Made by a program: the position numbers and the translations under genes | Part shown: piece by piece, positions 1 to 64,000 of the stretch | Position numbering within the stretch: the first letter of the stretch is position 1 | How the letters are laid out: each line of letters begins with the position of its first letter | Notes under the pieces: generated by a model | Database searches by the model: none | The model's input: only the letters and a program-made list of their open reading frames with translations | Told to the model about the DNA's origin: nothing | Source of the DNA: Rhodothermales bacterium | GTDB taxonomy: Bacteria; Bacteroidota; Rhodothermia; Rhodothermales; VXPQ01 | NCBI GenBank assembly: GCA_951812345.1 | Contig: OX638295.1 | Location: 62,001-126,000 of the forward strand | DNA: 64,000 bases | Direction: 5' to 3'

Positions 1-1078
1 CGCGGGGTTCGGCAATGACCTCTCCTATACATTCCGCATGCAGATCCCATTTTCGGAAAATGGTCTCGACTTCATCCTCCCGGCCTTGTTCGCACACAAG
101 CAGCATCCGCTCCTGACTCTCCGAAAGCATGATTTCATAGGGGGTCATCCCCACTTCACGCTGCGGCACCTTGTCCACATGCACGATCATGCCGCACCCG
201 CCTTTTGCGCTCATTTCGCAGGAGGAACAGGTAAGCCCGGCGGCCCCCATATCCTGAATGCCCACGATCACGCCGCTGGCGATAGCCTCCAGCGTGGCCT
301 CCAGCAAAAGCTTTTCGGTGAATGGATCGCCCACCTGCACGCTGGGGCGCTTCGCCTCACTCCCCTCCGAAATTTCCTCGGAGGCGAAGGTGGCGCCATG
401 AATGCCGTCCCGTCCGGTCGAAGACCCTACGATATACACCGGATTCCCCACGCCCTCGGCAATGGCCGAAGCGGTTTGTCCGATTTTCGCCACCCCCACG
501 CTCATGGCGTTGACGAGGGGATTGCCCTCATAGGACGGATCGAAATACACCTCGCCGGCCACAGTGGGCACACCGAAGGAATTGCCGTAGTCCCCGATTC
601 CGCGCACCACCCCGTCGAAGAGATAGCGCACGCGAGGATTATCCAGCGCACCGAACCGGAGCGAATTGAGCGAACAGATGGGCCGGGCGCCCATCGTGAA
701 GATATCGCGCTGGATGCCGCCCACACCGGTAGCGGCCCCCTGGTAGGGCTCTACTGCCGACGGGTGATTGTGCGATTCGATTTTGAACGCAACCGCAAGA
801 CCATCCCCGATATCGACGAGGCCCGCGTTTTCCTCTCCGGCTTCCGCAAGTAGCGCTTCACCCTCGCGGGGCAACGTCTTCAGCAGCGCAATGGAATTCT
901 TGTAGGAACAGTGTTCACTCCACATGACGGAATAAATGCCCAACTCGACGAAAGTCGGCGTGCGCCCGAGTTTGTCGAGAATCCATCCATACTCCTCGTC
1001 CGTCAATCCATGATCCCGAGCCATTTCTATGGTGACTTCCGGGATTGCGTCCGGCTGATCCGGCCTTATTTCCGCCAT
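1..1078 (-). CDS. purL: Phosphoribosylformylglycinamidine synthase subunit PurL (partial, C-terminus beyond window)
   Basis: PurL is the ATP-dependent synthetase of purine biosynthesis that converts FGAR to FGAM using ammonia delivered from PurQ. About 359 residues are visible from the start; the rest lies left of base 1. Translation from the ATG complementary to 1076-1078 gives [10 protein letters not shown], then EHCSYKNS at about residues 55-62 and [11 protein letters not shown] at about 101-111, both hallmark nucleotide/metal-binding segments of the family. Further on, GAAGLTCSS and [12 protein letters not shown] are also typical of the short bacterial PurL. The gene has no stop codon in the window. 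Its 5' side faces a repeat copy (1180-1302) and a divergent VOC gene. The family call is secure. Confidence 0.95.
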
Positions 1079-1387
1079 GCCTGCGTGAATAGGTAATAAC
1101 GTCTTTGCTGTGCCCGTGGAAATATACCCCGCAGACAACCGGTTTCATATGGAGAAATCGTTACTTCAACGTAATATCAGGATACGCTGATCAAAACCTC
1201 TTCGCTCAGCACTTTAAGGTGGGACCTGCCGCACTGCTTCGTCATTCCTTGCCAGCGCACCCCTCGCAGCCTCTGAGCTTTGCGGACTTAATCAGAGTAT
1301 CCTATTGCATTATTCGTTTTTCCCGATTCCGTGGTATACTATAGGATACTGGAATGCAAACAGGCCCCGAGGCAACCCGGCAACCCC
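1079..1387. other. Intergenic region purL / VOC gene
   Basis: This 309-base gap separates the divergent purL and VOC genes. Repeat copy A fills 1180-1302. The remainder contains TATACTATAGGATACTGG near 1331-1350, a plausible but unproven -10-like stretch for the downstream gene. No other gene is supported. Confidence 0.5.
1180..1302 (+). repeat. MITE-like interspersed repeat, copy A (internally deleted)
   Basis: This 123-bp copy begins GGATACGCTGATCAAAACC and ends with the inverted form (GACTTAATCAGAGTATCC). It lacks most of the internal sequence present in the 250-bp copies at 2963 and 48084: after the first 35 bases it jumps to the shared right part containing GGGACCTGCC and TTCGTCATTCCTTGCCAGCG. 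It lies between purL and the VOC gene, which are divergent. Confidence 0.85.
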
Positions 1388-1774
1388 ATGCTGAAGATTA
1401 TCCCGAACATCCCGGTGGCAGACCTCGAACGCTCCGTGGAGTTTTACCTGGACGTTCTCGGCTTCGAGATGATTAACATACGGGGGCGCGGCGAAATGGC
1501 GCGGGCCCACCTGCGTAGAGGCGGGGCGGAGATTATTTTCCGTTCCTGCGACCCGGAGGCGCCGCTCCCGTTTCCCGACCCGTTCCTGACGAATCAGGTC
1601 ATTCTGCACATTCAGGTGAACGACATCCTCGCCTTATACGACCGCATCAAGGAGGGGCGGGTGGAAGTGGTGCAGGCACTTGAGCCCACACTGTTCGGGG
1701 CTGCCCAATTCATGATTCGCGACATCGACGGGCGCATCATTTCCTTCGACCAACCGGGCAAAGTGCAGGGATAG
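1388..1774 (+). CDS. VOC (glyoxalase/bleomycin-resistance) superfamily protein
   Basis: A single-domain protein of 128 residues with the beta-alpha-beta-beta-beta signature of the vicinal oxygen chelate fold. It opens IPNIPVADLERSVEFYLDVLGFE and closes with FMIRDIDGRIISFDQP, the usual D.dGn.i.f.e-type end. VOC proteins bind a metal and act as isomerases, dioxygenases or antibiotic-binding proteins; substrate cannot be told from sequence alone. The ATG at 1388 was preferred over the upstream in-frame codon at 1331 because homology starts at MLKIIPNIPV and the upstream 19 residues look like leader. It is a stand-alone gene between repeat copy A and the convergent sigma factor gene. Confidence 0.8.
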   Translation: MLKIIPNIPVADLERSVEFYLDVLGFEMINIRGRGEMARAHLRRGGAEIIFRSCDPEAPLPFPDPFLTNQVILHIQVNDILALYDRIKEGRVEVVQALEPTLFGAAQFMIRDIDGRIISFDQPGKVQG

Positions 1775-1843
1775 GCCCTGCCGGGGACACGCACCTGCCA
1801 AGGGCATGACCGGGGGGTGCGCTATGGCGACGATTCCCTCCCG

Positions 1844-2683
1844 CTACCCGATGTGCATCTGCAATTCCTCGCGCCGGTGTTTCTGGCGCAGTTTGCGCAG
1901 CGCTTTTTCCTTGATCTGACGAACGCGCTCGCGGGTCAGATCGAAACGCTGGCCTATTTCTTCGAGCGTCAGAGGATGCTCGCGCCCGATCCCGAAATAA
2001 AGGCGGGTGATCTCCGCTTCACGTTCCTGCAACAGACCCAGCGCACATTCAATATCGATTTTGATGGACTCTTCCAGAAGGGTTTCGTCCGGAGAAATGT
2101 CTTCGTCGTCAGAAAATATATCCAGTAAACTATTGTCGTCGTCCTCATTGAACGGGGCATCCATCGAGAGGTGGCGCCCCGTATGCTGCATGGCCTCGCG
2201 AACCTTGTGGACATCGATCTCGAGCTCCTCGGCCAATTCCTCAATGTTCGGCGCTCGTTCGTGCTCCTGCGAAAGCCGGGCGCTGGTCTTGCGAATCTTC
2301 GAGATCGTGCCGATGCGGTTCAGCGGCAATCGAACTACGCGGCTTTGTTCAGCCAGGGCCTGCAAAATGGCTTGGCGAATCCACCAGACAGCATAGGAGA
2401 TAAACTTGAATCCGCGGGTCTCGTCGAACCGCTGGGCTGCTTTGATGAGCCCGTAATTACCTTCGTTGATCAGATCGGCGAGGGACAATCCCTGTCCCTG
2501 ATATTTTTTGGCCACGGAGACGACAAAGCGCAGATTTGCACGGGTCAGTTTGTGCAATGCTTCCTGATCTCCACCATGGATGCGCTGGGCCAGATATACC
2601 TCTTCATCCGGTTCAAGAAGCGGGATGCGACCGATCTCCTGGAGATACTGGTCCAGCATCCGCTGCTGACGGGGGACATACAT
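1844..2683 (-). CDS. rpoD: RNA polymerase primary sigma factor, RpoD/SigA family
   Basis: This 279-residue sigma-70 factor directs RNA polymerase to housekeeping promoters. Region 1.2 ([14 protein letters not shown]) covers about residues 9-22. Region 2 follows at about 48-110, with [32 protein letters not shown] and the melting/-10 segment [13 protein letters not shown]. Region 3 occupies about 118-190. Region 4 ([20 protein letters not shown]) is at about 238-257. It lacks the long region 1.1 of proteobacterial RpoD, as is normal for Bacteroidota-type primary sigma factors. An acidic stretch ([22 protein letters not shown]) follows region 3. It could in principle be a secondary paralogue, but length and completeness favour the primary factor. 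Confidence 0.93.
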
Positions 2684-3174
2684 AGGTCAAGCTGGGGTTG
2701 TAGCGGTAGTGCGGGGTATGGTTTGCCGTTTTACTTGAAAAAAGCTGGACGAAGCGTCCTGTGCGCCGCCACAAGGCCGGAAAAGCACTGGCCTCCCTGG
2801 CGCCATATCGTATCGAGTCGGTTGCAATTCATGCCCGCAAACAAAGAAAGTTCCGGATATTCCCCGATTTCGATACAAAAAACGCATTCGTTACAAGATG
2901 CGCATAGTATTGAATACAGAAATCCTACCGGCGTTCCCTCGCATGGGTTTCCGATGAATTAAGGACACTCTGATCAAATCCACTTCGCTCAGCACTTCAC
3001 TTTCGTGCGTAAAGGATGTCACGATTCCATTGTTGAAATCATCAACGCTGTGGATGCGGGGCAATGCGGCGTGAAGCGCCCTTCGGGAGGCAGAGAGGAG
3101 CACGCTGGCCGTGTCATTCCTCATTGTGTGGGGCCTGCCACACTGCTTCGTCATTCCTTGCCAGCGCACTCCTT
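2684..3174. other. Intergenic region rpoD / GH3 with repeat copy B
   Basis: A 491-base space between the start of rpoD and the stop of GH3, both on the minus strand. The left 280 bases (2684-2962) are the presumptive rpoD leader and promoter; no convincing -35/-10 pair or gene was found there. The right part is occupied by repeat copy B, which continues into GH3. Confidence 0.5.
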
Positions 3175-3211
3175 TCAGCCTCTGAGCTTTGCGGACTTAA
3201 TCGGAGTGTCC
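2963..3211 (+). repeat. MITE-like interspersed repeat, copy B (full length)
   Basis: A 249-bp copy bounded by GGACACTCTGATCAAATCC and GACTTAATCGGAGTGTCC. Both ends carry GGACAC where most copies have GGATAC, so end-to-end pairing is retained. An inner inverted pair CTTCAC / GTGAAG and a GTGTGG-GGCCTG-CCACAC hairpin are present. Its last 37 bases overlap the 3' end of the GH3 gene on the opposite strand. Confidence 0.9.
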
Positions 3212-4791
3212 TTGAGCAAAGCAATCACGGCGTCGGCGATCTTGCGATCTTCGCACATGCGCGGCACCTTGGTTTGGCCACCCACCTTCTCCCGCGTTTC
3301 CCGGAGCCACGCATGGAACGCTCCGGGAGGCAACGCCACCACATCAGGCGACTCGAACGCCTGCGACTCGCGGCGAATCCGGTAATGCCGGTTATACTCG
3401 TTGAGGTAGTCGTCTATTGCGCCCGAAAAACGATCCATGCTGTCCGGCGCCTGCTCGAATTCCACCAGCCACTGATGGGACGGGGGGCGATCGGTTTTCG
3501 GGGGATTCGGAGCAATATGGAAATCGCGCACCCGCGCACCCGTACGCTCGCAGGCAACGCGCAACGCATGGCGCGCTTCCTCGCCGAAAACGGCCTCTCC
3601 GTACTTGTCTATCATCTCGTTCGTACGCCCTGCCACAAAGATTTTATGCGGAGAGGTCTCCGTGAAGCGCACGACGTCCCCGACGGGGTAAGCCCAGAGT
3701 CCGCTGCATGTGGAAACGAAAAGGCCGTACCGCACATCGGTTTCCACCTCGCCGATCGTATATCGACGCGGATTCGGATCGTTGATCTCGTCCATCCGGA
3801 CAAATTCGAAGAACACGCCGTTGTCAAGATGCAGGAGCATAGCCGGATCGCTTGCGTCGTCCTGAAAGGAAAAAAATCCTTCCGAAGCGCCATACACCTC
3901 CAGAAATCGCATTTTCGGCGAGGCGATTTTATCCCGGAGCAATTCCCGGTAGGAACTCAGCGCCACACCCCCTGCAATGAATAGCTGCAACCGGGGCCAT
4001 ACGTCGGCAACCGTTCTGGCGTCGGAACCGAACCGCTCCCGATGCTGCCGGATAAGTTCGTCGAAAAAAACCATGGACCATGATGGAACCATCGCCAGGC
4101 ACCGCACATCCATCCCTGCAGTCCGCCGGGCAATTACGCGCAATTTTTCTTCCCAACTCGGGAGAAAGGCTACCTTGTTCGGGACAGCCTGAAAAATATG
4201 CCGGTACAAAAAAGGCGCATGTTCCGCCTGAAGCCCGCTGACCTCCCCGATTTTCGTACCAGGATAGGCCGGATCCTCTTCAATGCGGCCGGGCATCATA
4301 ACATGCTTGCCCAGCAAGTACCCGACATTGCCCGTCCGGGTTAAATACGTCACCCCGACGGAGAGCGTGAAACGGCGATTCGCAGCAAGCATTTCCATAC
4401 TCACCGGGATGATCTTCCCGGTGGATGTCGTCCCGCTCGATACCGCGAAATGCCCGAACGCACCGGGCCATATAACATCTCGCGCTCCGCCCCGGATACG
4501 ACGTATGTCCTCCTCGAAGTCGCTATAGGTATGAAGTGGTACGCGGGCCTGATACGTTGCAACCACATCCCGGGCGAGGGCGATCTCGCCGAACCCGTAC
4601 CGGCGGCCCCACTCCGTACCGGCGGCCTGCTGCAAGAGGTCTCGCAACAGAGTATGCTGCACATCTACCGGGTTATTTAAAAACCCTTCCACTTTAGCGA
4701 GCGTTCGTAAGGAAAACCGGGCCGCCCGTTTTTCAGCGGCTTTTTGAGAACGGTCCGAATCGGCACCGTTTGCGCCGGACAAAGTAAACAT
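3175..4791 (-). CDS. GH3 family acyl-adenylate-forming protein
   Basis: A 538-residue member of the GH3 family (PF03321), which belongs to the ANL superfamily that adenylates carboxylates and, in plants, conjugates them to amino acids. The ATP-binding P-loop-like motif SSGTTSTGK is at residues 118-126. The later motifs EVYGASEGFFSFQ, VGDVVRF and FVAGRTNEMI match the family's acceptor and hinge regions. The bacterial substrate is unknown. The eleven C-terminal residues DTPIKSAKLRG and the stop codon are encoded by repeat copy B, so the native C-terminus was probably replaced when the repeat inserted. Only 29 bases separate its start from the divergent folP gene, so the two promoters must overlap or lie inside the genes. 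Confidence 0.88.
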   Translation of the reverse strand: MFTLSGANGADSDRSQKAAEKRAARFSLRTLAKVEGFLNNPVDVQHTLLRDLLQQAAGTEWGRRYGFGEIALARDVVATYQARVPLHTYSDFEEDIRRIRGGARDVIWPGAFGHFAVSSGTTSTGKIIPVSMEMLAANRRFTLSVGVTYLTRTGNVGYLLGKHVMMPGRIEEDPAYPGTKIGEVSGLQAEHAPFLYRHIFQAVPNKVAFLPSWEEKLRVIARRTAGMDVRCLAMVPSWSMVFFDELIRQHRERFGSDARTVADVWPRLQLFIAGGVALSSYRELLRDKIASPKMRFLEVYGASEGFFSFQDDASDPAMLLHLDNGVFFEFVRMDEINDPNPRRYTIGEVETDVRYGLFVSTCSGLWAYPVGDVVRFTETSPHKIFVAGRTNEMIDKYGEAVFGEEARHALRVACERTGARVRDFHIAPNPPKTDRPPSHQWLVEFEQAPDSMDRFSGAIDDYLNEYNRHYRIRRESQAFESPDVVALPPGAFHAWLRETREKVGGQTKVPRMCEDRKIADAVIALLKDTPIKSAKLRG

Positions 4792-4820
4792 ACTTAAGAC
4801 AACGTCCGAGACAGGTCTTT

Positions 4821-5744
4821 ATGTTCAAAATACACCCCGCAAAAACGATATCCGATCCCGATGCGTTCCTTGTGCGCGTACGCAGGAAGACGCTGGATTG
4901 CACGCCAGGGATGGCCTCCGGGGCACATGTCATGGGCATTCTGAACGTAACCCCGGATTCGTTTTCGGACGGTGGAGCGTACACCTCCGTGCCGGCGGCT
5001 TTGCGCCGCGTCGAGGAAATGCTCGACGAAGGTGCTTCGCTCATCGACATAGGCGGGGAATCGTCCCGTCCGCGCGGCACTGTGTATGGCGAAGGGGCCT
5101 CCGCCGTTCCGATCCGCCAGGAAATAAATCGGGTGCTTCCGGTCGTGGAAGCCGTGGTCGATCGCTTTCCAGAAGCTATTTTGTCCATCGACACCTGGAA
5201 GCCGGAGGTAGCGGAGGCAGCGCTCGCAGCGGGAGCGCACATCATCAACGATGTCACCGGACTTCGATATACCGAGGAAACGGCAACCGTAGCAGCCGGG
5301 TACAATGCCCCGCTCGTGATCATGCACTCGACCGGCAAACCAGGGGATATGCCGGCCCGGCACGAGTATGCGGATGTCGTGCGCGAAGTCACGGCTTCAT
5401 TGGCGGCGAGCGTAGAACGGGCAGAAGCGGTGGGGGTGCGGCACATTGTGGTCGATCCCGGTTTCGGTTTCGGGAAACGCCACGAAGAAAACCTGCAACT
5501 GCTTGGTGCGCTGGGAGATATATTGAAACTGGGACGCCCGGTCATGATCGGCGTATCGCGGAAAAGCGCCATTGGGGCAATTCTCGGCACACCCGATGAC
5601 CCTGCCCCGGTCGAAAAACGGCTTTTCGGATCCCTGGGCGCCACGGCGCTTGGGGTTCTGCGCGGTGCATCCATCGTGCGCACCCACGATGTGCGCCCCA
5701 CCGTGGAATTACTTAAGGGCATCGGCGCTGCCCTGTATGTATAG
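4821..5744 (+). CDS. folP: Dihydropteroate synthase
   Basis: FolP condenses 6-hydroxymethyl-7,8-dihydropterin diphosphate with p-aminobenzoate in folate synthesis and is the sulfonamide target. The 307-residue protein carries MGILNVTPDSFSDGG (about residues 38-52), SIDTWKPEVAEAAL, IINDVTG, LVIMHSTG, VVDPGFGFGKR and the C-terminal GVSRKSAIG and RTHDV motifs, in the canonical TIM-barrel order. It is somewhat longer than E. coli FolP (282) because of an N-terminal extension of about 30 residues. Nine bases separate it from cdaA, so folP-cdaA-pcm probably form an operon. The folP-cdaA adjacency is familiar in Bacteroidota. Confidence 0.96.
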   Translation: MFKIHPAKTISDPDAFLVRVRRKTLDCTPGMASGAHVMGILNVTPDSFSDGGAYTSVPAALRRVEEMLDEGASLIDIGGESSRPRGTVYGEGASAVPIRQEINRVLPVVEAVVDRFPEAILSIDTWKPEVAEAALAAGAHIINDVTGLRYTEETATVAAGYNAPLVIMHSTGKPGDMPARHEYADVVREVTASLAASVERAEAVGVRHIVVDPGFGFGKRHEENLQLLGALGDILKLGRPVMIGVSRKSAIGAILGTPDDPAPVEKRLFGSLGATALGVLRGASIVRTHDVRPTVELLKGIGAALYV

Positions 5745-5753
5745 GATACCATT

Positions 5754-6548
5754 GTGCAGATAACCGATTGGGTCATACCGCTTCGCATTGTCGATTTCGT
5801 CGAAATCGCAGCGGTGTCGTACATCCTGTACAAGCTTTACCGGTTCATGCGGGGTACGATCGCCTTGCAGATATTGATCGGGCTCATTGCGCTGTACGTC
5901 GTGCAGGTGATCGTAACAGCGGTAGACATGACCATGCTTCCGGCCCTTTTTTCGTCGATCGGCGAGGTGGCCGTGCTGGCGGTCATCATTCTGTTTCAGC
6001 CGGAAATACGGCGCGTACTGCTCTTGCTGGGACGTAATCCGCTGATAAGGCGCTTCGTCCGTTCGCCCGCACAGGAAAGAACAATGCTGGAAGTCATTGC
6101 CGCTGTGGAAGAAATGAGCAAGGGGCATGTGGGCGCATTGATCGCATTCGAACGCTCCTCGGGCCTGCGGAACTACACCGAAACGGGTATCAGCATCGAG
6201 GGAAATGTTTCCCGTGACTTACTGGTCACTATCTTTCAGGGACAAAATCCCCTCCATGACGGAGCCGTCATCATAAGCGGTCACCGCGTGGAAGCCGCAC
6301 GATGCATCTTGCCGGTCTCAAGCAACATAAAACCGGGCACGCCCATGGGATTGCGCCATCGCGCAGCCATCGGCCTTTCCGAACAGACGGATGCGTTCGT
6401 CATCATCGTTTCCGAGGAACGAGGCGCCATTTCCGTATCGGTGGATGGCGAATTGCGACAAAACCTGTCTGCCGACGACCTGCGGACAAGCCTCACCGAG
6501 GCGTTTACCCAGGACCCCGGCCATGAACCAGCCTCTGTCGAGACGTAA
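5754..6548 (+). CDS. cdaA: Diadenylate cyclase CdaA (c-di-AMP synthase)
   Basis: This protein makes the second messenger c-di-AMP from two ATP. The 264 residues comprise three N-terminal membrane helices (about 9-27, 36-56 and 65-82), then a DAC domain with the catalytic DGA motif at residues 169-171 (NPLHDGAVIISGHRV) and the RHRAA motif at 201-205. The start is GTG at 5754, nine bases after folP stops; no better in-frame start exists. The next gene, pcm, begins two bases after the stop, consistent with translational coupling. No CdaR or GlmM gene is next to it, unlike Firmicutes. Confidence 0.94.
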   Translation: MQITDWVIPLRIVDFVEIAAVSYILYKLYRFMRGTIALQILIGLIALYVVQVIVTAVDMTMLPALFSSIGEVAVLAVIILFQPEIRRVLLLLGRNPLIRRFVRSPAQERTMLEVIAAVEEMSKGHVGALIAFERSSGLRNYTETGISIEGNVSRDLLVTIFQGQNPLHDGAVIISGHRVEAARCILPVSSNIKPGTPMGLRHRAAIGLSEQTDAFVIIVSEERGAISVSVDGELRQNLSADDLRTSLTEAFTQDPGHEPASVET

Positions 6549-6550
6549 TC

Positions 6551-7219
6551 ATGCTACGTGACGGTGTATTCGACCGGCGACGGCAGCGGCTCGTAGATCA
6601 GATGCGGGAGAACGGTATTACCGATGAGCGCGTGCTGGCCGCCATCGGCTCGGTGCATCGGCACCGGTTTGTGGAAGGAGCATTCAGGCCGCGCGCCTAC
6701 GAGGACGAGGCGCTGCCGATCGGCATGAAGCAAACGATATCACAGCCCTATACGGTGGCGTACCAGACTATGCTGCTGGATCCGCATCCGGGAGATCGGA
6801 TTCTCGAAGTGGGCACGGGCAGCGGGTATCAGGCAGCCGTACTTTGCGAAATGGGCGCCCGCGTATTTTCCATCGAGCGCCACAGGCCTCTGCTGGTCCG
6901 CACGCGCAGCATTCTCGAATCACTCGGATACCGGGTCGTGCTCAAAACCGGCGATGGCACTCTGGGGTGGGCATCCCAGGCTCCTTTCGATGGGATTGTT
7001 GTCACTGCCGGCGCATCGGAAACGCCGGAAGCACTTCTCCGGCAACTTCGCATCGAAGGAGAAGACGACAAACCGGCTGGACGGCTGGTAATACCTGTCG
7101 GTGACCGCCGCACGCAGACCATGAATCTGTACCGGCGCCTCGGCGAAGACGATTACGAGCGGACGGCCAGCAGAAATTTCAAGTTCGTCCCGCTGATCGG
7201 GGAGCAGGGGGGGCTGTAG
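6551..7219 (+). CDS. pcm: Protein-L-isoaspartate O-methyltransferase
   Basis: Pcm repairs isoaspartyl residues in damaged proteins using S-adenosylmethionine. The 222-residue protein has the family motif QTISQPYTVA at residues 61-70, the SAM-binding GxGxG motif EVGTGSGYQ at 86-94, then FDGIVVTAG and RLVIPVGD in the right order. It is the last gene of the folP-cdaA-pcm cluster. The final base of its TAG stop is also the first base of repeat copy C, so the repeat abuts the gene exactly. Confidence 0.95.
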   Translation: MLRDGVFDRRRQRLVDQMRENGITDERVLAAIGSVHRHRFVEGAFRPRAYEDEALPIGMKQTISQPYTVAYQTMLLDPHPGDRILEVGTGSGYQAAVLCEMGARVFSIERHRPLLVRTRSILESLGYRVVLKTGDGTLGWASQAPFDGIVVTAGASETPEALLRQLRIEGEDDKPAGRLVIPVGDRRTQTMNLYRRLGEDDYERTASRNFKFVPLIGEQGGL

Positions 7220-7473
7220 GATACTCTGATCAAGTCCGCGAAGTTCAGAGGCTTGCGAGGGGTGCGCTGGCAAGGAATGACGAAGCAGTGTGGCAGGCCC
7301 CACATAATGAGGAATGACACGGCCAGCGTGCCCCTCTCTGCCTCCCAAAGGGCGCTTCACGTCCGCGACGCCCCGAATCCGCAGTGTTTCCCGCTGATTT
7401 CAACGATGAAACCATGACATCCTGTCCTCGTGAACGTGAAGCGCTGATCGAAGCGGACTTGATCAGAGTATCC
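7219..7473 (-). repeat. MITE-like interspersed repeat, copy C (full length, inverted)
   Basis: A 255-bp copy in reverse orientation relative to copies B and E. The two ends, read with the flanking GTA/TAC, form a perfect 24-bp inverted repeat (GTAGGATACTCTGATCAAGT plus CCGC). An inner perfect 11-bp inverted pair GCGCTTCACGT / ACGTGAAGCGC is present. It lies between the convergent pcm and the GGDEF-like gene, five to ten bases from each stop codon. Confidence 0.9.
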
Positions 7474-7480
7474 TACGGGA

Positions 7481-8857
7481 CTACTCGACGATGGTGCACA
7501 TCCCGGTGTCGAAGGCCTCCCGAAGCGCCTGCGTGGCTTCCCTGCGAAGGGCTTCCGCACTGGCATTCTCCTCATGCAGCAAGGCAATGCCTATGCTCAC
7601 TCCATCCTCCAGCAACCCGGAATAATTGAGCATATCCTGCTGGAACCGGACCGCCCACTGCTCTACGGCGACCCCCTCTTCCTTGAAAAACACACCAAAC
7701 ATAAGTTCGCCGAACCGCTCGACGCGAGCGCCCTGGACGGTCTCTCTCAGCCTCTGCACCAGCAGGCTCTCGGCTTGCATGACCACCCGCTTGCCCCCTT
7801 CATCAGCAACCTCCTCGGCACGATTCAAGTAAACGAGAGCCAGCGCAAGGGGCGTGCCCTGGTCACGTGCCTGCCATATCTCTTCCTCGATAATTTCACT
7901 CCGCGGACGCGCGTCTTCTGTCGATTCCTGCAACAGTTCGTCGCAAATTCCCATCTCAAGAATGTTTCCCAGAAGATGGGCGAAATGAGTGGATAGTAAC
8001 TGTTTCTCTTCAGAATCGAGGATGTGCTCCCGCATCGCATCGGCAAGCAGTACGTATTGGCCCAGCGACGAAGGAACCGGAACGGGGAAAAGAACTACTT
8101 CCTTGACCGCAACCCGTTGTCGGTAATACCCGCACACATTCCCCGAGAGCTGGTCTTCGGATGCGCGGAGCACATGCACCCCCGGTTGCCGATGCTCCCA
8201 TTGCAAGAGAGGTTTTTTCGATACAAAAAGACCGTTGCCGCGAGCGTTGCCGTTCAGACTGACGATGGCCTCGATATGGTATTGGGGTGCTCTCTTCGGC
8301 TGCCTCAACAGGCAAACCGTATTGGCCTGTGCAATGGCGCGGTATGCCTGCAAATAGGGAAGGAGTACCTCGCGCAGCGATTTATGCACCGACTCGTTGA
8401 CGGATATCCGAAAACTTTGCGACTGTTCCTGAATGGAGAAATCCAGGGTGCCCTGTACGGGTACGTCTATATGGGCGCCGTTCGTTTTCGAGGCGCCGTT
8501 TGTCCCGGACGCCGCCGACCCATTTCCAGAAGCGACCTCTGCAAAAGAGTCTGCTTCATCCTCTCCGGGTCCGCCACCGGAGCCTTTCGGACGAATGTCC
8601 AGAATGCCCAGCGAAGCAAGAGCTCTGTCCCTGTCCTCTTCTTCCTCTACGGACGCATCGGATGTAATGTCGGGCAAGAGTTCCGGCTTCTCCTTATACC
8701 TGTTGCGCCTTTGGCGTCGACGCACGATATGAACAATCGCCATGATCAAGGCGACGCCCAGCGAAGCACCTGCCGCTACGAACAGAAGAGGTTGCTCAAT
8801 GACTAACGCAAGCACGGCGGCCACCACCGCCACGATGACAAAAAGAATGCGGAACAT
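7481..8857 (-). CDS. Membrane-anchored protein with degenerate GGDEF-like C-terminus
   Basis: A 458-residue protein of unassigned function. Two hydrophobic helices (about residues 3-22 and 27-45) are followed by a basic RRRQRRNR cluster, then an acidic and Gly/Asn-rich linker to about 135. A central 140-300 region could be a GAF-like sensor fold. The last 150 residues (PLALALVYLNRAEEV, RFGELMFGVFF, VSIGIALLHEENASAEALRR) follow the layout of a GGDEF domain, but the GGDEF active-site signature itself is missing (ERFGELMFG stands in its place), so cyclase activity is not expected. It could be a c-di-GMP-independent scaffold or sensor. It is monocistronic and convergent with pcm across repeat copy C. 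Confidence 0.55.
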   Translation of the reverse strand: MFRILFVIVAVVAAVLALVIEQPLLFVAAGASLGVALIMAIVHIVRRRQRRNRYKEKPELLPDITSDASVEEEEDRDRALASLGILDIRPKGSGGGPGEDEADSFAEVASGNGSAASGTNGASKTNGAHIDVPVQGTLDFSIQEQSQSFRISVNESVHKSLREVLLPYLQAYRAIAQANTVCLLRQPKRAPQYHIEAIVSLNGNARGNGLFVSKKPLLQWEHRQPGVHVLRASEDQLSGNVCGYYRQRVAVKEVVLFPVPVPSSLGQYVLLADAMREHILDSEEKQLLSTHFAHLLGNILEMGICDELLQESTEDARPRSEIIEEEIWQARDQGTPLALALVYLNRAEEVADEGGKRVVMQAESLLVQRLRETVQGARVERFGELMFGVFFKEEGVAVEQWAVRFQQDMLNYSGLLEDGVSIGIALLHEENASAEALRREATQALREAFDTGMCTIVE

Positions 8858-9066
8858 ATCCTGTCATATACTGCCAGTGAACAGGGGATGAAAACGAGGC
8901 AGATACAGCACCGTATTGGGTGGATACAGAATGCCATAAGTAATCTACGGAACCGTATAGATAATATCAACGAATCTTGAAATCTCTCAACCACGTACGC
9001 AGAACCTCCAAAATATTGCTCAGATCGGTTTCTTAGTGTAATTGATTTTAGGATACCGCCTATCTG

Positions 9067-9948
9067 CTAATGCAATGCTATGTTTCCTATCACCTTGCGA
9101 AATGCAAAGCGAGAACCAATCCATCCAAGCATAATGCCGCATGCCACCAATCCACCGAACGCGAACATAAGCCAGGCATTCGACAATACGCTTGTTTGCG
9201 GGAGATATTCCTGAGCCAGAACATGCAATCCCCAGAGTGCGAGAGCAGCAAGAAGTCCGGACACGATACCCTGCACCACCCCTTCTACCACAAACGGCCG
9301 GCGAATAAAGCGCTCTGTGGCGCCGACCAGTTTCATGGTGCGAATGAGCAGGCGGCGCGCATACATGGTGAGGCGAATCGTGTTGGCGACCAGAAATATG
9401 GAAGTCAGTACGACAATACCTCCGATCACTATGCCGAACATGGCCAGAAGGCGCAGATTTTCCTGCACTTTAGCGAGCAAAACGCGATTAAAAATCACTT
9501 CGTCCACATGATTCCACGAACTGAATTCTTCGGCGAGGGCGGTAAGACTATCCGGATGCACATATGCAGGCAACACGCGAACCTTGATAGAGGCCGGAAG
9601 AAAAGGTGTATCCAGAAACACATCGGCTCCCTCGCCGAATTCTTCCCGGAAGACAAGCCGGGCATCGCTTTCGGATACAAATTCGGTCTCGGCAACGCCC
9701 GGCATTCCGTCAACCTGAAGGTGTATGGCGGCAACTACAGCATCCTCGGTGGTTTCTTTTAGAAAAATTTCCAACTCACCGACACGCTGACGCAACCAGG
9801 TCGATACTTGCTGCGCCTCGTAGGCGAGCAACCCGAACAGTCCGATCATTGTCAGCGCTACCGTCATCGCGCTGATTGAAGTAAACGCCGAAACCTTGGC
9901 CCGGCGAAATCCGGCCAGTCCTTCCCGAATGCTGTACGGTATCCGCAT
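9067..9948 (-). CDS. ftsX: Cell division protein FtsX (permease-like)
   Basis: FtsX pairs with the ATPase FtsE to activate periplasmic peptidoglycan hydrolases at the septum. The 293-residue protein shows the standard topology: one N-terminal membrane helix (about 22-42), a large periplasmic loop, then three helices in the C-terminal half, within an FtsX permease domain (VLTSIFLVANTIRLTMYARR and MKLVGATERFIRRPFVVEG). The latter is the conserved LVGAT.FIR.PF signature. Its ATG overlaps the pheA stop codon by one base (TAATG), indicating coupling. ftsE is not in this window, which is common in Bacteroidota. Confidence 0.92.
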   Translation of the reverse strand: MRIPYSIREGLAGFRRAKVSAFTSISAMTVALTMIGLFGLLAYEAQQVSTWLRQRVGELEIFLKETTEDAVVAAIHLQVDGMPGVAETEFVSESDARLVFREEFGEGADVFLDTPFLPASIKVRVLPAYVHPDSLTALAEEFSSWNHVDEVIFNRVLLAKVQENLRLLAMFGIVIGGIVVLTSIFLVANTIRLTMYARRLLIRTMKLVGATERFIRRPFVVEGVVQGIVSGLLAALALWGLHVLAQEYLPQTSVLSNAWLMFAFGGLVACGIMLGWIGSRFAFRKVIGNIALH

Positions 9949-10814
9949 TACTCTTGCGTTTTTCCGCTCCTGTATGACCCCAGTACCTTGAGGTAGGACG
10001 CGATTTCCCGGAGATGATCCAGCGCCAGTTCCACGGGTTTGTCCGACGCAGCGCCGAGCACATCGAGGTAGAAACGATAATTGCCCGGACTCCCTATGAG
10101 CGGACGACTTTCTATCTTGAACAGGTCAAGTTCCCGAAGCGCAAACACAGCAAGGCTCTTGAAAAGGGCCCCGGGGACATTGGTCCGCATCGAAAATACG
10201 ATGGATGTTTTCCAGTCCCTCCGGACGTCAGGACCCGGTGGCGGCATCTCCTCTTCACGTGAAAGCAGCAGGAACCGCGTATAATTCTGATGATTGCTTT
10301 CGATGCCAGGTTCGAGAACCTCGAGCCCATACACAGTCGCTGCACGCGCACTCCCGATAGCGGCTTCGTCCGGGCGGCCGCCCCGGGCAAGTTCCCGTAC
10401 GGCGCCCGCCGTGTCGTATGCGGCGATCACCTCAGCGGATGACAGACGCATCCGGAGGAAACGCTGGCACTGACCAAGCGCTTGCGGGTGGGAACGCACC
10501 ACACGAATATCCTCAAGAGAAGCACCAGGAAGACCAATCAGATTGTGCCGGATCCGCAGCTGCAACTCACCGACAATCGACATGTCGTGTGTCCGCAACA
10601 AGTCGTAGCACGCATGTACGCTGCCAAACAGCGAGTTTTCGATGGGAATGACCGCGCGATCGACCGCTTTACTCCCGAGCGCCTCGAATACCCTTTCGAA
10701 GGACGACAAGGGAACCCCTTCGGCGCCCGGAAGGAAGGCCCGTAACGCTTCCTCACTGAAAGCGCCCGTTTCACCCTGGAAAGCAATCCGCATGGCAGGA
10801 GGAGACTGCATCAC
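9948..10814 (-). CDS. pheA: Prephenate dehydratase
   Basis: This enzyme converts prephenate to phenylpyruvate in phenylalanine synthesis. The 288-residue monofunctional protein begins with IAFQGETGAFSEEAL (about 9-23), has VIPIENSLFGSV in the catalytic domain and NYTRFLLLS (the TRF catalytic motif), then a C-terminal ACT domain (about 195-275) with the ESRP effector-binding motif. No chorismate mutase domain is fused. The start is GTG at 10814, or ATG at 10811, overlapping the argS stop codon. It forms a tight argS-pheA-ftsX block on the minus strand. Confidence 0.94.
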   Translation of the reverse strand: MMQSPPAMRIAFQGETGAFSEEALRAFLPGAEGVPLSSFERVFEALGSKAVDRAVIPIENSLFGSVHACYDLLRTHDMSIVGELQLRIRHNLIGLPGASLEDIRVVRSHPQALGQCQRFLRMRLSSAEVIAAYDTAGAVRELARGGRPDEAAIGSARAATVYGLEVLEPGIESNHQNYTRFLLLSREEEMPPPGPDVRRDWKTSIVFSMRTNVPGALFKSLAVFALRELDLFKIESRPLIGSPGNYRFYLDVLGAASDKPVELALDHLREIASYLKVLGSYRSGKTQE

Positions 10815-12502
10815 ATGCGCTCCGGTCTGGAAATACCGAGTACGTGCAAGCCGTTTGCGAGTACGATCCGGGCAGCGCGCGCCAACTGCATGCGGGCAGC
10901 CGCCAGATCTTTTTCTTCCCCGATAATACGGCAGTGCCCATAGAACTGCGTAAAAGCAACAGCCACCTCGCGTAAATAATTGGCCACCTGGTGCGGCTCG
11001 CGCACTGCTGCTGCATACTCAAGAACCTCCGGCAGCCGCAACAGCGCTTTCATCAATGCAATCTCGGCAGCGTGGCCAAGCAACGACAAGTCGGCGCCGA
11101 GCTCACCGTGAAAACCCACTTCTTCCGCTTTACGAAGAATGGAGCAAATGCGCGCATGCGCATACTGCAAGTAAAACACCGGGTTCTTTTCGCTGGCTTC
11201 TTTCGCCAGGTCCAGATCGAATTCGAGGTGGGCATTAGGCGACCGCATCAAAAAGAAAAACCGCGTTACATCCTCGCCGACTTCATCCATCAAGTCGTCC
11301 AGCGTCACATAGGTCGCCCTGCGGGTGCTCATCTTCACAGGCGCTCCGTCGCGCACAAGCGTAACGAATTGGTGAACAAGGACCTCCACACGGTCGGCAT
11401 CGTATCCCAATGCCCGAAGACCATGCAACACGTCAGGGTACGTTGCAATGTGATCGGCGCCGAGAATGTCCACGATCCGCTCGAAGCCTCGCTCGCACTT
11501 ATCGGCATGGTAGGCGATATCGGGAAGCCGATAGGTCGGCTCGCCGCTACTCTTTACCAGCACCGTATCCTGTTCCTTGCCGAACGCCGTGGTTCTGAAC
11601 CACACGGCGCCGTCCCGATCATAGCAATGGCCCTGCTCCCGTAACTGTTCCAGCGTGCGCCATACGGCATCGTTCTCGTACAGACTCCGCTCGTTGAAAT
11701 ACGTATCCATACGGATACCGAGACGGGTCAGCGTACGCTCGAAATCGGCGAAAATCGCCTGTTCGGCCGCCTCCTTGAAAGGAGCGACGTCGCCGGCCAT
11801 ATCGGGGGCGTCCTCTGCCCGGGCATGCAGGCGCTCTGCAATGTCGATAATGTAGGCCCCAAGGTAGCCGTCCTCCGGAAACGATGCAGGCGCCTCGATA
11901 GAAACTCCACCGGCGTCTATCCGCTTGCGCGGCGTTTCCGGGTCGACGATCGCCTGGTACCGCGCACGCACCGACTCGCCCAGCACCCGCATCTGGCGCC
12001 CGGCGTCGTTGAAATAAAACTCGCGCGTAACGTCGTAGCCATTCCATGCCAGCAGGTTGGCCACCGTATCGCCGAGCACCGCATTTCGTCCGTGGCCGAC
12101 CGTCAGCGGTCCCGTGGGATTCGCGCTCACATACTCAACGAGGGCCCGTTTCCCCTGCCCTGTCGTCGAGCGCCCGAACGCCTCCCCGGCTTCGAGCAAT
12201 TTCCGCAACTCCCCGACCAGATATTCGGTCGAAAAACGAAAATTGATAAATCCGGAACCCGCCACCTCCACAGAGGCAATCCGCGCAGGGTCAAGCGGAC
12301 GGGCAAGCAGACGGTCCGCCAGTTCTCCGGCGATACTGCGAGGAGCGCGACGCAGATACCGCGCCAGCTGCATAGCCGCATTCGTGGCCAGATCGCCGTG
12401 CTCGGGATTTTTGGGCTTTTCGAACTCCGGCGCGAAATCCTGCGGCACGCCCTCGAAATCTTCCAGCGCCGCAACCAGTTCTCTTGCAAGATACTTTTTC
12501 AC
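10811..12502 (-). CDS. argS: Arginyl-tRNA synthetase
   Basis: ArgS charges tRNA-Arg. The 563-residue class I synthetase has the N-terminal Add1 domain, then the HIGH-equivalent HGRN at residues 137-140 within SANPTGPLTVGHGRNAVLGD, and the KMSTR signature near residue 388. A C-terminal DALR anticodon-binding domain ends in the canonical VLGISRPERM. Length equals the bacterial norm (550-590). It is first in the argS-pheA-ftsX group; rodA lies 45 bases further along on the same strand. Confidence 0.97.
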   Translation of the reverse strand: MKKYLARELVAALEDFEGVPQDFAPEFEKPKNPEHGDLATNAAMQLARYLRRAPRSIAGELADRLLARPLDPARIASVEVAGSGFINFRFSTEYLVGELRKLLEAGEAFGRSTTGQGKRALVEYVSANPTGPLTVGHGRNAVLGDTVANLLAWNGYDVTREFYFNDAGRQMRVLGESVRARYQAIVDPETPRKRIDAGGVSIEAPASFPEDGYLGAYIIDIAERLHARAEDAPDMAGDVAPFKEAAEQAIFADFERTLTRLGIRMDTYFNERSLYENDAVWRTLEQLREQGHCYDRDGAVWFRTTAFGKEQDTVLVKSSGEPTYRLPDIAYHADKCERGFERIVDILGADHIATYPDVLHGLRALGYDADRVEVLVHQFVTLVRDGAPVKMSTRRATYVTLDDLMDEVGEDVTRFFFLMRSPNAHLEFDLDLAKEASEKNPVFYLQYAHARICSILRKAEEVGFHGELGADLSLLGHAAEIALMKALLRLPEVLEYAAAVREPHQVANYLREVAVAFTQFYGHCRIIGEEKDLAAARMQLARAARIVLANGLHVLGISRPERM

Positions 12503-12547
12503 TGTTTGTAAAGGATACTCCGATCCGTACCAAATGATTTACGAACG

Positions 12548-13807
12548 TCAATATACGTAGATGGGGAAATCGTCGCGCCGCATGTGCAGATTCAACAGAA
12601 TCGCCAGCAGCACCGTGTTGGCAAGCATAGCCGATCCTCCATAGGAAACGAAAGGCAACGGAATACCAATGACCGGCAGCAGGCCCACCACCGTCCCTAT
12701 ATTGACAAAAACATGCACGAGATAAATCCCCGCTATCCCTACGGCGGTCATGCTCCCGAAGGGATGCTTGATCTGGATGCCCATCTGGATCACTCGAACG
12801 AGCAGGAGCGCAAATATGGAGATCACAACCATCGAGCCGATAAATCCCCATTCTTCTCCAATGATACTGAATACGAAATCCGTCGATTGCTCGGGCACGT
12901 AGGCCCCCTGCGTCTGCGTCCCTTCCATGAATCCCTTACCGGCCAAACCCCCTGAGCCGATGGCCGCCTTCGACTGCACGAGCTGAAAACCCACGCCTGA
13001 CCGGAATTCCTCCGCACCGGGATTCGTAAAAGAAAGGATGCGAGCCACCTGATGAGGGCGAAACACCTTGTTCAGCGCAAACAGCACGGCGGAAATCGCG
13101 CCAAAGGAAGATACCGCAGCCATGACGCCGTACAAGCGCTCCCTGGTTTTCCACAACACAAGGAATGTAAACAGCACCGCGAAAGCGATGGCCGTCGGAA
13201 GATGCACGACCGAAAAGTAGCCCGCGACGCCCGTGGCGGTCATAACGATTAACATGCCGACCGGCCAGACCGACCAGAACAACGCAATGGGCGCGATGGC
13301 GAAGAACACAAGGGCGGTTCCGGCATCGTTCTGAAGCAGGATCAACGCCATGGGCGTCATAAAAACGCCGAGCAGAAGAAACGCATATTTCACCCTGCTT
13401 GAATTGGGCCGCATGGTGGAAATGAGCTGGGCCCCCGCCAGCACAGCGCCTACCTTGGCCACTTCGGATACCTGCAGGGTCAGCCCCCCTATTTGCAACC
13501 AACTCCTCGCTCCATTGATTTCCCGTCCGAACAAAAGAGCCAAGGCAAGCAATATCAACGTACCCAGGTATGCGACCCAGGCGATCCGCTGGAAAAAATG
13601 CACCGGGAGAAACAGGCACGTCAGACCGGCGCCCAGCGATATGACGACCCATGCCAACTGGCGCCGGAAATTCTGCCGGACGGACTCGAGAAGATACTCT
13701 GCGGAAGGACCATTCGTGGTGCTGTAGATGGCTACCAGACCGATCGCCACCAGAACCACCCAGGCGAAGAGCGTGAGATAATCCAGATTCCGATACCAGA
13801 TGCGCAT
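12548..13807 (-). CDS. rodA: Rod shape-determining protein RodA (SEDS glycosyltransferase)
   Basis: RodA is the peptidoglycan glycosyltransferase of the elongasome and works with PBP2. The 419-residue polytopic protein contains about ten hydrophobic helices and the SEDS signatures QLAWVVISLGAG, LLQNDAGTALVFF (the D.Gt segment), GLAGKGFMEGTQTQ with the essential extracytoplasmic loop, PEQSTDFVFSIIGEEWGF and the C-terminal GIPLPFVSYGGSAML. It is read after PBP2, from which it is separated by 66 bases. MreBCD genes are not in the window. Confidence 0.95.
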   Translation of the reverse strand: MRIWYRNLDYLTLFAWVVLVAIGLVAIYSTTNGPSAEYLLESVRQNFRRQLAWVVISLGAGLTCLFLPVHFFQRIAWVAYLGTLILLALALLFGREINGARSWLQIGGLTLQVSEVAKVGAVLAGAQLISTMRPNSSRVKYAFLLLGVFMTPMALILLQNDAGTALVFFAIAPIALFWSVWPVGMLIVMTATGVAGYFSVVHLPTAIAFAVLFTFLVLWKTRERLYGVMAAVSSFGAISAVLFALNKVFRPHQVARILSFTNPGAEEFRSGVGFQLVQSKAAIGSGGLAGKGFMEGTQTQGAYVPEQSTDFVFSIIGEEWGFIGSMVVISIFALLLVRVIQMGIQIKHPFGSMTAVGIAGIYLVHVFVNIGTVVGLLPVIGIPLPFVSYGGSAMLANTVLLAILLNLHMRRDDFPIYVY

Positions 13808-13873
13808 GGGACAAGCCTTACGAAACGACGGACAAGGAGCGGGATGTACGGCCCATACGATCGGAGGGGATTA

Positions 13874-15754
13874 TTATGTGTCCTCGCCGGATTCGCTTTC
13901 TTCCGATTCGCCGTCGGCAACGGCGCGCTCGTCATCTTCCGTGTCCAGAGGCTCGCTCCGCACGGCAAGCACGCTCTGAAGCACCCACTGCCTCGAAGGA
14001 CTCGATGAGATAGAGCCGGTCAGGTATTGTTCCGCCATCAACGACCCGATCGGGCCGGCGGCGACAGCCCCAAAGCCGGCATTCTCCACCTGAACCGCCA
14101 CGGCTATCTGCGGATTGTCGTAGGGTGCAAACAGGATGAATACGGAGTCGTCCTTCCGCTCATGGGGCGCCTGGGCCGTACCGGTTTTGCCGCCGCTGGG
14201 AATACCGGGAATCTGAATCCACTTTCCGGTCCCGGCCTCCATCACCCGTTTCATGCCTTCGCGCACCACATCGAAATGCGCCTCGTCTATCGGAAGCTTT
14301 GTCGGAGCAGGAATCTTTGGATAGAGCGTTTCTCCCGTCTCCTGGTGCACCATCCGGGTTACGAGATGGGGCGTATACAACATGCCCCGGCTGGCCACCG
14401 CAGCTACATACCGCGCCAATTGCAAGGGCGTCACCCCCATATCCCCCTGCCCAACGCCGAGATTGATCGTAAAACCGGGGCCCCAGCCGGGAAAACGCCG
14501 ATTAAAGTAGCTGGAATCAGGAATTAGTCCGGCTCCCTGTTCGCCGATATCCGTGGACACCCGCTGGCCGAACCCGAACATATGCGCATACTTGCTGAAG
14601 ACCTCCACGTTCGTGCGCATCATCAACTCGAAGAAAAACGTATTGCACGACTGTTCGAGCGCCTCTTCCACCGCAATGCTCCCGTGTACATGCATGTCGC
14701 GGAAGACCCCCGAACCGCCAAGGGGATGATAGCCCCCGCAATATATATGCTCCGCCGGGCTAATCTTGTCCTCCTGAAGCGCCATCAGCGCCATGAACGG
14801 CTTCCATGTCGACCCGGGGGGCAACCGGTTCATGGTTGCCCGGTTGTACAGCGGCTTTTCCGGACTGTTTATGAGATGATTCCAGGTCTCGGGGTCCATG
14901 GTCGCGGTAAAAACGTCCGGGTCGTAGTCCGGCATGCTTACAAGCGCCAGAATCTCCCCGCTGTTCACGTCGAGCGCAACGGCTCCGCCCCGTTTGCCGA
15001 CAAAGAGAGACTCCGCCAGCGCCTGCAGATCCGTATCGAGGCCGAGGTGAATGTCATACCCGCTTTTCGGAGCATTGTCGAATGCGCCGTCCTGCCAGGA
15101 CTTGACTTCCAGACCATGTACGTTGACGACTTTTATTTCGGAGCCCAGACGGCCCCGCAGCCTGGACTCGTATCCGCTTTCGAGGCCGGACTTTCCGATC
15201 AGGTCTCCCTGCCGGTATCCTCTTTCACCCAAACGAACCAGTTCGCTGTCCGTAATCTCCCGCACATATCCAAGCACGTGCGCGGCGGTAGCCTCCGTAT
15301 GGTACCGGCGGCGGAAATCCTGTTCGTACCCCACCCCCGGCAACCGATAGAAATTTTCCGCCACGCGGCTGAAAACATCTTCCGGCACATCCCGGAACGC
15401 CTTGCCGGGCTGGAAGGCGCTGTGGCGGCGAAGTTCCGTGAATCTGGCGGAAACGACGCTGTCAGGGACCTCCAGCAGATCGGCCAGGAGAGGAATCTTG
15501 CCGCGGTCGAAACTCCGCGGGGTAATGGTGATCGTGTAGCTGGGCTCGTTGTTCACCAGGGCCCTGCCCGTCCGATCGTAAATCGCGCCGCGCGCCGGCA
15601 ACACCCTGCGCTCCCGGAGCGCATTGGATTCGGATTCGATGGTATAATCGTCGGTCCGGATCAGCTGGAGCTGCGCAAGCCGCAAGCTCAGGAGACCCAT
15701 TGCAACGACGATCACGCCGATAAAAACGCGCCCGCGTATTTTGTAATCATACAT
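13874..15754 (-). CDS. mrdA: Penicillin-binding protein 2 (transpeptidase)
   Basis: This class B PBP cross-links peptidoglycan during elongation. The 626-residue protein has an N-terminal membrane anchor (about 9-28), a dimerization/pedestal domain and a transpeptidase domain with the active-site serine in PPGSTWKP near residue 314, SCN near 367 (LEQSCNTFF) and KTGTAQAP near 522. The C-terminus adds an acidic tail (DTEDDERAVADGESEESESGEDT) after the catalytic fold. It lies directly upstream of rodA, the usual partner. Confidence 0.95.
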   Translation of the reverse strand: MYDYKIRGRVFIGVIVVAMGLLSLRLAQLQLIRTDDYTIESESNALRERRVLPARGAIYDRTGRALVNNEPSYTITITPRSFDRGKIPLLADLLEVPDSVVSARFTELRRHSAFQPGKAFRDVPEDVFSRVAENFYRLPGVGYEQDFRRRYHTEATAAHVLGYVREITDSELVRLGERGYRQGDLIGKSGLESGYESRLRGRLGSEIKVVNVHGLEVKSWQDGAFDNAPKSGYDIHLGLDTDLQALAESLFVGKRGGAVALDVNSGEILALVSMPDYDPDVFTATMDPETWNHLINSPEKPLYNRATMNRLPPGSTWKPFMALMALQEDKISPAEHIYCGGYHPLGGSGVFRDMHVHGSIAVEEALEQSCNTFFFELMMRTNVEVFSKYAHMFGFGQRVSTDIGEQGAGLIPDSSYFNRRFPGWGPGFTINLGVGQGDMGVTPLQLARYVAAVASRGMLYTPHLVTRMVHQETGETLYPKIPAPTKLPIDEAHFDVVREGMKRVMEAGTGKWIQIPGIPSGGKTGTAQAPHERKDDSVFILFAPYDNPQIAVAVQVENAGFGAVAAGPIGSLMAEQYLTGSISSSPSRQWVLQSVLAVRSEPLDTEDDERAVADGESEESESGEDT

Positions 15755-16059
15755 GGCCTTGCACCCCGCTCATGCCCCGCGCAACGGCATACATGGAATA
15801 TAAGAATGCCCCGGAAGGTCTAACGCATTCCGGTACAGGATACTCAACCCGGTAAACGGCTGAAATATCCCGCCATGACGGATTCTTATACGAATGCGCG
15901 AACCGGAAACGTTTATGCTCGTAAACACCTTTAGAGGTACTCTGGCGTAAACCGCAATGAAGAATCCTTGGGATACAATGAATATCGCGTAACTACAGTA
16001 CCGTTTCCAAAGCGCACCCTTCCCGAAACCTCCATCCTCCGACCCTATCGGGACCGCCG
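15755..16059. other. Divergent intergenic region, PBP2 / PD40 metallopeptidase
   Basis: A 305-base space between divergently transcribed genes, expected to hold both promoters. It contains AT-richer patches such as GAATATAAGAATG near 15792 and a GGATAC box near 15837. No promoter could be assigned with confidence and no gene is supported. Confidence 0.4.
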
Positions 16060-19000
16060 ATGTTTCGAACCGCTTCCCTGCTTGCATATATCCCTGTTTT
16101 TCTCACGTGCGCGGTTTTGGCGCCCACGCCGGCCAGCGCACAGTACTTCGGTCGAAACAAGGTCCAGTACGATCATTTCGACTTCAAGCACTTCGAGACC
16201 GAGCATTTCATTATTTACTATTACCCGGAAGAGGAACAGGCGGTTCGCGACGCCGGACGCATGGCCGAGCGCTGGTACAGCCGGCATTCCCGCACGTACC
16301 TCCGGGAATTCAAGGAAAAGAAGCCCCTTATCTTCTATGCGAACGACGCCGATTTTCACCAGACCAATGTCATCGGGGGAATCATCGGCGAAGGCACGGG
16401 GGGCGTTACCGAATCGATCAAGCAGCGCGTCATCATGCCGCTTACCGGCAGCTACGCCGAAACGGACCACGTACTGGGACATGAACTCGTCCACTCCTTC
16501 CAGTACGACATAGGCCTCAGCGACCAGGACCCGATCCGGTTCAATCTGGCGCTCTTGCCGTTGTGGATGATCGAAGGTACGGCGGAGTACCTCTCCGTAG
16601 GACGATCCGACCCCCATACGACCATGTGGCTGCGGGATGCGTTGCTCCGTGACGACCTGCCTACGATCGAGCAATTGACGCGCGACCAGCGCTATTTCCC
16701 CTACCGGTTCGGACAGGCCTACATGGCCTACATCGGCGGAAAATACGGCGACGCCGCCGTGGCGAACCTGTTCAAACTGGCCGGGCGCGCCGGCGTGGAT
16801 TCTGCTTTCGTGTATACGCTCGGCATTACGACCGACTCGCTGTCCACGGAATGGAAGCAGGTGGTCCGCAAAACCTACGAGCCGTTCATGGAGGACAAAA
16901 CGCCCCCCGAAGAATCGGGACAGCGCATTCTGGCTCCTGAAATCGACGCGGGCGAAGTCAATCTTTCCCCGGCGCTCAGCCCCGACGGCGCATACATTGC
17001 CTTCCTGTCGGAAAGAGATCTGTTCTCGATCAACCTGTTCGTGGCGGACGCCAGGACGGGCGAGGTCATCTCGAGCCTGAAAAACCCGGCGGCGAATCCG
17101 CACATGGATGCGCTGCGATTCATCCAGTCAGCCGGATCCTGGTCACCGGACGGAAGACAGTTGGCCTTTGTTTCGTTCGCGGGCGGGGACAACCGGATAT
17201 CCATTTTCGATGTCAAGCGGCGCAAGGTGCGGCAGAACATCGCCGTGGAGGGAGTCACTGCGCTGACGAATCTCTCCTGGTCGCCGGACGGATCGTCCAT
17301 TGCGTTTACCGGCCTCGAAGGCGGCATCAGCGACCTGTTTGTCCTGAATCTGGAAACGAACGCCGTGCGCCAGTTGACGAACGATCGGTATGCGGACCTG
17401 CAACCGGACTGGTCGCCGGACGGAAGATACATTGCTTTCACGACCGATCGCGGTGGAGACAATACAGACTTCGACCAACTGGAGTATCAGAAAAACGGCC
17501 TTGCGCTGTTCGACATGGAGCGCAACGAAATACGGCCCCTGAGACCCTTCGGCAACGTGCTGCACCACAATCCGCAGTTCTCGCCGGATGGAAACGACCT
17601 GTATTTCATCAGCGATCAGAACGGGTTCAAGGACATCTACCGGCTTGACCTGTCCTCGGAAGAGGTATACCGGCTTACGAATCTGGCGACGGGCGTCAGC
17701 GGCATCACGGCGCTTTCTCCGGCCATGTCCGTGGCCGACCTCACCGGCCAGATGACCTTCTCGGTGTTTTCGGACAACGCCTATACGGTGTATCTGCGCG
17801 AACCCGACGAACTGACGGGCGATCCCGTGCAACCCCAACCTGCCGGCCATATCGCTACGGCGGGCATCCTGCCCCCGATCCGGTCGCTCAACGAAGGACT
17901 GGTGGGCAACTACCTCAATGATTCGATGACGGGCCTGCCAACTCTCGGTCTGCAATGGCCTGGAAAGGAGTACCGGTCGAATCTCGAACTGGATTACGTG
18001 GCGCCCCCGACCATCGGCGTAGGGGTAGGCGGACTGTACGGAACACAAGTCGCCGGCGGTATCGGCTTTGCATTCTCGGACATGCTCGGCGACCGGAACC
18101 TGTACCTTGTAGCACAGGCCCAGGGCACATTCAAGGACATCGGGGGACAGGCCTCATATATCGACCTCGGACAGCGAATAAACCTCGGCGCATCGGCAGG
18201 GCACATACCGCTTCTGTACGGCTATTCCCGGGGTGGATTCGTAGGTGGCGCGCAAGTGGTCGAGCAACTCCGGCAACGCATCTTCATCGACCAGGTATCG
18301 GGCATTGCCCAGTATCCTTTCAGTCAAACGCGCCGGGCCGAAGCGAATGCGGGCTTCGTACGGTACGGATTCGACAACGAAGTGGAGCAGTTCGTGGGAT
18401 CGGGCTTCGCATTCGGTCGAAACCGCGTCGACACCGACGACTCCGTGTTTTTCCAGGGCATTACGGAACAGGAACCCATCTATTTTTTTCAGGCCGGGCT
18501 GGCCTTTGTCGGAGACTATTCCTTCACCGGATTCACCTCGCCGATCAGCGGAGGACGCTACCGCCTCGAAATCGCCCCGAAAATCGGGAGTTCGACGTTT
18601 GTGACAGGACTCGTCGATTACCGGCAATACTTGTATATAGAGCCGGTAACGCTGGCCGTGCGCGGACTGCACATCGGTAACTACGGCGCCGAGCCGGCGG
18701 GAGAAGCTCTGTTCACGACGCAATACCTCGGTTATTCCTACTACCCCGCTTTTGTCCGGGGATACAATTTCCGGTCGTTCGAGGCGTCGGAATGCCAGAT
18801 TGACCTAAGCAACCCCGGTCGCCGGTGCCCCTCGATGGATCGCCTGCAAGGTACGCACGTCGCCCTGTCGAGCGTGGAGGTGCGCGTCCCGTTCCTGGGA
18901 ACCGAGCAGTTGGGACTCATTCCGTTTCCTTATCTCCCGACCGAATTGTCGGCGTTCGTGGACGGCGGCATGGCATGGACCGCCGAAGACGATCCCGTGC

Positions 19001-19167
19001 TTGAATTCGATCGGACTACAAACAAGCGCGTGCCCGTATTCAGTACCGGAGTATCTGCGCGCGTCAATATTTTGGGGTACATTGTGCTGGAAACGTACTA
19101 CGCATTTCCTTTCCAGCGACCGGACGCCGGCTGGCAGTTGGGATTCCGGTTGGCGCCTGGCTGGTAA
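16060..19167 (+). CDS. Secreted PD40/TolB-repeat zinc metallopeptidase-like surface protein
   Basis: A 1035-residue exported protein. A signal peptide covers residues 1-27 (ends TPASA-QYF). A gluzincin-like peptidase domain follows, with HELVH at 141-145 and the likely third ligand in WMIEGTAEYLS about 40 residues later. Next come at least five TolB/PD40 beta-propeller blades with SPDG motifs (LSPDGAYIAFLSE, WSPDGRQLAFVS, WSPDGSSIAFTG, WSPDGRYIAFTT, FSPDGNDLYFIS). The C-terminal 400 residues look like a beta-barrel of the bacterial surface antigen type, rich in alternating aromatic/polar strands. Related proteins are common in Rhodothermota and Bacteroidota; the physiological substrate is unknown. 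pyrD starts 16 bases after the stop. Confidence 0.75.
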   Translation: MFRTASLLAYIPVFLTCAVLAPTPASAQYFGRNKVQYDHFDFKHFETEHFIIYYYPEEEQAVRDAGRMAERWYSRHSRTYLREFKEKKPLIFYANDADFHQTNVIGGIIGEGTGGVTESIKQRVIMPLTGSYAETDHVLGHELVHSFQYDIGLSDQDPIRFNLALLPLWMIEGTAEYLSVGRSDPHTTMWLRDALLRDDLPTIEQLTRDQRYFPYRFGQAYMAYIGGKYGDAAVANLFKLAGRAGVDSAFVYTLGITTDSLSTEWKQVVRKTYEPFMEDKTPPEESGQRILAPEIDAGEVNLSPALSPDGAYIAFLSERDLFSINLFVADARTGEVISSLKNPAANPHMDALRFIQSAGSWSPDGRQLAFVSFAGGDNRISIFDVKRRKVRQNIAVEGVTALTNLSWSPDGSSIAFTGLEGGISDLFVLNLETNAVRQLTNDRYADLQPDWSPDGRYIAFTTDRGGDNTDFDQLEYQKNGLALFDMERNEIRPLRPFGNVLHHNPQFSPDGNDLYFISDQNGFKDIYRLDLSSEEVYRLTNLATGVSGITALSPAMSVADLTGQMTFSVFSDNAYTVYLREPDELTGDPVQPQPAGHIATAGILPPIRSLNEGLVGNYLNDSMTGLPTLGLQWPGKEYRSNLELDYVAPPTIGVGVGGLYGTQVAGGIGFAFSDMLGDRNLYLVAQAQGTFKDIGGQASYIDLGQRINLGASAGHIPLLYGYSRGGFVGGAQVVEQLRQRIFIDQVSGIAQYPFSQTRRAEANAGFVRYGFDNEVEQFVGSGFAFGRNRVDTDDSVFFQGITEQEPIYFFQAGLAFVGDYSFTGFTSPISGGRYRLEIAPKIGSSTFVTGLVDYRQYLYIEPVTLAVRGLHIGNYGAEPAGEALFTTQYLGYSYYPAFVRGYNFRSFEASECQIDLSNPGRRCPSMDRLQGTHVALSSVEVRVPFLGTEQLGLIPFPYLPTELSAFVDGGMAWTAEDDPVLEFDRTTNKRVPVFSTGVSARVNILGYIVLETYYAFPFQRPDAGWQLGFRLAPGW

Positions 19168-19183
19168 GGCTTTTACAGCCCAG

Positions 19184-20290
19184 ATGTACGACATCTTTCG
19201 ATCCGCGCTGTTCAGAATAGACCCTGAACAGGCCCATTACGCATCCGCTTGCGCCGCCCGAAGCGTACAACTCGCGCGGGCGGGAGGAGCGTTGGAAAAG
19301 ATGTTCGCGTTCGAGGACATACGCCTCGAACAAACCCTGTGGGGCAATACCTTTTCTTCCCCGATCGGCCTTGCCGCCGGTTTCGACAAGAACGCTTCGC
19401 TGGTGCCATTCTGGCCCACATTGGGATTCGGCTTTGCAGAAGTCGGCTCGGTTACGGCCTACTCCTCCCGGGGCAACCCCCGGCCGCGCGCCTTTCGCCT
19501 GATCGAAGACGAGGCGCTCATCAACCGGATGGGCCTCAACAACAAGGGGGTACGCAACATTGCCCGGCGGCTTCGACGAACCGCTCCTCGGAGCCGAATT
19601 CCCATAGGCGTCAACATCGCCAGCACACACGGCCGCAAGATTACAGGCAACTCCGCCGTGGAAGATTTCCGCATAAGTTTCAAGACCATTGCGGATCAGG
19701 CAGCCTACATCGCGCTGAATATTTCCTGTCCGAATACGCGCGACGGTAAAACCTTCGAGGATCCTGAATCTCTGGAAATCCTGCTGAAGGTCATTATGGA
19801 GCAACGAAGCAAATCGGCGCCCAACGTACCCGTGCTGCTGAAAATGCCGCCGCCGGTTTCCGACCGGATCGTGTTCGACAGCAGCCTTCGGGAAACCGTG
19901 CGCCTTGCCCTGGACTACGGAATCGCGGGATTCGTGGCCACCAACACGGCAACCGACCGCGAGGGACTCGCCACGCACCCGGCCCGGTTGCGCGCCATCG
20001 GCAGGGGCGGACTCAGTGGGCGGCCTCTCGAAGCCCGCGCCACGCACCTTGTTCGGTACCTGTACCGCCTCACGGAAGGAGCTTTGCCCATCATTGGCGT
20101 GGGAGGCGTATTTTCCGCAAAGGATGCCTATCGGAAGCTCCGCGCCGGGGCCTCGCTCGTGCAAATTTACACCGCACTGATTTACCGCGGCCCGGGAGTG
20201 GTGCGAGACATCAAGACAGGATTGGTTCAACTGCTTGAAAACGACGGGTTCGATTCGATCGCGGATGTGGTGGGTGTCGACGCTGCGTAA
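19184..20290 (+). CDS. pyrD: Dihydroorotate dehydrogenase, class 2-like
   Basis: PyrD oxidises dihydroorotate to orotate in pyrimidine synthesis. The 368-residue protein has the N-terminal helical extension of membrane-associated, quinone-dependent class 2 enzymes (YDIFRSALFRIDPEQAHY), then the FMN-binding IGLAAGFDKNA (61-71), AEVGSVTAYSSRGNPRPR, NRMGLNNKG and the C-terminal IIGVGGVFSAKDAY and GASLVQIYTALIYRGP. The catalytic-base segment reads ISCPNT with Cys at residue 182, where class 2 enzymes usually have Ser. The ATG at 19184 was chosen because homology begins there; an in-frame upstream extension would lie within the preceding gene. Confidence 0.92.
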   Translation: MYDIFRSALFRIDPEQAHYASACAARSVQLARAGGALEKMFAFEDIRLEQTLWGNTFSSPIGLAAGFDKNASLVPFWPTLGFGFAEVGSVTAYSSRGNPRPRAFRLIEDEALINRMGLNNKGVRNIARRLRRTAPRSRIPIGVNIASTHGRKITGNSAVEDFRISFKTIADQAAYIALNISCPNTRDGKTFEDPESLEILLKVIMEQRSKSAPNVPVLLKMPPPVSDRIVFDSSLRETVRLALDYGIAGFVATNTATDREGLATHPARLRAIGRGGLSGRPLEARATHLVRYLYRLTEGALPIIGVGGVFSAKDAYRKLRAGASLVQIYTALIYRGPGVVRDIKTGLVQLLENDGFDSIADVVGVDAA

Positions 20291-20298
20291 TTTTTTCA

Positions 20299-20485
20299 GG
20301 ATACTCTGATTAAATCCACGAATTTCATAGGCTGCGAGGGGTGCGCTGTCAAGAAATGACGAAGCAATGTGGCAGGTCCCACATAATGAGGAATGACGCG
20401 GACAGCGTGCTCCTCGCAGCCTCCCGAAGGGCGCTTCACGCACGAACGTGAAGTGCTGATCGAAGTGGACTTGATCAGAGTATCC
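20299..20485 (-). repeat. MITE-like interspersed repeat, copy D (internally deleted, inverted)
   Basis: A 187-bp inverted copy. The ends GGATACTCTGATTAAATCCAC and GTGGACTTGATCAGAGTATCC pair well, including a TCCAC/GTGGA pair where copy C has TCCGC/GCGGA. Part of the interior is missing, bringing the inner stem CTTCACG / CGTGAAG close together as a tight hairpin. It begins nine bases after the pyrD stop and ends 24 bases before the presumed start of the TonB receptor. Confidence 0.88.
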
Positions 20486-20509
20486 CTTACATTCACCCGT
20501 CAGGTATCC

Positions 20510-23087
20510 GTGTTCATCCCCCGAACTCGCACCCTCGCCTGCGCTCTGGCGCTTGTTCTCGCCGTTGCCCTCACCGTTGGCGTGGCGCCAGCGCGTGCTC
20601 AATCGGCAGCAACCACTGGTATCATACGAGGAACGGTGTATAACGCCTCGGGCGAGCCGGTACCCGACGCTTCGGTGGTTATCCACCACCTCGAGACCGG
20701 CCTGCGCACCGTGGTTGAAACCACTTCCTCCGGCGCCTTTGCGCGGGCGCTGCTCCCACGTGGGACCTACACCATTTGGGTGGTCTCCGAATTCAACCTC
20801 GGCGAAATCCGCCGTGAAAACCTGTTGCTGCATGTGGGAGAGACGCTCGACCTTGACCTCGCTTTCCGGGCCATCGAGTTACAGGAAGTCACCGTGACCG
20901 CCGAACAGGCGCCTTTCCTCGACCCCGAAGATGCTACCCAATCGCAACGCCTGTCCGAGGAGATCGTGGACGCCCTCCCCAACAATGGTCGCAACCTTAT
21001 CGACCTGACGCTGCTGACTCCCGGCGTGGCCATCAGCCAGGGACCCGACGGCGAAGTGCTCAACATCGGCGGGCAGCGGGGCATTTTCAACAACTTCATG
21101 GTGGATGGCGCCGATTTCAATAACCCCTTCTTCGGCGAACAACGGGGCGGACAGCGACCGGCGTTCACCTTCAATCAGGACGCCGTGGAAGAGATGGTCG
21201 TCGTAAGCCAAGGCGCGCCTGCCGAGTTCGGTCGTTCCTCGGGCGGCTTCATCAATGTCGTGACGCGCTCCGGGACCAACGAATTCCGGGGGTCCGCGCA
21301 TTACTTCGGGCAGTGGGACGCCATTTCCTCCGAATACCGCCCGCACCGGGGCGGCGGCAAGCCGGAGTTCGGACGAAACCAATTCGGGTTTACGTTCGGC
21401 GGACCGATCGTCAGGGACCGCGCATTCTTCTTCGTGGCCTACGATCAGCAGGTCGCATCAGAGACAAAACAGGCCACGCGGGCTGTCCAAAGCCCGGCGA
21501 AACTCGGCAAACTGGATAATTTTCTGCGCACCCGGTGGCCCAACCTCTTCGACGCCGAATTCGGACCCATTTCCCGCAGCGACGACGCCCGCGCCGTGAC
21601 CGCCAAACTGGACTTCAACCTGAACGCGCTGAACCAGGCTTCGGTGAAGTACAACTATGCCTGGTCCGAACAGGTGAACGGCACGTTTGATGTGGATTCG
21701 TGGGGACTCTCGGCAAACGGCGTCGAGCAAGACTACTCACATGCCATCAATGTCGGCCTGCGCTCGTTGCTGGGGAACACGGCGTTCAACGAATTCCGCG
21801 CCCAGTGGGCTATAGAGCGCCGCCCCCGGCGCTACCGGGGACCCGTTTTGCCGGGCGCCGCTCCTCCACCCACCCCCCAGTTCGACGCCATAGGCGGACG
21901 CCCCTTCCCCGACATCGCCATGGATTTCGCCGATGGATTCCGGATAGGGCTGCCGTTCTTCCTGCCGATCCACCCCGGCGAAGATACCCGGCTGCAACTC
22001 ATTGACAATGTGTCTTTCCTGACAGGCGATCACCTTTTCAAGGCCGGGATAGAGTACAACCGGACAAGGGTAAAACAGCAATTCATCGGCTTCGCCAACG
22101 GGCGCTACCTATTCGATTCGGTGGACGGCTTTATTGGATTCGTCGACCAGGGAAATCGGTTCGTCACCTGTTCGGACGGGTCCAGCAGCTCGGAGGGAAT
22201 CTGTCCGGAAGGAACTTCGATTACCGGGCCGGTGCTCCTGTACCTGCAGTCGGCTACGGTACCCGGAGTGCCTCCCGAAGACCTCGGACGGCAATCTTTC
22301 TACACCAATGAACTGGCGCTGTTTATCCAGGATACCTGGAAGATCAGAACCGGCCTCGTCCTGAATCTCGGATTGCGCTGGGAAGGGGTGTGGCACCCGA
22401 ATGTGTTCGTGGACCCCGAGGAAACGTTCTATGCGCCTTACCTGAGCGACCCGCGCTTCCCGTCGAATGGAACGATTCCCGACGACTTCAACAATTTCCA
22501 GCCCCGGTTCGGGCTGACCTGGAATGTCGGGGGCAAGGACGCCACCGTCGTACGCGCCAATGCCGGCTCGTATTATGCGCGCATACCGGGACTGGTCTTC
22601 GCCCAGCACCGCTCCACCAACGGCGCGTTCCAGCAGATACTGTTCCGAAGCAGCGTCGACGCGCCCGTTCTGGGTCCCGTTCCGCCGATCGACGAACTGA
22701 TCGACGGGGCAAGCGCCACGCCCTTCCTGCCCGAAATTCATGTAAGCGACCGGGAGTTGCAACTACCGCGCACGTGGTCGTTCGGCGCCGGGGTGGACCA
22801 CGCCTTCGGAAACGGCCTGGCGGCAAGTCTGTCCTGGCAGCATGCGCGCACGGATAATCTCTTTCGCTTTGTCGATCGCAACGCCGCCGTGCTGGGATGT
22901 GCGGCTGTCGCGTGCATTCGGGACGCAGCATCGGGTGGAAATCATCATGGACCTCTTCAACATCACCAACGCCGACAATTTCCTTGACACCGCTCTTGGA
23001 TCGCTTCTTTTCAACTTCGACGGCTCGATTCGAAGCGGGCTTGGAGATACTCGCCGGGCTCAGATAGGGGTCAAGGTGCGGTTCTGA
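20510..23087 (+). pseudogene. Oar-like TonB-dependent receptor, frameshifted with internal deletion
   Basis: An outer-membrane transporter/receptor. From GTG at 20510, a signal peptide (LACALALVLAVALTVG...ARAQ) precedes a carboxypeptidase-regulatory-like domain (IRGTVYNASGEPVPDASVVI). A plug domain follows (LSEEIVDALPNNGRNLIDLTLLTPG, VDGADFNNPFFG), then beta-barrel strands. The frame runs until 22987, but from about 22890 it encodes non-family sequence. The neighbouring frame from about 22885 to 23087 encodes the proper receptor C-terminus (WDVRLSRAFG, VEIIMDLFNITNADNF, RRAQIGVKVRF). A stretch of barrel between the two is missing relative to usual family length, so the junction looks like an out-of-frame deletion. 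No ATG start is available downstream of repeat copy D. It is either a decaying gene or an assembly error. Confidence 0.72.
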
Positions 23088-23163
23088 GCATGTACCGGGA
23101 TTGCAAAATATTCCGGCTGCCGGCCCGGCTTCGATAACGCGGGGTTTCAAAGCCTCTTATACC

Positions 23164-25074
23164 ATGCCTGCCCTCCTTGATTTTGAAACAGTTCCGGAAC
23201 TCTTCCGCGGGATCGTGGCCTGGTACCGGGGGGAGAACCGCGCGGCATTGCGGTACAAAGACCGCATATCCCGCACGTGGGTGGACATATCCTGGGAGAA
23301 ATTGGAAGAGCGTGTCCACGACATGGCGGGCTTTCTCCGGCAAGAAGGCGTCGAAAAGGGAACCCGCGTAGCCATCCTGTCGGAAAACCGTCCGGAATGG
23401 GCCGTTACGGATATGGCCACGCAGTTGCTCGGTGCGGTGAATGTGTCTCTCTACACATCCCTGCCCGCCGATCAGGCAGCCTGGATTCTCCAGGATTCCG
23501 GCGCGTCCGTTTTTGTGGTATCCACCTCTATTCAGCAGCGCAAGGCCGAGAAAATTTTTGGCGAATGCTCTGATCTTCGCCGGGTTGTTTCCATGAGCGC
23601 AGACAGCAAGGGTAAAAGCAGCGACAGAGAAACGGAATACGTGCTGTCCTGGGACAAGGCAATGCAAATCGGACGGCAGTATCGGGATGCACTTGCTGAG
23701 CAACCCGGGACAACGCTGATCGAGGACGTGACCCCGGACGACCTGTCCGCCCTTATATACACGAGCGGCACGACGGGGCGGCCAAAGGGAGTCATGCTCA
23801 CGCATCGCAATTTCTGCTCGAATGCGAACGCCGTGCTCGGCCTGTTGCCGATTACGGCGAACGACCACCATCTTTCTTTTCTGCCGCTTTCGCATGCCCT
23901 GGAGCGCACCGGGGGATATCTGGTAGCCATGGCCTGCGGCGCCACCGTGTCCTATGCGGAAAGCATCGATGCGCTGGGCAGGAATCTGCCGGAGGTATCC
24001 CCAACCATTTTGCTCTCCGTGCCGCGCGTCTTCGAACGCCTGTACCATGCTATCCAAAAATCGGTGGAAGAGGGATCGGCGATTCAGAAGAAGGTGTTTG
24101 CCTGGGCGGTAGCGACGGGCAACAAGGCCGCCGAACGGCGCAGGAAGAAAAAAGGCGTAGGACCGCTTCTTGGCCTGCAATGTATGCTGGCCCATCGGCT
24201 GGTCTTTTCGAAATTGCATAAAAAACTGGGAGGAAAACTTCAGCTCGCCTTTTCCGGCGGAGCAGCGCTTCCAGGAGAAATCGGAATGTTCTTTCAGGCT
24301 GCCGGCATTCCGGTTATCGAGGGGTACGGCCTGACCGAGACCGCCCCTGGCCTCTCATTCAATCCGGTGGACGCGCCCCGGTACGGAACCGTCGGGCACA
24401 TTATCCCCGGAACGACCGTCGGCATTCGGGACCTCGACAGCAATCATATCATCGGGCAATTATCCGGAGACGAATACCCTTCCGGCCTGACGACCGGCGC
24501 TGGAGAAATCGTGGCCCGGGGGCCGAACGTGATGAAAGGTTACTGGAACAACCCCGAAGCGACCCGGGAAGCCATCGATACCGACGGCTGGTACCACACC
24601 GGCGACGTGGGCCGGTTCGAGGACGGCTATCTCGTAATTACCGACCGGATCAAGCACATGATCGTCTCGGCGGGTGGAAAAAACATATACCCGGGGCCTA
24701 TTGAAGATACCTTCAAGACGACGCCGTTTATCGACCAGATCGTGGTGCTGGGCGAGGGGCGGGAGTTTCTGGCTGCGCTTGTAGCCCCGAACCGGGATTT
24801 TATCGAAACGTACGCTGATGATCATGGGTTGGCGACCGGAGAAAGCACTCCACTGATCTCTCATGAGAAGGTGCTCGGTCTGTTCGACCGGGCATTCCGG
24901 GAATATTCCCGCACGGCGGCGGCCCACGAAAAAATTCGAGCGTTCCGGCTACTGGACGAGCCGTTTTCCGTGGAAAACGGACTCCTTACGCCGACCCTGA
25001 AGCCGCGCCGATCCCGGATCGAGGCGCACTATGCGGCCTTGATCGCAGACATGTACGAGAAGTGGAGGCGGTGA
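23164..25074 (+). CDS. Long-chain fatty acid-CoA ligase (AMP-forming)
   Basis: An ANL-superfamily enzyme of 636 residues that activates fatty acids to acyl-CoA through an acyl-adenylate. The motif [16 protein letters not shown] starts near residue 198. The acceptor motif [10 protein letters not shown], the A8 hinge [20 protein letters not shown] and [16 protein letters not shown] follow in order. The insert [12 protein letters not shown]...[22 protein letters not shown] is typical of the FACL/FadD15-like clade. The ATG at 23164 was chosen over the TTG at 23101 because family homology begins at [13 protein letters not shown]. It lies after the damaged receptor and before tRNA-Pro. Confidence 0.9.
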
Positions 25075-25148
25075 AACCCGGCAGGGGAGCGCGCGTTCGA
25101 GTTGGTCTTTTGTCCGCTTTCGGTTTTGTGGAGGCGGATACGACTTTT

Positions 25149-25225
<77 letters not shown>

Positions 25226-25234
25226 TTTCTGATT

Positions 25235-25264
25235 CCGCCGTCCTCCGCGTCAGCGGAGGCGGCG
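25235..25264 (+). terminator. GC-rich hairpin after tRNA-Pro, possible terminator
   Basis: CGCCGTCCTCCGC and GCGGAGGCGGCG pair as an approximately 12-bp stem with one bulge and a GTCA loop, ten bases after the tRNA CCA. There is no T-run after it, so it may be a processing or protective hairpin rather than an intrinsic terminator. Confidence 0.4.
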
Positions 25265-25410
25265 TGTGTACTAATTGACCACGGCAACGGAAGCCGCGCC
25301 GGCAATTCTTCCAATCGTTGGTAACCTGGACGGCATAATCGTTCAGGCATTGGAAGAACCAGATCCCGCGCGGCCGGCCACAACGGCGCCCTGATCTACG
25401 CCAGGATCAG

Positions 25411-26103
25411 CTACTCGGTGTAGCTTACGTTCCGCTTGCGGCCAACGAGGACCGTGCTCGGGGTTTGGCGCCAGACGCACTCGGCGTCGAACCCCGCCTC
25501 ACGCATCGCCCGAAGCTCCCTGTCGAGGGGAAAGTAGGCGTCTTCGTCCGACCACTCGTCAAAGTGCCGGTAGGCCTGCGCCTCATCGATGCCGCAACCC
25601 ACCAAATGCGCCGCCCAGGCAGCGTAGTCCGCTGCGCGGTCGGGGTCCGCCCCCGGCATGGTCACGTCGGCATTGACAAAAACGCCCCCCGGACGAAGCG
25701 CCTGCGCGATGCGGCCGTATAACGCAGTCTTGGCGCCCATGTCGGCCACATGATGCAAGGCAAGGGAGGCGGCGACGGCATCGCAGCCCGACAACGGATC
25801 GTTGAACGACTGCCCGCGCAAACGGACCCGCTCCCCGAAACGCCGCAACCTCGACTCGGCACGACGCAACATTTCGCCGTCCACATCCACCAACTCAACG
25901 ACGGACATGTCCGATCTCTCCAGAATCGCCTCCGCCAGCGCTCCCGTCCCGGCGCCAAGATCGAGAATCCGTTCCGGCTTGACCCGGGCGATTTCCTCCG
26001 CAGCTCGTTCAAGCATCGCCTCGTAGCCGGGGATGAAGCTGCGAATCGACGCGTCGTAGGCTTCGATGTCGAGCTGCAGGTGCTGGCGAACGGAATGGCT
26101 CAT
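25411..26103 (-). CDS. SAM-dependent methyltransferase (class I)
   Basis: A 230-residue protein with a Rossmann-type methyltransferase fold. Motif I is ILDLGAGTGALAEAIL (residues 46-61), motif II is VVELVDVDGEML, and the post-I region is CDAVAASLALHHVADMGAKT followed by LRPGGVFVNADV, as in small-molecule methyltransferases of the UbiE/Tam/Methyltransf_11/25 type. Substrate cannot be deduced. It is encoded divergently from the metal efflux operon, 110 bases away. Confidence 0.8.
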   Translation of the reverse strand: MSHSVRQHLQLDIEAYDASIRSFIPGYEAMLERAAEEIARVKPERILDLGAGTGALAEAILERSDMSVVELVDVDGEMLRRAESRLRRFGERVRLRGQSFNDPLSGCDAVAASLALHHVADMGAKTALYGRIAQALRPGGVFVNADVTMPGADPDRAADYAAWAAHLVGCGIDEAQAYRHFDEWSDEDAYFPLDRELRAMREAGFDAECVWRQTPSTVLVGRKRNVSYTE

Positions 26104-26213
26104 GATGAGCTAAGTATAATGACCTTGTTCCTTTTCACGAAACCATTTCCGGCTTTGTTGTTTTACGAATAATAAGCAACCCGGATAATGCGCGTCGCAA
26201 CGCGTTCTGTTCC

Positions 26214-26687
26214 ATGCTCACTGCGCTGAGAACATACAGGCTTCTTTCCACGCTGCTCGGCCTGAGTTTGCTGTTCGGCGTGGCGGCGCCTTTGGTGCAA
26301 ACGACCTGCGCCATGGGGCAAAACGACCGGCACGGAGCCCACGACTGCCATTCCGAAAACACGCATTCCCATGCGTCTGCCGATGCGCCGGCGCCTCCCT
26401 GCCCGCACGAACACGAAGCGAAATCGCCGCATGAGGGAGTGGCGCCATTCTCTTCGGATACCCGACCATGCTGCGCATTCGAATCGGCTTCGACCGGCGA
26501 GGCCGTAGCGCTTCTTTCCAGAACCTCATGGCGGGATGCGAGCAATCTTTCCCTTGCGCTCCTTCCCCATACCGGATACGAAGCGCCGGACAACGTATCT
26601 GCACGTCCGCGCATCCCCCCACCACTACTCTTTACCGGCTTTCCCATCGCCGACAGGCAGGCCCTTCTCGCCACGTTCCTGATCTGA
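26214..26687 (+). CDS. Exported His/Cys-rich protein heading the metal efflux operon
   Basis: A 157-residue protein with a signal peptide or N-terminal anchor (LLSTLLGLSLLFGVAAPLVQ, about 11-30) followed by a short histidine- and cysteine-rich stretch. That stretch includes CAMGQNDRHGAHDCHSEN, THSHAS, CPHEHE and RPCCAF. Proteins with this composition often precede RND metal efflux genes in Bacteroidota and are thought to bind copper or silver ions in the periplasm; that role is inferred here. The rest of the protein has no recognised domain. It is 89 bases before the TolC-family gene and in the same orientation. Confidence 0.6.
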   Translation: MLTALRTYRLLSTLLGLSLLFGVAAPLVQTTCAMGQNDRHGAHDCHSENTHSHASADAPAPPCPHEHEAKSPHEGVAPFSSDTRPCCAFESASTGEAVALLSRTSWRDASNLSLALLPHTGYEAPDNVSARPRIPPPLLFTGFPIADRQALLATFLI

Positions 26688-26776
26688 CAGGCTTGTTGCT
26701 TCCCACCACCCCTTGAGGTCCGGCTCGACCGTACCTCTCGCGTTTGCAACAGGAAGTCCTAACGATCAGGAAATCC

Positions 26777-28090
26777 ATGAAGCCGATTCATTCCATTGGC
26801 GCAGTCCGCGCCATACTCGTCGCCCTGCTTCTGCTCCCGGCGATCGCGCATGCAAAGCATCGACCGCTTGCACCGGCCGACACGCTCCTGAGCCTCGACG
26901 ATCTACTGACAGAGGTACGGGCCAACAACCCGTCTCTGCGCGTGTCCCGACTGGAGGCAGAGATACTGGCCACCCGAAGCCGCCAGGTGTCTGCCTTGCC
27001 GGATCCTTCCGTGACGGTCGGTTACCAACCGTACCCGCTCCTGACGGCGCGCGGCGCGCAGCGCAGCCAATGGCGCATCGAGCAGATGGCGCCGTACCCC
27101 GGCAAACTCGGTCTCCAGGGCGCCATCGCCGACCTGAGCGCCGAAGTCGCAGGCTTTGAAGCGGATACCTTCGAAGAGGACCTGCTCTTCGAAGCCAAGC
27201 AGGCGTACTACGAACTCTATCGGATCCAGCAACAGGAGCAGCTTATCCTCGCTTTCCGGGACAGGTTGGAGAGCTTTGAAGAGGCCGCCGCCGCGCAATA
27301 CGAAGTGGGCGCCGGCATGCAGCAAGCCATCCTGAAAGCGCAACTGGAAAAGAACACGCTCGCGCGCGTGCAGCTTGAACTTGCAGAGCATCGCCGCACG
27401 GCCGCCGAGACCCTGACGCGCCTCCTCAACCGCCCCACCTCCGACGCCTTTATGGCCGGCGTCCGGATCGAGGCGCCGCCCATGCTTAGCCATGATGAAG
27501 CCGCGCTGCTGGAAATCGCCCGAAGGGAGCGGCCCGAAGCCGATGCCCTCGACGCGGCAGCGCGACGCGCCGATGCCCGGATCGCCCTGGCCCGCAAGCA
27601 GTTCATGCCCGATTTCGGCCTGAACATCACCTATTTTGACATAGGTAATACCGACGTGCCGCCGACGGCCACGGGGCGCGACGCCGTCGCGATCGGGGCC
27701 ACCATCAAAGTACCGATTCAACGCGGGAGCCTACGGGCCCGGTTGGAGGAAACCCGGGTACGCCGCATCCAGATCGAGACGCGCCAGGAAGCGCTTGAAA
27801 CCTCGTTCCGGACACAGATCGCCGATCTCGTAAGCCGGCTGCGCGGGGAAGCGCAACAACTCGCCCTCTATCGGGAAGCCCTTATTCCCCAGGCCGAGAC
27901 CACGCTTCAGGCTACGCTCAGCGCCTACACCACCGGTCGCACCGATTTTCTTGACCTTCTGGACGCCGAACGCATGCTCTTCTCGTTGGGGACGGGCTAC
28001 GAAGACACGTTCGCGCGCTACCTGAAGACGACCGCCGCCCTCGAACGAGCGCTTGGCGTCCACTCGCTTGCAGACCTCGACACGCCTTAA
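26777..28090 (+). CDS. TolC-family outer membrane efflux protein (CusC-like)
   Basis: The outer-membrane channel of a tripartite metal efflux pump. The 437-residue protein has a signal peptide (residues 1-26, ending AIAHA) and two outer membrane efflux protein repeats of coiled-coil helices (for example LDDLLTEVRANNPSLRVSRLEAEILATRSR, split by NPSL). It ends in LLDAERMLFSLGTGYEDTFARYLKTTAALERALG, the typical end of the second repeat. The ATG at 26777 is chosen because the signal peptide begins there. The stop is 28 bases before cusB. Confidence 0.88.
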   Translation: MKPIHSIGAVRAILVALLLLPAIAHAKHRPLAPADTLLSLDDLLTEVRANNPSLRVSRLEAEILATRSRQVSALPDPSVTVGYQPYPLLTARGAQRSQWRIEQMAPYPGKLGLQGAIADLSAEVAGFEADTFEEDLLFEAKQAYYELYRIQQQEQLILAFRDRLESFEEAAAAQYEVGAGMQQAILKAQLEKNTLARVQLELAEHRRTAAETLTRLLNRPTSDAFMAGVRIEAPPMLSHDEAALLEIARRERPEADALDAAARRADARIALARKQFMPDFGLNITYFDIGNTDVPPTATGRDAVAIGATIKVPIQRGSLRARLEETRVRRIQIETRQEALETSFRTQIADLVSRLRGEAQQLALYREALIPQAETTLQATLSAYTTGRTDFLDLLDAERMLFSLGTGYEDTFARYLKTTAALERALGVHSLADLDTP

Positions 28091-28118
28091 ACCCGCATCC
28101 AGCCAGACCCTGAATACC

Positions 28119-29642
28119 ATGAACATGCAACAATCCGCCAAATGGCTCGGAATTCCACTGCTGCTTGCGGCGCTTGCCGCCGGGGGTTTTTTTCTCGGGC
28201 GCATCACCACTGATGAAACGGCAACCGACGCCCGGCACGAGATGTCCATCGCCGAAAGCGAGCGCAATATCCTCTACTGGCAAGCCCCTATGGACCCGGC
28301 GGAGATATACGACCGGCCCGGCAAGTCGAAGATGGGTATGGACCTCATCCCCGTCTACGAGGACGAGGCAACGCCGCAAGAGACCGCCGACGAGCGAAGG
28401 ATTCTTTACTGGCAGGCCCCTATGGACCCGACAGAGATTCACGAACACCCCGGCAAGTCGGCCATGGGCATGGACCTCATCCCCGTCTACGAGGACGAGG
28501 CCGGAATGGGATCGGGCAGCACGGTGTCCATCGACCCGGCGACCGTGCAGAACATGGGGGTACGCACCGATCACGCCCGGCGGATGGACTTTTCCCGCAC
28601 GATCCGCACCGTCGGCGAGGTCCGGTACGACGAAGAGCGTCTCTATCTGGTCAACGCCAAGATTTCCGGCTGGATCGAGAAGCTGTACGTCAACTTCATC
28701 GGGGACCAGGTCCGGCAGGGAGACCCGTTGATGGAAATCTATTCCCCGGAACTGGTCGCCACGCAGCAGGAATATCTGCTGGCGCTCAAAAACTACCGGA
28801 TGCTGGCCGAAAGCAGCGTCCCTTCGGTCCGGGAAGACGCCGAAAAATTGCTGGCCTCGGCGCGCACCCGCCTGGAATACTGGGACATCCCCCCCTCGGA
28901 GATCGAGCGCCTGGAGCAAACCGGCGAGGTGAATAAGACCACCCTGCTCGAAGCCCCGGCCACCGGCGTCGTCGTAAAAAGAGACGCCATGGAAGGGGCC
29001 CATATCGAGGCCGGGATGGACCTCTTCGAAATCGCCGACCTGCGGACGGTGTGGGTGCATGCCAGCTTCTACGACAACGAGGCGCCGTGGATCAGCGAGG
29101 GGCAACCGGTCGAGATGGAACTATCCTACTTGCCGGGAAAGACCTATACAGGCCAGGTCTCCTACATCTACCCCTATCTGCGTGAGAAAGCCCGCGACGT
29201 ACATGTGCGCCTGATCTTTTCCAATCCGGATCTGGACCTCAAGCCGGGGATGTACGCCAATATCCGGCTCCAGGGCAAGGTCATACCCGATGCATTGGTC
29301 GTGCCCTCCGAGGCCGTAATTCGTTCCGGCGCACGGGCAATCGTCTTCGTGGCCCGCGGAGAAGGCCGATTCGAGCCGCGTGAAGTCCGGCTCGGCGAAG
29401 AGGGCGGCGCGGGGAATAGCCTGGTGCGGGTGCTCTCCGGCCTGTCGGGCGACGAAGAGGTCGTCACGTCAGCCCAGTTCATGCTGGATAGCGAAAGTCG
29501 CCTGCAGGAAGCCATCCGGAAAATGCTGCAGGAGCGGACGCAATCGCGCGCGCAGTCTGCCGGGGAAGAGCCGGAAGCCATGCCGGAAATGGTCTCCACA
29601 GCGTCCGACGAATCGGATGCGCAAATGGATCATGTGCATTGA
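28119..29642 (+). CDS. cusB: RND efflux periplasmic adaptor, CusB-like, with duplicated heavy-metal-binding domain
   Basis: The membrane-fusion protein that links the RND pump to the outer-membrane channel. The 507-residue protein has an N-terminal anchor (about 9-27) and two near-identical heavy-metal-binding domains (HMBD) at about 51-83 and 95-127. Each carries YWQAPMDP, PGKS and MGMDLIPVYEDE. The adaptor fold follows, with GWIEKLYVNFIGDQVRQGDPL (lipoyl/barrel-sandwich), a helical hairpin, and beta-barrel parts (DLRTVWVHASFYDNEAPWI, GMYANIRL). CusB family members normally have one HMBD. The C-terminus ends with Met, Asp and His residues (AQMDHVH) that could add metal ligands. CusA follows after 59 bases. 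Confidence 0.9.
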   Translation: MNMQQSAKWLGIPLLLAALAAGGFFLGRITTDETATDARHEMSIAESERNILYWQAPMDPAEIYDRPGKSKMGMDLIPVYEDEATPQETADERRILYWQAPMDPTEIHEHPGKSAMGMDLIPVYEDEAGMGSGSTVSIDPATVQNMGVRTDHARRMDFSRTIRTVGEVRYDEERLYLVNAKISGWIEKLYVNFIGDQVRQGDPLMEIYSPELVATQQEYLLALKNYRMLAESSVPSVREDAEKLLASARTRLEYWDIPPSEIERLEQTGEVNKTTLLEAPATGVVVKRDAMEGAHIEAGMDLFEIADLRTVWVHASFYDNEAPWISEGQPVEMELSYLPGKTYTGQVSYIYPYLREKARDVHVRLIFSNPDLDLKPGMYANIRLQGKVIPDALVVPSEAVIRSGARAIVFVARGEGRFEPREVRLGEEGGAGNSLVRVLSGLSGDEEVVTSAQFMLDSESRLQEAIRKMLQERTQSRAQSAGEEPEAMPEMVSTASDESDAQMDHVH

Positions 29643-29701
29643 GCCGGGGCCTTATCCCTGATTCGCCTTAGGGCATTCCCCGACCGTTTACAGAGAAAAT
29701 C

Positions 29702-32700
29702 ATGCTGGAAAAGATCATAGAAGCCTCGGTCAATAACCGCCTGCTGGTGATCGTCTTCACCCTGCTGATCGCACTGGCCGGAGTCTGGGCAATGTTCCGC
29801 ACGCCCGTAGACGCCATCCCCGACCTGAGCGACGTGCAGGTAATCGTCTTCACCGAGTATCCGGGTCAGGCTCCGCAGGTCGTCGAAGACCAGGTCACGT
29901 ATCCGCTCACGACGGCCATGCTGGGGGTGCCCTTCGCGAAAGCCGTGCGCGGCTATTCGTTCTTCGGCTACTCGTTCGTCTACATCATCTTCGAAGACGG
30001 CACGGACATGTACTGGGCCCGCAGCCGGGTCCTGGAGTATCTCAACTATGTGGCGAACCGGCTTCCCGGCGGCGTGACGCCCACCCTGGGGCCGGACGCC
30101 ACCGGCGTAGGCTGGGCCTTCGAATATGTGATCGACGGCGGAGACCGGTACGACCTTCAGCAACTGCGCTCCATTCAGGACTGGTTTCTGCGCTATGAAC
30201 TGATGAGTGTGCCCGGGGTGGCCGAAGTGGCTTCCATCGGCGGGTACGTCAAGCAGTATCAGGTCGAGGTCGACCCCAACAAACTGCTGGCCTACAACAT
30301 TCCCCTGTCGAAAGTGCGCACGGCCCTGCAACGCAGCAACAACGATGTGGGTGGCAGACTGGTCGAGATGGGCGAGACCGAGTTTATGGTGCGGGGTCTG
30401 GGCTATATCCAATCCATCGAGGACATAGAGAACACGCCCGTCGGGGTGGACGAGAACGGCACGCCCATTCTGATCCGGAATATCGCCCATGTACACCTGG
30501 GGCCCGAGCTGCGCCGCGGTCTGGTGGACCTGGACGGCGAAGGCGAAACCGTCGGCGGAATCGTCGTCATGCGCTACGGAGAAAACGCCCTCAAGACGAT
30601 CGACGCCGTCAAGGCGAAACTGGAGGAACTGAAGGCGGGATTGCCGGAAGGAGTAACCATCCAGGCCGTCTACGACCGCAGCAGCCTCATCGAGCGCGCC
30701 ATTGACAATCTGAAAGGGAAGCTTCTCGAAGAGAGCCTCATCGTCGCGCTGGTAACCATCCTGTTCCTGCTGCACGTCCGCAGCGCCTTCGTGGCGATCT
30801 TCACCCTCCCGATGGGCATTCTGATCGCGTTCCTGATCATGCATTACCAGGGCCTCAATGCGAACATCATGTCGCTCAGCGGCATCGCCATCGCCATCGG
30901 CGCAATGGTCGACGCGGCGATCGTGATGATCGAAAACGCCCACAAACACCTGGAGCGCGACGGCGGAAAGAAAGACCGATGGCGCATCATTACCGATGCG
31001 TCCAAAGAAGTCGGGCCGGCGTTGTTCTATTCGCTGCTGATCATCACGCTCTCCTTTCTGCCCGTATTCACGCTTCAGGCGCAGGAAGGCCGCCTCTTCA
31101 AACCGCTGGCTTTCACGAAAACCTACGCCATGGCGGCCTCGGCGCTGCTGGCCATTACGGTGGTGCCGGTGCTGATGGGCTACTTCATACGCGGCAATAT
31201 CCTGCCGGAGAAAAAGAATCCCGTCAATCGGTTTCTGATTGGCGTCTATCGCCCGGTGATTCACGCCGTACTCCGGTTCAAATGGATAACCATTGCGGCC
31301 GCGCTGGTCATCCTCGGAGCAACGGCCTGGCCCCTCGGCAAGCTCGGCTCCGAATTTATGCCGCCGTTGAACGAGGGGGATCTGCTCTACATGCCCACCA
31401 CCGATCCGGGCATCAGCATTAGCAAGGCCAGGGAGCTCCTGCAGCAAACGGACAAGATCATCAAGAGCTTCCCCGAGGTGGATCATGCTTTCGGCAAGGT
31501 GGGGCGGGCCGAAACGGCGACGGACCCGGCCCCATTGTCCATGATAGAAACCACGATCACCCTGAAGCCGGAGGAGGAGTGGCGAGAAGGCATGACCATG
31601 GACAAACTCGTCCGGGAACTCGACGCCGCAATCGACTTTCCGGGCCTCACCAACGCCTGGACCATGCCCATCAAAACGCGCATCGATATGCTCTCGACGG
31701 GCATCAAGACGCCGGTGGGCGTCAAACTGATGGGACCCGACCTGAATATCCTTTCCGACCTGGGACAACGCGTTGCGGCCATCCTGCAGACGGCACCCGG
31801 CACGTTGAGCGCCTTCCCGGACAAGGCCGTCGGCGGCAATTTTATCGACTATCGCATAAACCGCGAAGAAGCCGCCCGGTACGGCCTGACGGTGGGCGAC
31901 GTGCAGGATGTGATCGTGTCGGCCATCGGCGGAATGAATGTTACACAGACCGTCGAGGGTCTGGAGCGGTATCCGGTCAACGTCCGCTACAGCCGCGAAC
32001 TGCGCGATAACCTGCCGGCGCTCCGGCGGGTACTGATTCCCACCCCTACGGGGGCGCAGGTCCCGCTGAGTTATGTGGCCGATTTCAGCATTGTCAACGG
32101 CCCGCCGGTCATCAAGAGCGAAAATGCGCGCACGACCTCCTGGGTCTATGTGGACATCCGCGACATCGATGTGGGCACCTACGTGAAGAACGCCCGCGCT
32201 GTCGTGCACGAGCAGGTAGACCTGCCGGAGGGATACAGCATGGTCTGGAGCGGACAGTATGAATACATGGAACGGGCCCGGCAGCGCCTGCAGATCGTTA
32301 TTCCGCTGACGCTCGTAATCATCTTTCTGCTGCTCTACCTGAACTTCAAGAACATTACCGAGAGCCTGATCGTGATGTTGTCGCTGCCGTTTTCGCTCGT
32401 TGGCGGGGTCTGGTTGCTATATCTGTTCGATTACAACCTGAGCGTAGCCGTTGGGGTCGGCTTCATTGCGCTGGCCGGCGTCGCCGCAGAAACCGGCGTG
32501 ATCATGCTGATCTATCTCGATCTGGCCTATAAGGACAGACGCGCACGCGGACAGATGACCTCGTTGAAGGATCTGTACGAAGCCATCATTGTGGGCGCCG
32601 TCGAGCGGGTCCGCCCCAAGATGATGACCGTCATGGCCATCATGGCCGGGCTGTTGCCCATTTTATGGGGGCACGGCACGGGCTCCCAGGTAATGAAACG

Positions 32701-32818
32701 CATCGCGGCGCCGATGGTCGGGGGGATGGTTTCGTCGACGATCCTGACGCTGGTCGTCATCCCGGTCATTTACTATCTGTGGAAAAGCCAGGCGTTGAAG
32801 AGGTGGGCGAATCGCTGA
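29702..32818 (+). CDS. cusA: Heavy-metal efflux RND transporter CusA/CzcA family
   Basis: The proton-driven inner-membrane pump that exports Cu(I)/Ag(I) or divalent cations. The 1038-residue protein has the 12-helix RND layout with FRTPVDAIPDLSDVQVIV at the N-terminus, GGRLVEMGETEFMVRGLGY in the porter domain, and IAIGAMVDAAIVMIENAHK (helix 4 proton-relay Asp). The second half carries GVGFIALAGVAAETGVIMLIY and PKMMTVMAIMAGLLPILWGHGTGSQVM. This signature set fits the monovalent-metal HME subgroup (CusA/SilA) better than CzcA, in line with the CusB-type HMBDs and His/Cys-rich leader. The actual metal is inferred, not shown. It is the last gene of the operon. Confidence 0.93.
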   Translation: MLEKIIEASVNNRLLVIVFTLLIALAGVWAMFRTPVDAIPDLSDVQVIVFTEYPGQAPQVVEDQVTYPLTTAMLGVPFAKAVRGYSFFGYSFVYIIFEDGTDMYWARSRVLEYLNYVANRLPGGVTPTLGPDATGVGWAFEYVIDGGDRYDLQQLRSIQDWFLRYELMSVPGVAEVASIGGYVKQYQVEVDPNKLLAYNIPLSKVRTALQRSNNDVGGRLVEMGETEFMVRGLGYIQSIEDIENTPVGVDENGTPILIRNIAHVHLGPELRRGLVDLDGEGETVGGIVVMRYGENALKTIDAVKAKLEELKAGLPEGVTIQAVYDRSSLIERAIDNLKGKLLEESLIVALVTILFLLHVRSAFVAIFTLPMGILIAFLIMHYQGLNANIMSLSGIAIAIGAMVDAAIVMIENAHKHLERDGGKKDRWRIITDASKEVGPALFYSLLIITLSFLPVFTLQAQEGRLFKPLAFTKTYAMAASALLAITVVPVLMGYFIRGNILPEKKNPVNRFLIGVYRPVIHAVLRFKWITIAAALVILGATAWPLGKLGSEFMPPLNEGDLLYMPTTDPGISISKARELLQQTDKIIKSFPEVDHAFGKVGRAETATDPAPLSMIETTITLKPEEEWREGMTMDKLVRELDAAIDFPGLTNAWTMPIKTRIDMLSTGIKTPVGVKLMGPDLNILSDLGQRVAAILQTAPGTLSAFPDKAVGGNFIDYRINREEAARYGLTVGDVQDVIVSAIGGMNVTQTVEGLERYPVNVRYSRELRDNLPALRRVLIPTPTGAQVPLSYVADFSIVNGPPVIKSENARTTSWVYVDIRDIDVGTYVKNARAVVHEQVDLPEGYSMVWSGQYEYMERARQRLQIVIPLTLVIIFLLLYLNFKNITESLIVMLSLPFSLVGGVWLLYLFDYNLSVAVGVGFIALAGVAAETGVIMLIYLDLAYKDRRARGQMTSLKDLYEAIIVGAVERVRPKMMTVMAIMAGLLPILWGHGTGSQVMKRIAAPMVGGMVSSTILTLVVIPVIYYLWKSQALKRWANR

Positions 32819-32867
32819 CCGGGGCGCATGAACCAAACGCAGCGGTACACGTAAGGGGTTGTCCAGT

Positions 32868-32889
32868 TTTTCAGGACCATCTCTGTACT
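32868..32889 (+). promoter_or_regulatory. 22-bp repeat unit upstream of the small membrane protein
   Basis: TTTTCAGGACCATCTCTGTACT lies five bases before the GTG of the 32894 gene. It matches, with about four differences, the unit at 33256-33277 upstream of the ribbon-helix-helix gene. It may be a shared operator. Confidence 0.4.
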
Positions 32890-32893
32890 CCCC

Positions 32894-33241
32894 GTGGAAG
32901 CATTCGTCGATTGGTTTATGGGGCTGGGGGAACGCTACAACGTCAATCCGATCATCTTCGGATCGATTTACGTAGGCGCCATTCCCTTCTTTACGGCCTC
33001 CATCGCCTGGCTCGTTCGGAACCTGCGCCGCCGCCGGTCGATCGTGGCCCCCGTACTCTCCGCCTCGTTCTTCTTCGTATCGGCCTACCTGTATCTGGTC
33101 GTCGTCGGACGCGACATCCCTCTCTGGGTGTACTTCTTCGTCGGCGCCATGGTCGTCTTCGGGGTGTTCTCCACCCTGAAGAAAATCCGGGGGCAGTTGA
33201 AGGAAGGGGGAGAGGAGAAGGAAGGAAACGGGACCCAATGA
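32894..33241 (+). CDS. Small membrane protein of unknown function
   Basis: A 115-residue protein with three predicted membrane helices (about 20-40, 50-70 and 76-95) separated by basic loops (RNLRRRRS) and a charged C-terminal tail (KKIRGQLKEGGEEKEGNGTQ). It resembles small hypothetical membrane proteins found after metal efflux genes in Bacteroidota, but no family was recognised. The start is GTG at 32894, 75 bases after cusA. The next gene is the ribbon-helix-helix protein. Coding is supported by the clean helix pattern and the positive-inside loops. Confidence 0.65.
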   Translation: MEAFVDWFMGLGERYNVNPIIFGSIYVGAIPFFTASIAWLVRNLRRRRSIVAPVLSASFFFVSAYLYLVVVGRDIPLWVYFFVGAMVVFGVFSTLKKIRGQLKEGGEEKEGNGTQ

Positions 33242-33244
33242 TCC

Positions 33245-33299
33245 GTTTTTATACCTTTTCAGCACCATTTCTATACCTTTTCAGGATACTTTTTACTCA
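33245..33299 (+). repeat. Tandem 22-bp repeats upstream of the RHH gene
   Basis: Two consecutive units start at 33256 (TTTTCAGCACCATTTCTATACC) and 33278 (TTTTCAGGATACTTTTTACTC), preceded by a half unit (GTTTTTATACC, 33245-33255). The 22-base spacing equals about two helical turns, as expected for operator arrays bound by ribbon-helix-helix dimers. The start codon of the RHH gene is 44 bases downstream. Confidence 0.5.
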
Positions 33300-33343
33300 A
33301 AAGGGTATATTAAGGGCGATCGCAACAAACGGAGAACCGCTAT

Positions 33344-33577
33344 ATGAATACCACCGAATTCGACGCGGCTTTCGATAAGGGCGAGGACATAACGGGCGCT
33401 TTGGATATAGCCAACGCGCAGCGGCCCAAGCGGAAGAGCAAGCGGATTAACATCGATTGTCCCGCATGGATGATTGACGGAGTCGAAGAAGAAGCCGACC
33501 GTCTGGGGGTCACGCGGCAATCGCTTATCAAGATGTGGCTGGCGGAACGGCTGGAAGGATCGGACGAAACGGATTAG
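33344..33577 (+). CDS. Ribbon-helix-helix (CopG/BrnA-like) antitoxin-type DNA-binding protein
   Basis: A 77-residue protein. The N-terminal half is acidic and probably toxin-neutralising in type (TTEFDAAFDKGEDITGALD). The C-terminal half is a CopG-type ribbon-helix-helix: KRINIDCPAWMIDGVEEEADRLGVTRQSLIKMWLAERL. This pattern is common in antitoxins paired with BrnT- or RelE-like toxins. No toxin gene was seen on either side: the upstream gene is a membrane protein and the downstream gene is a flavodoxin on the opposite strand. It is either an orphan or a stand-alone regulator. Start at the ATG after an AAACGGAGAA Shine-Dalgarno-like stretch. Confidence 0.75.
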   Translation: MNTTEFDAAFDKGEDITGALDIANAQRPKRKSKRINIDCPAWMIDGVEEEADRLGVTRQSLIKMWLAERLEGSDETD

Positions 33578-33627
33578 CGTTGCTTGCTATCCTGCCGGGT
33601 GCGGGTATGCCCGAGGGCCGACATCCC

Positions 33628-34383
33628 TTACCTGTGCTCCGGGTTCGCATGATCGAACCGGCACCCTGCGTCCCAGGCGGCGCGCCGGTTCCCATGCGCC
33701 GGAACGCCGCCGGCGTCCTTGAGCATCCGGGCGAAATGCATCAGATTCCACGTCATGAACGTGGTGTTGCGCTGGGTGAACTCGTTTTCCGGCCCGCCGG
33801 ACCCCTCGTCAAGGTATGACGGTCCTGGCCCCGCTTCTCCAATCCATCCTGCATCGGCCTGCGGCGGAATCGTATAGCCCACATGCTGCAAGGCGTACAG
33901 AATGCTCATGGAACAGTGCTTCACGCCATCCTCGTTTCCTGTAATGAGGCAGCCCCCCGTCTTGCCGTAGTAGGCATACTGGCCCGCATCTTTAAGCAGC
34001 GCCGAGCAGGAATAGAGCCGCTCGACGACCTGCGTACATACGGACGATTTCTCGCCCAGCCAGATGGACGAACCGATCACGAGGATGTCGGCGGCGCGCA
34101 CCTTCTCGTACAACATGGGCCAGTCGTCCCGATCCGCTCCGCGCTCGGTCATGTCGGGATAAACTCCGAATGCAAGGCGATAATCAACCGGACGCAGCGA
34201 CTCCACCGCGATCCCGTTCTTCTCCATGATGGCGATGGACACATCCATCAGCCCCTGCGTGTGGGAGCGTTCGGGGGACGGCTTCAGCGTGCAATTCAGA
34301 AAGAGTGCGCGAAGGTCCGAAACATCCCCCTCATAGGAGGCGCAAAGCGCTTCTTGCGTGGGGGACAACGTTTGATCAGGCAT
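33628..34383 (-). CDS. Flavodoxin/NAD(P)H-dependent FMN reductase family protein
   Basis: A 251-residue flavoprotein-type enzyme. The FMN phosphate loop is in ALFLNCTLKPSPERSHTQGL (about 26-45), and ADILVIGSSIWLGEKSSVCTQVVERLYSC and GQYAYYGKTGGCLITGNEDG are the typical flavin-contact segments. The C-terminus is charged and unlike classical WrbA. It may reduce quinones or act as an FMN-dependent oxidoreductase; no specific substrate is supported. It sits convergent to the RHH gene and divergent from ilvD. Confidence 0.75.
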   Translation of the reverse strand: MPDQTLSPTQEALCASYEGDVSDLRALFLNCTLKPSPERSHTQGLMDVSIAIMEKNGIAVESLRPVDYRLAFGVYPDMTERGADRDDWPMLYEKVRAADILVIGSSIWLGEKSSVCTQVVERLYSCSALLKDAGQYAYYGKTGGCLITGNEDGVKHCSMSILYALQHVGYTIPPQADAGWIGEAGPGPSYLDEGSGGPENEFTQRNTTFMTWNLMHFARMLKDAGGVPAHGNRRAAWDAGCRFDHANPEHR

Positions 34384-34556
34384 AGCGTTACGGGAATGTC
34401 GATTGGATCCGTTCCGGTCGTCAACCGTTTACCGGAACGCCGCGTTCCGGAGGGTCCGGGATATCTGCCTCTGCGTCGAATGCATCGAATCGTTTGCGTG
34501 CCGGATCGACTGCCGAACAAGGCTCCGCAAACCGCCCGCAGGCGATAGCGGCTGTG

Positions 34557-34592
34557 TTCAATAACCCGCTCAATAACCTGTTCGATAACACG
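34557..34592 (+). repeat. Triple 12-bp tandem repeat upstream of ilvD
   Basis: TTCAATAACCCG, CTCAATAACCTG and TTCGATAACACG follow each other with a 12-base period, ending 14 bases before the ilvD ATG. They would lie in the leader of the mRNA or next to the ribosome-binding site. Confidence 0.5.
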
Positions 34593-34606
34593 ACTTCCCC
34601 TCAACC

Positions 34607-36310
34607 ATGCCCGACCAGCCATCCCACGAAACGAACAGGTACAGCCGCCTGATCACGCAGCCCCTTACGCGGGGTATTTCACAGGCCATGCTGTACGCCA
34701 CCGGGCTCACGGAAGAGGATATGAACAAGCCGCAGGTCGGCATCGTGTCCAATTGGTGGGAGGGAAACCCCTGCAACATGCACCTCGACAAGCTGGCCGC
34801 GGAGGTGCGCGAGGCGGTCGTCGCATCCGGTTTCGTAGGGCTGCGGTTCAACACCATCGGGGTGTCCGACGGCATCAGTATGGGCACCGACGGCATGAGC
34901 TTCTCGCTCCAGTCCCGCGACCTTATCGCCGACTCGATCGAGACCGTGGTGCGGGCCCAGTGGTACGACGCCGTAGTGGCCATTCCGGGTTGCGACAAGA
35001 ACATGCCCGGCTGCATCATGGCGCTGGGCCGGCTGAACCGACCGGGCATCGTGGTCTACGGCGGCACGATCCTTCCCGGGCGCACGTTTCTGCGGGGCGG
35101 GGAGCAAAAGCGGGACATCATATCCGCCGCGCAGTCCTATGGCGAATACCTTGCCGGTTCCATCACCGACGAGGAGCGCAAAACCATTGTCCGGCACTCG
35201 TGCCCCGGCGCGGGCGCCTGCGGGGGCATGTACACGGCGAACACGATGGGCTGCGCCATCGAGGCGCTGGGCATGTCGCTTCCCTATTCTTCCTCCACGC
35301 CCGCCGTATACGACCAGAAAATGGATGAATGCCGCCGGGCGGGCGAGGCCGTGGGCGAATTGCTCCGGCAGAATCTCAAACCCCGCGACATCATGACGCG
35401 GCAGGCTTTCGAGAACGCCATGGTGGTCGTGATGGCGCTGGGCGGCTCGACGAATGCCGTGCTGCATCTCATTGCGATGGCCCGCGCTTCGGAGGTTGAC
35501 TTGTCCATGGACGATTTCCAGCGGGTCAGCGACCGCGTGCCGTACCTTGCGGACCTGAAGCCGAGCGGCCAGTACGTGATGGCGGACCTGCACGAGATCG
35601 GAGGAACACCCGCCGTCATGAAGTACCTGCTCGGGGAGGGGTACCTCGACGGGTCCTGCATGACGGTGACCGGCAAAACGCTTGCGGAGAACCTCGAACC
35701 GCTGCCGGGTCTCGCGGAGGGACAGGACCTCGTGCATTCCCTCGAAAAACCCCTGAAGAACACGGGGCACCTGACCATTCTCTACGGGAATCTGGCGCCG
35801 GAAGGAGCCGTAGCCAAGATCACCGGCAAGGAAGGCATGTATTTCAAGGGCCCGGCCCGAGTGTTCGACGCCGAGGAAGACATGTTGGACGGATTAAAAG
35901 CGGGCCGGATCCAAAAAGGCGACATTGTGATCATCCGGTATGAAGGGCCCAAAGGCGGCCCCGGCATGCCGGAAATGCTCACGCCTACGTCCGCCATCAT
36001 GGGCGCCGGCCTCGGCAAGGATGTGGCGCTAATGACCGACGGGCGCTTCAGCGGCGGATCGCACGGATTCATCATCGGGCATGTATGCCCCGAAGCCCAG
36101 GAAGGCGGCCCCATCGCCTTCGTACAGGACGGCGACATTGTGACCATCGACGCCGAGCAGCGCACCATCGACATGGATGTCGGCGAGGACGAACTGGCCC
36201 GCCGGAAAGAAAACTGGTCCGCACCCGCTTTCAAGGCCACGCGGGGCACGCTGTACAAGTACATCAAGTGCGTCCGGCCTGCCAGCCTTGGCTGCGTGAC
36301 AGACGAGTAA
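34607..36310 (+). CDS. ilvD: Dihydroxy-acid dehydratase
   Basis: IlvD dehydrates 2,3-dihydroxy acids in isoleucine and valine synthesis. The 567-residue protein carries the Fe-S cysteines in [13 protein letters not shown] and [18 protein letters not shown], and the family segments [45 protein letters not shown] and [16 protein letters not shown]. Length matches the shorter bacterial IlvD group. The start is the ATG at 34607, just after the 12-bp repeats. It is not next to other ilv genes. Confidence 0.96.
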
Positions 36311-37240
36311 TCACTCTCCCAGTACCCCCTGACCCCGCATCCAGTCCTCGAGGCGATCGGCCCAGGTAGAAAGCACCGGATCGTCGGGCGCCAGGCCCAC
36401 GCCGTGGGGACCGGATCGGTAGATGTGCAATTCCGCAGGAACGCCCGCCGCGCGCAGCGCAAGGTAATACGCCACGCTGTTGTCCGCGGGGACCGGACCG
36501 TCGTCATCCGTATGGAAGAGAAAGGCCGGCGGGGTATCGGCGGTTACCTGTTTCTCGTTCGAAAGCCGGTCCGCCAGATCGGGATCGTACTCTTCCCCCA
36601 GCAGATGGAGACGGGACCCCTGGTGGGTGAAGGGATCCGTCATGGTAATGACCGGATACGCAAGAATCGAAAAGTCCGGCCGGGAGGAATGGCGTTCGAG
36701 GGGATCCGCCGCATCGGGTACGCCCGGCGCCACATGCGTGGAGGTCGTGGCCGCAAGGTGCCCGCCCGCCGAGAAACCCCAGATGCCTATGCGCGACGGA
36801 TCGACGCCGAGTTCGTCAGCGTGCGCCCGGACGTACCGCATCGCCCGCTGCGCGTCCATGAGCGGAGACGGATGGCCGTAGCGCGGCCCGAGGCGGTACT
36901 TCAGGACAAAGGCCGCGACCCCGCGCTCGCTGAGCCATTCGGCAACCTGCCTGCCTTCATGATCCATCGCCAGATGGGCGTACCCGCCGCCAGGGCATAC
37001 CACCACCGCCGCCCCGTTCGCAGCGGATGCTTCGGGAAGATGGATCGTGAGCGTCGGGATGTCCTCTGCTTCTTCGCCCACGGCCCCGGGCGCGCCCTCG
37101 GGCCACAACGTAATAATGTCCTGCTCGATGGCGTCCTGCGCCATGCCGGACTGTGCTGCCCATGAGCCGGTCAGCATGACAAGAAGCAGCGCGCAGAATA
37201 CGCGGAGCGCACAGGAAAACGTTCGCCGGCAAGCATACAT
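36311..37240 (-). CDS. Secreted alpha/beta hydrolase, BD-FAE/acetyl-esterase type
   Basis: An exported 309-residue esterase. A signal peptide (residues 1-34, ending SGMAQ) leads to the oxyanion-hole segment VVVCPGGGYAHLAMDHEG and the nucleophile elbow GFSAGG (Ser157). A late Asp (FHTDDDGPVPADN) and His (IYRSGPHGVGLA) complete the triad. The layout fits BD-FAE/AXE-type carbohydrate esterases that remove acetyl or feruloyl groups from plant or algal polysaccharides, although the substrate here is inferred. It is convergent with ilvD, with adjoining stop codons. Confidence 0.8.
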   Translation of the reverse strand: MYACRRTFSCALRVFCALLLVMLTGSWAAQSGMAQDAIEQDIITLWPEGAPGAVGEEAEDIPTLTIHLPEASAANGAAVVVCPGGGYAHLAMDHEGRQVAEWLSERGVAAFVLKYRLGPRYGHPSPLMDAQRAMRYVRAHADELGVDPSRIGIWGFSAGGHLAATTSTHVAPGVPDAADPLERHSSRPDFSILAYPVITMTDPFTHQGSRLHLLGEEYDPDLADRLSNEKQVTADTPPAFLFHTDDDGPVPADNSVAYYLALRAAGVPAELHIYRSGPHGVGLAPDDPVLSTWADRLEDWMRGQGVLGE

Positions 37241-37316
37241 TGCGATATACCATGATTAGGGAAGAAAAGCGTGTCCCGGCGCCTGCAAACGCGGCGATTA
37301 TGCCAAGAGTAGTTCG

Positions 37317-37850
37317 CTAAAACCGGACCGCAGCATCTATACATTCAAAAGTCACGAAACGAAACCCGTCGCGGCGATCTTCCCCGGTCTTCCTGAACAG
37401 GGTTCCGATCAGGTGTTCGTATCGGGGAAAATAGGTATCTCCCTGATAATTCCCTTCCACGACGGTTAATTCCCACCGGTCCGCGCGTTCGAGAAATTGT
37501 TCGTAGATGGTTGCGCCGCCGCCGATAAAGACGCGCGGCGCCTCCTGCGCAGCAGCCAATGCAGCCTCGGGATCGGGGAAGGTCTCGATGTCGGGGTAAT
37601 CCTCGATCTTGCCCCGGGAAGTGACGATCAGCAAGCGCCGGTTGGGCAGCGGGCCACCGAACTCGTTTACAAGCGACTCGAAGGTGCGGCGGCCCATGAT
37701 CATGGGATGGCCCGACGTCAACCGTTTGAACCGCTTCAGGTCTTCGGAAAGATGCCAGGGCAGCCGGTTCCCCTGGCCGATGACCCGGTTCGTCTCCGCC
37801 ACGGCGGCAATGAGGACGATCTCTGCTCCGGCGCGGCGTTTATCGGTCAT
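37317..37850 (-). CDS. folA: Dihydrofolate reductase
   Basis: FolA reduces dihydrofolate with NADPH. The 177-residue protein includes IAAVAETNRVIGQGNRLPWHLSEDLKRFK (residues 14-42), the substrate- and trimethoprim-binding region. MIMGRRTFESL (50-60), RLLIVTSRG and the cofactor-binding VFIGGGATIYEQFL follow. It has the normal length of about 160-180. The MBL gene lies 68 bases upstream on the same strand; thyA, its usual partner, is further away at 40217 on the same strand. Confidence 0.95.
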   Translation of the reverse strand: MTDKRRAGAEIVLIAAVAETNRVIGQGNRLPWHLSEDLKRFKRLTSGHPMIMGRRTFESLVNEFGGPLPNRRLLIVTSRGKIEDYPDIETFPDPEAALAAAQEAPRVFIGGGATIYEQFLERADRWELTVVEGNYQGDTYFPRYEHLIGTLFRKTGEDRRDGFRFVTFECIDAAVRF

Positions 37851-37918
37851 GATTGCGGAACAGGATGAGGTCGCGGTTCTTCGCGCACAGGCAAGCCGGG
37901 CCGGTTCATTCGGTAAGC

Positions 37919-38788
37919 CTATTCGGTCAGGTCGCGGTGCAGCGTGGCGATCCAGCGCTCGGTGGAGATGAACCCGTCACCCCACGAAGCCCATTCCTCG
38001 CCCGCGCCCGCCGCCTGCAACTCCTCAAGCCTTTGGCCCGCTTCGATCCCCGCAGCAATGGCGGCCCGGGTTTCCTCGATCATGCGCAGATACGTCTCCA
38101 GGTCGGACGGCGAGGCGATAGGGCCATGGCCCGGGATGATTCTGGTCTCGTCGTCGACGTGCGCCAATACCGCGCGGCCCGCGGCAACGATCCCCTCGAC
38201 GGTCCCGCCGCTGTCCATATCGACGAACGGAAAGCGCTGGTTGAAGAAAGTATCACCCATGTGAACGACATTGGAGCCCGTGAAGAAAATGAGCGCGTCC
38301 CCGTCGGTGTGGGCATGGGGAACATGCAGCACCTTGACCTCCTCGCCGTTGAAGTGGATGGAAATGGCGTCGTCGAAGGTGATCACCGGCCAGGCGGCAG
38401 GCGGGGCCGGCGGAGTAATCTGGCCACCGCGGCGCTGCTCGGTCATCAGCCGGGCGCGGACATTATGGTGGGCGATGATCGGGGTTTCCACACCGAACAC
38501 TTCGTTGCCGCCCGTGTGATCGCCGTGAAAATGGGTGTTGAGGAGGAATTTGAGCTCGCCCTCGCCCAGGGCTTCGAGTTGGGCGCGAATCTGGTCGGCC
38601 AGCGGGGCGAATTTGTCATCCACCATCAGGAAGCCGTCCGCGCCGGTCGAAACGCCGATATTGCCGCCCTGGCCGCTGATCATGTGGATCGACCCGGCGA
38701 CCGGGGAAACGGCAAGGTCCTGGGCGGCGGCGGGCAGCGCGACGGGTAGCGCCGCGAACAACATCGCAAAGAGCAGGGATCGGGTCAT
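37919..38788 (-). CDS. Secreted MBL-fold metallo-hydrolase
   Basis: A 289-residue exported metallo-beta-lactamase-fold protein. The signal peptide (residues 1-23, ending PAAAQ) was chosen by starting at the ATG at 38788 rather than upstream codons, since the preceding segment has no hydrophobic core. The metal site is NTHFHGDHTGG (H86, H88, D90, H91), with H in HVPHAHTDGDALIFF, D in VVHMGDTFFNQRFPF and H in IIPGHGPIAS. Family members include SoxH/QuiP-type hydrolases and lactonases; a substrate cannot be named. Confidence 0.85.
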   Translation of the reverse strand: MTRSLLFAMLFAALPVALPAAAQDLAVSPVAGSIHMISGQGGNIGVSTGADGFLMVDDKFAPLADQIRAQLEALGEGELKFLLNTHFHGDHTGGNEVFGVETPIIAHHNVRARLMTEQRRGGQITPPAPPAAWPVITFDDAISIHFNGEEVKVLHVPHAHTDGDALIFFTGSNVVHMGDTFFNQRFPFVDMDSGGTVEGIVAAGRAVLAHVDDETRIIPGHGPIASPSDLETYLRMIEETRAAIAAGIEAGQRLEELQAAGAGEEWASWGDGFISTERWIATLHRDLTE

Positions 38789-39163
38789 GGCAGGTCCTCG
38801 TGCGGTGGGGTAATGCGATAGGGGGAAGACCCTCATGACATCAATGACGAAAGCCTTTGGATGGCTACGGGAGAACGGGAGGAGGGGTTCCGGGGGCATG
38901 GGCAATGGAAAATGGGGGGAGTGTCTGCAAGAGCGAGTTTACATGGATTGAAGTGGCGCAATAGCCATCCGCCGAAGACGTACTGTGTCTGTGCCCTGTG
39001 CTACGCGGGGCAATAGCAGCCGCCTTTACCGGATGCTATCCCCTACATCCTTAAATAAATAGCACGCATGTCTTCACAACACATTCACACTGGAGGGCAC
39101 GCCCGGACGTATCATATATCTATATTTAGACTCAATTTAAATAAGCAACCTGCCCATAGTATT
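38789..39163. other. Divergent intergenic region, MBL gene / CbiX-like gene
   Basis: A 375-base region between divergent genes. It is AT-richer near 39050-39165 (CTTAAATAAATAGC, TATCATATATCTATATTTAG), consistent with a promoter for the CbiX-like gene, but no clear -35/-10 pair could be fixed. No cobalamin-riboswitch box was recognised. Confidence 0.4.
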
Positions 39164-40108
39164 ATGATTTGGAAATCAGAACGTGCCTGGGCTGTATGCG
39201 CTGCCATCGCCATACTCTGGACAGTTAGCGGATGGACACAAACAACGCCTCTCCCCCGCGAACAAGCCACGGAGCCAGCCGGGGATAGCCTCGGCGTGCT
39301 GGTCATGGCGCACGGCGGCGGCGCGGATTGGAACAAGCAGGTCGACGCTTCCATCGCCGGACTCCGTGATCGCTTGCCTGTATCTCTGGCGTTCGGCATG
39401 GCGAATCCTGAAACGCTGCAAGCCTCGCTGGACTCGCTCCGCAATCACGGCGCAAGTACGGTGGTGGTGGTGCGGCTGTTCATTTCGGGCGACTCCTTCC
39501 TGCATCAGACCGAATTTCTGTTCGGACTGCGCTCCGATCCGCCGGAACAGGCGATCATGGGACACCACCTGATGGACGGCTCCCATCTCAAACCCCTTAA
39601 AACGAACAGCCGTATCCTGCTGGATCGCCAAGGGATGGCAGGTTCCAGCGAAGCGGCCCGTATCCTGCTGGCCCGCGCAAACGAGAGCGCATCCAGCCCG
39701 GAAGACACCGGGGTAATGATCATCGCACACGGTATGGGCGCCGAAGACGACAATAACCGGTTGCTGGACGCCATGCAGGATGCGGCGGAGGCGCTCCGGT
39801 CTGCGGACTACGGGGAAGTGCACGTAGCGGCCCTCAGAGAAGACTGGGCCGAACCGAGAGCCGAAGCGGAACAGCACATCAGAGCCATGGTGGCGGAAAT
39901 GGGAGCACGCCGGGACCGCGTCGTAGTGATCCCGTACCGCATATCCGGATTCGGTCCGTACGGGGATGTGCTTGACGGACTGGATTACGCGCCTACCGAC
40001 GGGCTGCTGCCGCACCACCTGGTCACGGAATGGATCGCCTCCCGCGCGACGGCCAATTTCTGTTTGGCCGGTCTGGCGTCGCCGCTCGGATCGTGCGAAG
40101 TCCAATAG
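39164..40108 (+). CDS. Exported tandem CbiX/sirohydrochlorin-chelatase-like protein
   Basis: A 314-residue protein with an N-terminal hydrophobic segment (AWAVCAAIAILWTVSG, about 8-23) that looks like a signal peptide. Two CbiX/HemH-type half domains follow. Each has the characteristic AHG motif: VLVMAHGGGADWN with His50 and VMIIAHGMGAEDDN with His189. Known CbiX proteins insert Co or Ni into sirohydrochlorin or tetrapyrroles in the cytoplasm; an exported form is unusual. A possible role is metal or tetrapyrrole scavenging in the periplasm. The ATG at 39164 begins just before the hydrophobic segment. No other cobalamin genes are nearby. Confidence 0.72.
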   Translation: MIWKSERAWAVCAAIAILWTVSGWTQTTPLPREQATEPAGDSLGVLVMAHGGGADWNKQVDASIAGLRDRLPVSLAFGMANPETLQASLDSLRNHGASTVVVVRLFISGDSFLHQTEFLFGLRSDPPEQAIMGHHLMDGSHLKPLKTNSRILLDRQGMAGSSEAARILLARANESASSPEDTGVMIIAHGMGAEDDNNRLLDAMQDAAEALRSADYGEVHVAALREDWAEPRAEAEQHIRAMVAEMGARRDRVVVIPYRISGFGPYGDVLDGLDYAPTDGLLPHHLVTEWIASRATANFCLAGLASPLGSCEVQ

Positions 40109-40216
40109 CGGGGGTGGGTTCTCCTCTTTAAGAACCATTCCCCGGGCCGTACTGAACCGTAAAAAAACACGACTCCTGTCAGCGGTGTGGCGCGTGGGTT
40201 GTATTCATTCCCCCCC

Positions 40217-41011
40217 TCACACCGCAATCGGCGCCCGGATGTGCGCATGGGGATAATAATCCACGATCTCGAAATCCTCGTACGCGTACTCGTAGATAGA
40301 CGGCGGTTTGCGGTGGATGACGAGCCGCGGCAGCGTCCCCGGTTCGCGCCGGAGTTGCTCCTGCACCTGATTCAGGTGGTTCAGGTAAATGTGGCAATCC
40401 CCGCCGGTCCATACGAATTCTCCCGGCTTCAGGTCGCACTGCTCCGCAAACATGTGCGTCAGGATCGCATAGGACGCGATATTGAAGGGCAGACCCAGGA
40501 AACTGTCCACGCTCCGCTGGTAGAGCTGGCAGGATAATCGCCCCTGTGCCACATAGAACTGAAAGAGGGCGTGACAGGGCGGCAGGGCCATGTGTTCCAG
40601 TTCGTCCACCTTCCAGGCGCTGACGATGTGGCGGCGGGAATCGGGATTCTCCCGCAGGCTCCGCAGCACCGCATCGATCTGGTCATGGATGCTTCCGTTG
40701 TCCCCTTCCCAGCGGCGCCACTGTTTCCCGTACACCGGACCGAGGTCCCCGTCCTCGTCGGCCCACTCGTCCCAGATCGTAACGCCGTGCTCGTTCAGGT
40801 AGCGGACGTTCGTATCCCCGTTCAGAAACCAGAACAGTTCGTGGAAAATGCTGCGCAGGTGCAGCTTCTTGGTGGTCAGCAGGGGAAATCCCTCGGCCAG
40901 ATCGAAGCGCATCTGGTATCCGAACGTGCTGATCGTGCCCGTGCCCGTACGATCGTCCTTGCGAACGCCGCGATCCAGAATGTGCTGGAGATAATCGAGG
41001 TACTGGCGCAT
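40217..41011 (-). CDS. thyA: Thymidylate synthase
   Basis: ThyA methylates dUMP to dTMP using methylene-tetrahydrofolate. The 264-residue protein begins [15 protein letters not shown], an E. coli-like length and start, and carries [16 protein letters not shown] (21-36), [17 protein letters not shown] (52-68), the nucleophile Cys146 in PPCHALFQF, and [18 protein letters not shown]. The start was set at 41011 because 26 upstream in-frame residues show no family sequence. FolA is on the same strand 2.4 kb away. Confidence 0.97.
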
Positions 41012-41504
41012 CGGGGAAGGATGGACCAGGGTTGAAGGTTGGCGCTTGGGTGCCGGGCGGAATCCGGGCGTCGAAAATCCGCGAGACATTCTCTTTGCAG
41101 ACCCGATAACCTACTCCGCTTGACATCCCGCGACACGGCATAAGCCCTGTCTGCAAACCGCATTAAGGATATCGGGGCATGATGTGCAAGGTATGGAATC
41201 CGCCGCGCATTGTCACCATGAATCGCGGACGATATTTTTCCACAATCACGGTTTTCCGCCGCATGGTTTTGCTTGAAAAACAACGGTCGGTAACGACGGA
41301 CCGAATAGGCCGGGGAACAGACAAGGGGGGCGCGTATTGACACAAGGCGGCCCTGAACAATCACCTTGACGGGGAACGTTGCCGTGTGCATATTGGCCGA
41401 GCCCCGCACAGGGGACGCGCAGGAGCATTTCCCTGTGCGAACGAGTCTCTACAGAGCCCGGCGTCCACGATACCGACTGACTTTTTGCCTTACCCGAACA
41501 CGCC
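41012..41504. other. Divergent intergenic region, thyA / small orphan gene
   Basis: A 493-base gap. TTTGCAGAC at 41094-41102 and GTCTGCAAA at 41149-41157 form a 9-bp inverted repeat that could flank a regulatory site for thyA. On the right side a possible sigma-70-like promoter for the 41505 gene is seen at 41366. No gene is supported here. Confidence 0.4.
41366..41394 (+). promoter_or_regulatory. Possible sigma-70-type promoter for the 41505 gene
   Basis: TTGACG (41366-41371), 17-base spacer, then CATATT (41389-41394). The fit to TTGACA-N17-TATAAT has one mismatch in the -35 and two in the -10. It is about 110 bases before the gene, which is acceptable but unproven. Bacteroidota-type promoters may differ. 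Confidence 0.3.
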
Positions 41505-41765
41505 ATGGATCCGAATCTTCATCAGAAACAGGCCATCAATCACCTGAACAAGGTGCTGGAGTACGCCCCGTTCGTCGCCGAGGAAGATCGGGCGACGGTG
41601 CATCTGACGCCGGAAGACTGGCATGTGGTCGCCGATGCGCTGTTCAAGATGGATACACCCGCGGAGATGATCCCGGACAGAATCAAAAAATACCGCATTA
41701 CGAACGAGTACCGCACCATCCAGCTCGACACGGAAGATTACCTGATCGACGTGGAGATGATCTGA
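41505..41765 (+). CDS. Small hypothetical protein (86 aa)
   Basis: An acidic, soluble-looking protein of 86 residues (starts MDPNLHQKQAINHLNKVLEY). It has no signal peptide, membrane helix or recognised motif. Composition and codon use look like a real gene, and the frame is open for its full length between a plausible promoter and a long leader. It could be a small regulator or adaptor; it lies 566 bases before korA on the same strand, so it may or may not share transcription with it. Confidence 0.55.
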   Translation: MDPNLHQKQAINHLNKVLEYAPFVAEEDRATVHLTPEDWHVVADALFKMDTPAEMIPDRIKKYRITNEYRTIQLDTEDYLIDVEMI

Positions 41766-42331
41766 CCCGCAATTTCACCGAAAATCCCGATACCGGCTGG
41801 CGACGCATTTTCCGCGTGGCTGCACACTGCTGAAATTGTTCGTGCAATAACGGAATTTCAAATTCTCCCAAAAGTTCTTCCGGTACAACTTCCGGTACAA
41901 CTTCCCGTACAAAGCTCGATCTACAGGCATTGCCCCGGCTCCGGAAACCGGATATCCCCTCCAAAGAGGCCCGGTAAACATTGCGGTAACATTTTTTCCC
42001 GAAAGAATCGACTTTATCCGTTTCCCGGCGTACCTTGCATACCAGGCCGCTCCCAAACCCGTACCGCATAGCGGCTATACGTTATCGCCCGAACAGCCCC
42101 CCAACGCCGTAAAGTACCGGCCCCGGTCTGCTTTTTGATGGTTTCGGCCTGCCATATTGAACATGCCGCCGCCTCCGGCGTTGCACGTTTTTTATACTGT
42201 CTGATCCGCAACCGCAACTGGCCTTCCCCGAGCTGACGCTACCCTGGAGCGCGTCCATCGACTCGATTCGATTTCGCCCGTAATCAGGTTGCACCTTCGC
42301 CCCGGAAATCCCTCGCAAAGACGCCTGCACC
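41766..42331. other. Long gene-free leader before korA
   Basis: A 566-base stretch between the small orphan gene and korA with no supported gene. It contains a triple 12-bp repeat at 41877-41912 and scattered AT-rich stretches (for example AAATTGTTCGTGCAATAACGG). It may hold the korA promoter and a long leader; no riboswitch was recognised. Confidence 0.5.
41877..41912 (+). repeat. Triple 12-bp tandem repeat in the korA leader
   Basis: CTTCCGGTACAA occurs twice, followed by CTTCCCGTACAA, in perfect 12-base register. Confidence 0.6.
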
Positions 42332-44209
42332 ATGGGAGTCAAAACGCAGGAAAAAACTGTCCAGGAAATTCCTGAAGCCACTATTCTTTTCGCGGGCGAC
42401 TCCGGCGATGGAATGCAGTTGACCGGCGGTCAGTTTACGCTGGCCAGTGCGTACGCCCGAAACGATCTGGCGACACTGCCGGATTTCCCTGCGGAGATTC
42501 GCGCTCCGGCGGGCACGACCTATGGAGTCAGCGGTTTCCAATTGCACTTCGGATCTGTAAACGTGCGTACGCCGGGCGACGAGGTGGATGTGCTCGTGGC
42601 TATGAACCCGGCAGCGCTCAAGGTGAGCGTGGACCGCGTGCGCAAGGGCGGTACGCTCATTGTCAATGCGGACTCCTTCGGAAAGAGAGACCTCGATCTG
42701 GCGGGATACGACCAGAATCCTCTGGAAGACGATTCACTGAAAGCGTTCCATGTGGTCCGGATTCCGCTGACGACCCTGACGCACGAGACGCTGAGCGATA
42801 CCGGTCTCGACAAAAAGACGATGGACCGGTGCAAGAATATGTTTGCGCTCGGGGTTGCCCTGTGGATGTATTCCATGCCGATCAAACCGGCGCTCGAATG
42901 GCTGGGCAAAAAGTTCGCCCGAAAGCCGGAGATTCTGGAGGCAAACCAGCGGGTGCTGAAAAAAGGAAGCCATTACGGGGAAACGGTAGAGGAATTCGCG
43001 GTCCGCTATGAAGTGCGTCCGGCCAGACTCAAGCCGGGCAAGTACCGGGCGATCATCGGTACGGAAGCGCTGGCCTTGGGGCTGATCGCGGCAAGCCGCA
43101 AGTGCGGTCTGCCCATCTTCTACGGATCGTATCCGATCACACCCGCATCGGAAATTTTGCACGAGCTGAGCCGTCACAAGAACTTCGGCGTGAAGACGTT
43201 CCAGGCCGAGGACGAGATTGCCGCGGCGGGTGCGGCGCTCGGTGCAAGTTTCGGAGGCAACCTCGGCATTACGGCGACGAGCGGCCCAGGTCTGGCGCTG
43301 AAAAGCGAAACGATCGCCCTGGCCGTCATGGCGGAATTGCCGATGGTCATCGTGAACATGCAAAGAGGCGGCCCCTCCACCGGCCTTCCCACGAAAACCG
43401 AACAGGCCGATCTGTTGCAGGCTGTCTTCGGACGCAACGGCGAAGCGCCCTTGCCGATCGTCGCCCCGGGAACGCCGGGCGACTGCTTCTATGCCGCGTA
43501 CGAGGCATGCCGCATTGCGGTCAAATACATGACCCCGGTCATCCTTCTCTCGGACGGCTACCTGGGCACGGGCTCCGAGCCCTGGCTCATTCCGAACGTA
43601 GACGATCTGGAAAATTTCGAACCGTCTTTCGCCTCGGGGCCAAACCGGACCGTGGACGGCGAACAAGTTTTCCTTCCCTATGTGCGCGACGAGAAGACGC
43701 TGGCGCGGCCCTGGGCCAAACCAGGAACGGCGGGTCTCGAACACCGCCTTGGCGGGCTGGAAAAAGAGCACGAAACGGGCAATGTCTCGTACGAGCCGGA
43801 GAACCACGAATTCATGGTGAAACTGCGCGCCGAAAAGGTGCAGCGCGTCGCGCAGGACATTCCGCCGCTGGAGGTGTTCGGCGAACAGGAAGGGGATCTG
43901 CTGGTCGTCGGCTGGGGATCGACGCAGGGTGCGATCGAGACCGCCGTGGACACCTGCGTGTCGCGCGGCCTCAGGGTCGGTGCAACGCACCTTCGGCACA
44001 TTGCGCCGTTGCCGAACGACCTGGGTGAAATACTCAGCCGATACGAGCATGTGCTGGCGCCCGAGCTGAACAACGGCCAGTTGATCCGGCTGTTGCGCGA
44101 TCGGTTCCTCCTGCCTATCGCTCCGCTCCAGAAAATAAAAGGGATGCCTTTCAAGGCGCGCGAGATCGAAGAAAAGATCTGCGACATCCTCGGAATATCC
44201 GCTGCATGA
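42332..44209 (+). CDS. korA: 2-oxoacid:ferredoxin oxidoreductase, alpha subunit (gamma-alpha fusion)
   Basis: KorA, with KorB, oxidatively decarboxylates 2-oxoglutarate (or a related 2-oxoacid) and reduces ferredoxin; in autotrophic or microaerobic bacteria the reaction can run in reverse. The 625-residue protein has the gamma domain first (about 1-190: EATILFAGDSGDGMQLTGGQFT). The alpha (pyrimidine-binding and TPP-partner) domain follows: YGSYPITPASEILHEL, FQAEDEIAAAGAALGASFGG, TATSGPGLALKSE, NMQRGGPSTGLPTKTEQADL. The 2-oxoglutarate assignment rests on the fused gamma-alpha form with a paired small beta subunit. KorB follows after 49 bases. Confidence 0.9.
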   Translation: MGVKTQEKTVQEIPEATILFAGDSGDGMQLTGGQFTLASAYARNDLATLPDFPAEIRAPAGTTYGVSGFQLHFGSVNVRTPGDEVDVLVAMNPAALKVSVDRVRKGGTLIVNADSFGKRDLDLAGYDQNPLEDDSLKAFHVVRIPLTTLTHETLSDTGLDKKTMDRCKNMFALGVALWMYSMPIKPALEWLGKKFARKPEILEANQRVLKKGSHYGETVEEFAVRYEVRPARLKPGKYRAIIGTEALALGLIAASRKCGLPIFYGSYPITPASEILHELSRHKNFGVKTFQAEDEIAAAGAALGASFGGNLGITATSGPGLALKSETIALAVMAELPMVIVNMQRGGPSTGLPTKTEQADLLQAVFGRNGEAPLPIVAPGTPGDCFYAAYEACRIAVKYMTPVILLSDGYLGTGSEPWLIPNVDDLENFEPSFASGPNRTVDGEQVFLPYVRDEKTLARPWAKPGTAGLEHRLGGLEKEHETGNVSYEPENHEFMVKLRAEKVQRVAQDIPPLEVFGEQEGDLLVVGWGSTQGAIETAVDTCVSRGLRVGATHLRHIAPLPNDLGEILSRYEHVLAPELNNGQLIRLLRDRFLLPIAPLQKIKGMPFKAREIEEKICDILGISAA

Positions 44210-44258
44210 GACCCCGCCACCGCAATCCGCACGGGAGCAGCGCCGCTCCCTGTCCGTC

Positions 44259-45536
44259 ATGAACAACGCCAACGGAAAATCCGATCACGTTCCGCTTGCC
44301 GGGAAAAAGCCGACGATCCCTGCGTCAGGAAAGAAACCGGTCATGCCCCCCAAGGGCAAGAAACCCACACTCCCCGCAGCGGGCAAAAAACCGTCGCTTG
44401 CTACGGGAGGAAAGAAGCCGGTCATGCCTTCCGGCGGAAAGAAACCCGCAGACGCTCTCGGTCGCAAGCCCACCGGCCCGCTGGCAGGAAAGAAACCGAC
44501 ACTCCCCGCAGGCGCAGGGGGCGACGGAGCGCCCGCCACGCTGACCAGAAAGGATTTCGCAACCGATCAGGATGTGCGCTGGTGCCCGGGATGCGGAGAT
44601 TACGCGATCCTTGCCACCATGCAGCGGCTCATGCCCGAACTGGGCGTGCCGAAGGAAAAGACGGTCTTCGTCAGCGGGATCGGCTGTTCGAGCCGCTTTC
44701 CGTACTACATGAACACGTACGGGCTGCATTCCATCCACGGACGCGCCCCGGCCATCGCCACGGGACTCAAGGCAAGCCGCCCGGACCTGGATGTTTGGAT
44801 CGTCACGGGAGACGGCGACGCCCTCTCCATAGGGGGAAACCATCTGATCCACCTTCTGCGCCGCAACATAAATGTGCAGCTCCTGCTGTTCAACAACCAG
44901 ATATACGGCCTGACAAAGGGACAATACAGCCCCACCTCGGAGCAGGGCAAGGTCACGAAGAGTACGCCGTACGGGTCCGTCGACCATCCATTCTACCCTG
45001 TGCCGCTTGCGCTCGGTGCAGATGCGACGTTCGTCGCCCGCACGATGGACCGCGATCCGAAGCATATGCAGGCGATGATGCGCCGGGCGCACAGCCACGG
45101 GGGCGCTGCGTTCCTCGAAATCTACCAGAACTGCAACATCTTCAACGACGGGGCCTTCTTCGAATTCACGGAAAGGAGCACGAAGGCGCACAGCACGATC
45201 TTTCTGGAACACGGCAAGCCGCTGGTATACGACAACGGGCAGCGCGGCCTGCGCCTCAACGGATTCGAACTCGAATCGATCGATCTGTCCACAGGGAAAT
45301 GGTCCGTGGACGACTGCCTGGTATACAACGAAGGCAGTATCGATCTGGCGAACATCGTGTCGCGGATGTCATGGCAGGAAGACCTGCCCCGCCCGTTCGG
45401 GGTGTTCTTCCGGGAAGATCGGCCTTCCTACGAGGAACTCATGCAGGAGCAAATCGAGGGAATCACCGACAAGCGCGGCAAGGGAGATCTGAGCGCCCTG
45501 CTGAATGCGGGAGATACGTGGATGATCGAGAACTGA
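44259..45536 (+). CDS. korB: 2-oxoacid:ferredoxin oxidoreductase, beta subunit, with GKKP-repeat N-terminus
   Basis: KorB holds the thiamine-diphosphate site. From about residue 90 it reads normally: WCPGCGDYAILATM (cysteines for cofactor/cluster binding), GIGCSSRFPYYMNTYG, TGDGDALSIGGNHLIHLLRR (ThDP motif GDG..N) and NNQIYGLTKGQYSPTS. The first 85 residues are very unusual: about eight lysine/proline-rich units of 8-10 residues with the core GKKPT(I/L)P, spanning nucleotides 44300-44515. Such a basic, disordered tail is not part of known KorB. The frame is open throughout and the start ATG is preceded by the stop of korA, so the tail is probably translated. It may bind the partner ferredoxin, nucleic acid or membrane lipids. 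Confidence 0.87.
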   Translation: MNNANGKSDHVPLAGKKPTIPASGKKPVMPPKGKKPTLPAAGKKPSLATGGKKPVMPSGGKKPADALGRKPTGPLAGKKPTLPAGAGGDGAPATLTRKDFATDQDVRWCPGCGDYAILATMQRLMPELGVPKEKTVFVSGIGCSSRFPYYMNTYGLHSIHGRAPAIATGLKASRPDLDVWIVTGDGDALSIGGNHLIHLLRRNINVQLLLFNNQIYGLTKGQYSPTSEQGKVTKSTPYGSVDHPFYPVPLALGADATFVARTMDRDPKHMQAMMRRAHSHGGAAFLEIYQNCNIFNDGAFFEFTERSTKAHSTIFLEHGKPLVYDNGQRGLRLNGFELESIDLSTGKWSVDDCLVYNEGSIDLANIVSRMSWQEDLPRPFGVFFREDRPSYEELMQEQIEGITDKRGKGDLSALLNAGDTWMIEN

Positions 45537-45560
45537 GTCCTCGGAATCCTGGCTGCACCC

Positions 45561-46802
45561 CTACGGCCTCCACGTCCCCTTTGCCACGGCGGGCACGAAA
45601 TCTTCCAGACCCTCCGGTTTCCAGAGCAAGGTGCGCTCCAGTTCGGCGCTCATGTACGCCGTCATGAGGAGTTCCACCACTTCGAGCCCGGCGTAAAAAT
45701 CCACGTCGGACTGCTTTCCGTCCAGAAACTGCTGGACGAAGTAGCGATTCTCGTTCTCGTAGCCGTATTCGGAAGCTTCGTTGCCGACCACCGGCATCTG
45801 CCCCTGCTCGGCGTTCTGCTTCTCGACCAGATCTTCGCCCTGGGAACCCGTCACTTCCCGGCTGAAGAACAGCTTCGTACCGGCGTCGAGCGTGTTGTGG
45901 TACATGGAATACTCGGGTCCCAGCAATTCCGAGCTGAGACGCAGACCCGCTCCGACGAAACTCCACGAAGTAGTCACTTCCGCAATCAACGGGTGGCCCT
46001 CGTCATCCTCGTATTCCATGGTGGCGCGCGCAAAGTCCTCGGACGGGCGATTCGCATAATCCACCTCCGGGCCGAACCGTTTTTTCAGGTCCTCCACATA
46101 ATGCGGGCGCGACCATTTCAGGCTGGCGATATGGGCCGTGATTTTCTTCAGGCGAATGCTGTCGCGCGGAGCGCCCGGGGCCGTGAGCAGATACCGCCCC
46201 ACCTCCACGCTGTGACACATCATGTCGTTCAGCACGCCGCCGCCCTGCATTTCTCCCTGCCAGAACCAGGGGGCATGCGGGCCGCTGTGCTCCTCGGCAG
46301 CGCGGGCCAGGTAGGGACGACCCGTGATCGCCGCCGCCCGACGCCAGGCGATTTCATGGCCGCGCACGAGACCCGGCTCGAACAGTTGATCTTCGAGATA
46401 CCCGTGCAGCACCCCTGCTTCCTCGATCAGCTCGACGACGCGCTTCGCCTCCCGCACGTTACGGGCCAGCGGTTTCTCGCAGGCGATGCCAACCAGTTCG
46501 CCCTTCCCGGACTTGAGCGCCGCCACGATCTCCTCCATGTTCTCGATGCGTTTGTGGTTTGGCCCGCATATCCAGAGCGCATCGATAGCCGGGTCCGCCA
46601 CCATGTCGGTGATCGAGTCGTAGGCCTTCGCCTCGCCTACGCGGAGTTCCCGCGCATAGGCCGCCGTGCTTTCCGCGCGGCCGCGATTCGGACTCCAGAT
46701 GCCGAGTACATCCGCTTCACGGACCGCCTGCCAGGACATCAAGTGAAACCGGGTGATGAAACCACTGCCGATGAAACCTACCCCAAGTCGCCGTCCAGCC
46801 AT
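45561..46802 (-). CDS. Gfo/Idh/MocA-family oxidoreductase
   Basis: A 413-residue NAD(P)-dependent oxidoreductase of the sugar or inositol dehydrogenase family. The Rossmann motif GVGFIGSGFITRFHL starts at about residue 7, and ACEKPLARNVREAKRVVELIEEAG is the conserved EKP segment. The C-terminal alpha/beta substrate domain contains HSVEVGRYLL and an extended tail. It may oxidise sugars, myo-inositol or similar polyols. The start was set at MAGRRLGVGF (46802) because 37 upstream residues do not fit. It is convergent with korB and divergent from the TRAP operon, which may import its substrate. Confidence 0.85.
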   Translation of the reverse strand: MAGRRLGVGFIGSGFITRFHLMSWQAVREADVLGIWSPNRGRAESTAAYARELRVGEAKAYDSITDMVADPAIDALWICGPNHKRIENMEEIVAALKSGKGELVGIACEKPLARNVREAKRVVELIEEAGVLHGYLEDQLFEPGLVRGHEIAWRRAAAITGRPYLARAAEEHSGPHAPWFWQGEMQGGGVLNDMMCHSVEVGRYLLTAPGAPRDSIRLKKITAHIASLKWSRPHYVEDLKKRFGPEVDYANRPSEDFARATMEYEDDEGHPLIAEVTTSWSFVGAGLRLSSELLGPEYSMYHNTLDAGTKLFFSREVTGSQGEDLVEKQNAEQGQMPVVGNEASEYGYENENRYFVQQFLDGKQSDVDFYAGLEVVELLMTAYMSAELERTLLWKPEGLEDFVPAVAKGTWRP

Positions 46803-46966
46803 GTCGTAAAATCGGGTTTTCGTGTAATATGGTGTGCATGCGGCCAACAAAGTAGGCATTCCGAGCGTTCCCGTGCGTATAATTAAAGGAAAAAATTCGT
46901 CGGCGCGCCGCATGCATACGCAGAACCGCCTCTGACGTTGCGCCGACCGCCCCCGATTCGAACCCG

Positions 46967-48085
46967 ATGAAACGTCGCGCTTTTCTCAAAACGACGGCTG
47001 CCGGAATAGCCGGGAGCAGCCTCCTCGCCGGATGCGGCGGGGGGACCGGCAAAACCGGCAATGCCGCGAGCGTGCAAACCCGGCCGCAGGTTCGCTGGCG
47101 CCTCGTATCGAGCTATCCCCGATCCCTCGACACGATTTTCGGGGCGGCGGAGGAGGTGGCCCGGCGGGTGGCCGCCATCACTGAAGGGCGTTTCCGGATT
47201 CAAACATTCCCGGCGGGGGAACTGGCGCCGGCGACCGAGGTGCTTGGCGCCGTGCAGAAAGGCGCCGTGGAAATGGGCCATTCCGCCAGTTACTACTACA
47301 CGGGCCACAACCCGGCGCTCGTCTTCGACACGGGCATACCGTTCGGGCTCACCTCGCGCCAGCAAACGGCTTGGCTCCGCTACGGCGGCGGCATGGAGCT
47401 GATACGCTCGCTTTACGCGGATTTCAACGTGATCAATTTTTTGGGGGGCAACACGGGGGTGCAAATGGGCGGCTGGTTCCGCGGCGAGATCAATACCCTC
47501 GAAGACCTTCAGGGAATCAAGATGCGCATCCCGGGTCTCGGGGGCGAAGTGATGCACCAACTCGGGGTTACCGTGCAACTCATGTCGGGCGGCGAACTTT
47601 ACCAGGCGCTTGAACGCGGTACGATCGACGCTACCGAGTGGGTCGGACCGTACGACGATATGCGACTCGGCCTCCACGAAATCGCTCCGTATTATTACTA
47701 CCCGGGATGGTGGGAACCCGGACCGGGCATATCCTTCATGGTCAACCGGAACGCCTGGAACGCACTACCGCTCATCTATCGGAAAGCCCTCGAAGCCGCC
47801 ACCGCGCAGGCGGGCCTAAGCATGCTTGCACGGTACGATGCCCGTAATCAGGAAGCGTTTCGGGCATTGCAGGGGGAAAGCGTCCAAATCAGGCCATTTC
47901 CCACGGACACGATGCAGGAAGCGGAACGCATTACCCTGGACCTGATGGAGAACTACGCCGCAAAGGATGCCGCCTACCGGCAGGTTTACGACTCGTTCCG
48001 CGCCTTTCGGAGAGATGCGCACGGCTGGTTCGGCACCGCAGAACATGCCTATGCCTCCTTCGCGTATCCCCGCACGAACTCATGA
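46967..48085 (+). CDS. dctP: TRAP transporter solute-binding protein DctP, copy 1
   Basis: A periplasmic binding protein that delivers organic acids to the DctQM permease. The 372-residue protein has a twin-arginine-like signal with lipobox (MKRRAFLKTTAAGIAGSSLLAGC), so it is probably a Tat-exported lipoprotein. The DctP fold follows: RWRLVSSYPRSLDTIFGAAEEVARRV, FPAGELAPATEVLGAVQKGAVEMGHS, GIKMRIPGLGGEVMHQLGV, WVGPYDDMRLGLHE. The stop codon overlaps the start of repeat copy E. Confidence 0.93.
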   Translation: MKRRAFLKTTAAGIAGSSLLAGCGGGTGKTGNAASVQTRPQVRWRLVSSYPRSLDTIFGAAEEVARRVAAITEGRFRIQTFPAGELAPATEVLGAVQKGAVEMGHSASYYYTGHNPALVFDTGIPFGLTSRQQTAWLRYGGGMELIRSLYADFNVINFLGGNTGVQMGGWFRGEINTLEDLQGIKMRIPGLGGEVMHQLGVTVQLMSGGELYQALERGTIDATEWVGPYDDMRLGLHEIAPYYYYPGWWEPGPGISFMVNRNAWNALPLIYRKALEAATAQAGLSMLARYDARNQEAFRALQGESVQIRPFPTDTMQEAERITLDLMENYAAKDAAYRQVYDSFRAFRRDAHGWFGTAEHAYASFAYPRTNS

Positions 48086-48336
48086 ATACTCTGATCAAAA
48101 CCGCTTCGCTCAGCACGTCACGTTCGCAAGTACAGGACATCATGATTCCATCGTCGGAATCAGGGAAAGCACTGCGGATTCGGGGCGTCGCGGACGTGAC
48201 GCGCCCTTCGGGAGACTGCGAGAAGCACGCTGGCCGCGTCATTCCTTATTGTGTGGGGCCTGCCACACCGCTTCGTCATTCCTTGCCAGCCCACCCCTCT
48301 CAGCCTCTGAGCTTTGCGGACTTAATCAGAGTATTC
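48084..48336 (+). repeat. MITE-like interspersed repeat, copy E (full length)
   Basis: A 253-bp copy with ends GAATACTCTGATCAAAACC and GACTTAATCAGAGTATTC. Both ends carry GAATAC/GTATTC instead of GGATAC/GTATCC, so pairing is preserved. Inner arms CGTCACGT / ACGTGACG replace the TTCACG / CGTGAA pair of other copies. It sits inside the TRAP operon, overlapping the first DctP stop codon and ending six bases before the second DctP start. Confidence 0.9.
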
Positions 48337-48341
48337 ATATC

Positions 48342-49466
48342 ATGAAACGACGCGATTTTCTTAGTGTCGCCGCGCCCGGCCCGCAAGATGCACTGGCTCC
48401 GGAAACGGCCGCCGACCAGGTAATTACAGGACAAGCGCCTGCCGTACAGACCATGCCTCGCATCATGTGGCGCCTCGCATCCAGCTTCCCTAACGGGCTG
48501 GATACGATCTATGGCGCGGCCGAGATTCTGGCCGGACGCGTGGAGGCGCTTACGGAAGGACGTTTCCGCATCCGTTCCTATCCTGCCGGAGAACTCGTCC
48601 CGGCTCTCGAGGTGCTGAGCGCCGTCCAGAACGGAACCATCCAGATGGGACACAGCGCAAGCTACTACTTTCAGGGAAGGAATCCGGCGCTCGTCTTCGA
48701 TTGCACGATCCCGTTCGGGCTGTCGGCCCGGCAACTCAACGCCTGGTTCTATTACGGGGACGGTCTCGCGCTCACGCGGGAAATGTTCGCCGATTTCAAC
48801 GTGATCAACTTTCCCGGGGGAAATACGGGTACGCAGATGGGCGGCTGGTTCCGCCGCGAGATCGGTTCGCTCCAGGACCTGCGCGGGCTGAAAATGCGTA
48901 TTCCGGGACTGGGCGGCGAAGTGATGAATCGCCTCGACGTTACGGTGCAGGTCATACCGGGCGGCGAAATTTACCTGGCGCTCGAACGCGGCGCGATCGA
49001 CGCCACCGAGTGGGTCGGGCCGTACGACGACGAGAAACTCGGTTTTCAGGAGATTGTGAAGGATTATTACTATCCGGGGTGGTGGGAGCCCGGACCCGGC
49101 CTTTCGTTCTACGTGAACCGGGACGCCTGGGACGCCCTGCCGTCCGCGTACCGGGAAGCCTTTGAAACGGCTGCCGCCGAGGCCAACGAGCACATGCTGG
49201 CGCTGTACGATGCGCGGAACGGACCGGCCCTGCGGCGGCTTGTGGAAGGGGGCGTGCGGCTCCATCCGTTCCCGGAAGAGGTGATGGCGGCTGCAAGACA
49301 AATCACAGAAGAAATTCTCGAAGAATCGGCCAGCGATCCCGCATACCGTAAGATTTACACGGCCTACAAAGCGTGGCGCGACGACGCCTACCGCTGGTTC
49401 GGGGCTGCCGAACTGGCGTACGGCGATTATGTGTTCGGTTCGGATGCATCTCCCGGAAACGCGTAA
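48342..49466 (+). CDS. dctP: TRAP transporter solute-binding protein DctP, copy 2, signal peptide impaired
   Basis: A 374-residue paralogue of the preceding DctP, similar along its mature part (MWRLASSFPNGLDTIYGAAEIL, YPAGELVPALEVLSAVQNG, LKMRIPGLGGEVMNRLDV, WVGPYDDEKLGFQE). The start is the ATG right after repeat copy E. The N-terminus MKRRDFLSVAAPGPQDALAPETAADQV keeps the RR motif but has no hydrophobic core or lipobox in this frame. Another frame reads a Cys followed by Gly/Ser-rich sequence (TGC ACT GGC TCC GGA), suggesting an indel damaged the signal. It may be non-exported or a decaying duplicate. Confidence 0.8.
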   Translation: MKRRDFLSVAAPGPQDALAPETAADQVITGQAPAVQTMPRIMWRLASSFPNGLDTIYGAAEILAGRVEALTEGRFRIRSYPAGELVPALEVLSAVQNGTIQMGHSASYYFQGRNPALVFDCTIPFGLSARQLNAWFYYGDGLALTREMFADFNVINFPGGNTGTQMGGWFRREIGSLQDLRGLKMRIPGLGGEVMNRLDVTVQVIPGGEIYLALERGAIDATEWVGPYDDEKLGFQEIVKDYYYPGWWEPGPGLSFYVNRDAWDALPSAYREAFETAAAEANEHMLALYDARNGPALRRLVEGGVRLHPFPEEVMAAARQITEEILEESASDPAYRKIYTAYKAWRDDAYRWFGAAELAYGDYVFGSDASPGNA

Positions 49467-49493
49467 GGACTTTCAGAGAGATTTGCATCCGTC

Positions 49494-50072
49494 ATGCGTA
49501 CGCTGCTTCGCATTGCCCATCGTATCGACCAGACCAACGAGTGGATCGGTCGGGTCGTGTACTGGCTGACGCTTGTCATGGTGGGGGTCGGCGCCTACAA
49601 TGCGCTGGTGCGGTATCTCGATCGCTTCACAGGCCTGGGCCTGAGCTCGAACACCTACATCGAGCTGCAGTGGTACATGTACAGCCTGATTTTTCTATTG
49701 GGCGCCGCCTATACCCTGAAGCACAACGCCCATGTGCGCGTGGATGTGCTGTTCACGCGCCTGACGCCCCGAGGACAGGCCTGGGTGAACCTGGGCGGCA
49801 CCCTGCTCTTCCTGCTGCCTTTCTGTTTCCTCGTGATCCGGATGTCCTGGCCTACCGTATACAACTCGTGGGCGGTCTGGGAAGTCTCGCCCGATCCGGG
49901 CGGCTTGCCCCGGTATCCGATCAAGACAGCGATCCCCGTAGCCTTCTTTCTCCTGTTCTTACAGGGGATCAGCGTCGCCATCAAGCAAATCGCGTTCCTG
50001 CGCGACCCGGCCGCAGAAGATGTTCCGGAAAGCGCTCCGATCAACTCCGGAAAACCGCAGGGAGGCATATAA
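49494..50072 (+). CDS. dctQ: TRAP transporter small permease DctQ
   Basis: A 192-residue inner-membrane protein with four predicted helices (about 20-42, 62-76, 97-115 and 140-158), the layout of DctQ. The segment YIELQWYMYSLIFLLGAAYTLKHNAHVRVDV is a good family match. It is 27 bases after the second DctP and overlaps DctM by one base (TAATG). Confidence 0.92.
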   Translation: MRTLLRIAHRIDQTNEWIGRVVYWLTLVMVGVGAYNALVRYLDRFTGLGLSSNTYIELQWYMYSLIFLLGAAYTLKHNAHVRVDVLFTRLTPRGQAWVNLGGTLLFLLPFCFLVIRMSWPTVYNSWAVWEVSPDPGGLPRYPIKTAIPVAFFLLFLQGISVAIKQIAFLRDPAAEDVPESAPINSGKPQGGI

Positions 50073-51400
50073 TGGGCGACTGGTTGGGGCCCCTCATGTT
50101 TGCCGGGGCGTTGATCCTCATCTTTTCGGGGTTTCCGGTTGCCTTCGCCCTCGGAGGGACCGCCCTGATTTTTGCCTTCGTCGGCATCGAACTCGGCTAT
50201 TTCAGTTGGCACCTCATGCTGGCCATGCCGGACCGCATTTTCGATGTCATGTCGAACACGCTGCTGCTGGCCGTGCCGTATTTCATCTTCATGGGCACGA
50301 TGCTGGAAAAATCCCGTCTGGCGGAAGATTTGCTCCGGACGATCGGCCTGTTGTTCGGGCGCATACGCGGCGGACTGGCCATTGCAGTGGTGTTTGTGGG
50401 AGCCCTTCTTGCCGCTGCGACGGGCGTAGTCGGGGCATCGGTGGTAGCGATGGGCGTCATTTCCCTGCCGGTCATGATGCGCTACGGCTACTCGAACGAA
50501 CTGTCCGCCGGCGTGATTTCCGCTTCGGGTACGCTGGGACAGATCATCCCCCCCAGTATCGTACTCATCGTGCTGGCCGACCAGTTGAGCGTGGCGGGCC
50601 GCGTTTCCGTCGGCGACCTGTTTCTGGGCGCGCTGATCCCCGGCTTGCTGCTGGCCGGGCTGTTTGCGCTCTATGCGGCGGGCGTGGCCTTTTTCAAACC
50701 GAGCACTGCGCCAGCCCTTCCCGCGGAGGAACGCAGCTTGCCGCACGGAGAACTGATCCGCCGCGTGGCCCTCGTCATGCTGCCCCCGTTGCTGCTCATT
50801 GTCGTGGTGCTCGGCAGCATCTTCGCCGGCGTCGCTACGCCGACCGAAGCCGGGGCGCTGGGCGCATTGGGCGCACTGATCCTCGCCGCCATCAACCGCC
50901 GGCTCACCCTGACGTCTCTCCGGGAAACCATGAAGGAGACGGCCAAGCTGACCGCCATGATCATGATTCTTCTGGTCGGGGCCCGGGCTTTTTCGCTCGT
51001 ATTCATCGGGCTGAACGGCGACCTGTGGATCGAGGAGTTGCTTACCACGCTGCCGGGAGGAGTTATCGGGCTGATTCTGGTCGCGAATATCGTCATTTTC
51101 CTGCTCGGATTCTTCATCGATTTCTTCGAGATCGCGTTCATCATCGTGCCCCTGCTTGCCCCGGCGGCGGCGCTGCTGGGCGTAGATCTCGTATGGTTCG
51201 GCGTCATGATCGCCATGAACCTGCAAATGTCCTTCCTGACGCCGCCCTTCGGGTTCGCCCTGTTCTACCTGCGCGGCGTGGCCCCCGCCACCGTCGCTAC
51301 GACGCAGATTTATCGCGGCGCCGTTCCTTTCATAGGGATCCAGGCAATAGGATTGCTTCTGGTTATCCTGTTCCCCCAAATCGCGACGTGGATGTCGTGA
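50072..51400 (+). CDS. dctM: TRAP transporter large permease DctM
   Basis: A 442-residue permease with about twelve membrane helices. Family hallmarks include PVAFALGGTALIF, VPYFIFMGTMLEKSRLAEDLL, SGTLGQIIPPSIVLIVLAD and FLTPPFGFALFYLRGVAP. Together with DctP and DctQ it imports a substrate such as a C4-dicarboxylate, sugar acid or ectoine using ion gradients; the ligand cannot be told. A neighbouring Gfo/Idh dehydrogenase suggests a sugar-acid or polyol ligand, by context only. Confidence 0.94.
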   Translation: MGDWLGPLMFAGALILIFSGFPVAFALGGTALIFAFVGIELGYFSWHLMLAMPDRIFDVMSNTLLLAVPYFIFMGTMLEKSRLAEDLLRTIGLLFGRIRGGLAIAVVFVGALLAAATGVVGASVVAMGVISLPVMMRYGYSNELSAGVISASGTLGQIIPPSIVLIVLADQLSVAGRVSVGDLFLGALIPGLLLAGLFALYAAGVAFFKPSTAPALPAEERSLPHGELIRRVALVMLPPLLLIVVVLGSIFAGVATPTEAGALGALGALILAAINRRLTLTSLRETMKETAKLTAMIMILLVGARAFSLVFIGLNGDLWIEELLTTLPGGVIGLILVANIVIFLLGFFIDFFEIAFIIVPLLAPAAALLGVDLVWFGVMIAMNLQMSFLTPPFGFALFYLRGVAPATVATTQIYRGAVPFIGIQAIGLLLVILFPQIATWMS

Positions 51401-51534
51401 GCAATATGGCTTAAGCGCCCAACATACAGGTGGTCGCAATCCGCGCAAGACCTCGGGCGACCTGCCACAGACCGGTTTCCGGCCTCCTGAACCGCTCGGA
51501 AAAACAAATATAGACCTGCAAATTCGCAGGCGCC

Positions 51535-52905
51535 TCATTCCTTCCCTTCCGCGTATTTCCGTACGCGGCGTTCGATCTCCTCTTCGGCGTCGCGACGCCG
51601 GAGTTCTTCCATGCGCCGGGCCACCTCCGCCTCGTATCCGATCTCGCCGGGTTCGTAAAAATACGTGCCCCGCATTTCGTCGGGCAGATACTGCTGAGGC
51701 ACATAGTGCTCCTGGAACGCATGGGGATACTTGTACCCCTTTCCGTGGCCGAATCCCTCCTTGTCCCGGCTGGCGTCCTTCAGGTGATTCGGCACGTCGT
51801 CGGACCGTTCATTCCGGACATGGGAAAGCGCGCTGAAATACGACATGGTGGAGTTGCCCTTGGGCGCAGTGGCCAGATACAGGCAGCACTCGGATAACAT
51901 GAATTGCCCTTCGGGCATTCCCACATAGTCGAATCCATGCGCCGTGGCGGACACGATCCGGAGCGCGTGGGGATCCGCCAGCCCGATGTCCTCCGCCGCG
52001 AAGATGAACATGCGGCGAATGATGAAGCGGGGGTCCTCCCCGGCGTAAATCATTTTCGCCATCCAGTACAGGGCCGCATCGGGATCGGACCCCCGAAGGC
52101 TCTTGATGAACGCGCTGATCGTGTCGTAGTGTACGTCCCCCTCCTTGTCGTACAGCACGGCGCGCCGCTGGATGCTTTCCTCCGCCACAGCCAGATCGAT
52201 CCGAATGGCGCCTGCCTCGTCCGGATCGGTCGTCTCCACGGCCAGTTCCAGCGCATTCAGCACAGAGCGGGCGTCGCCGTTGGCCGTATCGATCAGATGC
52301 TCGAGGGCCTCCGGCTCGACCTGCACATCAGCGCTGCCGTACCCGCGCTCCTTATCTCCAAGTGTATATAGGGCGATTTTCCGCAGCGCTTCTTCGTCGA
52401 GCGTCTGCAACTCGAAGATGCGGGACCGGCTCACGAGCGCCTTATTGACCTCGAAATACGGGTTCTCTGTCGTGGCCCCGATCAGCACGACGGTCCCGTT
52501 CTCGACATGCGGCAGAAGCGCATCCTGTTGCGACTTGTTGAACCGGTGCACCTCGTCGATGAACAGGATCGTCCGCCGTTGATGCTGCTCCAGACGGGCC
52601 TTCGCATCCCCGATCGCCTCGCGAATGTCCTTCACCCCGGACAGCACCGCATTGAGCGAGGTGAAATGCGCCTTGGTGGTGTTCGCAATGATGCGGGCCA
52701 GCGTGGTCTTGCCGCTGCCCGGCGGGCCATAGAAAATCACGGACGTGATGCGATCCGCCTGAATGGCCCGGCGCAGGAGCCGGCCCGGCCCGAGGATGTG
52801 TTCCTGCCCGACGAACTCGTCCAGCGTGCGGGGACGCATGCGGTCCGCCAGGGGGGCGTTCCGCGCCAAATACCGGTGAGCGGCTTCCTTGAACAAGTCG
52901 GGCAT
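51535..52905 (-). CDS. rarA: Replication-associated recombination protein RarA (MgsA)
   Basis: A 456-residue AAA+ ATPase of the clamp-loader family acting at stalled replication forks. Walker A GPPGSGKT is at residues 60-67, Walker B FIDEVHRF at about 115-122, and sensor-1 ATTENPYFEVN with SRSRIFEL follows. The C-terminal part has the MgsA/tetramerisation domain (RGSDPDAALYWMAKMIYAGEDPRFI and LPDEMRGTYFYEP). It is convergent with the TRAP operon. The IS256 remnant lies about 40 bases upstream of its start. Confidence 0.95.
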   Translation of the reverse strand: MPDLFKEAAHRYLARNAPLADRMRPRTLDEFVGQEHILGPGRLLRRAIQADRITSVIFYGPPGSGKTTLARIIANTTKAHFTSLNAVLSGVKDIREAIGDAKARLEQHQRRTILFIDEVHRFNKSQQDALLPHVENGTVVLIGATTENPYFEVNKALVSRSRIFELQTLDEEALRKIALYTLGDKERGYGSADVQVEPEALEHLIDTANGDARSVLNALELAVETTDPDEAGAIRIDLAVAEESIQRRAVLYDKEGDVHYDTISAFIKSLRGSDPDAALYWMAKMIYAGEDPRFIIRRMFIFAAEDIGLADPHALRIVSATAHGFDYVGMPEGQFMLSECCLYLATAPKGNSTMSYFSALSHVRNERSDDVPNHLKDASRDKEGFGHGKGYKYPHAFQEHYVPQQYLPDEMRGTYFYEPGEIGYEAEVARRMEELRRRDAEEEIERRVRKYAEGKE

Positions 52906-52920
52906 GGGAAAAAGGTATCT

Positions 52921-53157
52921 TCAACGGCGCAGGATGCATTGGAAAGGCGTGTCCGCTAAACTGTGTAAGCGGCATGATTGTTCAGTGGGAACACGGTCCT
53001 CGTAGAGTATGGCGAACTGGTTGAGGGCGGCCTTCCAGTCGCGTAGGGGTCGCTTCCATTTCTTCGAGGCCTCCCGCAGGCCGAGCCAGAGCAGTTCGGA
53101 GATCGCCTCGTCGTTCGGGAAAGCGCCCTTGTCCTTGACGATCCTTCGCAGGCTGTA
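52921..53157 (-). pseudogene. IS256-family transposase C-terminal remnant
   Basis: About 60 residues match the C-terminus of Mutator/IS256 transposases: RRIVKDKGAFPNDEAISEL, then LLWLGLREASKKWKRPL and RDWKAALNQFAILYEDRVP. The N-terminal two thirds are absent; the fragment is cut at 53158, where the repeat fragment F begins. A sequence resembling an IS terminal inverted repeat (GTGTCCGCTAAACTGTGTAAG) lies at about 52949-52969. It is non-functional. The extra C-terminal residues after RVPTEQ run into the IS end. Confidence 0.8.
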
Positions 53158-53219
53158 GGATACTCTGATTAAGTCCGCAAAACCCGGAGGCCGAGAGGGG
53201 TGCGCCGGCCGCATCATTC
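53158..53219 (-). repeat. Truncated MITE-like repeat, fragment F
   Basis: About 62 bases beginning GGATACTCTGATTAAGTCCGC, matching one terminus of the family and abutting the IS256 remnant exactly. The opposite end is absent. The right end (GGCCGCATCATTCC) resembles an internal part of copy E in the other orientation, so the piece is rearranged. Confidence 0.7.
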
Positions 53220-53362
53220 CCCCTTTATCCGTAATTCCCGAATCGTACCGTGACGGAAGAAATAGACAGGCCCTGTATGGAACGCTCCCTCCGGGAACTT
53301 GACAATCGACACCCGGCGACGTAATTTCACAGAGCCGCCACTAAAAGAGGCCTGAGCGCAAG

Positions 53363-53432
53363 CGCACAGCGCATTTGCAAACGCGAAAAAGCCGTACCGG
53401 TTGTTTTTTCGCGTTTGCAAATGCGCTGTGCG
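53363..53432. repeat. Perfect 28-bp inverted repeat upstream of the giant LRR gene
   Basis: Left arm 53363-53390 (CGCACAGCGCATTTGCAAAC...) is the exact reverse complement of right arm 53405-53432, separated by a 14-base loop. A G-T wobble and two A-T pairs extend the stem. It ends 53 bases before the ATG at 53486. It could form a cruciform or a strong RNA hairpin; T-runs lie inside the stem rather than after it, so it is not a standard terminator. Confidence 0.9.
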
Positions 53433-53485
53433 TTTCCAAGCTTTGAACCTCAAAAAGATCGTACAGAAGTACCGGAATCCGAACC

Positions 53486-56400
53486 ATGAGCAAGAAAAAG
53501 ATTCGAGCGCTCCCTTGTTCAAAGCATTATAATAACGCTAACGATGCGTCTTTCGACGCGCTCCATGTCGGCCGTCGCATCGTAGCCCACCGCTTGCGCC
53601 GCACGTTCGCCTTTCTCCTTCGACCGGTGGGGATTGCTCTTGTCGCGGTTGCCTTGCCGGCCGCATCCGGGACGGCGTACGCTCAGACCGACAAAGATGC
53701 GCTGGTCGCGCTCTACAACGCGACCGACGGGGCCAATTGGGATAAAAATACCAACTGGAACAGTAGCGCCGCCCTCGATGATTGGTACGGCGTCGAAACC
53801 GACGCCAACGGACGGGTGGACTCTCTGGCCCTCGGTACCAACCTTCTGTCGGGGTCGATTCCGGCGGAGCTGGGCGACTTGACCAACCTCAAATACCTGG
53901 CCCTCAATAACAACTCTCTGTCGGGGTCGATTCCGGCAGAGCTGGGCGACTTGACCAACCTCCGCGAACTGTACCTCCGCGAAAACAACCTGACGGGGTC
54001 GATCCCGGCGGCGTTGGGCGACTTGACCAACCTCGAATGGCTGTCTCTCTACAACAACGGCTTGACGGGGTCGATCCCGGCGAAGCTCGGCGACTTGACC
54101 AGCCTCGAGGTACTATATCTCCAGAGCAACTCCCTTTCGGGGTCGATCCCGGCGGAGTTGGGCAACTTGGATTCCCTAACGCACCTGTATCTCAACGGAA
54201 ACTCCCTGACGGGGTCGATCCCGGCGGCGTTGGGCAACCTGGATTTCCTAAGGCACTTGCATCTCTCCGACAACTCCCTGTCGGGGTCGATCCCGGCGGA
54301 GTTGGGCAACCTGGCCGAACTCGTAGGCCTGTATCTCAACGGAAACGGCCTGACGGGGTCGGTCCCGGCGGAGTTAATCAACTTGATGAACACTCTCTCG
54401 TACTTGCATGTCGACGACGCGCTGTGCGTCCCGGGAGATACCGCATTCCAGGATTGGCTTGGCAATCTCTTTTCATTCATAGGCGACAGCGACAACATCT
54501 GCGTGCCTGTGGCCAACGCAGGCCTCGACCAGACGGTGGCGGAGGGGGAGACGGTGACGCTATCCGGTTCAGGTACGGACAGTAATGGCAATGCGCTGAT
54601 CAACCCGACCTACTCCTGGACGGCGCCGGCGGGGATCACGCTGTCGAGTACCACGGAGCCGCACGAGCGGACGTTCACGGCGCCGCAGGTCCTGTCGGAC
54701 ACAGTGCTGACGTTCTGGCTGACGGTGAACGACGGAGATAACAACTCCGCGAGGGACACGGTGCTGGTGACGGTGCAGAAGGACAGAGCGGCGCTGGTCG
54801 CGCTCTACGATTCGACCAACGGGGCCAATTGGGACACCAATACCAACTGGAACAGTAGCGCGCCCCTCCGTGAATGGCACGGCGTCTTCACCGACGCCGC
54901 CGGACGGGTGGACTCTCTGGAGCTCCGTACAAACTCCCTGACGGGTTCGATCCCGGCGGAGTTGGGCGACCTGGACTCTCTCAAGCACCTGGATCTCAAC
55001 ACAAACTCCCTGACGGGGTCGATCCCGGCGGAGTTGGGCGACTTGACCAACCTAGAGACACTGGATCTCGGAAGAAACAGCCTGACGGGTTCGATCCCGG
55101 CGGAGCTGGGCGACTTGACCAACCTCCAGGAACTGTGGCTCAACAGCAACAAAAACAACAACAACGACACTGGCCTGACGGGGTCGATTCCGGCGGAGTT
55201 GGGCAACTTGACCAACCTCGAAGAATTGCATCTCGGTAGCAACTCCCTGACGGGGTCGATCCCGATGGAGTTGGGCGACTTGACCAAACTAGAGCGTCTG
55301 TTTCTCGACAGCAACGACCTGACGGGGTCGATCCCGGCGGAGCTGGGCAATTTGACCAGCCTCGAACAACTGTCTCTCTATTCCAACGACTTGACGGGGT
55401 CGATCCCGGCGGAGTTGAGCAACTTGACCAAACTAGAGCGTCTGTTTCTCGACAGCAACGACCTGACGGGGTCGATCCCGGCGGAGTTAATCAACTTGAT
55501 GGGCACTCTCTCGTACTTGCATGTCGACGACGCGCTGTGCGTCCCGGGAGATACCGCATTCCAGGATTGGCTTGGCAATCTCTATGAATTTCAGGGCGAC
55601 AGCAACAACATCTGCAGCGAGGCGCCAACGGCCAACGCAGGCGACGACCAGGCGGTGGCGGAGGGGGAGACGGTGACGCTATCCGGTTCAGGTACGGACC
55701 TGCAGAACGATCCGCTGACCTATGCCTGGACGGCGCCGGCGGAGATCACGCTGTTGAATCCGGTGGACAATTCGGAGACGGGTTCCACGGTGAGTAATCC
55801 CTATTTCACGGCGCCGCAGGTCCTGTCGGACACGGTGCTTACGTTCTGGCTGACGGTGAACGACGGAGAGAACAACTCCGCGAGGGACACGGTGCTGGTG
55901 ACGGTGCAGAAGGACAGAGCGGCGCTGATCGCGCTCTACGATTCGACCAACGGGGCCAATTGGGACACCAATACCAACTGGAACAGTAGCGCGCCCCTCC
56001 GTGAATGGCACGGCGTCTTCACCGACGCCGCCGGACGGGTGGACTCTCTGGAGCTCCGTACAAACAACCTGACGGGGTCGATTCCGGCGGCGTTGGGCGA
56101 CCTGGACTCTCTCAAGCACCTGGATCTCAACACAAACTCCCTGACGGGGTCGATCCCGGCCGAGTTGGGCAACTTGACCAACCTCGAGACACTGAATCTC
56201 GGAAGAAACAGCCTGACGGGGTCGATCCCGACGGAGCTGGGCGACTTGACCAACCTCCAGAAACTGTGGCTCCACGGCAACAAAAACAACAACAACGACA
56301 CTGGCCTGACGGGGTCGATTCCGGCGGAGTTGGGCAACTTGACCAACCTCGAAGAATTGCATCTCGGTAGCAACTCCCTGACGGGGTCGATCCCGATGGA

Positions 56401-59400
56401 GTTGGGCGACTTGACCAAACTAGAGCGTCTGTTTCTCGACAGCAACGACCTGACGGGGTCGATCCCGGCGGAGCTGGGCAACTTGACCAGCCTCGAACAA
56501 CTGTCTCTCTATTCCAACGACTTGACGGGGTCGATCCCGGCGGAGTTGAGCAACTTGACCAAACTAGAGCGTCTGTTTCTCGACAGCAACGACCTGACGG
56601 GGTCGATCCCGGCGGAGTTAATCAACTTGATGGGCACTCTCTCGTACTTGCATGTCGACGACGCGCTGTGCGTCCCGGGAGATACCGCATTCCAGGATTG
56701 GCTTGGCAATCTCTATGAATTCCAGGGCGACAGCAACAACATCTGCAGCGAGGCGCCAACGGCCAACGCAGGCGACGACCAGGCGGTGGCGGAGGGGGAG
56801 ACGGTGACGCTATCCGGTTCAGGTACGGACCCGGAGGGCGATCCGCTGACCTATACCTGGACGGCGCCGGCGGAGATCACGCTGTCGAGTACCAGGGAGC
56901 CGCACGAGCGGACGTTCACGGCGCCGCAGGTCCTGTCGGACACGGTGCTTACGTTCTGGCTGACGGTGAACGACGGAGAGAACAACTCCGCGAGGGACAC
57001 GGTGCTGGTGACGGTGCAGAAGGACAGAGCGGCGCTGATCGCGCTCTACGATTCGACCAACGGGGCCAATTGGAGCATCGATAACAACTGGAACAGTAGC
57101 GCGCCCCTCAGTGAATGGCACGGCGTCGGCACCGATAGCGACGGACGGGTGGACTCTCTGGCGCTCTTTAGCAACTCCCTGACGGGGTCGATCCCGGCGG
57201 CGTTGGGCGACTTGACCAAACTCAAATACCTGAATCTCACCAACAACTCCCTGACGGGGCCGATCCCGGCGGAGTTGGGCAACTTGACCAAACTCGAGAC
57301 ACTGGATCTCCGCGACAACAAAGAAAACCGAAACGGTGGCCTGACGGGGTCGATCCCGGCAGAGTTGGGCGATTTGACCAACCTAAAAGAACTGAATCTC
57401 TTCAACAACTCCCTGACGGGGTCGATCCCGGCAGAGTTGGGCGACCTGGACTCTCTCAAGCACCTGGCTCTCTACAACAACTCCCTGACGGGGTCGATCC
57501 CGGCAGAGTTGGGCGATTTGACCAACCTAAAAGAACTGAATCTCTTCAACAACTCCCTGACGGGGTCGATCCCGGCAGAGTTGGGCAACTTGGACTCTCT
57601 CAAGCACCTGGCTCTCTACAACAACTCCTTGACGGGGTCGATCCCGGCGGAGTTGGGCGACCTGGACTCTCTCAAGCACCTGAATCTCTTCAACAACTCC
57701 CTGACGGGGTCGATCCCGGCGGAGCTGGGCGATTTGACCAACCTCAATAGACTGGTTCTCAACAGCAACGCTCTGACGGGGTCGATCCCGGCGGCGTTGG
57801 GCGACTTGACCAACCTCGAAGAATTGCATCTCAATAGCAACTTCCTGACGAGGTCGATCCCGGCGGAGTTGGGCGACTTGACCAACCTCCAGTTCCTGTA
57901 TCTCAACAGAAACGACCTGACGGGGTCGATCCCGGCAGAGTTGGGCGACTTGGATTCCCTAAAGTACTTGGATCTCTCCGAAAACGAACTGACGGGTTCG
58001 ATCCCGGCGAAGCTGGGCGACTTGACCAACCTCCAGTTCCTGTATCTCAACAGAAACGACCTGACGGGGTCGATCCCGGCAGAGTTTATCAACTTGAGCG
58101 AGCTCGAGTACTTGCGTGTCGCCAGCGAGCTGTGCGTGCCGGGAGATAACGCGTTCCAGCAATGGCTTGGCAATCTCGAGGAATTCTCAGGCGACAGCGA
58201 CAACATCTGCAACGATGCGCCGACGGCCGACGCAGGCCCCGACCAGAGGATTGCGGAGGGGGCGACGGTGACGCTGAACGGGAGTCGCAGCTCCGACCCG
58301 GAGGGCGCAATGCTTACCTACGCCTGGGTTGCTCCGGCGGGGATCACGCTGTTGGATTCCACGACGACGACGCCGTATTTCACGGCGCCGACTGGGCTTT
58401 CGAAGGACTCGGTGCTGACGTTCTCGCTGACGGTGGACAACGGGACGCAAAAATCCGCCCCGGACACGGTGGTGGTGACGGTGCTTCAGAAGGACAAAGC
58501 GGCGTTGATCGCGCTCTACGATTCGACCGACGGGGCCAATTGGAGAGACAATACCAACTGGGGCACTAACGCCGCCCTCGATACGTGGTTCGGCGTCGGC
58601 ACCGACGCCACCGGACGAGTGGACTCTCTGACTATCGATTTCAACAATAACCTGTCGGGTTCGATCCCGGCGGCGTTGGGCGACTTGACCAAACTCAAAT
58701 ACCTGAATCTCAACAACAACTCCCTGACGGGGCCGATCCCGGCGGAATTGGGCAACCTGGACTCCCTCAAATACCTGAATCTCAACGGCAATGCCCTGAC
58801 GGGGTCGATCCCGGCGGCGTTGGGCAACTTGACCAAACTCGAGACACTGGATCTCCGCGACAACAAAGAAAACCGAAACGGTGGCCTGACGGGGTCGATC
58901 CCGGCAGAGTTGGGCGATTTGACCAACCTAAAAGAACTGAATCTCTTCAACAACTCCCTGACGGGGTCGATCCCGGCAGAGTTGGGCAACTTGACCAAAC
59001 TAGAGCGTCTGTTTCTCAACAACAACGACCTGACGGGGTCGATCCCGGCGGCGTTGGGCGACTTGACCAACCTAAAAGAACTGAATCTCTTCAACAACTC
59101 CCTGACGGGGTCGATCCCGGCGGAGCTGGGCGATTTGACCAACTTAGAAGAACTGAATCTCTTCAACAACTCCCTGATGGGGTCGATTCCGGCGGCGTTG
59201 GGCGACTTGACCAAACTAGAGCGTCTGTTTCTCAACAACAACGACCTGACGGGGTCGATCCCGGCGGAGTTGGGCGACTTGACCAAACTAGAGCGTCTGT
59301 TTCTCAACAGCAATGCCCTGACGGGGTCGATCCCGGCGAAGCTGGGCGACTTGACCAACCTCGAAGAATTGCATCTCAATAGCAACTCCCTGACGGGTTC

Positions 59401-62400
59401 GATCCCGGCGAAGCTGGGCGACTTGACCAATCTCCGGTTCCTGTATCTCAACAGAAACGACCTGACGGGGTCGATCCCGACGGCGTTTATCAACTTGAGC
59501 GAGCTCGAGTACTTGCGTGTCGCCAGCGAGCTGTGCGTGCCGGGAGATACCGCATTCCAGGAATGGCTTGGCGATCTCGAGGAATTCTCAGGCGACAGCG
59601 ACAACATCTGCAACGATGCGCCGACGGCCGACGCAGGCCCCGACCAGAGGGTTGCGGAGGGGGCGACGGTGACGCTGAACGGGAGTCGCAGCTCCGACCC
59701 GGAGGGCGCAATGCTTACCTACGCCTGGGTTGCTCCGGCGGGGATCACGCTGTTGGATTCCACGACGACGACGACGTATTTCACGGCGCCGACTGGGCTT
59801 TCGAAGGACTCGGTGCTGACGTTCTCGCTGACGGTGGACAACGGGACGCAAAAATCCGCCCCGGACACGGTGGTGGTGACGGTGCTTCGGAAGGACAAAG
59901 CGGCGTTGATCGCGCTCTACGATTCGACGGACGGGGCCAATTGGAGAGACAATACCAACTGGGGCACTAACGCCGCCCTCGATACGTGGTTCGGCGTCGG
60001 CACCGACGCCACCGGACGAGTGGACTCTCTGACTATCGATTTCAACAATAACCTGTCGGGTTCGATCCCGGCGGCGTTGGGCGACCTGGACTCTCTCAAG
60101 TACCTGTATATCTACGACAACGCCCTGACGGGATCGATCCCGGCGGAGCTGGGCGACTTGACCAAACTCAAATACCTGAATCTCAACGGCAATGCCCTGA
60201 CGGGGTCGATCCCGGCAGAGTTGGGCGACTTGACCAACCTTGAAGAACTGTATCTCCACGAAAACAAACTGACGGGGGCGATCCCGGCGATGTTGGGCGA
60301 CTTGACCAATCTCGAGATACTGGATCTCCACGACAACAAACTGACGGGGGCGATCCCGGCGATGCTGGGCGACTTGACCAATCTCGAGATACTGGATCTC
60401 CACGAAAACAAACTGACGGGGGCGATCCCGGCAGAGTTGGGCGACTTGACCAACCTCACGCACCTGTATCTAAACGGAAACTCCCTTACGGGGGCGATCC
60501 CGGCAAAGTTGGGCGCCTTGACCAACCTTGAAGAACTGTATCTCCACGAAAACAAACTGACGGGGGCGATCCCGGCAAAGTTGGGCGAATTGACCAACCT
60601 TGAAGAACTGTATCTCCACGAAAACAAACTGACGGGGGCGATCCCGGCGGCGTTTATCAACTTGGGCAATCTCATGGTCCTGTCTGTCGACGAGGGGCTG
60701 TGCGTGCCGCGAGATACCGCATTCCGGCAATGGCTTGACGAGCTCGATGGCTTCCGGGGCGACAGCGACAACATCTGCATTGCCGCCCCGCCGGCGGTTC
60801 TATCCAGGATTCTCCGCGTGGGCGGAGGATCCGTTACCGTTAACCTGGATACGGAGTATCCTTACGATTCGGGGGCAAACTGGAGTATACGTAACTACCG
60901 GGTGGGGGACGACGACGCGGTGGACAACCCCGGCCATTCGTTTGTCGTCGAATCGTACGCCAGCGTCGTCCTTACCGGCAACAAGCTCACCTTGCGTCCG
61001 ATTTCGGCAGGCGCATTCGAGCTCGCTGCGGATCCGGATGCGAGTGTGGAGAGCGACGAGAAAATCATCCTTGTGGAAGTGATGTCCGCCGATGCGCCCG
61101 TGCTGATACGAGAGGATATCGCCGAGGGAGAAGAGTACAATGATCAAGTCCAGTACCATACGGATCAAGTCATCCTGACGGTAATGGACGAGGAATCGAA
61201 AGAACTGGAACTGCTCGATTACTTCTACGACCCGAACGACGACGCCCTGACCTACGAAGCCAGCGTCGATAAAGCGGGCGCAGGCGACGATGCGGTGGAC
61301 ATCGTAACGGCGACGGTATCCGGTTCCACGTTGAGGATCGCACTTACGGACCAGGCCCAAGAGGGCCAATCGACCAACGTTCGGGTGACTGCGACGGACG
61401 GCGCCGGCGAATATGCCCGGTTGCAAGTTACCGCGGCCGTGTCCGGGGCAACCGGGCCGTATGTCGTAACGCCGCTTGCGGATTGGACATTGCGGGAAGA
61501 CGACGATACGGGCATCACGATCAAAGATCTGGGCGACGGATTCGCGGACGACGATCTTGGCGGGCGTTCGCTGGAGTTGACGATCGACGTCGGCGACGAT
61601 ACGACCATAAAAGTGGGCGACGGCGACCGCTTTACGTGGGTTACGCCGTACATGAGGGCGACGGTCGATCTGGCTGCGGAGACCCTGACTATCCTTCCGC
61701 TTGCGCGGGGCACGGACACCTTTACGGTGACCGCCACGGACAAGGGAGAGCCGACGTACGTCTGTCCTGCTGGGTATGCGACAAGCGACGATCCTGTAAC
61801 GGCAACCTCTGACTGTACGAAGGACGGCGAGCCGAACGAGACCGCCAAAGCGGGGTATCCGGACGCCCAATCCGTATCGGATTCCTTTACGGTGACGATC
61901 GTGAGCAAGGATGCTCCGACCGTAGCGCAGGCGATTCCTGACCAGGAACTGGATGCCGACGGCGACGCCGCAACAGTGGATCTGGCGGATTTGAACGGCG
62001 ACGAAGACGGCAAGCCGGCTGCGTTCGGAGATCCTGCGATGAGCGGCCTCACGTATACGGCGAGCAGTGCGGACAGCACCGTGGTGGAGGTAGCCGTGCA
62101 GGGCTCCGTCATAACGCTTACGCCCGTGTGGCGTACGGACGAGGCATCTACCGACGTTACGGTGGTGGCCACGAACGCCAGCGAAGAAGCCATCTCGCAA
62201 AGCTTCGGCGTGACGGTCCACGGCGCCACGTTCCCGGTCGTGCGGACCGTCATCGAGAACATTACGCTGAATACGGGCGATCCTGCGACGGTTCTGGATT
62301 TGCGGAATCTGTCGGGCGGAAAAGAGGCCGATCCCGCTTTCCTGGATCCGAATGCGAGAGCGGGCGACGCGCTTCCCGGAGGGTTGTTCTACGAGATGGA

Positions 62401-62890
62401 GGTGGACGCCCCGCACAAATCGCCGTCGAGCACCGCGACCTATGTGATCACCTCGGCCATGAAGTTGACGCTGGATCGATCCGAGGCCACGCTGACGATC
62501 TTGCCGCTCGGATACAACTCGGCCAAGGTCACGCTTACGGCGACCGATCGCGAGAGGAAGGAGGCTTCGCAGACCTTTACGATCTCCGTGATTTCGGGTA
62601 CCGGCACGGAAGACGAGGAACTGCCGACGGAGGTTGAACTCTCTCGGAACTACCCGAACCCGTTCAACCCGCAAACGACCATAGACTACGCTTTGCCGCA
62701 GGCGGGCGACGTGAGCCTGATCGTATACGACATGCTGGGGCGCGAGGTGGAGGTGCTCGTCGACGGTCCGAAGACGGCAGGTCGTCACACGGTGCGTTTC
62801 GGTGCGAACGACTTGCCGAACGGCGTCTACGTGTATCGCCTGGCGGCGGGCGAGAAGACGATCGTGCGCACGATGGTTCTTGTCAAGTAA
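53486..62890 (+). CDS. Giant secreted leucine-rich-repeat / PKD-like protein with T9SS sorting domain
   Basis: A 3134-residue surface protein. A signal region with a long basic N-terminus ends near residue 66 (SGTAYA-QTDK). Six blocks follow, each with an N-cap (for example DKAALIALYDSTDGANW), plant-type 24-residue LRRs (LTNLxxLxLxxNxLTGSIPAELGD) and a C-cap (LCVPGDTAFQDWLGNL, then GDSDNIC). The visible LRRs number about 8, 8, 8, 13, 12 and 9. Five PKD-like domains (ADAGPDQRVAEGATVTLNGS, then VLTFWLTVND) separate the blocks. From about residue 2435 come four cadherin/Ig-like domains with TFTVTATD- and SQSFGVTVHG-like strands. A T9SS sorting domain (SRNYPNPFNPQTTIDYALP, about 3045-3134) closes it. 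Export by type IX secretion and adhesive or ligand-binding function are inferred. No other T9SS gene is visible here. Confidence 0.9.
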   Translation: MSKKKIRALPCSKHYNNANDASFDALHVGRRIVAHRLRRTFAFLLRPVGIALVAVALPAASGTAYAQTDKDALVALYNATDGANWDKNTNWNSSAALDDWYGVETDANGRVDSLALGTNLLSGSIPAELGDLTNLKYLALNNNSLSGSIPAELGDLTNLRELYLRENNLTGSIPAALGDLTNLEWLSLYNNGLTGSIPAKLGDLTSLEVLYLQSNSLSGSIPAELGNLDSLTHLYLNGNSLTGSIPAALGNLDFLRHLHLSDNSLSGSIPAELGNLAELVGLYLNGNGLTGSVPAELINLMNTLSYLHVDDALCVPGDTAFQDWLGNLFSFIGDSDNICVPVANAGLDQTVAEGETVTLSGSGTDSNGNALINPTYSWTAPAGITLSSTTEPHERTFTAPQVLSDTVLTFWLTVNDGDNNSARDTVLVTVQKDRAALVALYDSTNGANWDTNTNWNSSAPLREWHGVFTDAAGRVDSLELRTNSLTGSIPAELGDLDSLKHLDLNTNSLTGSIPAELGDLTNLETLDLGRNSLTGSIPAELGDLTNLQELWLNSNKNNNNDTGLTGSIPAELGNLTNLEELHLGSNSLTGSIPMELGDLTKLERLFLDSNDLTGSIPAELGNLTSLEQLSLYSNDLTGSIPAELSNLTKLERLFLDSNDLTGSIPAELINLMGTLSYLHVDDALCVPGDTAFQDWLGNLYEFQGDSNNICSEAPTANAGDDQAVAEGETVTLSGSGTDLQNDPLTYAWTAPAEITLLNPVDNSETGSTVSNPYFTAPQVLSDTVLTFWLTVNDGENNSARDTVLVTVQKDRAALIALYDSTNGANWDTNTNWNSSAPLREWHGVFTDAAGRVDSLELRTNNLTGSIPAALGDLDSLKHLDLNTNSLTGSIPAELGNLTNLETLNLGRNSLTGSIPTELGDLTNLQKLWLHGNKNNNNDTGLTGSIPAELGNLTNLEELHLGSNSLTGSIPMELGDLTKLERLFLDSNDLTGSIPAELGNLTSLEQLSLYSNDLTGSIPAELSNLTKLERLFLDSNDLTGSIPAELINLMGTLSYLHVDDALCVPGDTAFQDWLGNLYEFQGDSNNICSEAPTANAGDDQAVAEGETVTLSGSGTDPEGDPLTYTWTAPAEITLSSTREPHERTFTAPQVLSDTVLTFWLTVNDGENNSARDTVLVTVQKDRAALIALYDSTNGANWSIDNNWNSSAPLSEWHGVGTDSDGRVDSLALFSNSLTGSIPAALGDLTKLKYLNLTNNSLTGPIPAELGNLTKLETLDLRDNKENRNGGLTGSIPAELGDLTNLKELNLFNNSLTGSIPAELGDLDSLKHLALYNNSLTGSIPAELGDLTNLKELNLFNNSLTGSIPAELGNLDSLKHLALYNNSLTGSIPAELGDLDSLKHLNLFNNSLTGSIPAELGDLTNLNRLVLNSNALTGSIPAALGDLTNLEELHLNSNFLTRSIPAELGDLTNLQFLYLNRNDLTGSIPAELGDLDSLKYLDLSENELTGSIPAKLGDLTNLQFLYLNRNDLTGSIPAEFINLSELEYLRVASELCVPGDNAFQQWLGNLEEFSGDSDNICNDAPTADAGPDQRIAEGATVTLNGSRSSDPEGAMLTYAWVAPAGITLLDSTTTTPYFTAPTGLSKDSVLTFSLTVDNGTQKSAPDTVVVTVLQKDKAALIALYDSTDGANWRDNTNWGTNAALDTWFGVGTDATGRVDSLTIDFNNNLSGSIPAALGDLTKLKYLNLNNNSLTGPIPAELGNLDSLKYLNLNGNALTGSIPAALGNLTKLETLDLRDNKENRNGGLTGSIPAELGDLTNLKELNLFNNSLTGSIPAELGNLTKLERLFLNNNDLTGSIPAALGDLTNLKELNLFNNSLTGSIPAELGDLTNLEELNLFNNSLMGSIPAALGDLTKLERLFLNNNDLTGSIPAELGDLTKLERLFLNSNALTGSIPAKLGDLTNLEELHLNSNSLTGSIPAKLGDLTNLRFLYLNRNDLTGSIPTAFINLSELEYLRVASELCVPGDTAFQEWLGDLEEFSGDSDNICNDAPTADAGPDQRVAEGATVTLNGSRSSDPEGAMLTYAWVAPAGITLLDSTTTTTYFTAPTGLSKDSVLTFSLTVDNGTQKSAPDTVVVTVLRKDKAALIALYDSTDGANWRDNTNWGTNAALDTWFGVGTDATGRVDSLTIDFNNNLSGSIPAALGDLDSLKYLYIYDNALTGSIPAELGDLTKLKYLNLNGNALTGSIPAELGDLTNLEELYLHENKLTGAIPAMLGDLTNLEILDLHDNKLTGAIPAMLGDLTNLEILDLHENKLTGAIPAELGDLTNLTHLYLNGNSLTGAIPAKLGALTNLEELYLHENKLTGAIPAKLGELTNLEELYLHENKLTGAIPAAFINLGNLMVLSVDEGLCVPRDTAFRQWLDELDGFRGDSDNICIAAPPAVLSRILRVGGGSVTVNLDTEYPYDSGANWSIRNYRVGDDDAVDNPGHSFVVESYASVVLTGNKLTLRPISAGAFELAADPDASVESDEKIILVEVMSADAPVLIREDIAEGEEYNDQVQYHTDQVILTVMDEESKELELLDYFYDPNDDALTYEASVDKAGAGDDAVDIVTATVSGSTLRIALTDQAQEGQSTNVRVTATDGAGEYARLQVTAAVSGATGPYVVTPLADWTLREDDDTGITIKDLGDGFADDDLGGRSLELTIDVGDDTTIKVGDGDRFTWVTPYMRATVDLAAETLTILPLARGTDTFTVTATDKGEPTYVCPAGYATSDDPVTATSDCTKDGEPNETAKAGYPDAQSVSDSFTVTIVSKDAPTVAQAIPDQELDADGDAATVDLADLNGDEDGKPAAFGDPAMSGLTYTASSADSTVVEVAVQGSVITLTPVWRTDEASTDVTVVATNASEEAISQSFGVTVHGATFPVVRTVIENITLNTGDPATVLDLRNLSGGKEADPAFLDPNARAGDALPGGLFYEMEVDAPHKSPSSTATYVITSAMKLTLDRSEATLTILPLGYNSAKVTLTATDRERKEASQTFTISVISGTGTEDEELPTEVELSRNYPNPFNPQTTIDYALPQAGDVSLIVYDMLGREVEVLVDGPKTAGRHTVRFGANDLPNGVYVYRLAAGEKTIVRTMVLVK
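54781..57021 (+). repeat. Near-identical in-frame tandem duplication inside the LRR gene
   Basis: Copy 1 at 54781-55911 and copy 2 at 55912-57021 both start GGACAGAGCGGCGCTG and both cover N-cap, eight LRRs, C-cap and PKD-like domain. The shift is 1131 bases (377 codons) through most of the unit. Long stretches are identical, for example the C-cap at 55500-55620 and 56631-56751. Differences are concentrated in the first LRRs and the PKD part. Confidence 0.85.
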
Positions 62891-63012
62891 AAAACGGCAG
62901 CCGAAGTTCTCTCTCGGCTTATGCTCGACAAAGGGTTCCCGTTGCCGTACGGCGGCGGGGACCCTTGCCGTTTATGGGCGGCGGGGTCGCTAAAGACGGT
63001 GCCGCGGGGCGC
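62891..63012. other. Short region between the LRR gene and pyrG
   Basis: A 122-base convergent gap. AGCCGA and TCGGCT at about 62898-62919 form a short 6-bp stem, too weak to call a terminator. No gene is present. Confidence 0.35.
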
Positions 63013-64000
63013 CTACATCTTCGCAGACGCTAACTGCACCACCTTGCGGCGCCGCGAAGGACGCGGCGATTCCATTAGATCCTTCTTCTCGCGGGCCAGC
63101 TCCACGCACGCCCCGACGAAGGACTGGAAAAGCGGGTGCGGCCGCGCCACGGTGCTCTTGTATTCGGGATGGAATTGCACGCCCACAAACCAGCGATGCG
63201 CGGGCAACTCGATGATCTCCACGAGGTCCCGCCCGGGATTGACCCCCGTGAAGCGCATCCCGTGTTCGAGCAGTTTGTATCGCAGGACGTTGTTCACTTC
63301 ATACCGGTGCCGGTGCCGCTCCGATATTTCCAGCGTCTCGTAAATCCCGGCCACGCGGGAATCTTCGGTAATGCGGCACTCGTACGCCCCGAGGCGCATG
63401 GTGCCTCCCTTGTGGACGATCCGCTTCTGCTCCTCCATGATGTCGATGACCGGATACGCCGTATCGGGGTCGAATTCCGTCGAATGGGCGCCCTCCCAAC
63501 CGCATACGTGCCGCGCAAATTCCACCACGGCGCACTGCATTCCGAGGCATATCCCCAGGAAAGGAATATCGTTTTCCCGCACGTACCGCACGGAAGTCAG
63601 TTTCCCGTCGATGCCCCGGTCGCCAAAGCCCGGCGCAATCACAATGCCCGCCACATCGCCGAGCAGTTCTTCCACGTTGTCTTCCGTAATGTCGTCGGAC
63701 AATATATACTGCAGATCGACGTGCACCCCGTTCACCGCCCCTGCCAGAATAAAACTTTCGGTGATCGACTTGTACGCATCCTGGTGCTCCACATACTTGC
63801 CCACCAGCGCAATGCGCACGGCGCCCTCCGTATTCTTCAGCGTCTTCAGAAAGTCGATCCATTCCTGCATACCCGGCGTGTCTGAAATCGCAGGGGCGCC
63901 GTCCCCGAACGGCATGCCGAGCCGCTCGAACACGATATCGTCCAGGCCCTCTTCGGCAAGAAGCAAGGGCACTTCATAGATGGATTCCGCATCCCGGGCC
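63013..64000 (-). CDS. pyrG: CTP synthase (partial, N-terminal part outside window)
   Basis: PyrG aminates UTP to CTP with glutamine. The visible 329 codons hold the end of the synthetase domain (VRIALVGKYVEHQDAYKSI) and the whole class I glutamine amidotransferase domain. GICLGMQCAVVEFAR includes the nucleophilic Cys, and VGVQFHPEYKST the His/Glu pair, with RLGAYECRI and HRHRYEVNN between. The frame is open to the right edge (ARDAESIYEVPLLLAEEG), so a GTG at 63972 should not be taken as the start. It is convergent with the LRR gene. Confidence 0.96.
   Translation of the reverse strand, partial: ARDAESIYEVPLLLAEEGLDDIVFERLGMPFGDGAPAISDTPGMQEWIDFLKTLKNTEGAVRIALVGKYVEHQDAYKSITESFILAGAVNGVHVDLQYILSDDITEDNVEELLGDVAGIVIAPGFGDRGIDGKLTSVRYVRENDIPFLGICLGMQCAVVEFARHVCGWEGAHSTEFDPDTAYPVIDIMEEQKRIVHKGGTMRLGAYECRITEDSRVAGIYETLEISERHRHRYEVNNVLRYKLLEHGMRFTGVNPGRDLVEIIELPAHRWFVGVQFHPEYKSTVARPHPLFQSFVGACVELAREKKDLMESPRPSRRRKVVQLASAKM

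Follow-up and report, generated by a model that had tools for sequence, protein, structure and literature searches.

The perfect inverted repeat that stands directly before a giant surface-protein gene of a Rhodothermales bacterium probably derives from an IS3-family insertion ahead of an ancestral LRR surface-protein gene, the right end of the insertion having been rebuilt into a hairpin made by fold-back, kept by template switching and possibly having a modest effect at the level of RNA. Such an origin from an IS3-family right end, which sequence comparison supports well, had been missed in the original prediction for this DNA. In the proposed mechanism, an IS3-family element would have inserted ahead of the ancestral gene, only its right end being left today. 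During replication the nascent strand would have folded back at GAAAAACTGTCCAGTTTTTTC and copied the left arm, giving a long hairpin in one event, and later template switches would have copied changes from arm to arm and so kept the hairpin perfect. In its mRNA form the leader would carry a 31-bp duplex ~50 nt before the start codon, which is likely cut by RNase III or shields the 5′ end, with an effect that would be modest rather than essential.

The inverted repeat and its setting

The features of the leader and its gene are given below with positions in the window, that is, the whole 64-kb stretch of DNA analysed.

53280–53323, plus strand: 3′-terminal remnant of a transposase gene of the IS3 family (codons F D N R x P ...), 78% identical over 45 nt to intact IS copies (blastn, E 3e-4)
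53299–53327, plus strand: putative outward promoter TTGACA-17-TAATTT in the old transposase codons, TAATTT agreeing with TATAAT at 3/6 positions
53334–53351, plus strand: small hairpin H1 (GCCGC / GMGGC), from the last transposase codons by alignment with IS 3′ ends, with one mismatch in the window copy
53360–53390, plus strand: left arm, with a match in the subterminal part of the IS3-family right end
53391–53404, plus strand: loop GCCGTACCGGTTGT, in one orientation across the 4 long copies, with GCCG/CGGT as a weak inner stem
53405–53435, plus strand: right arm, the inverted copy of the left arm, standing after TTTTTTCG in place of the final bases of the IS right end
53436–53485, plus strand: rest of the leader to the start codon, with a loose similarity of 51% to the leader of paralog G000:805k
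53486–62890, plus strand: giant LRR / PKD surface-protein gene of 3134 aa with a C-terminal Por_Secre_tail (secretion) domain (domain matches)

The 28-bp perfect inverted repeat with a 14-base loop that had been reported is real. The two 31-nt arms are 97% complementary; the inner 28 pairs (53363–53390 with 53405–53432) are all Watson-Crick, the pair 53362/53433 is G–T, and two A–T pairs lie beyond it, outward. Perfect arms of at least 28 nt with a loop of at most 60 nt are expected ~1.5e-10 times per 64 kb at the base composition of the window, in agreement with the earlier view that the repeat is far beyond chance. It is also the only one of its kind, as had been said, no other perfect inverted repeat with arms of at least 13 nt and a loop of at most 60 nt being present in the window. 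A same-genome sample of 20 further 20-kb stretches (400 kb of 2.82 Mb) held 2 perfect inverted repeats with arms of at least 16 nt and loops of at most 40 nt, and none with arms of at least 20 nt at the same loop limit. RNA folding of 53332–53500 gave −72.7 kcal/mol (z −7.9), which 0/200 shuffles equalled. The search against Rfam returned no score above the gathering threshold, the best being microRNA models with, for example, 37 of 101 bits.

The claimed placement directly before the giant gene holds, with 50 nt between the end of the right arm and the ATG of the open reading frame, and the LRR, PKD and Por_Secre_tail matches justify the label of surface protein. The gene opens with a 72-bp tandem repeat unit (LRR). 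The open frame of the window is longer than that of its ortholog (3147 vs 2705 aa), and the repeat number differs between the species.

The leader family

The host genome, G000, is a single contig of 2.82 Mb, and in it the leader is also found ahead of two further genes of the family, at 340 kb (minus strand) and 1.99 Mb (plus strand). In the genome of a sister species, G003 (OX638293.1, a Rhodothermales MAG), it precedes four family genes, at 480 kb, 694 kb, 1397 kb and 2605 kb. The suspected link to surface genes is thereby supported: in two sister species the leader stands before seven members of one surface-protein family, three in G000 and four in G003, and it was found before nothing else. 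An eighth member, at 805 kb in G000, has a leader without the IS-derived part in the alignment. The long hairpin is present in four leaders (the window and G003 at 480 kb, 694 kb and 2605 kb) while the other three (G000 at 340 kb and 1.99 Mb, G003 at 1397 kb) carry a short form, GAGYGCAAGYGCGCTGTGMG.

A widespread REP-type element, the possibility that could have undone the link, was rejected. The arm search of the own genome confined the arm to the three leaders of this family, and a covariance model of the long leaders matched in 2/114 genomes of the order at E 0.01. Within the genus there was one further model match below 0.01, G003:1215582–1215708 (E 6.5e-5), which was discarded as a family leader, being a different hairpin from another repeated element. 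DNA matches in genomes G036 and G037 were set aside as well, as they fall at positions outside the hairpin. The leader was not found in four other genomes of the genus; this absence is weak evidence because the assemblies are broken into 50 to 670 contigs. At 10 other LRR loci a search for perfect inverted repeats with arms of at least 10 nt and a loop of at most 40 nt found none, the true upstream region being barely covered at 5 of them, where the open frame starts no more than ~120 bp from an end of the stretch. A literature search found no description of the leader, which is no proof of its being unpublished.

Other repeated elements lie around these loci. The discarded match (L121:1083–1209) is a 23–24 bp near-perfect hairpin on another repeated element (GGATACTCTGATT...), and a relative of that element is also in the window, near 53159–53230. 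The same interval holds the end of a repeated element, GGATACTCTGATTAAGTCCGC..., common to the flanks of four family loci, and a palindrome with 16-bp arms at G000:1282658–1282704 resembles it in sequence. At G000:1282792–1283001 and G003:1797058–1797264 lie N-terminal pieces of the surface family that have decayed and contain an in-frame stop. On the minus strand of the window, 52921–53217 encodes a 98-aa open reading frame without a Pfam match, which we take to be similar to the C-terminal end of an IS256-type transposase.

Probable origin in an IS3-family element

Weak matches of the covariance model led to the 3′ ends of IS3-family elements, near-full copies of which (~1287 bp) are present in this genome. 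Their transposase belongs to the IS3 family (DDE, rve; NF033516, 190 bits). Both NF033516 and PF13683 match the IS copy and also the flank of the sister locus L044, which shares 78% identity with the IS across 291 nt in an unbroken run into the leader; the window copy keeps the last codons only. When left arm and loop were compared with 17 IS ends (3 of 20 copies tried escaped the pattern), shuffles did as well in 0/2000 cases for L044 and in 2/2000 for the window copy, which, taken alone, matches the IS weakly. After TTTTTTCG the intact element reads on into its tip, GGACCATTTCT; the leader has instead the reverse complement of the left arm. An intact terminal inverted repeat with the element tip is thus absent here, and the IS end of the leader is a relic and no working end. 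On these comparisons the IS3 origin of the leader is well supported.

The right terminal repeat of the IS contains the small palindrome GAAAAACTGTCCAGTTTTTTC, which would be a natural seed for fold-back copying. Palindromes of 43–44 bp made from two right-tip copies (AGAAATGGTCCG...CGGACCATTTCT), and not from a left and a right end, were seen elsewhere, at L182:512–554 (G000 ~1185111), L183:558–601 (G000 ~2549557) and L186:611–654 (G003 ~2082910). As all three are the same right end extended tipwards, the IS right end has acted as a palindrome seed on more than one occasion. A circle junction of left and right terminal repeats (IRL-IRR) was rejected, since the right arm is unlike the left end of the element (AGAGGTGGTTCGGG...). 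Nearly the same sequence as from fold-back copying would arise if two IS ends lay tail to tail and lost the middle by deletion.

Outward promoters occur at insertion sequence ends, and the old transposase 3′ end may serve as one here. TTGACA is present in 6/7 leaders and TTGAAA in the seventh, followed after 17 nt by TAATTT or a variant of it, and the intact IS copy L124 has an outward-facing TTGACA-18-TATTCT (10/12). A simple promoter scan did not call the window copy, TAATTT being a poor −10.

Pairing and maintenance of the arms

All 31 pairs of the main stem are standard in each of the four long copies. Four pairs have changed on both sides, a number reached by 1/500 shuffles, and when the partners were slid by 1–3 columns there was no two-sided change in any of the six slid versions. 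Judged by eye against the IS as outgroup, these changes took the lineage of the window, L040 and L043 from AA to GC, L044 from G to A and the window from C to T. With only four long copies, two of which (L040 and L043) have near-identical hairpins, few events underlie the covariation. A palindrome in each arm (TTTGCAAA) was considered as an operator and dropped, since it is present in the window and absent from L044 and is therefore not a conserved operator.

Template switching can create and maintain such stems, according to a study of RNA hairpins (Monttinen and Loytynoja 2022, PMC8794818). As in hairpins of that origin, the right arm copies a pre-existing sequence and the two-sided changes are clustered. 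The step from A-U to C-G without a G-U intermediate fits copying from the other arm, and template switching explains the neighbouring AA to GC change on the two arms more readily. SbcD was not found over the curated cut-off of the one model used in any of the six genomes of the genus (G000–G005), and it is present in 18/24 other relatives searched. The genus may thus lack the hairpin nuclease SbcCD, and hairpins may be tolerated for this reason.

The principal competitor is a cis element acting at the RNA level under selection, the folded leader RNA serving mRNA stability, RNase III processing or expression control. We regard it as possible but less likely, well behind the fold-back account. 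The pairing held in 4/4 copies with two-sided changes is what it would produce, and the hairpin lies between the putative promoter and the start codon. The strong fold and the RNase III gene present in both genomes also agree with it. The one-sided changes, two in the main stem and one in the inner stem, are all G-U changes, a type tolerated by RNA and not by DNA; G-U pairs persist at two main-stem positions and one inner-stem position, and this fits selection on RNA at least as well as it fits pure template switching. Nevertheless, the events are few, and the adjacent AA to GC change speaks for copying between the arms.

The distribution of the short form is a further difficulty for an RNA element. 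The long leader of G003 at 480 kb and the short one of G000 at 340 kb are orthologous, with 5′ flanks 98–100% identical over the nearest 400 bp, and the latter has 58 nt fewer. If the GCAAG at the left arm's foot is joined on paper to that of the right arm, the short form results, so that a deletion between these repeats, like slippage across the hairpin, would fit. The hairpin was thus lost at one locus between sister species (ortholog pair L043/L008). The genes behind the three short leaders keep open frames (1105, 2023 and 2044 aa), so the long hairpin is dispensable; with three of seven leaders retaining only a short remnant, it is not essential. Of the earlier suggestion of a 5′-UTR hairpin or RNase III substrate, the leader form and the availability of RNase III stand; the RNA role, like the fold-back at the IS end from which the long hairpin would have arisen, is something that we infer.

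Exchange between paralogs

Informative sites change their grouping at the −35. In the 150 bp before it, 7 sites group by locus, 0 by genome and 2 across (window/L040 and L008/L043 compared); from the −35 through 200 bp past the N-terminal anchor, the same comparison gives 0 by locus, 10 by genome and 2 across. Fisher's exact test on the locus and genome sites only, calculated by hand, gave p ~5e-5, which is overstated as the sites are linked. The genome-type pattern is not general, because comparisons of either locus with a third (L011/L045) show 0–1 genome-type sites per segment. The N-terminal stretch is identical between paralogs (L040–L043, 57/57; L008–L011, 42/42) and 69% identical between the orthologs of the window and L040. 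From the site grouping and these identities it follows that in each genome the paralogs have swapped leader and N-terminus.

These data could suggest that the palindrome heading the leader is itself a DNA-level recombination focus which promotes gene conversion among the family, vlsE-like in effect, and we consider this improbable. It would account for the flip from locus to genome grouping at the −35 and for paralog N-termini that are more alike than those of orthologs. The precedent is vlsE of Lyme Borrelia, where the promoter is overlapped by a 51-bp inverted repeat that increases recombination in a circular plasmid format (PMC11499132, PMC11756760). Against it, any point of the homologous leader could be the start of the exchanged tract, sites that share a tract are not independent, and the short-form leaders L008 and L011 also take part in the within-genome exchange. 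Silent cassettes were not shown, and the missing SbcD argues against breaks made by SbcCD. The fuller version, in which an IS3 right end was captured as a shared promoter-leader and its fold-back palindrome became the recombination focus while the LRR/PKD ectodomains diversified, an independent analogue of the vlsE repeat without detectable SbcD, is equally doubtful. If true, family members would swap leader and signal region while their ectodomains diversify.

Still less probable is that the loop core (GCCG-UAC-CGGU then UUGUUUUUU) acts as a terminator or attenuator and halts RNA polymerase, either within the leader or when transcribing from the antisense side. A scan did call one plus-strand terminator-like site with a T-run at 53390–53402; however, 52900–53700 holds two such sites, one of them in the loop core, vs a shuffle mean of 1.3. 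The inner stem has just 4–5 pairs including a G-U, the core is shorter in L044, and the outer pairs would be superfluous. Long exact inverted repeats beside surface genes do occur in invertible promoters, but a switch in which a recombinase flips the 14-bp loop or the repeat for phase variation is hardly credible here, as the segment carries no promoter, the repeat is accounted for by the IS end, and the inversion of the loop once suggested finds no support in the long copies, 4/4 of which have it in the same orientation.

Comparison with known systems

Closest to the fold-back account are the template-switch RNA hairpins, which share the reverse-complement stem made in one event and the later two-sided changes preserving pairing. 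The cases in that work are RNA genes (PMC8794818), whereas in the present case the seed is the palindrome of an IS3-family end and the product lies in the protein-gene leader of a multigene family. The likeness to vlsE (PMC11499132, PMC11756760) consists in a long exact inverted repeat beside a surface-gene promoter and in gene conversion. Here, however, sequence and organism are unrelated, no silent-cassette array is shown, and the exchange seen is limited to leader and N-terminus and took place over evolutionary time.

Outward promoters of IS ends resemble the leader in having a transposase 3′ end with a TTGACA facing out into the next gene. The differences are that this element has decayed to its right end, that it has been inherited by seven family genes in two species and that its promoter is putative. 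REP and REPIN sequences are likewise palindromic, transposase-linked intergenic DNA, but the present repeat belongs to the leader of one gene family and is not dispersed, and its parent is of the IS3 type and not a REP-associated tyrosine transposase.

Taken together, the most likely account is that of an IS3-derived promoter-leader whose fold-back hairpin stays perfect mainly by template switching, with a modest RNA role possible. The parent (as intact IS ends of the same genome), the product, the two-sided changes and the loss can all be aligned and polarised in one case. Two-sided changes in a long bacterial hairpin are, on their own, not proof of RNA function, and for such hairpins the choice between selection on RNA and template switching during replication is directly testable in bacteria.
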